IMG/VR virus record: IMGVR_UViG_3300042691_028904
Location: 1-22,269 of that record
Direction: 5' to 3' (one strand)
From: a virus
Length of the DNA: 22,269 nucleotides
Shown here in pieces: positions 1 through 22,269 of this stretch; position 1 is the first letter of the stretch, and every line of letters starts with the position of its first letter. Under the pieces are notes generated by a model. That model saw only the letters and a program-made list of their open reading frames with translations. It was not told where the DNA came from and ran no database searches. Both the position numbers and the translations under genes were made by a program.

Positions 1-547
1 ACATTCCACCAAATAAGAAAGCATCATCAAAAATATCTGGTGGAGACACTATGTTATTACCGCTGATTGCATTATTTGCGATTAAATTTCCAGTAATCTG
101 ATTTACAGCTATAAGATTTCCAGTAATTGTGCCTGCCACAATATTATTACCACGAATAGCATTAACTGCTATTTTGTTACCTAAAACTGCACCATCTGCA
201 ATTTTTGTGGTCGTTACTGCACCAGTAGCAATCTCAGTTTCACCAACAGCACCTGGATCAATTTGTCCAGCACTTACTGTATTGTAAGTTACCAGACTAG
301 CCACAATATTGCGAACTACAATATTATTGTCACCTAAAGGTGGTGCTTCATCAAATGAAATCAATCCGTCAGTTATCGTATATGAAACGGATGGTGTTTG
401 AATTACACCACCAACAGTAACTTCAATTGCTAAAGCATTATCAAATGGCTGTGCAATTTGAAACTGTGTGCAAGCACCATTACCACTAAAGAAGGTAACA
501 TATGGAACATACGAATTAACTTCGGGTCCGTTGCCAACATATGACAT
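1..547 (-). CDS. Tail-fibre-like structural protein, N-terminal part (runs off the window)
   Basis: An open frame of 182 codons begins at ATG 547-545 and continues past base 1, so the C-terminal end is missing. Its ATG shares one base with the stop of the 110-residue gene (TAATG), which suggests translational coupling. Residues about 10-80 read like a small beta-rich domain common in phage fibre and neck proteins (pattern FFSGNGACTQF, then VTVGGVIQTPS, then ISFDEAPPLGDNNIVVRN). Residues 94-122 carry the GAV..TKIADGAV pattern frequent in tail fibres. Residues 123-162 are four tandem decapeptides of the form GNxIxxNxIx, with a fifth degenerate copy to about 172. Such short isoleucine/glycine repeats usually form a trimeric beta-helical shaft. 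By position and content it is a fibre or fibre-attachment protein (inference). The receptor-binding part, if present, lies outside the window. Confidence 0.8.
   Translation of the reverse strand, partial: MSYVGNGPEVNSYVPYVTFFSGNGACTQFQIAQPFDNALAIEVTVGGVIQTPSVSYTITDGLISFDEAPPLGDNNIVVRNIVASLVTYNTVSAGQIDPGAVGETEIATGAVTTTKIADGAVLGNKIAVNAIRGNNIVAGTITGNLIAVNQITGNLIANNAISGNNIVSPPDIFDDAFLFGGM
32..181 (-). repeat. Tandem decapeptide (30-base) repeat GNxIxxNxIx
   Basis: Within the partial fibre gene, residues 123-172 read GNKIAVNAIR, GNNIVAGTIT, GNLIAVNQIT, GNLIANNAIS and a degenerate GNNIVSPPDI. The period is exactly 10 residues (30 bases) with invariant G-N at positions 1-2 and isoleucine at positions 4 and 9. 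The preceding residues 94-122 have a looser version. The regular spacing of aliphatic residues is what a left-handed or triple beta-helix rung would show; that structural reading is inference. Confidence 0.8.
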
Positions 548-879
548 TACGTAATCTCCAGAATTGAAGTAATAACATCAGCAGAAGAAGCTACCGAAGT
601 ATTAACTTGCAGATAATCTCCAGCTTCTAATACAAGTTTTTGATCACCACCAACCGGCACTAATGCACCACCCGGAGCAATCGTAGCATTTTGAACTAGG
701 TAAACATTACCTGTAATTGTGCCACCACTTAAAATGACATTTGCTGAAATAGGTGAGTTAGTAATATTGGCAATAGTCATACCAATAACAGTCGCTTGCA
801 CACCAGCACCAGCGGCGTAAGCATTTTGTGCCGTAGTTCCGGCGGCTTTGAGTGTTTGATTTCTAAACGTATTTGCCAT
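547..879 (-). CDS. Small beta-rich virion structural protein, 110 residues
   Basis: ATG at 879 is preceded by an AGAGGA ribosome-binding site (bases 884-889, 4 bases from the start) and, further upstream, by a late-promoter-like AATAAATA. It is therefore probably the first gene of its own late transcript as well as being reachable by read-through. The protein has no signal peptide or membrane helix. It opens with MANTFRNQTLKAAGTTAQN, then an alternating hydrophobic pattern (VQATVIGMTIANITN), a glycine turn, APGGALVPVGGDQKLVLEAGD and a C-terminal VITSILEIT. I recall this layout from small conserved structural proteins beside phage tail-fibre genes, but I cannot name a family with certainty. 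The neighbours on both sides look like fibre proteins, so a tail-fibre or baseplate accessory role is inferred. Stop TAA overlaps the next start. Confidence 0.8.
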   Translation of the reverse strand: MANTFRNQTLKAAGTTAQNAYAAGAGVQATVIGMTIANITNSPISANVILSGGTITGNVYLVQNATIAPGGALVPVGGDQKLVLEAGDYLQVNTSVASSADVITSILEIT

Positions 880-901
880 AAAATCCTCTGTTTTCCTTCA
901 G

Positions 902-909
902 TATTTATT
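902..909 (-). promoter_or_regulatory. T4-type late promoter-like box AATAAATA upstream of the 110-residue gene
   Basis: The coding strand reads TGAATAAATACTGAAGG, where TGA is the stop of the 306-residue gene. The box agrees with the T4 late promoter TATAAATA at seven of eight positions. It also fits the NATAAATA-like motif reported for T4-like cyanophages (recalled, not checked). With T4 spacing, transcription would start near base 896. That leaves a leader of about 17 bases containing the AGAGGA ribosome-binding site at 884-889. This is the best placed of the three boxes in the window. Confidence 0.6.
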
Positions 910-1829
910 CAACCTAAGGCAATAGAAAAAGCAATTGATGAGTCAATCGCTGCTAAAATTGTGTTATAGATTTGAGTATTTGCTTGACCAACCAAGTTTG
1001 TAATATTACCAGTGCTTGTGTTTAAGTTAGCGGCGTTGATTGAGCCGGCAACACTCAGATCATCGAAACCAATAGAATCTAAAGTCGTATTGCCTGATAT
1101 GGTCAAATTACCATAAATGAATGTATCACCACCAATGTATGCATTGCTTGTGATATTCGCTACGGCAATATTACCACCAACAATTAAGTTTCTAGTGATA
1201 TTTGAACTTGTGCCTGTTACAGTTAAATTGCCCGGCACAGAAAGCGAACTTGATGATAGTTCAATATTCGCAATATTTGCTAACGGTGCAACAATACTGC
1301 CGCCAACATTTAATGTTGTTGTGACATTTGCGGTGATAATGTTACCACTTAATGTTAAATTTGAACCTATCGTATTTCCAATAACAACCAAAGTTTGTGC
1401 AATGCTGGCATTGCCTGCTATGGATAAATCGTTGAAACCAATAGCATCTAAGGTCGTATTGCCTGATATGGTCAAATTACCATGTAAGAATGTATCACCA
1501 CCAACAAACAGTCTATTAGTAACATTGACAGAGGTTATGTTTGCGATTACGTTGGCGTTTCTACCAATCGTTATATCTCTGGGCACCGTAACATCATCAT
1601 TTAAAAACAAAACGTTAGCAATGTTTGCTGTATTTGCTCTTAACGTGTTAATATTTGCTAATGTACGAACATTAAGAGAAGCATCAGAGCCTTCAATAAA
1701 AATTGAAGAGTTTGCATAAAACCCACCACCCGTATTATTAGTCAAATTGTTAGCCACCGCCACCAATGTGGAGGTAGTGGTTAACCACTCTTCAAAAGTA
1801 TTGGCTGTTGAAATTTGATCTATTGCCAT
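909..1829 (-). CDS. Repetitive tail-fibre-like structural protein, 306 residues
   Basis: The start ATG at 1829-1827 follows the upstream stop by one base. The N-terminal 40 residues (MAIDQISTANTFEEWLTTTS...) look like a short attachment segment. Nearly all the rest is a run of short imperfect units such as GNLTISGNTTL, GGNIAVANITSN, NVGGSIVAPLANIAN and LNLSGN-type turns. These are rich in N, T, I, V and G, as expected for a parallel beta-helix fibre shaft. One unit of about 24 residues is nearly duplicated (GGDTFLHGNLTISGNTTLDA and GGDTFIYGNLTISGNTTLDS), about 120 residues apart. The C-terminal 40 residues (NTQIYNTILAAIDSSIAFSIALG) are different and may be a trimerisation or docking end. The N-terminal form TANTFEEWLTTTS recalls fibre-like proteins of marine T4-like phages. 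The structural class is fairly sure, the exact role is not. Confidence 0.8.
   Translation of the reverse strand: MAIDQISTANTFEEWLTTTSTLVAVANNLTNNTGGGFYANSSIFIEGSDASLNVRTLANINTLRANTANIANVLFLNDDVTVPRDITIGRNANVIANITSVNVTNRLFVGGDTFLHGNLTISGNTTLDAIGFNDLSIAGNASIAQTLVVIGNTIGSNLTLSGNIITANVTTTLNVGGSIVAPLANIANIELSSSSLSVPGNLTVTGTSSNITRNLIVGGNIAVANITSNAYIGGDTFIYGNLTISGNTTLDSIGFDDLSVAGSINAANLNTSTGNITNLVGQANTQIYNTILAAIDSSIAFSIALG
1063..1134 (-). repeat. 72-base direct repeat, copy 2 in coding order (inside fibre-like gene)
   Basis: Bases 1063-1134 match bases 1432-1503 at 66 of 72 positions by direct comparison, in the same orientation and frame. The repeat encodes the GGDTF..GNLTISGNTTLD.IGF unit of the fibre shaft. 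Identity is much higher than between other shaft units, pointing to recent duplication or gene conversion. Confidence 0.85.
1432..1503 (-). repeat. 72-base direct repeat, copy 1 in coding order (inside fibre-like gene)
   Basis: Partner of bases 1063-1134. The six differences are scattered, three of them clustered at the codons giving FLH versus FIY. The two copies are 369 bases apart, a multiple of three (123 codons), so recombination between them would delete or add shaft length without breaking the frame. Confidence 0.85.
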
Positions 1830-1830
1830 C

Positions 1831-2052
1831 TTATGTTCTCGTTACAAGTTGTTGAAGAAGATTTTTAATTTCTGATATATCATCTTCTAATTTATTTACT
1901 TTATTTTCCAACTTTTGTTTCTCTTCCTGTTCTTTTAATTTTAGTTCTCTCTCTGCATAATAAGCGGCGAACTCTTCTCTATTGACATTAAGAAGTGCCT
2001 TACTCTCTGTGTCACGATAAAAATTTTGATTGTCTTTTATCTGAACAAACAT
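1831..2052 (-). CDS. Small coiled-coil protein, 73 residues, function unknown
   Basis: ATG at 2052, two bases after the stop of the giant structural gene. A GGAGG ribosome-binding site lies at 2067-2071 inside the upstream coding end, a slightly long 14 bases away. Residues 1-30 are a polar segment (MFVQIKDNQNFYRDTESKALLNVNREEFAAYY). Residues about 30-70 are highly charged and helical, with heptad leucines (ERELKLKEQEEKQKLENKV, then NKLEDDISEIKNLLQQLV), a probable parallel coiled coil. No enzyme motif or membrane segment is seen. It sits between the giant baseplate protein and the fibre gene, so it may be a fibre oligomerisation, connector or assembly protein (inference). I do not recognise a named family. 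Confidence 0.75.
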   Translation of the reverse strand: MFVQIKDNQNFYRDTESKALLNVNREEFAAYYAERELKLKEQEEKQKLENKVNKLEDDISEIKNLLQQLVTRT

Positions 2053-2054
2053 AT

Positions 2055-5000
2055 TTAAACCGTCGCCTCCGGTAATGCAACAACACGCAATTGAGAAACT
2101 AAAGGCACATTAACTGTGCTTGAACCAAACATAACTATCTTAATTGCGAATGACATGAAGTCTTTATATTCGACTCCATTAGCACCCGTATAGCGTACTC
2201 TATTATCAGGATCGCCCGAATTGTAACTTCCTGGAGCAAAAATTGCCTCGAAGAAATCACCTCTGCCTTTTGAAATAGCATTAAGAGTTGTCGAAGTTTC
2301 GGTCATCAATTGATAATTGTTATCATTAAACTCAGAAGGGTCGGATTCTGAAAGTAGTTTGTAATACACAAGAATTCCTGAACCCGGTGGACGATAAAGA
2401 TCCATATAAACACGTAAATCACCGGCATCAAAACCTGGAGCAAGTTGGACTCGTTTTGTGATGTAGCGAATATTTGAGTTACCTCCGGATGCCTTATCTT
2501 CCCCATTATATACGGCAGTAGCACCAGAACCACTTCCTCCAGAAATTGTTAATATCGGTGAAGTGAAGTAACCTGTTCCAGGATTAGTCAACTCAATTCG
2601 AACAATTTTATCACCATCGGTAACTGCCCTTGCTGCACCACCACGATCATCGGCTGTTCCATTTGGATAAGTAAACGTCACACTTCCATTTGTTGTATAT
2701 CCAGAACCTTGATTCACAATAATAAATCCTGTATTTTGCAACTCCATGTTATTGATTTTATTTTCAATCGTCAAAAGATTTAAACGAGTGATGTCAATCA
2801 TTGGAGAAACATCCGGATTATTTGTTGTCAGCGTGGCTCTTACTTGGAATGTAGTATTTCCCGTTGACTTATTAAGTATTCTTCTACCGTATCCATCATC
2901 ACAACTATAGTCGGTATTTTTAACCGTAGTTAAGAGTTCATGAGTTCCGCCGGTCTCAAGTTCTGAAATAAATTCGTAAGAAACATCAGAACCAGATAAA
3001 GCCGCATCTGTGGACATAAGGTTAAAAGTATCAAAGACAGTATTCGCCGAGTAGTCTGTCATATCAACTTCAAAGAATCCTTGTCCAGTACCAGTTGTAA
3101 ACACTCTCTTTTGAATACTGAACATGATGTCTTGTTCTTGATCAGCAGTCCAAGTAGAACCGTTTTGTGATAAGAATAAAGACCCCGTGTAAGGTTGTTC
3201 CGAAATTTTCACAGTAGTTCGAATATCAGTTGCACCAATTTGTGCAATATAACACTCATACCCATTACTGTTCGAAACAAGTACAAATGAATGTTCTCCT
3301 GGTAGTAACAATATTGGAACATCAAATTTAAACTCAGTGTATTTGTTTGAATCTGTTACATCAGGATTATCAGTTATTGTTACTTGATCTGGAGTCAGAG
3401 TTTTTTCGGCATATGGATAAACCACAGCGGAAGAAGGATACCCGTTATCAACTGGTCGGATTTGACAAGTCACCGGAGCAGTTAAATCTTTTGTCTTGAA
3501 GCAAACACGAACAGAATCAATCACGATACCTTGTGGGTATTGATTTGGATTAATCAAGAATGTTTGTGCAAGAGGGTCATAGTATCCAATAACAACGTTG
3601 TTTTTTCTAGTTGTAACAACTGACGATTTGATTGAAGTGACTGTTTCGGTTGTTGTTTCGTTTACAGTTGATCTTGAAACCGTAGGAGTAAAGACTGTCA
3701 CAGAAGTTGTTTGTTTTGTATCTACTTGACCTTGTGACAAAAACTTTACATCTCCATTTGTTCTAGAGTTTTCAATGTTGTTAAACGAGTCATCAATTAA
3801 ACGTAAAACTTTTTCACCGGTTCTGAATACATCTGCTGGTAAAAAGAAAATAGCGGCTGTTGCACCTTCTTTTGTTGTCTCTAAATCACCTATTGTATAA
3901 ACAGAAGTTGAATCTGGAATAGTTGTCCAATTTCCATTAATTGTTGCAATACGGGTAGAGGAATCATATGAACTTATCGTAACAGACTGTCCTTTACCTG
4001 TTCCAGCAAGAATTTGAATTCTTTTATTCACATAATCAGCGGCATTAGTAGCACCACCAGCAGAAAAAGCAAATGTGATCGTGTTGGTTGTGCCAGCAAG
4101 AGCAATTCCTGTTTGATGATACCATTTGTCTGCTCTGTACGTTCTTCCTGTAATATCACCTTTAACCCAAATACCATTTGTTGCACACTGATCCCAAGAA
4201 CCAAAAGGTGCTGTTGGTTGCATATTTACAGAGAACAAATTGTTATTTGAAGTCAATGCTGCACCACCAATTCCAATTACTGTATCTGTACTTAAAAGTT
4301 CTGTGTTCGAAGACGCCTGATAAAAAGTTACAGTTTCAGAGTTCGAAATTGTTGTCTGATATTGCAAGTTATTTTGAACCATCTCAAAACGATTTACTTT
4401 TGCAATTTTATCATTAACATTTACATTATCAAAAAATGCGTTAAGTGAAGTAAAAGGTTTAAATTTAGTGGCCACAACCAATATGTTTTTTGCTCTCATA
4501 AACTGAACAATACTCACATCAATTAATCTATCACCAAAAGATTGAGTAAGTTGTTTAGGTGCAATTGTGCTAACGATGTTTGTACGTGTTTTCTCAAGAG
4601 TTTCTGTCTGAACAACATTAACTCTTTCCGTATAATCCACATCTCTTTTTACTAAGATGCCTGCACCGCCGCCACCGGAAACTGCTACGCCACCACGGGC
4701 TTCAAATCCACGTGCCCAACTGTCATCACCTAAAGCATCTATTCCAATAAGTTCTCTCTTACCCACTTCTCCTATTTCTTGAACGCCAATCACTCTGGTA
4801 TTCCAGTCTCCATATTCAGTAAACTTCATGGCTTCCCATGCTTCTCTGGCTTCAGCACCTCCAGATAAATCGATATTTTGTGACTCTAAACGATTTTCGG
4901 AACGCCAAACATCGGAAGGTGGATCAAGAACAATCGAACCAATGTAATTAACAATATTAAACGGGTTAATATTCATTGTTTTTGATGCTCTGTTCTGTAC

Positions 5001-8000
5001 AACAAAAGGAGTATTTGTTGAAGAAAGCAACATCATTGGACCATTAATATCAACGTTTTGATTTGAAACTGAATTATTAGAAAATACTCTTGTGGAAGCA
5101 AGATTGAATGAGCCACGTAAAGTGCGTGTAACAATGTCGATTGCCGAATTAAAATCGGGTCTGACTACATCAGCCGCACTTTTATCAATAAACGAATCAA
5201 CAAATACGCCATTTTTTGGTCTTGCTATACCAAATGAATCACGAACTGTTCTATCGTTTTTATTAATTGTGGCAAGCTCGGCAATCGATAAAGATGTATA
5301 CAATTCAAGGTTTGTAATTCTCTTATCAAGTTTGGCGATGTCCTTCATTGTATATCTTCTGTGATTAAATGCTTGAATTCTCACAGCAGAAATCAACGTC
5401 ACATAAGGAGGATAACCTAAAATGTAAAGAGTCATTGAATCATCAGGTTCAACAGGCACAACTGGAGTGAGCGATGGTGTTCCTTGTAATACTTGAAACT
5501 CTCTATTTTTATTCAAAACAATTCGGTCAATTCTAGGTAAATAATATTCAAAGTCCATCAAAACATCTAAACCGGGTTCAGCAAGTTTTGGTCCTAAAAC
5601 CGCTTCATCGACATCCAAAATAAAGTTATTTGCTCTAGATGTTGTTGTAGCACTAACACGAACCGGACGGAAATCTAAGTAATCTCTTAGGAAAACTTTT
5701 GATCCTCCTTGTAGTGCGTAAATAGGAATCATATCATAACTGACACCTTTACCACCACTTTCTTGTGTACCAAGTCTTGTATAAGAATCGATATCAAAAT
5801 AACCGGAACCGTTTGAAGAAAATCTGTTATATCGAACGACCAAAGGACCTATTGGAGCGTTTTGTCCTGGTTTTAAGGTAATTGATGACCAATCATAATA
5901 GGAGTCTTTTTGACCGGTATTTAAAATATATCTACTCGTAACATTTGATGATTCGGTAAGTGCATTATATACAGACGTAGTTACATTTGCACCATTCAAA
6001 TCAAAAATAGCGTTAATAGAGTGAACATCAGTCACGTACAACCATTGTGGCTGTCCCGGTCTTCTTTCAATAATTGATTGATTGATGATAGTCTGACCGT
6101 CATTGGGTGCAATATTGGCATTGGTATTACCAGAAACAGCACTACCAAAAACGCTAATATATGTTCCTAGTCCTAATCCCCATGCTGGATCAACCAACTG
6201 AGTATTTGCTTTGATAAATGTTTTTGTTTTTGAAGTTGGATTTGAAGCATTAACAACAGCATAAACGTTTGCTGTCATGTTTGCACCATCTGTTACAGTG
6301 ATTGTTCTTGATGCAGTGTCTACGGTAAAATTTTCAGCCGGAACAGTTCTACCAACTTGATACCAACTTGTACCCGAATTAGTTGGAATAACTTGATAAT
6401 ATCTTTGTTTTGAATCGGTTGTAGTTGCACTTTGTAGAGTTTCTCCAGTACCTAAAGATAATGCTTGCGATACTCCACCAGTAAATGTAACAGTTTGATA
6501 TAATCTTTTATATGAATATGAAAAATCACGTATGGTATTATCAGCAACGTTTTCAACACCAACCCTAACTAGTAAAGGCTCTCTCTTCGAATCTCTGATT
6601 GAAACAGGTTGAAATAATCCTTTAGACTGAACAAGTGTGGTTGTTGATGTACCAATTTGTTCATCTTTTGACAAAGGTGAAACGTTCGCCATTGCAACAC
6701 GGGATAAACCAGGACCAAATCTAACGAGAGATTCGGCATCAGCAAATTTAGGTTCAAGTGTAAATCTAAAATTGGTTCCAACAGCGGTACTAAAAGGTGG
6801 AAAAACTGTAGCAGTTAAACTCGACCCAACATAATCAGTAATTATTCTTACTGAATTGTCACTAGGTGTGTTTAGCGGTGCGCCACCAACAATCCTCAAT
6901 GATAAACCTTTGTACACATCATTGTTTGCAGCAAAGCCAGCAGGAAATACTACTGTACTTGCTGAACCACCTGTTGCATTAATACCATACCCACCGTTCG
7001 CTGCAATAGAACGAGTGTTGACATCTGTTAGATATACTTTGTAAATATAGTTATTACTTTCGCTTGTGTTGCCAGAAACAGAATAAAAAGAAACAAGTTT
7101 AATTTTTGTGTTTCCAATTGTTGTGTTTGCGTAAATTGAAGAATTTCCAGCATAACTAGTTATTTGACCAGTGTTTAATAATGAAATTTCAGCATTAGAA
7201 TATTGATTTGTTGCAAAATTGCCATACATTCCATTGGCAAAAATATAATAACCATATTCAACCTCAATTCTACGATTTTCCACGGTCTCCGTAGTTCTTG
7301 GTTTCGGTACAGTTATCGTTGTTGGCGAATCAGTTCTAAATTCGTAACCTTTAACATATGCTTTACCTGAACCCAAAGTGACATTAGCAAATGCTGAATT
7401 TGAAGAACTATCAGTGAGTTCTAATGGGAAATTTTTAATAACATAATCACCAGACTCATCTTCTGTTCTGCGGGCAAATTCATCACCCAAAGCGGCGTAA
7501 ATTGGAGTATTAACGGTTTTCTGTGGAACACCATCTTGCATGGTTCCTAATTCCACAAACTGTTTTAAATCTGTGCTGCCGATTGGCCTTGTTGCCAATG
7601 TCATTAGAACTTTATAACGATCTGCACCGGGTGCTTGGAAGTTTGAAGAGCCTTGTGCTGGGTCGAGTAGAGTTGTATCTTCAGTGTAATCAATTAAATC
7701 TTCAGATACAGAAAAACCAACAATTGCACTTCCCTCACGGCTGTATTTGTTAACCGCCACGCTTTGTGGTTGCACCTTGACAAAAATTCCATCATAGTAA
7801 AATACACCCTCATTCACAGAAAATGATTGACAGTTTCCAGTAGCATTTGCCGAAGCAGTATTTGCGTAATATGTTATTGCTTGTGGGTTTGTATTTGAAG
7901 TGTAAATGGTTTCATTAACTGTAAATGGCTCACCATATAATTGATTAATAATAAATGTGATTGGTTCACCATTCGTTGCATCTGCGCCATAAGATTTTAA

Positions 8001-8324
8001 AACGTAAGCACGTTTTGTGTTGGCGGAATTTATAATTACTTGTTGATCAAAATTTAAATAAGAAATATCTTGATTTGAATAAGTTGAAGCAATGTTAATA
8101 TAGGCTACATTTTGAATTGTAATTTGACCACCAGTAACCACGGATCCTGTTTTAAAAACATGATCACCAAACTTTTTGATTTGATCTTGTAGGGTAGTTT
8201 GAAGTTGTGTTAATTCACGGGCTTGAACAGCATTTCCCGGTTTAAACAAAACCCTATAATAATTTTTATCATCGTCAAAATCGTCGTAATAAGGATCTTG
8301 ATTAAAATTTGTAGTTAGTGCCAT
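2055..8324 (-). CDS. Giant DUF4815-type baseplate/tail-fibre structural protein, 2089 residues
   Basis: The largest gene here. ATG at 8324 with AAAGG seven bases upstream, 10 bases after the gp8 stop. The N-terminus (residues 1-80: NQDPYYDDFDDDKNYYRVLF, then KPGNAVQARELTQLQTTLQD, then QIKKFGDHVFKTGSVVTGG) is the signature of DUF4815-like virion proteins. Further landmarks are KAYVKGYEF near residue 330, a short helix AKLDKRITNLELYTSL near 1000, a glycine-rich joint (VSGGGGAG) near 1215, VSIVQFMRAKNI near 1270, DPLAQTFLI near 1583, a CQIRPVDNGYPSS lectin-like beta stretch, and a GSGY/GTGY module at 1868-1945. T4 carries genes 9, 10, 11 and 12 at this place. This single protein probably takes over part of the peripheral wedge and fibre-anchoring role; that is inference from position. 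There is no signal peptide, frameshift or internal stop. Confidence 0.82.
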   Translation of the reverse strand: MALTTNFNQDPYYDDFDDDKNYYRVLFKPGNAVQARELTQLQTTLQDQIKKFGDHVFKTGSVVTGGQITIQNVAYINIASTYSNQDISYLNFDQQVIINSANTKRAYVLKSYGADATNGEPITFIINQLYGEPFTVNETIYTSNTNPQAITYYANTASANATGNCQSFSVNEGVFYYDGIFVKVQPQSVAVNKYSREGSAIVGFSVSEDLIDYTEDTTLLDPAQGSSNFQAPGADRYKVLMTLATRPIGSTDLKQFVELGTMQDGVPQKTVNTPIYAALGDEFARRTEDESGDYVIKNFPLELTDSSSNSAFANVTLGSGKAYVKGYEFRTDSPTTITVPKPRTTETVENRRIEVEYGYYIFANGMYGNFATNQYSNAEISLLNTGQITSYAGNSSIYANTTIGNTKIKLVSFYSVSGNTSESNNYIYKVYLTDVNTRSIAANGGYGINATGGSASTVVFPAGFAANNDVYKGLSLRIVGGAPLNTPSDNSVRIITDYVGSSLTATVFPPFSTAVGTNFRFTLEPKFADAESLVRFGPGLSRVAMANVSPLSKDEQIGTSTTTLVQSKGLFQPVSIRDSKREPLLVRVGVENVADNTIRDFSYSYKRLYQTVTFTGGVSQALSLGTGETLQSATTTDSKQRYYQVIPTNSGTSWYQVGRTVPAENFTVDTASRTITVTDGANMTANVYAVVNASNPTSKTKTFIKANTQLVDPAWGLGLGTYISVFGSAVSGNTNANIAPNDGQTIINQSIIERRPGQPQWLYVTDVHSINAIFDLNGANVTTSVYNALTESSNVTSRYILNTGQKDSYYDWSSITLKPGQNAPIGPLVVRYNRFSSNGSGYFDIDSYTRLGTQESGGKGVSYDMIPIYALQGGSKVFLRDYLDFRPVRVSATTTSRANNFILDVDEAVLGPKLAEPGLDVLMDFEYYLPRIDRIVLNKNREFQVLQGTPSLTPVVPVEPDDSMTLYILGYPPYVTLISAVRIQAFNHRRYTMKDIAKLDKRITNLELYTSLSIAELATINKNDRTVRDSFGIARPKNGVFVDSFIDKSAADVVRPDFNSAIDIVTRTLRGSFNLASTRVFSNNSVSNQNVDINGPMMLLSSTNTPFVVQNRASKTMNINPFNIVNYIGSIVLDPPSDVWRSENRLESQNIDLSGGAEAREAWEAMKFTEYGDWNTRVIGVQEIGEVGKRELIGIDALGDDSWARGFEARGGVAVSGGGGAGILVKRDVDYTERVNVVQTETLEKTRTNIVSTIAPKQLTQSFGDRLIDVSIVQFMRAKNILVVATKFKPFTSLNAFFDNVNVNDKIAKVNRFEMVQNNLQYQTTISNSETVTFYQASSNTELLSTDTVIGIGGAALTSNNNLFSVNMQPTAPFGSWDQCATNGIWVKGDITGRTYRADKWYHQTGIALAGTTNTITFAFSAGGATNAADYVNKRIQILAGTGKGQSVTISSYDSSTRIATINGNWTTIPDSTSVYTIGDLETTKEGATAAIFFLPADVFRTGEKVLRLIDDSFNNIENSRTNGDVKFLSQGQVDTKQTTSVTVFTPTVSRSTVNETTTETVTSIKSSVVTTRKNNVVIGYYDPLAQTFLINPNQYPQGIVIDSVRVCFKTKDLTAPVTCQIRPVDNGYPSSAVVYPYAEKTLTPDQVTITDNPDVTDSNKYTEFKFDVPILLLPGEHSFVLVSNSNGYECYIAQIGATDIRTTVKISEQPYTGSLFLSQNGSTWTADQEQDIMFSIQKRVFTTGTGQGFFEVDMTDYSANTVFDTFNLMSTDAALSGSDVSYEFISELETGGTHELLTTVKNTDYSCDDGYGRRILNKSTGNTTFQVRATLTTNNPDVSPMIDITRLNLLTIENKINNMELQNTGFIIVNQGSGYTTNGSVTFTYPNGTADDRGGAARAVTDGDKIVRIELTNPGTGYFTSPILTISGGSGSGATAVYNGEDKASGGNSNIRYITKRVQLAPGFDAGDLRVYMDLYRPPGSGILVYYKLLSESDPSEFNDNNYQLMTETSTTLNAISKGRGDFFEAIFAPGSYNSGDPDNRVRYTGANGVEYKDFMSFAIKIVMFGSSTVNVPLVSQLRVVALPEATV
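2490..2723 (-). repeat. GSGY/GTGY beta module in the giant structural protein
   Basis: Residues about 1868-1945 hold two GxGY units (IIVNQGSGYTTNGSVTF and IELTNPGTGYFTSPILTISG). Each is followed by a glycine-rich GGAARA or GSGATA stretch, and a DGDKIVRIEL strand lies between them. The same arrangement appears in the gp6-, gp7- and gp8-like proteins upstream. Function unknown; the pattern suggests a small beta-sandwich or beta-prism unit. Confidence 0.75.
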
Positions 8325-8334
8325 TTATTAACCT

Positions 8335-9906
8335 TTAAAATCTGACAATAAGTTTGATATTTTCAGCTTGACCTTCTGCTCTGGTAATTTTCGTAACGTT
8401 TTCTGTATATAAAATATCACCAGAATATGGTTCGAATTCTGGATTTTGCACCGTTACAATTAAACGATCAGTAACACCAGAACTTGCTCCTCTTAGCGGT
8501 ACACCAGTTCTAAATGTTCCTCGAACGTTTGTAAGTCTAATTTGATCAAATGTTTGATCAATAACTGAACCGTGTGCAACTGTATTTGCTGCTGTGGTAT
8601 CATTTGGCAAGCCTTGATACGCAAATTCATCAATAGAATAGTTTGAACCAGCAGTTAAAGTTAAAACAGTTGCTTGTGAAACAACCGGGCTAGCATTTGC
8701 AGGTGATACAACAGTTGATTCACCATATTTATGAGGGTTTACAAATATACCATACTGTCTAAACGTAGTGTTCGCAGGTATTTTACCATTTTCAGTAGAA
8801 TCGATTTCACCAATTCGTGAAACAACCATAATACTATTCGCACCCAATTCTCTAGCAGGATTATATGCGTGACCATATTTCATATCACGAATTACACGAA
8901 TAGATGCATTTGAGCCTGTGCCATAAACAAAAGCATTGGCTCTGGAATAGTTAATTCCAATTGTAGTTACGGTTACTTTAGTTAAAAAACCATTTGCGTT
9001 AATTGATGCAGCAGCCACAGCACCCGTTCCATCACCATCAATAAAGATTCGTGTTGTCAGTGCAATTTGATTTGCTGTGGTGTTACCACCACCTGCTGAT
9101 GTAGTTGCTGTAGATAAGAAGATGTTATTATTTGGAACATCTATTCTGGAAATGAATGTGCCAGGTGCTATTCCTGTACCCGAAACTGACATATTAGCCG
9201 CAACGTTTGTTGTGTTGGCCAAATTCAGTCTTGTGCAACCAGAAGAAAAAACAGGAATGACTGCTACATTATTCTCATAAAAACCAGAGCCAGTATTTTC
9301 AACAATGATTGTTGTAAGTTCACCATTAACAACACCAATTGGATTTATGTTGTAGTCTAATTGACTTGTATTAGTTGGTGCTGGAATCCAATCATCGGCC
9401 AGAAACTTGTTCGATGGTTTAACATTAAACATATACTTCCAAATATAGCCATCGGAAGTTGCGATATTACCATTAGAAGATGTGTAGTCTCCTGTTGGTT
9501 CTACAGTTGAATTTGCTGATGAATTGTTCGATAAGCATTTATAAACATTTCGATCAGATGTATAAACATACATCGGCTTGACATTTAGAGAGTTGTTACC
9601 AGTGAGCAACTCGTCCAAATCAATTAAATCATCATATTGTTTATATTTTGTATTTGCTGTCCAAGATAGTTTAGGTATTACAAGTTCAACATCGTTGCCA
9701 GTAATCTTCTTAGCAGCGATCATATTCTCCCACGCAAGTTTTTCATCATTAACTGAATCAACAATTAAATTTGGACTGCTTTCATTGGCATAAGGTAAAT
9801 GATTGCCAATAAAAACATAACCAATTTCGGGTGCAGGCTCAAAGAAAGATTCTTTGAATTGAACCGCAGAGATATATGGTATTTTTTTAGTTGTAACTGA
9901 AGTCAT
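8335..9906 (-). CDS. 8: Baseplate wedge protein, gp8-like
   Basis: 523 residues, against 334 in T4 gp8. Family marks are the N-terminal YISAVQFKESFFEPAPEIGY, the central KQYDD, then VYTSDRNVYKCLSNNSSANS, TVEPTGDYTS and DGYIWKYMFNV (residues 88-162), and the C-terminal EFEPYSGDILYTENVTKITR followed by AEGQAENIKLIVRF. The last is a typical gp8 ending. Between them, residues 199-339 contain a GSGF/GINY module of the type seen in neighbouring wedge proteins, interrupted by about 65 extra residues, which accounts for much of the added length. In T4, gp8 dimers sit at the outer wedge on gp7 and gp10. ATG 9906 has no Shine-Dalgarno-like sequence, and an AATAAATA box lies 6 bases upstream. It starts 9 bases after the gp7 stop. 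Confidence 0.88.
   Translation of the reverse strand: MTSVTTKKIPYISAVQFKESFFEPAPEIGYVFIGNHLPYANESSPNLIVDSVNDEKLAWENMIAAKKITGNDVELVIPKLSWTANTKYKQYDDLIDLDELLTGNNSLNVKPMYVYTSDRNVYKCLSNNSSANSTVEPTGDYTSSNGNIATSDGYIWKYMFNVKPSNKFLADDWIPAPTNTSQLDYNINPIGVVNGELTTIIVENTGSGFYENNVAVIPVFSSGCTRLNLANTTNVAANMSVSGTGIAPGTFISRIDVPNNNIFLSTATTSAGGGNTTANQIALTTRIFIDGDGTGAVAAASINANGFLTKVTVTTIGINYSRANAFVYGTGSNASIRVIRDMKYGHAYNPARELGANSIMVVSRIGEIDSTENGKIPANTTFRQYGIFVNPHKYGESTVVSPANASPVVSQATVLTLTAGSNYSIDEFAYQGLPNDTTAANTVAHGSVIDQTFDQIRLTNVRGTFRTGVPLRGASSGVTDRLIVTVQNPEFEPYSGDILYTENVTKITRAEGQAENIKLIVRF
8890..9312 (-). repeat. GSGF/GINY beta module inside gp8, with insertion
   Basis: Residues 199-339 contain TIIVENTGSGFYENNVAVIP, then an insertion of about 65 residues (219-285), then DGDGTGAVAAASINANGFLT and KVTVTTIGINYSRANAFVYG. 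The order (GxGY, GDGxGAxAxA, xNGxLxxVxVTxxGxxY) is the same as in gp6 residues 529-608. The insertion splits the first half of the module from the second. Confidence 0.7.
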
Positions 9907-9912
9907 AAATTA

Positions 9913-9920
9913 TATTTATT
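9913..9920 (-). promoter_or_regulatory. Late promoter-like box AATAAATA just upstream of gp8
   Basis: The coding strand reads GCAATAAATATAATTTATG; the box overlaps the TAA stop of the gp7-like gene and ends 6 bases before the gp8 ATG. With T4-type spacing, transcription would begin about one base before the ATG, so a transcript from it would be essentially leaderless. The box may act for downstream genes, or may be chance. It is one of only three copies of this 8-mer that I found on the coding strand, all at gene junctions. Confidence 0.4.
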
Positions 9921-12900
9921 GCTTGAATATGATTGCTGTTTGTGCGTTAGCTGTCTGATACCAAGACACAGGATTAAATGTAATGACCGCACCAGAGCCA
10001 GCACTGTTCGGCAACACATCTGGCGTGTAATAATATTCTCCAGCACCTTGAAGAACACTACTGCTATTTAGTGTGACTTTACGAATAGCTCCGTTACCTG
10101 GATAAACTTCAACAATCGCATTGGCTGCGGTATTTCTACCTGTAAACCCTACAGTAATCACAGCATTCGTCTGTGCATTCGCAACGGGAGTGACTGTAAA
10201 CACTGCATTTGTGTATGAGTTACTATTTGCAGTAACCGTTACGAAAGCAGTTTGACCAGTATTAGCAGTTGTCGTAACTATCAGATTTGCCACATTTCTT
10301 GTATTGGCACTATGACCTATAATGAAAGATGCCACGGTTGATGGTGTCTGTAATGTAGCAGTAGCGGGATTGAGAATACCCACAACAATAATATCTGCAC
10401 CGTTGGCATACAATCCAACATCATTTACGGTTGTTCTAACAATCGCACCAAAAGCGCCGTTAACCTCAACTGTACAATTCGCAACAAGATTCGCTGTTGC
10501 TTGTGTGGTTGAAAATACCACATTGCCGTTTACATAACCTGAGCCTCCAACGATTGGAAGAACTTGAGTGACTGACACTGGTGTAATGTTTGGTGTTACG
10601 GTTGTTGGAGGAACACGATAAAGTCCGACATCCGTAACTACTATCGACTGCATGTTAATAACACCATTTGATGGATATACTTGATAGGTTGCATTGGCAT
10701 CTCGTACAGCAAGACCACCACTGAATACTAAGTAACCGTTCGCAAGGCTCTGACCAACAAATGTGTTAGCAACGGTGTTTGATGTAATCGAACTTATGGA
10801 GTTAGGTGAATTGTTCAAAGTCGCAGTAGGTGTGGACAGATACAATCCAGGATCATCAATTGTAATCTTGCGAATTTGTCCATCCAAAGGTTTCATTGTC
10901 AATGTAAATGAAGCATTGCCAACATTTGCAGTCGCCAGTGGTGTGCCTTTGTATAGACCACCACTTACCAAATGCACGTTGTATACAAGGCCTTGAGAGT
11001 TGACTACAATTATAGCATTTGCACCAACGTTGTCACTTCCCGCTCCACTAAATTGAACATATCCATTTACACCATATGCAGAAGCGTTTACAGTAATGGA
11101 ACTTACTTGTGCAGATAATGGTGGGAATGTTTCAACACGAATTGTAGCGGGACGAGCAGGATTACCGCCAGAGAATACCAATACACCATTCGAATGACCG
11201 TTACCTGTGCTAGTTACAGTAACCGAAGAGATTACAACATTTGAATTAGTGTTTGGTTTGGCAGTCGGAGCAGATTGATACAAACCAGAATCAATCACTT
11301 CAACTGTATTGACTACAGTATTTGGGTGAACAATTAATCTAACATTAGCATCTCTTAGTGGATCGCCACCCGAGAATACTAACCAGCCGTTTGAGTAACC
11401 TTGTCCACGGACTGATATGCTAATGCCATTTGCATATACGACACGATGTGGGTTACTATCGGGTATCGCAATAGGTTTATTAGCGTACAAACCACCAGAT
11501 AAAAGTGTTAGTGTTCGAATTGCACCATTTGAGCTGTACACTTCTACGTTTGCAACCGCTGGTATTGCTTCATCTGTACCAGAGAATGTCATTACACCAT
11601 TTTCATAGCCAGAACCGGATGCTGTAATTGTAAGACTTGTAATCTGACCGCCACCATTTGAGAATACCAGATATCCGTTTGAATATCCAGAACCAGCATT
11701 TGCAATTCGTAGATTCGAAATATTTGATGTTGTAATTAAAGATGTATTGCTGACAATAGTATTGATTTTTCTAATCTCACCGTTCACTGCAATCATAGAA
11801 CCTAACGACAGTATACCTTTTGCATTTGCGATATTATACTTTGTGCTGATACCAGTAACTACGACTCTACCATTTCCAACGTTGACTTTACCGGAGATTG
11901 TATTTGCTGAAAAACTTTCAACAGAGACATCTGTAAGTTCAACAATGTTTTCTCTATTGTAAAGAGCATAATTAACCATACCAACAGGATGCAGCAATTC
12001 CTTCAACATCGTCTTATACTTGCTGAATTCTGTTTGAGAAGATATTACATATGAGTAATCAACATAATAATCTTCACCTTGAATTTTTCTTTCAAAAGAA
12101 GAAATAATAGAATCTGAAGTTGTCCAACGACCTGGCGCTGAAGCGTAAGAACGTTCAATTTCTGCTGTGGCTGTCGCTGTGCCATCACCACCCACAATAC
12201 TTACAGTAGGGTTATATTCGTAACCAGAACCTGGATTAATGACTTTGATTGAAATGATTTGGCCATTAGCAGTGAAGCCCGTTGGTACCAATCGCTCACC
12301 ATCACCAACTAAAGAATCAATCTCAACATTGGCACCAGACCCGGTATTCGAACTAACAGAAATTGCTGGAAAAATACCTTGTGTATAGCCATATCCACCA
12401 AGTGGCCAACGGCCATAAACACCTATTTTCTTATTTGATGCGGAGTATGTAAATACGGACGAAACGGTAGCAATGGTGTCACTCGTAATTGAAGATACAA
12501 TTCTAGATTCATTATTAATGTCTACAAGATCACCACCTTTTAAATCTTGTGTGAAGAAAGTTCCAGTTCCAATAATTTCATTACATGCTGATGAAACCTC
12601 ACCTACACCACGAATACGACCGTTGGCCGAATCAATTCTTTGAATCGCACCACTAACAGAAATTTTACCAACGACAGCCGCCGCCATTTGACCATAAGTG
12701 CCAGGTGGGTTATTTCCAAAAGTGACCTCATCACCAATTTTATAGTTTGAACCACCATCATTAATTTTATAACGACCAATTGACTTTAAACTTTTTGAGT
12801 AACGAAATTTACCATCTGAACCATATTGTGCGCCAGCGGCATCTAAGAACGTAGAATTCTTTTCAGTTAATGGTACTGTGGTATAAAGAATTTTGACGTT

Positions 12901-14214
12901 GCTAATAGGACCAACAGTGAGTGTAACATAATTAAAAGCATTAGCAATTGAGTTTGCAACATTAATAAATGGTCTTGAAAACGCCGAACCAAAATTTGCA
13001 TTAGTTATCGCCGATTGTACATTTAAATTTGAGATTACATCCGATGAAACTTTAAATGAGTTTGCAGCATTAGCACCTGAAGTGTCAATATTATCAACAA
13101 CAACAGTCATAACTGTAAATGAATCGTTGCCGGAAACCGAAATTGGTGATGCGTTGGTAAATACTGCACCGCCGTGTACCACATTAATAGTATCAATTTC
13201 GCCAGTAATAACTCTTTCAACCGTACCAAAAGCATTAACTGACGCATTACCGCCGAATACGAAAACCGAATCACCTACACTATAATTGTTTCCCGCACTA
13301 ACTACGTTGAAATTTCTTACGATAGAAAAAGTTGATGCACGAATATCAATTGATATATTATTTGTTTCATCGTTAATTGGTATAGTAACGATTTCACCAT
13401 TCAAAAAATTACCATTTAGAGACTTTAGATTAATTAAAAGTTCAATTGGTAAACCCAAGTTCAAAGTGTCTGAAATAATTCTTCTACTTGCGGTCTCAAT
13501 GATTGCTGACGCACGTGAAGTAATTCCTGTAACTTTTCGGTTGTTTAATAGCGTTATATCAAAATTTTCATACACAATTAATATTTCAGCATTGTTCGCA
13601 GGTGCGGCTACAAAATTTAATTGTCGATATTCTTTGTTGATAAAGTAATCGACATTAGGTATTTTGAGTACGTTATCTACAAAAATACTTACATCATTCA
13701 CTCCCGATTTCTGCGCTAAGTAGAAAATCTTATTAGATCCATTACCAATGTAACGACTTGAAATATCTGGGTTGATTCTTAATTTATTATCTACTTGCCA
13801 ATTACTGGCTGATGCACGAAGAACATTATTTTTTGGTAAAATTACATCAATGTCTTCACCAAAAACAAGTTGAAATAAAAGTTTAAATGAACTCTCAGAA
13901 CCTTTTGAGCGATATAGAGGCAAAAGATGTTTGAAAAGAAGTGCTTTATTTGACTGTACGTTTAATGGTACTAAAGCACCATACGTATTATAAAAGTTTC
14001 TTTCAAATCTCTCCAAAGACTCGTCAACATCTCTAATGTTTCTTAAAGTTTTTGCTGTTGTGACTAAGTTATTAGACGTAAGCGCAGTGTTGGCCTGAGT
14101 TTCTAAAAACTCGTAGTATGCCTCCAGGAAGGTGATGAATTTTGGATATTCATCACGAATATATTCTGGTACTTGACGATTAACAAGTATCGATGTTTTT
14201 AAATCTGCGGACAT
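9916..14214 (-). CDS. 7: Baseplate wedge protein, gp7-like, with long repetitive C-terminal extension
   Basis: 1432 residues, against 1032 in T4 gp7. The N-terminal region (residues 12-125: VNRQVPEYIRDEYPKFITFL, then EAYYEFLETQ, then KALLFKHLLPLYRSKGSESS, then FKLLFQLVFGEDI) is the helical start typical of gp7-like wedge initiators of marine T4-like phages. A second family mark at residues 715-755 (DYYVDYSYVISSQTEFSKYK, then MLKELLHPVGMVNYALYN) normally lies near the end of the conserved core. Beyond it, residues 760-1432 are a beta-rich extension with repeated units (see the separate repeat entry). Two further GSGY-like modules sit at about 303-345 and 655-690. ATG 14214 shares a base with the gp6 stop (TAATG) and has no clear Shine-Dalgarno, so coupling to gp6 translation is likely. 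The gp7 name rests on N-terminal pattern and gene order between 6 and 8. Confidence 0.82.
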   Translation of the reverse strand: MSADLKTSILVNRQVPEYIRDEYPKFITFLEAYYEFLETQANTALTSNNLVTTAKTLRNIRDVDESLERFERNFYNTYGALVPLNVQSNKALLFKHLLPLYRSKGSESSFKLLFQLVFGEDIDVILPKNNVLRASASNWQVDNKLRINPDISSRYIGNGSNKIFYLAQKSGVNDVSIFVDNVLKIPNVDYFINKEYRQLNFVAAPANNAEILIVYENFDITLLNNRKVTGITSRASAIIETASRRIISDTLNLGLPIELLINLKSLNGNFLNGEIVTIPINDETNNISIDIRASTFSIVRNFNVVSAGNNYSVGDSVFVFGGNASVNAFGTVERVITGEIDTINVVHGGAVFTNASPISVSGNDSFTVMTVVVDNIDTSGANAANSFKVSSDVISNLNVQSAITNANFGSAFSRPFINVANSIANAFNYVTLTVGPISNVKILYTTVPLTEKNSTFLDAAGAQYGSDGKFRYSKSLKSIGRYKINDGGSNYKIGDEVTFGNNPPGTYGQMAAAVVGKISVSGAIQRIDSANGRIRGVGEVSSACNEIIGTGTFFTQDLKGGDLVDINNESRIVSSITSDTIATVSSVFTYSASNKKIGVYGRWPLGGYGYTQGIFPAISVSSNTGSGANVEIDSLVGDGERLVPTGFTANGQIISIKVINPGSGYEYNPTVSIVGGDGTATATAEIERSYASAPGRWTTSDSIISSFERKIQGEDYYVDYSYVISSQTEFSKYKTMLKELLHPVGMVNYALYNRENIVELTDVSVESFSANTISGKVNVGNGRVVVTGISTKYNIANAKGILSLGSMIAVNGEIRKINTIVSNTSLITTSNISNLRIANAGSGYSNGYLVFSNGGGQITSLTITASGSGYENGVMTFSGTDEAIPAVANVEVYSSNGAIRTLTLLSGGLYANKPIAIPDSNPHRVVYANGISISVRGQGYSNGWLVFSGGDPLRDANVRLIVHPNTVVNTVEVIDSGLYQSAPTAKPNTNSNVVISSVTVTSTGNGHSNGVLVFSGGNPARPATIRVETFPPLSAQVSSITVNASAYGVNGYVQFSGAGSDNVGANAIIVVNSQGLVYNVHLVSGGLYKGTPLATANVGNASFTLTMKPLDGQIRKITIDDPGLYLSTPTATLNNSPNSISSITSNTVANTFVGQSLANGYLVFSGGLAVRDANATYQVYPSNGVINMQSIVVTDVGLYRVPPTTVTPNITPVSVTQVLPIVGGSGYVNGNVVFSTTQATANLVANCTVEVNGAFGAIVRTTVNDVGLYANGADIIVVGILNPATATLQTPSTVASFIIGHSANTRNVANLIVTTTANTGQTAFVTVTANSNSYTNAVFTVTPVANAQTNAVITVGFTGRNTAANAIVEVYPGNGAIRKVTLNSSSVLQGAGEYYYTPDVLPNSAGSGAVITFNPVSWYQTANAQTAIIFKQ
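10399..11694 (-). repeat. Modular protein repeats in the gp7-like C-terminal extension
   Basis: Residues 841-1272 contain seven copies of a G(S/Q/N)GY.NG.LVFSGG-type strand-turn-strand. They start near residues 841, 867, 937, 1004, 1047, 1154 and 1223, examples being GQGYSNGWLVFSGG, GNGHSNGVLVFSGG and GQSLANGYLVFSGG. Six GLYxxxPxA motifs sit near 908, 977, 1086, 1123, 1197 and 1267. The basic period is about 67-70 residues with some units lost or longer. At DNA level the complement shows a recurring degenerate motif around GAGAATACYA at about 10725, 11173, 11373 and 11663. The copies have diverged, so the expansion is not recent. Confidence 0.85.
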
Positions 14215-16274
14215 TATACAGTTTCTAACGTTGTACTAATTGATGTTGGATCATCTTGATCTATTGTAATTATTGTATTTTTCTGCGTACTTATAATGCC
14301 TTTTTCCGACTCAATTGAAACACGTACATCACCATCAACAGATTGTGTTCCTTTTATATTGATGTTTGAAATCGTAATAACACCAGTATCATAGTCGATT
14401 TCTCCGGCATTTTCATCAACCACTTGTCTTTGAGCGAAAGAATCATAGTAAACCGTACGAATTGTACCGGTTTTTCCATCAATTACTGCTGAAGCGGTAG
14501 CACCATATCCACCTCCACCAGTAATTGTAACAGTGGCACGTGTATAATCGATGCCACGATTCGTTACTTCGATATTTTGAATTCTACCATTAACTATGAC
14601 CGCCAAAGCGTTTGCACCAACACCATCACCTTCAATCGTAATCGTAGGTGTGGAGGTAAATCCAGCACCGGGATTAGTAACTTGAATGGATGAAACACCA
14701 GAGAAAGATTGTGGAATTTCATCGAATTGAACTTCACGGTCAACACCACTTGCATCTGTAACTGTAAAAATTGTCGATGTTAGTTTGTTACCAATTGTAC
14801 CTCTACGCAATGGTGAATTAAAATTAATAGTATAAGGTGTAGATGCATTCAAAGTTGGAATAAATCTTTTTTGTAAACGAACCGATATTGATGAACCTAT
14901 AATAGAGTTCGTGTCTACCGAATCAATTGAATCCTGAACTTTTGAAAGTATAAACTGCGAATCGAATTTATCTAAATTGGCTATCTTATACGTTAGAATT
15001 GCGTTTCTTATTGAAGTTTTTAACTGCTGTTCTGTTAGGGCAGTTTTTCTGACATCATATGTAACTGTCGGTGAAACAAGTAAATATAAGAATTCGGGGT
15101 CACGTATTACCGCTTGAATAGCGACAATTGCTTTTGGCTTAATAATTTCATCAATAATTCTTTGCTTTTCTGTATCAGACAGAAAATAGTTTTCTCTAGT
15201 TTTAAGTGAGATGTAAACAACACCAAATTTAGGTGGTGTCTCATCCTCTCCACCCCAAACAGAAACAGAATCAACCGCTGGATAGTTTTTCTGTATAAAA
15301 GCCTCATAATCTGAAAATGTCACCAAACGGTTTTGTGTTGTAAATTGTAAAGGTGCAGCGAATTTAATATTATCTACAGATTCTCTTTCAGCACCACCAG
15401 CGGCTTCACTTATAGGGTCAATTATAAAATCTGTGATTGTATTGTTCAGGGAGTCACTAAGTGTTTGACCAGCGTCTACAAAGTTGTTTGCTTTATTTGC
15501 AGCAGTTCCATTTGTGACAAGATAAGTCACATTAACAATTGAGCCATCTGGAATTTTTCTACCAATTACATTATCACCAAAGTAGATTTCATATCTTTGA
15601 TTTTTTCCTTCTTGCAAATAAAACACTTCAGACTGTGTTGTTGTGTTACTTGCATCAGCCGCATAAGTGTAGATAAAAGACTGTGTATTGGTTGAAGAAG
15701 GTTGTACAGAAACGGTAAGCGTTGTCGTGTCAATTTCTGAATCAGGTAGCACGAAAATCTGCTTTGGATTTGTGGCGTTATTTTGATTAAACGAATATGT
15801 GGCTAATTGACCCTCATAAATTGGAAGGTTTAAAAAGGTAAACGAAGTGTTTGACTTCGTTGCTGTAACCTCGTCCAACGTTACGAATGAATAACTAATA
15901 CCATCTATTTCATTGGAAAGAAATCTAAACCCTTTAGGTATTGTTAATGCTGATTCTGTGGTCGAGTTCGTATTGGCTGTAAAATTAATAACAGCACGTG
16001 ACGCCTTTCTTGAATACGGAACATATCCTAAAACTTTAGAGTGTGAAATAACCGATTCACGCAACAGAGCCGTATCCATGAAGGACTCATTTGCGACCAT
16101 ATTCAAATAATATGCTTGATAGTGAGTATTGTATGCTAAAATATCAAGTAAAACGGATAAACCTGATCCTTCAAAATCATAGTCGGTGAATTCAGATTGC
16201 TGATTCAAAAAAGTTTTTAAATTTTCCTTGATCGTATCAAAATCAAGTTCAGTTACTCTTAGTCTGTCTGCCAT
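14214..16274 (-). CDS. 6: Baseplate wedge protein gp6
   Basis: 686 residues, close to T4 gp6 (660). The N-terminal half has the hallmark of the family: LRVTELDFDTIKENLKTFLN, then DYDFEGSGLSVLLDILAYNT, then NESFMDTALLRESVISHSKV, then LGYVPYSRKASRA (residues 5-95). Midway are ISEAAGGAERESVDNIKF, QNRLVTFSDYEAFI and YPAVDSVSVWGGE (289-342), as in J-like baseplate proteins. In T4, gp6 dimers form the continuous ring joining the six wedges around the hub. Residues 529-608 form a GSGY-type module (PGAGFTSTPTITIEGDGVGA, then GRIQNIEVTNRGIDY). ATG 16274 lies 2 bases after the gp25 stop, with GGAAAG about 14 bases upstream in the end of gp25. No frameshift or missing segment is visible. Confidence 0.93.
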   Translation of the reverse strand: MADRLRVTELDFDTIKENLKTFLNQQSEFTDYDFEGSGLSVLLDILAYNTHYQAYYLNMVANESFMDTALLRESVISHSKVLGYVPYSRKASRAVINFTANTNSTTESALTIPKGFRFLSNEIDGISYSFVTLDEVTATKSNTSFTFLNLPIYEGQLATYSFNQNNATNPKQIFVLPDSEIDTTTLTVSVQPSSTNTQSFIYTYAADASNTTTQSEVFYLQEGKNQRYEIYFGDNVIGRKIPDGSIVNVTYLVTNGTAANKANNFVDAGQTLSDSLNNTITDFIIDPISEAAGGAERESVDNIKFAAPLQFTTQNRLVTFSDYEAFIQKNYPAVDSVSVWGGEDETPPKFGVVYISLKTRENYFLSDTEKQRIIDEIIKPKAIVAIQAVIRDPEFLYLLVSPTVTYDVRKTALTEQQLKTSIRNAILTYKIANLDKFDSQFILSKVQDSIDSVDTNSIIGSSISVRLQKRFIPTLNASTPYTINFNSPLRRGTIGNKLTSTIFTVTDASGVDREVQFDEIPQSFSGVSSIQVTNPGAGFTSTPTITIEGDGVGANALAVIVNGRIQNIEVTNRGIDYTRATVTITGGGGYGATASAVIDGKTGTIRTVYYDSFAQRQVVDENAGEIDYDTGVITISNINIKGTQSVDGDVRVSIESEKGIISTQKNTIITIDQDDPTSISTTLETV
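14451..14690 (-). repeat. GSGY-type beta module inside gp6
   Basis: Residues 529-608 read as two tandem halves. The first is SIQVTNPGAGFTSTPTITIE followed by GDGVGANALAVIV. The second is NIEVTNRGIDYTRATVTITG followed by GGGYGATASAVI. They are separated by NGRIQ and followed by DGKTGTIRTV. This is the clearest two-unit example of the module in the window. Confidence 0.8.
15841..15861. other. Perfect 8-bp inverted repeat inside gp6
   Basis: AACGAAGT (15841-15848), a five-base spacer, then ACTTCGTT (15854-15861), an exact inverted repeat. It lies within gp6 codons for ATKSNTSF (residues about 138-145). It could fold as a short hairpin in the mRNA. There is no following T tract, so it is not a standard terminator. 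Confidence 0.5.
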
Positions 16275-16276
16275 TT

Positions 16277-16699
16277 TTATCTAATTCTTTCCAAGAAGAA
16301 ATCGATGGTAATTGGATTTGGTAAGTTTATAATTGTAAAAGTTAAAGATACAGCGTACAGATTTTCATCTGGTGAGGGCTGTGCCCTAACATTGGTTATC
16401 GAAACTCTTGGCTCGTAGTTTAAAATTGTCTCCGCTATTGCTCTTTCTAGCTGTGAACCTATTAGAGGATCAACATTTTCGAATAAAAGTCCTCTGACAG
16501 ATGAGCCTATTTCCGGTCTAAAGGGCTTTTCGTAAAAATTTGTTGAAATTAAATTTTTGACGGAGTTAATTATCGCAAACTCATTGATGTGTTTAGTCAC
16601 ATCTTTCTTAACTGGATGAACGTTAAAATTCAAATCCAAATCTCTGAATACTCTTTCAGATGAAATGGAAGGACTTCTTGATGTTATTGTAGTAGCCAT
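16277..16699 (-). CDS. 25: Baseplate wedge protein gp25
   Basis: 140 residues, similar to T4 gp25 (132). Family marks are RDLDLNFNVHPVKKDV (residues 19-34), the NLISTNFYEKPFRPEIGSSV segment (49-68) followed by RGLLFENVD, and the NYEPRV motif (94-99). The EPR motif is the conserved sheath-contact motif of gp25/TssE/W-like proteins. In T4-like and T6SS baseplates this small protein nucleates sheath polymerisation. The family is labelled lysozyme-like in databases, but nothing here indicates hydrolase activity. ATG 16699 is 11 bases after the PAAR stop. No Shine-Dalgarno is seen, and an AATAAATA box lies 4 bases upstream. In T4, gene 25 is in another cluster; here it sits between the spike tip and gp6. 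Confidence 0.94.
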   Translation of the reverse strand: MATTITSRSPSISSERVFRDLDLNFNVHPVKKDVTKHINEFAIINSVKNLISTNFYEKPFRPEIGSSVRGLLFENVDPLIGSQLERAIAETILNYEPRVSITNVRAQPSPDENLYAVSLTFTIINLPNPITIDFFLERIR

Positions 16700-16703
16700 C
16701 GTT

Positions 16704-16711
16704 TATTTATT
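16704..16711 (-). promoter_or_regulatory. Late promoter-like box AATAAATA just upstream of gp25
   Basis: The coding strand reads TGAATAAATAAACGATGGC, with TGA being the stop of the PAAR gene. The box matches T4 TATAAATA at seven of eight positions and is the same 8-mer as upstream of the 110-residue gene and gp8. T4-type spacing would place the transcript start at or just inside the gp25 ATG. It therefore either starts slightly earlier, gives a leaderless message, or serves gp6 and later genes while gp25 is read from the longer transcript. Confidence 0.45.
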
Positions 16712-17001
16712 CAACCGGCAAAAACATTTGGTGAGCCAGAAGCCACGGCGGTGCATCCTCCAATTCCATCACCAACACGACCAGCACCTCTACCATTCAC
16801 TTTTACTGTGCTTGAGCCAGACGAAATTGATGCTACATGCACCGAACATGGGTTATCATTTGGTATTAGATGTGGTGTGTTAATATGTCCCTGACAACTC
16901 CAAGGTATACCGTTCACCAAAACATTTGTCGAACCTTGGGCTCTCGATGGTGTTGAACAGTGTGTAATGTCCATATCTCCAATTCTACATGCTGCTGGCA
17001 T
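16711..17001 (-). CDS. 5.4: PAAR-domain spike tip protein (T4 gp5.4 counterpart)
   Basis: 96 residues. It has the PAAR family layout: MPAACRIGDMDITH, a first hairpin with NVLVNGIPWSCQGH (26-39), the histidine/cysteine cluster H39, H44, C52, H55, then STVKVNGRGAGRVGDGIGGC (64-83) and a short SGSPNVFAG end. Histidines and cysteines at these positions are the expected metal ligands at the apex of the cone. It would cap the beta-helix of the gp5-like spike (17891-18964) and make the sharp membrane-piercing point. ATG 17001 has the strongest ribosome-binding site in the window, TAGGAG (17008-17013), six bases away and overlapping the upstream TAG stop. The gene symbol follows T4 numbering by function, not by sequence comparison. 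Confidence 0.92.
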   Translation of the reverse strand: MPAACRIGDMDITHCSTPSRAQGSTNVLVNGIPWSCQGHINTPHLIPNDNPCSVHVASISSGSSTVKVNGRGAGRVGDGIGGCTAVASGSPNVFAG

Positions 17002-17010
17002 AATTTTCTC

Positions 17011-17688
17011 CTATTCTGCCGGTTCAACCCAACCGGGTGGATCTGAAATATAAGTTGGTGTAATAACATTTCCAGAAGCATCTTGACTAGTTGTGCCTGG
17101 AGCAATTGATTGTACAAGTGACTGTAATCTAGTAAAATGTCTGGTAGGTATTAAATGCACCATTTGAGTAAATTCAACAGTTTCTCCCTGTGCTGTAAAA
17201 GTATAAGTTACATTTTTTTCTGGCGTATCTTCTGGATAAAACTTTACAATATTATTCCAGCCCGTGTTCGACGTACTTGAAGGTGCCTTTGCTGCAATTA
17301 ACGCAGAATATGAATTATACGTGGTCACCTGAAAGTCACCAGTTGGTTTTGATTCGGAGCCATAAAAACTAGATGCATTTGGGTCATAATTATTTGTATT
17401 AATTACTTGATAAACATCCCTTGTTGTTAAATCATCTCCGTATTTTCCAGACAGAGTGTAAGTTGTTAAGTAAAACTGCGCCAGAGTACCAATAAGAATA
17501 CAACTGGTATTTGTCATTGTAACGCCAGTTATTACGCCTTGTGTCGATAGTCCTTTATCCGCTATGACATTAACAAACGAAACATTTACTGGTATACCCA
17601 TATCAACACTGGTTTTTGGATGCATAAACTCTACGGTTTCCCCATCGGGTATTACTCTAAACTGTGTACCATATGTTGATAACGCCAT
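17011..17688 (-). CDS. Conserved-looking structural protein of unknown function, 225 residues
   Basis: The frame is open from an ATG at 17736, but I choose ATG 17688 (MALSTYGTQFRVIPDG). It lies two bases after the stop of the upstream 65-residue gene and has AGAGG (17701-17705) upstream. The longer start would overlap that gene by 46 bases and has no good ribosome-binding site. No membrane helix, signal or enzymatic motif is visible. The sequence is beta-rich, with a TQGVITGVTMTNTSCILIGT stretch near residues 45-65. GETVEF occurs twice (near residues 14 and 175), perhaps marking two related beta units. The C-terminus is proline-rich (SDPPGWVEPAE). It lies between the spike gene and its PAAR tip, so a hub or spike accessory or assembly role is inferred. 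I do not recognise the family. Confidence 0.82.
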   Translation of the reverse strand: MALSTYGTQFRVIPDGETVEFMHPKTSVDMGIPVNVSFVNVIADKGLSTQGVITGVTMTNTSCILIGTLAQFYLTTYTLSGKYGDDLTTRDVYQVINTNNYDPNASSFYGSESKPTGDFQVTTYNSYSALIAAKAPSSTSNTGWNNIVKFYPEDTPEKNVTYTFTAQGETVEFTQMVHLIPTRHFTRLQSLVQSIAPGTTSQDASGNVITPTYISDPPGWVEPAE

Positions 17689-17690
17689 TT

Positions 17691-17888
17691 TTACAAAGTT
17701 CCTCTTTTCATTAACTCTTGAAATCTTGGCATCCAAGATTCTATTTCTTCATGATCTTCTTTAGTATGTGGTGGCGGTGGCATATATGGATTGAATTTAA
17801 TCACCGCATCAAACTTTTTTGGTATGTCTTCCCAACGTTCATAAGTTTTCAATTCACCATTCAATAAAATAATAAATTCATGTTTCAT
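17691..17888 (-). CDS. Small acidic/proline-containing protein, 65 residues, unknown function
   Basis: ATG 17888 begins two bases after the stop of the gp5-like gene, with an AGG about 11 bases upstream; the stop is two bases before the next ATG. That tight packing supports it as a real gene. Residues 1-30 (MKHEFIILLNGELKTYERWE...KFDAVIKFNP) look like a small alternating alpha/beta segment. Residues 35-41 are MPPPPHT, and the C-terminal part is a charged helix (KEDHEEIESWMPRFQELMKR). It has no cysteine, signal or membrane span. The position inside the hub/spike cluster suggests a chaperone or connector for spike assembly, but there is no direct evidence for that. Confidence 0.75.
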   Translation of the reverse strand: MKHEFIILLNGELKTYERWEDIPKKFDAVIKFNPYMPPPPHTKEDHEEIESWMPRFQELMKRGTL

Positions 17889-17890
17889 GA

Positions 17891-18964
17891 TTAGTTCAAC
17901 CTAATTATTGATCCTTGTATAGTCATTGTACCACCAGATTTAATTGATGCTGTGCCGCTTGCTTGAATATCTAAAGTTTGACAAGTGGCTCTGAGTCTTT
18001 GAGTTACAGCCAGTGTCGCATTCTTTTTAATTGTTCCGTTTAGATTACCATCAACTGTGGCAGTAACATCACCTTTAACCGTGGCAACGACATTCTTATC
18101 GACTTTAATTGTAGCATTTTCTTTTACATAAACTTCAGCGTCACCTTGCACTGTAACAAAACACTTGCCCATGATGTAAACACGGTCATTGCCCATTACG
18201 ATTTCGTAGTTATCTTTTGTAATCTTTTCTACTTTATCGCCGTTAGGAAACCATTCTTGAAATGAACCATTACGATGTGCTAGATGAATTCGTTCTTTAC
18301 CAACAGTATCATCAAACTCCATAATGTGACCTGATTCAGTTTCAGTTACATTATTGTAAGGATACTTTGCAGCATACTGTGTTGTCGGTTCTGTCCAAGT
18401 TGAAGTTGCAGTTGGCACAGATTTAACTATATTATCTTTGCGTTCTTGTATAAACGTTCTTGACATGTTCTCATCATTGCGAGCCAATCGTGATGTTGTC
18501 GGCTCATCCAATATTTTAGGATAAAGAGATGCTCTACTCTCTTCTGTGATTTGTATGCCTGAGCCGTCTGTTTTATAAGACTTAGATTTTGGCGGTCTTG
18601 GCGAAGATGACAGTTGCGAATCAGTTCTAGGATCAGTAAAAGGGTCTTGTCGATTTGGTGCTTTCAAAGGTATACCAGGAAGTCCACCGATCATCACCGG
18701 CTCTTGAGCATTTTCACCATCAACAAAAAAACCAAAAATCATATCACCTTCTTTAGGTGCATACACAGTTGAAGAGTTCACAGGAATAACTGGAACCGCC
18801 CACGGTAGCATGTTTGTAGGAAGTTGCATTTTGTTTGCAGAATGCCAACCAACGCAACGAACACGACAACGGCCTAACTTTAAAGGGTCGTTTCTATCTT
18901 CAACAACTCCAATCCACCAAATAAAATTTGCCCTACCGGCAAAATCATATGCACTTTCGTTCAT
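17891..18964 (-). CDS. 5: Central baseplate spike, gp5/VgrG-like, without lysozyme domain
   Basis: 357 residues, against 575 in T4 gp5. Residues 12-100 form the gp5 OB-fold (FIWWIGVVEDRNDPLKLGRC, then VRCVGW, then PWAVPV, then APKEGDMIFGFFVDG, then PVMIGGLPG). A polar, proline-rich linker follows (100-200). Residues 205-248 match the gp5/VgrG neck (TETESGHIMEFDDTVGKERI, then HRNGSFQEWFPNGD). Residues 250-357 are short repeated strands (VYVKENATIKVDKNVVATVK and GDVTATVDGNLNG) that form the triple-stranded beta-helix needle. The muramidase domain that lies between OB-fold and needle in T4 is absent. ATG 18964 has AAGGA about 6 bases upstream; the previous stop is directly adjacent. It would trimerise on the gp27-like hub and carry the PAAR tip. 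Confidence 0.9.
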   Translation of the reverse strand: MNESAYDFAGRANFIWWIGVVEDRNDPLKLGRCRVRCVGWHSANKMQLPTNMLPWAVPVIPVNSSTVYAPKEGDMIFGFFVDGENAQEPVMIGGLPGIPLKAPNRQDPFTDPRTDSQLSSSPRPPKSKSYKTDGSGIQITEESRASLYPKILDEPTTSRLARNDENMSRTFIQERKDNIVKSVPTATSTWTEPTTQYAAKYPYNNVTETESGHIMEFDDTVGKERIHLAHRNGSFQEWFPNGDKVEKITKDNYEIVMGNDRVYIMGKCFVTVQGDAEVYVKENATIKVDKNVVATVKGDVTATVDGNLNGTIKKNATLAVTQRLRATCQTLDIQASGTASIKSGGTMTIQGSIIRLN

Positions 18965-20287
18965 TTATGTCCTTTTAAGTATTTCATTTTGCTGAGGATT
19001 ACTTGTAAAGACCTCATTATCATTTGTAGAATCCGTCGCTATTTCAATTAATGTTTCGTGCTTATTATGTGTTATTGTATGTCTTGCTGCCACAATTAAA
19101 TACTTACCGTTTAAAGTCATTTCGCTGTTTTCGGAATTCTTAGTTTTATTTTTAAACCCAGAAGTTAAAACATCAACATTAAATCCAGAGGTTAGTTGAA
19201 AGTTTCCTGGCATTACAACTTTTATTCTTTTTGCGACTAAGTTTTTAAAGATGGCCTTTCTTTGAAAAACAAAGTTTTCATATCCTTCTGTTTTTGAAAT
19301 TGATTCCGGGTCATACTTTTTAATGTATGAACTATTTTTTCTATTTGTACCAAATATACTCAACACCTTTCTCGAATCAACAGAGGTTAAATTCGTTGTG
19401 TTGTCTCGGTTAAAAATTTCAGTTCTATTTGGGGTTTTATTTAAATGATCTACCGAATCATAGTGATCATCAAATGTAAAGTTTTTTTCACCCAAACTTC
19501 TTGTAATAGGATCAAAACCTATAAATTTTCCTGCATTTACGCCACTTCTTATTCTTTCGATTGAATCATTTTGGACTATCATTTCATAACTTCTTGCACT
19601 GCTCATCTCAGATAAGGCATCATTATTCGTTAAGTTTTTTGGGCCAAAATTAATTTTTAGTATTGAATCTTTCTTCAATAGACTAGACAGAGAAATAAAA
19701 TTATAACCAAAGATGTTGGAAAAGAAGAGAAAACTGGGTGCATTTTTATTGTCAACCGAACGTTTTGCACACCATTCTATTGCTTCCAATGGAGGTAAAT
19801 TTGGTATGACAACCTTTCTAACTCCAAAAGAATCTTCAATCGCACCCTTGTCAATGTTTTCTAATTTTAAATATGTGTTTAAAATTTTCTGAACAATATC
19901 TGAGTAAGTAGATTGATAACTTTGATTAACTTTTTGTTGAGAAGAAAAAACGAATTCGTCGGCAACAAAATGTAAAATGTATTTTTCGGCCGATTGATTC
20001 ACATTTCTTCGATCAGTCTGTTTGTATATTCTAAAAGATTTTTTAAAAGATAAAAAACCCGAACTTTTTTCTATATCAAAAAGTATAACTTCAGAACCAT
20101 CAAATCTAAGAGTTTTGGATAGTCCCACTGCATCCGTAATCAATATGTTACCAGACATCATCGGCATAAACAACGAATCGTAAATATTAATTTCATCATA
20201 TATGGCAGAAACATCAATACTTCCACCTTTAGATATGATAGAAATTTGTTTTACTTTAAACTGTAACGAATCTTGTAATGTTATCAT
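18965..20287 (-). CDS. Probable baseplate hub protein, gp27-like
   Basis: 440 residues, near T4 gp27 (391). The start ATG overlaps the gp53 stop by four bases (ATGA), so translation is coupled. The N-terminal half (SISSKGGSIDVSAIYDEINI-type start, then LFMPMMSGNILITDAVGL, then LFDIEKSS, then KSFRIYKQTDRR, then EKYILHFVADEF) has the strand pattern of the gp27/gpD/VgrG tube-like hub domain. The IVQKILNTYLKL helix and LPPLEAIEWCAKRSV segment (residues about 135-180) are also typical of that fold. The C-terminal part has a beta domain with LVAKRIKVVMPGNFQL and KYLIVAARHTIT (350-410), resembling hub OB-like domains. It directly precedes the gp5-like spike, exactly where a hub partner is expected. 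The assignment rests on pattern and context, so no T4 symbol is given. Confidence 0.72.
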   Translation of the reverse strand: MITLQDSLQFKVKQISIISKGGSIDVSAIYDEINIYDSLFMPMMSGNILITDAVGLSKTLRFDGSEVILFDIEKSSGFLSFKKSFRIYKQTDRRNVNQSAEKYILHFVADEFVFSSQQKVNQSYQSTYSDIVQKILNTYLKLENIDKGAIEDSFGVRKVVIPNLPPLEAIEWCAKRSVDNKNAPSFLFFSNIFGYNFISLSSLLKKDSILKINFGPKNLTNNDALSEMSSARSYEMIVQNDSIERIRSGVNAGKFIGFDPITRSLGEKNFTFDDHYDSVDHLNKTPNRTEIFNRDNTTNLTSVDSRKVLSIFGTNRKNSSYIKKYDPESISKTEGYENFVFQRKAIFKNLVAKRIKVVMPGNFQLTSGFNVDVLTSGFKNKTKNSENSEMTLNGKYLIVAARHTITHNKHETLIEIATDSTNDNEVFTSNPQQNEILKRT

Positions 20288-20949
20288 TCTCTAATAATCT
20301 GAATGAATTCTTCAAAAACATCAGCCGCAAATTCTGGTTTTAATAAACGAATTTTTCTTTTATCCTCATTCACCTGCATTTCATATTCATAATATGTAAG
20401 TTTTTCTTTTGAGACAGTCTCAGTAACAGTTTTTCCACTTTGTAAGGTATATGTGTTTGTACCTGTTATAACATTAGCATAAGCATTTGCGGTTACTTGT
20501 ACCTTTTCATTGATAGTTTTGCTATCTGGAGATATTGCTGTGGATGCTCTTGTGTTTATTTTATAATAAGAATGTACATTATTTTGGCTTTGTGCCCACT
20601 GCAAACCAGTTTGAACTGTAGTGTTTGCTGCTCCGTTTGCAGCATACTTTTCATTTACATATTGTATGAAGTTAGGATAACTTAAAGGCCAATCATATTG
20701 GGGGTCAATGATGTCATTAAACATCAAAACCATCCAATGCCTTTCGGAACTGCCGTAAAGTTTATATGCTATCGATTCTGGTGTGTCTGAATCTTTTATT
20801 TCGTAAGGATAAAAAACATTTGAGTTCTCTTTTAAAGAGTTCTCAAAAGAAAAACGAGATATAATATTGGTTACAATATCAAGCGCATTTTCATTTTTGT
20901 TATCAACTGTATAAAAGGTTGATGGAAAATAATTGAAATAGTTTGCCAT
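20284..20949 (-). CDS. 53: Baseplate wedge protein gp53
   Basis: 221 residues, against 196 in T4 gp53. Residues 50-98 give the LysM-like signature of the family: IKDSDTPESIAYKLYGSSER, then HWMVLMFNDIIDPQYDWPLS, then YPNFIQYVNEKY. The C-terminal QVNEDKRKIRLLKPEFAADV (residues 192-211), followed by FEEFIQII, is also characteristic of gp53. Between them, residues 105-185 are a low-similarity, threonine/asparagine-rich insertion. In T4, gp53 joins wedges together around the hub and contacts gp6/gp25. ATG 20949 lies three bases after the stop of the tail-tube cap gene, with only a weak GGTAAAAGATA upstream. The stop overlaps the next start by four bases. Confidence 0.92.
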   Translation of the reverse strand: MANYFNYFPSTFYTVDNKNENALDIVTNIISRFSFENSLKENSNVFYPYEIKDSDTPESIAYKLYGSSERHWMVLMFNDIIDPQYDWPLSYPNFIQYVNEKYAANGAANTTVQTGLQWAQSQNNVHSYYKINTRASTAISPDSKTINEKVQVTANAYANVITGTNTYTLQSGKTVTETVSKEKLTYYEYEMQVNEDKRKIRLLKPEFAADVFEEFIQIIRE

Positions 20950-20952
20950 TGC

Positions 20953-22254
20953 TTATCTTTTACCAAATATTCCTTGTTTCATCTGTTCAACAGGTACAAC
21001 AGCCGCACTAAAGTCTTCTTTAGTAATGTATGTTGTTTCTCTAAACTGAAGTGTCAATTGAATACCAACTGGCATACCTGTGCGGCCTAAGTCAGGATTA
21101 TTTTCACCGGGAACTTCATATGCAGACCATCCTCTAGGTGTGTAATTCACTTGTAGACTTTCCAAAACACACGATGCTATCGGTGGTATGTTTGGATTTT
21201 GACGACCTGCATAGTAAAATTGAATGTCAAACTCTGATGGTGGTATCAAAAGACCAGACTGTTTACCAGAAATCTTTTCCAATTCTGGTGCTTGATGAAA
21301 TCTAAAACGTTCAATAATTTTTTGCACTTCTAGTGCTTCTCTCTCATCACGTGGCCAAAAGAAGAATTCAAATTGAAACTGACGAAAATCTGGTGAATTG
21401 TAAATTAATTCCAACATCGGGTTAACAACTCGTCCAGTTACACCGAATACACCTAAACGTGTTGTGTCTTGTGCGCCAGTGACACCACCAATGACTCTTT
21501 CACCTAATGCTTGAAGCGCACCAGTTTTCTTGATCGCTTCCAGTGCTGCTTTACCACCACCCTTTTGATAAGTTTCAGTTAAACCTGGCAAAGCAACTAA
21601 TGCTTGACCCAACAACTCTTTACCTGGTGATAGTCCATCATATGATTGACGACTATCGAATTGAATCGTGTCAGGCATGTAGAGAGCAATTGACTCTGAT
21701 GTAAACTGCGTCTTATTGACAAATCCAAAAGGTGTTTTATCAGTGATTCTTTTAATTGAACTTGTAATGTTATCGTTTACTTTTTGTTCACCAGACAATG
21801 AAACCTGTGGAGGATTATTTGATCCAATCCAACTTTCAATTCCACCACCAACTTTCTTGCCAACTTTTCCGCCATATTTGCTAATTGTCGATGTTCCGGC
21901 TGAAATTAGATTTTCAACTCCTCGATTTATTTTGTCACCAAAAGCGTTTTTTACCTGGCTTCTAGAGACTCTATCCGAAACAGAAACACCTCTTCCTAAT
22001 TGTTCTTGAATTGCTTTTTCAGAGTTTGAATCGAATACTTGAGCACCACGGTAAGATGCTGAAAACTGTGTTTCTTTTTGCTCACGAACAAAAAAGATCA
22101 TGTAATGACCTTTGTCTGCACTTCCAACATCTAACGGATACTTTAGAGAATTTTGTTTGAAGCCACCACCAACTGCGTCTAGTGCGGACAAAGGTCCGTA
22201 TTCACGACGATCTTCGTAGTTAAATCTGATGTCTGATAGACCGAAAAATGCCAT
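20953..22254 (-). CDS. 48: Tail-tube cap/initiator of the baseplate, gp48/gp54-like
   Basis: 433 residues, somewhat longer than T4 gp48 (364) or gp54 (320). Residues 48-60 (KGHYMIFFVREQK) start the conserved tube-like beta domain. A glycine/lysine-rich low-complexity stretch follows (100-145: NRGVENLISAG, KYGGKVGKKVGGG). Residues 180-205 read NKTQFTSESIALYMPDTIQF. The strongest block is VVNPMLELIYNSPDFRQFQF (276-295), then EFFFWPRDEREALEVQKIIE, then RFRFHQAPE, ending with YTPRGWSAYEVPG and MPVGIQLTLQFRET (371-406). This is the tube-type domain shared by gp48/gp54 and the tail tube. Gene order before gp53 matches marine T4-like phages, where it is called gp48. gp54 remains possible, since the two are related. 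AGGA lies about 9 bases before ATG 22254; only 15 bases of the window lie upstream. Confidence 0.82.
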   Translation of the reverse strand: MAFFGLSDIRFNYEDRREYGPLSALDAVGGGFKQNSLKYPLDVGSADKGHYMIFFVREQKETQFSASYRGAQVFDSNSEKAIQEQLGRGVSVSDRVSRSQVKNAFGDKINRGVENLISAGTSTISKYGGKVGKKVGGGIESWIGSNNPPQVSLSGEQKVNDNITSSIKRITDKTPFGFVNKTQFTSESIALYMPDTIQFDSRQSYDGLSPGKELLGQALVALPGLTETYQKGGGKAALEAIKKTGALQALGERVIGGVTGAQDTTRLGVFGVTGRVVNPMLELIYNSPDFRQFQFEFFFWPRDEREALEVQKIIERFRFHQAPELEKISGKQSGLLIPPSEFDIQFYYAGRQNPNIPPIASCVLESLQVNYTPRGWSAYEVPGENNPDLGRTGMPVGIQLTLQFRETTYITKEDFSAAVVPVEQMKQGIFGKR

Positions 22255-22269
22255 GTGAGAGATTCCTGT

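Follow-up and report, generated by a model that had tools for sequence, protein, structure and literature searches.

The window analysed here is an entire IMG/VR virus record of 22,269 bases, in which the large genes all lie on the minus strand in an order like that of the T4 baseplate, namely tail-tube cap, gp53, a phrog_350 tail protein, a gp5-like protein (by orthology), a 241-aa protein, PAAR, gp25, gp6 (14214-16274), a gp7-like protein (9916-14214), gp8 (8335-9906) and a giant DUF4815 (VrlC-like) protein (2055-8324). The best matches of the window gp6 among phage records are Kyanoviridae of Pelagibacter and Methylophilales, the level being about 39% and the coverage three quarters of the protein. 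A preliminary description of this DNA had reported that a glycine-rich beta unit with a GSGY motif recurs in gp6, gp7, gp8 and the DUF4815 protein, and had proposed either gene-internal shuffling or a common job at the baseplate. The locus therefore raises the question of whether this unit is a true domain, how its copies arose, and what they may do.

A two-unit beta module in four baseplate proteins

The four reading frames proved to be as described, and the module is present in all four proteins at the reported places, far above chance. Leave-one-protein-out HMM tests were carried out, in which the protein under test was excluded from the model and 500 shuffles of each protein served as the null. 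The module was recovered in gp6 (24.6 bits at residues 529-558 and 20.1 bits at 562-598), gp7 (20.8 bits at 652-684) and the DUF4815 protein (26.8 bits at 1906-1937) with each of them held out, as compared with shuffle maxima of 6.7 to 9.7 bits. The gp6 and gp8 modules matched each other in hhalign at 98.6% (E 7e-16), against 4% or less for unrelated controls, and a family profile matched gp6 at 99.8% (the profile includes gp6 rows), gp7-middle at 97.9% and gp8 at 96.2%. It is thus very improbable that the likeness is a background pattern of glycine-rich strands without homology, the outcome that the preliminary description had set against its own claim: the composition is of low complexity and part of the motif is probably lost to BLAST filtering, but the held-out models, the shuffles and the profile controls all speak against it, as do insertions that are clean and domain-sized.

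The iterated profile of one unit has 36 columns with the consensus G-[EGQR]-I-x-x-I-x-V-T-N-P-G-S-G-Y-x-x-P-x-V-x-I-S-G-G-D-G-x-G-A-x-A-x-A-x-I, and column 12 is Gly in 100% of 447 units. A unit is laid out as strand, GxGY loop, strand, GGxGxGA loop, strand and NG turn, and two units with three predicted strands each make up a module of about 80 residues. The HMM found no units in other baseplate proteins, that is gp25 (0/79), gp5 (0/61), the phrog_350-type tail protein (0/49), gp53 (0/37) and the tail-tube cap (0/29), and no copy in the baseplate region of the T4-like phage RB32. Pfam holds no model for the isolated module; no Ig-like Pfam family matched the four proteins at E up to 1, or the isolated module at E up to 10. 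A PDB sequence search with the tandem profile returned BURRH repeat proteins (E 3e-4, with no single stretch significant) and isocitrate dehydrogenase, which we judged to be chance matches.

The gp6 module occupies residues 524-610 (14445-14705, minus strand; HMM and AF2) and consists of two GxGY units (525-561 and 563-599) and a closing strand. Alignment with cultured relatives shows a clean insertion in the turn of a C-terminal beta-hairpin, where module-free relatives read ..FLD-DDGQGN.. at the turn that the module replaces; the module is absent from gp6 of eight cultured isolates, from syn9 to RB32. An AlphaFold2 model built with 41 sequences places strands at 526-534, 544-549, 555-561, 564-572, 580-585, 593-599 and 602-610 (pLDDT about 77-91), in the pattern A-B-C, A'-B'-C'. 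Both units occur in 77 of the 81 gp6 sequences of this clade, the remaining four being truncated at 535-575 residues, and every clade gp6 long enough to hold the module has it. Foldseek/VIA searches with the model of the whole protein, rather than the module alone, matched gp6 homologues.

In gp8, the module spans residues 197-340 (8887-9318, minus strand; AF2 and hhalign). Its first unit is split by a 65-residue insert, and its HMM signal in the window is accordingly weaker (308-338, 28 bits after iteration); two units are seen in most gp8 orthologues. The AF2 model of residues 200-340 (pLDDT about 74-94, most of the remaining model being poor with a mean pLDDT of 57) gives the strand order A-B-C-A'-B'-C' with the extra domain within B. 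Predicted structures, proposed earlier as a check, thus give the same strand order in the gp6 and gp8 modules. The nested second beta domain (about residues 221-285; 9052-9246, minus strand; by alignment) resembled a tail-tube protein (9n71 103-179, Z 9.6) and the LKA1 tailspike 4ru4 (Z 8.8) in VIA. Foldseek found no match of the gp8 model in the PDB at E 0.001, and a BFVD search returned gp8-like baseplate proteins. An additional module-like insertion was observed at another gp8 site in clade member L043.

For gp7, the copies named in the preliminary description were found but their number was too low, as a second divergent copy and a C-terminal array have to be added. All lie on the minus strand. 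Divergent copy a, which resembles gp18 domain I of T4 (residues 299-346, AGNNYSVGD; 13177-13320; hhalign), matched the gp6 module at 90-93%. Divergent copy h (about residues 480-535, GGSNYKIGDEV; 12610-12777; hhalign) matched copy a at 96.5% and the gp6 module at 77%. The middle pair (about residues 605-687; 12154-12402), with its canonical unit at 651-687 (INPGSGY), scored 51.6 bits by HMM and 96.9% against gp6 by hhalign. The C-terminal array of degenerate units (residues 831-1432; 9919-11724) shows HMM units at 831-856, 856-891, 931-953, 995-1025 and 1222-1246; many gp7 orthologues stop near 840 aa, and others reach 1343-2313 aa. The module of the DUF4815 protein (residues 1867-1942; 2499-2726, minus strand) scored 42 and 12 bits by HMM. 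Of eight long orthologues sampled, the window protein among them, seven have two units; the DUF4815 homologues of Melnitz-3, HTVC008M and S-SRM01 yielded no copy.

History and spread of the copies

For a given position, the copies of different phages share a mean identity of 0.50-0.67, as compared with about 0.27-0.51 for copies at different positions, which are no more similar within a genome than between genomes. Within-genome copies are thus not closer to one another than to orthologous positions in other phages, a comparison that the preliminary description had put forward. A 95-row tree grouped the gp6 (100/98), gp8 (100/100), gp7-middle (100/100) and DUF4815 (98/97) copies each into one clade, with bacterial and other phage rows placed among the position clades; built on only 84 columns and with its bootstrap unsettled, this tree does not resolve the order among these clades. 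Since each position forms one clade and no excess of within-genome identity is seen, the copies are old and inherited in place. That the module spread from gene to gene within this genome by recent gene-internal shuffling, as had been suggested, is highly improbable. One of the closer pairings of positions is that of gp6 with the DUF4815 protein (about 0.38-0.51 identity), but between-position similarity is equal within and between genomes and each position keeps its single clade, which refutes the proposal for recent events. An ancient transfer of the module between gp6 and the DUF4815 protein is conceivable. These two proteins probably gained the module after the split from cultured Kyanoviridae, gp7 and gp8 having had forms of it earlier, and each copy has been inherited in place after its entry.

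The preliminary description had stressed the distribution over a single wedge, but we found the module well beyond it, in phage proteins of the sheath, tube, neck and spike and in proteins that bacteria secrete. The isolated gp6 module matched 14 PHROG families at E below 0.001 (16 up to E 1), including gp8-type, wedge, hub/lysozyme, neck and tail-fibre families, and the syn9 copy matched an overlapping set. Cyanophage syn9 carries the same module family in gp101, gp103 and the neck protein gp14 (phrog_701, 708 and 460), with tandem arrays, as in the window, in the protein after gp6, whereas its gp6, unlike that of the window, has no module. In the Jilinvirus phages, Salmonella phage PT1 and Escherichia phage ep3, the same two-unit module sits in a different host protein, the tail sheath. 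The R-pyocin sheath aligns to PT1 sheath residues 5-142 and 228-474 (chain breakpoint 134/136) and skips the PT1 module at 149-224 (two units, 35 and 45 bits), which is therefore a clean insert. A tblastn search with the PT1 module gave six close records only, low-complexity filtering being the likely reason.

A query with a hand-made consensus sequence, which biases the scan toward copies near the consensus, detected the module in many bacterial phyla and some archaea. Among 51 host proteins scanned were multicopper oxidases (9/51), SusD-like outer-membrane proteins (6/51), phage tail-tube proteins (4/51) and phage sheaths (2/51); further host proteins are of the laminin-G, autotransporter-repeat and PilY1 kinds, and phage tailspikes and fibres as well as prophage tail-tube proteins also carry it. 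In a Pseudomonas tail-tube protein, 248 residues aligned to a model of 154 positions, with the module within the surplus. The module thus constitutes a sequence family with a repeat structure, clean insertion sites, positional inheritance and a wide distribution.

Promiscuous beta domains on the surface of tail proteins are also represented by phage Ig-like domains (Big_1, Big_2), as in the C-terminal domains of lambda gpV and T5 pb6. The window module differs from these in its strand pattern, in matching no Ig-like Pfam family, and in being inserted at turns, whereas Ig-like domains are mostly C-terminal. Such accessory domains on phage virions are already known (PMC9230969, PMC8718954); in a single open literature library we found no paper naming a GxGY module, and apparently the present module is an unnamed family among them.

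A probable relationship to domain I of the T4 tail sheath

Domain I of T4 gp18 (PF22639; PDB 3FO8, 3FOA) matched gp7 copy a at 93% (E 3e-7; score 41.4 against a null maximum of 22.9 in 100 column shuffles) and copy h at 95% (E 3e-8; score 46.7 against 18.5, likewise in 100 column shuffles) in hhalign, suggesting that the module is probably related to this domain. The Pfam model Gp18_dom_I (PF22639) gave 13.4 bits (E 0.077) on gp7 301-346, below its cut-off of 27, and did not list gp6 or gp8. Compared directly in hhalign, domain I gave no significant match to the gp6 module (0.6%) or to the gp8 module (0.3%), so homology of these copies to gp18 would be transitive, via gp7 only. In VIA, the gp8 model superposed on the T4 gp18 fragment 3fo8 99-188 with Z 6.4 (rmsd 2.2 A over 66 residues), a Z range that may mean a shared arrangement only; AF2 gives two sets of three strands in gp6 and gp8, folded within the whole proteins. 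Domain I shares with the module a GSNY motif at the matching place, six strands (predicted ones in the module) and insertion into another domain, but has an extra helix and lacks a regular GGxGxGA loop. It faces outward in T4, as the window module presumably does in its virion.

In T4, gp18 domain I is a six-stranded barrel that protrudes outward and takes no part in sheath subunit contacts (PMC3004832, a review). It binds the baseplate in the extended sheath as well as the retracted long tail fibres, and the gp18 mutations G106S, S175F and A178V inhibit fibre retraction (PMC3004832). The three mutated residues match RB32 gp18 only with the initial Met left uncounted. In this numbering, G106 is the Gly of TPGSNY, and the HMM aligned it to unit column 12, the invariant Gly; loss of fibre binding in G106S may, on the other hand, reflect simple destabilisation of the loop. 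S175 and A178 fall within an SSSSGLAA stretch, whose likeness to the GGGSGATA loop of the module is one seen by eye only.

What the module may do

We favour the reading, to which we give a probability of about 0.6, that the module is a mobile barrel for docking or adhesion, which faces outward, entered several virion proteins independently and was then inherited in place. It would be a self-contained accessory domain of two tandem three-strand repeats, predicted to close as a six-stranded barrel, which enters surface turns of unrelated virion proteins and leaves the host fold undisturbed. We infer that the barrel closes, is exposed on this baseplate and docks: by analogy with gp18 domain I, the two conserved glycine loops would most likely bind another part, for instance a fibre in its folded-back state, an adjoining tail protein or a glycan of the cell surface, and the barrels would add weak multivalent contacts round the baseplate. 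The T4 precedent speaks for docking of virion parts, and the copies in bacterial proteins and tailspikes speak for adhesion to a surface or glycan; one role does not exclude the other, and the occurrence in secreted bacterial proteins fits general adhesion as well as docking within the virion. The earlier idea of a single module whose copies probably share a type of job is supported, for a set of proteins that extends to bacterial and non-wedge phage proteins. Binding of glycans or ions, also put forward there, is conceivable.

A serious though less probable alternative is that the module serves for weak adhesion to the host surface (glycans), in the manner of the Ig-like domains scattered over phage virions, and docks no virion parts. 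Its presence in SusD-like, multicopper oxidase, laminin-G, autotransporter-repeat and PilY1 proteins and in phage tailspikes and fibres agrees with this, and add-on domains of sheaths have been proposed as adhesion aids (PMC9230969). However, the sole relative tested for function, gp18 domain I, binds fibre and baseplate, its relationship being indirect, and the 447 units show no conserved aromatic/acidic pattern of a glycan site beyond structural Gly/Tyr/Ala/Val positions. That the four wedge copies dock on one another by module-module contacts is unlikely. In T4, gp6, gp7 and gp8 do touch each other, but gp18 domain I has no contact with its own kind (PMC3004832); the module also turns up in sheath, neck and tube proteins, at a distance from the wedge, and in stand-alone enzymes of bacteria, and the gp6 and DUF4815 proteins of cultured relatives lack it.

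The mobile-barrel reading may tentatively be extended to an unrecognised and very widespread barrel whose T4 prototype would be the fibre-gripping sheath domain, with a fibre cradle in this lineage spread over gp6, gp7, gp8 and the DUF4815 protein. If this were true, many barrels would hold the folded-back fibres or sense the host before triggering. The module is a domain with no Pfam model that recurs in roughly 15 or more families of phage proteins and in proteins secreted by bacteria of many phyla, and its sharing may account for some transferred annotations. With T4 gp18 domain I, it has a probable relative of known fold and mutant phenotypes. The function of an accessory domain also becomes testable here, as both the insertion site and the insert-free state are known, in the pairs of PT1 and R-pyocin sheath and of this clade's gp6 and that of Melnitz or HTVC008M.

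Nested and additional insertions in gp8

Inside the GSGY module of gp8, a second beta domain is found at residues 221-285 (window 9052-9246, minus strand). Comparison of the predicted gp8 model with known structures gave Z scores of 9.6 against a phage tail-tube beta domain (9n71) and 8.8 against the beta domain of the LKA1 tailspike (4ru4). The domain is an insert nested within another insert, the module. The gp8 orthologue at L043:11053-12867 carries a further module-like insertion at a different site (approximately residues 109-185), suggesting that insertion is continuing within the clade.

Other repeat-bearing proteins

A module pair was also observed in large proteins (up to ~850 aa) upstream of gp6 at four loci of relatives (L076:7010-9568, L069:1-2046, L075:517-3078 and L079:1773-4046); those tested had no PHROG matches. 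A 306-aa protein (window 909-1829) contains an internal repeat, ..GGDTFxxGNLTISGNTTLDxIGFxDLSxAG.., which falls outside the GSGY module family.

gp7 and its counterparts

In the cultured relative HTVC008M, the gp7-position protein I899_gp055 (L084:16846-19896) is annotated as 'head closure Hc2'. Since the neck family phrog_460 likewise contains the GSGY module, this annotation may have been transferred via the shared module. The C-terminal part of gp7 (residues 831-1432; window 9919-11724, minus strand) is a long degenerate repeat array. Many gp7 orthologues end at ~residue 840 and others reach 1343-2313 aa; therefore, the array is subject to gain, loss or resizing.
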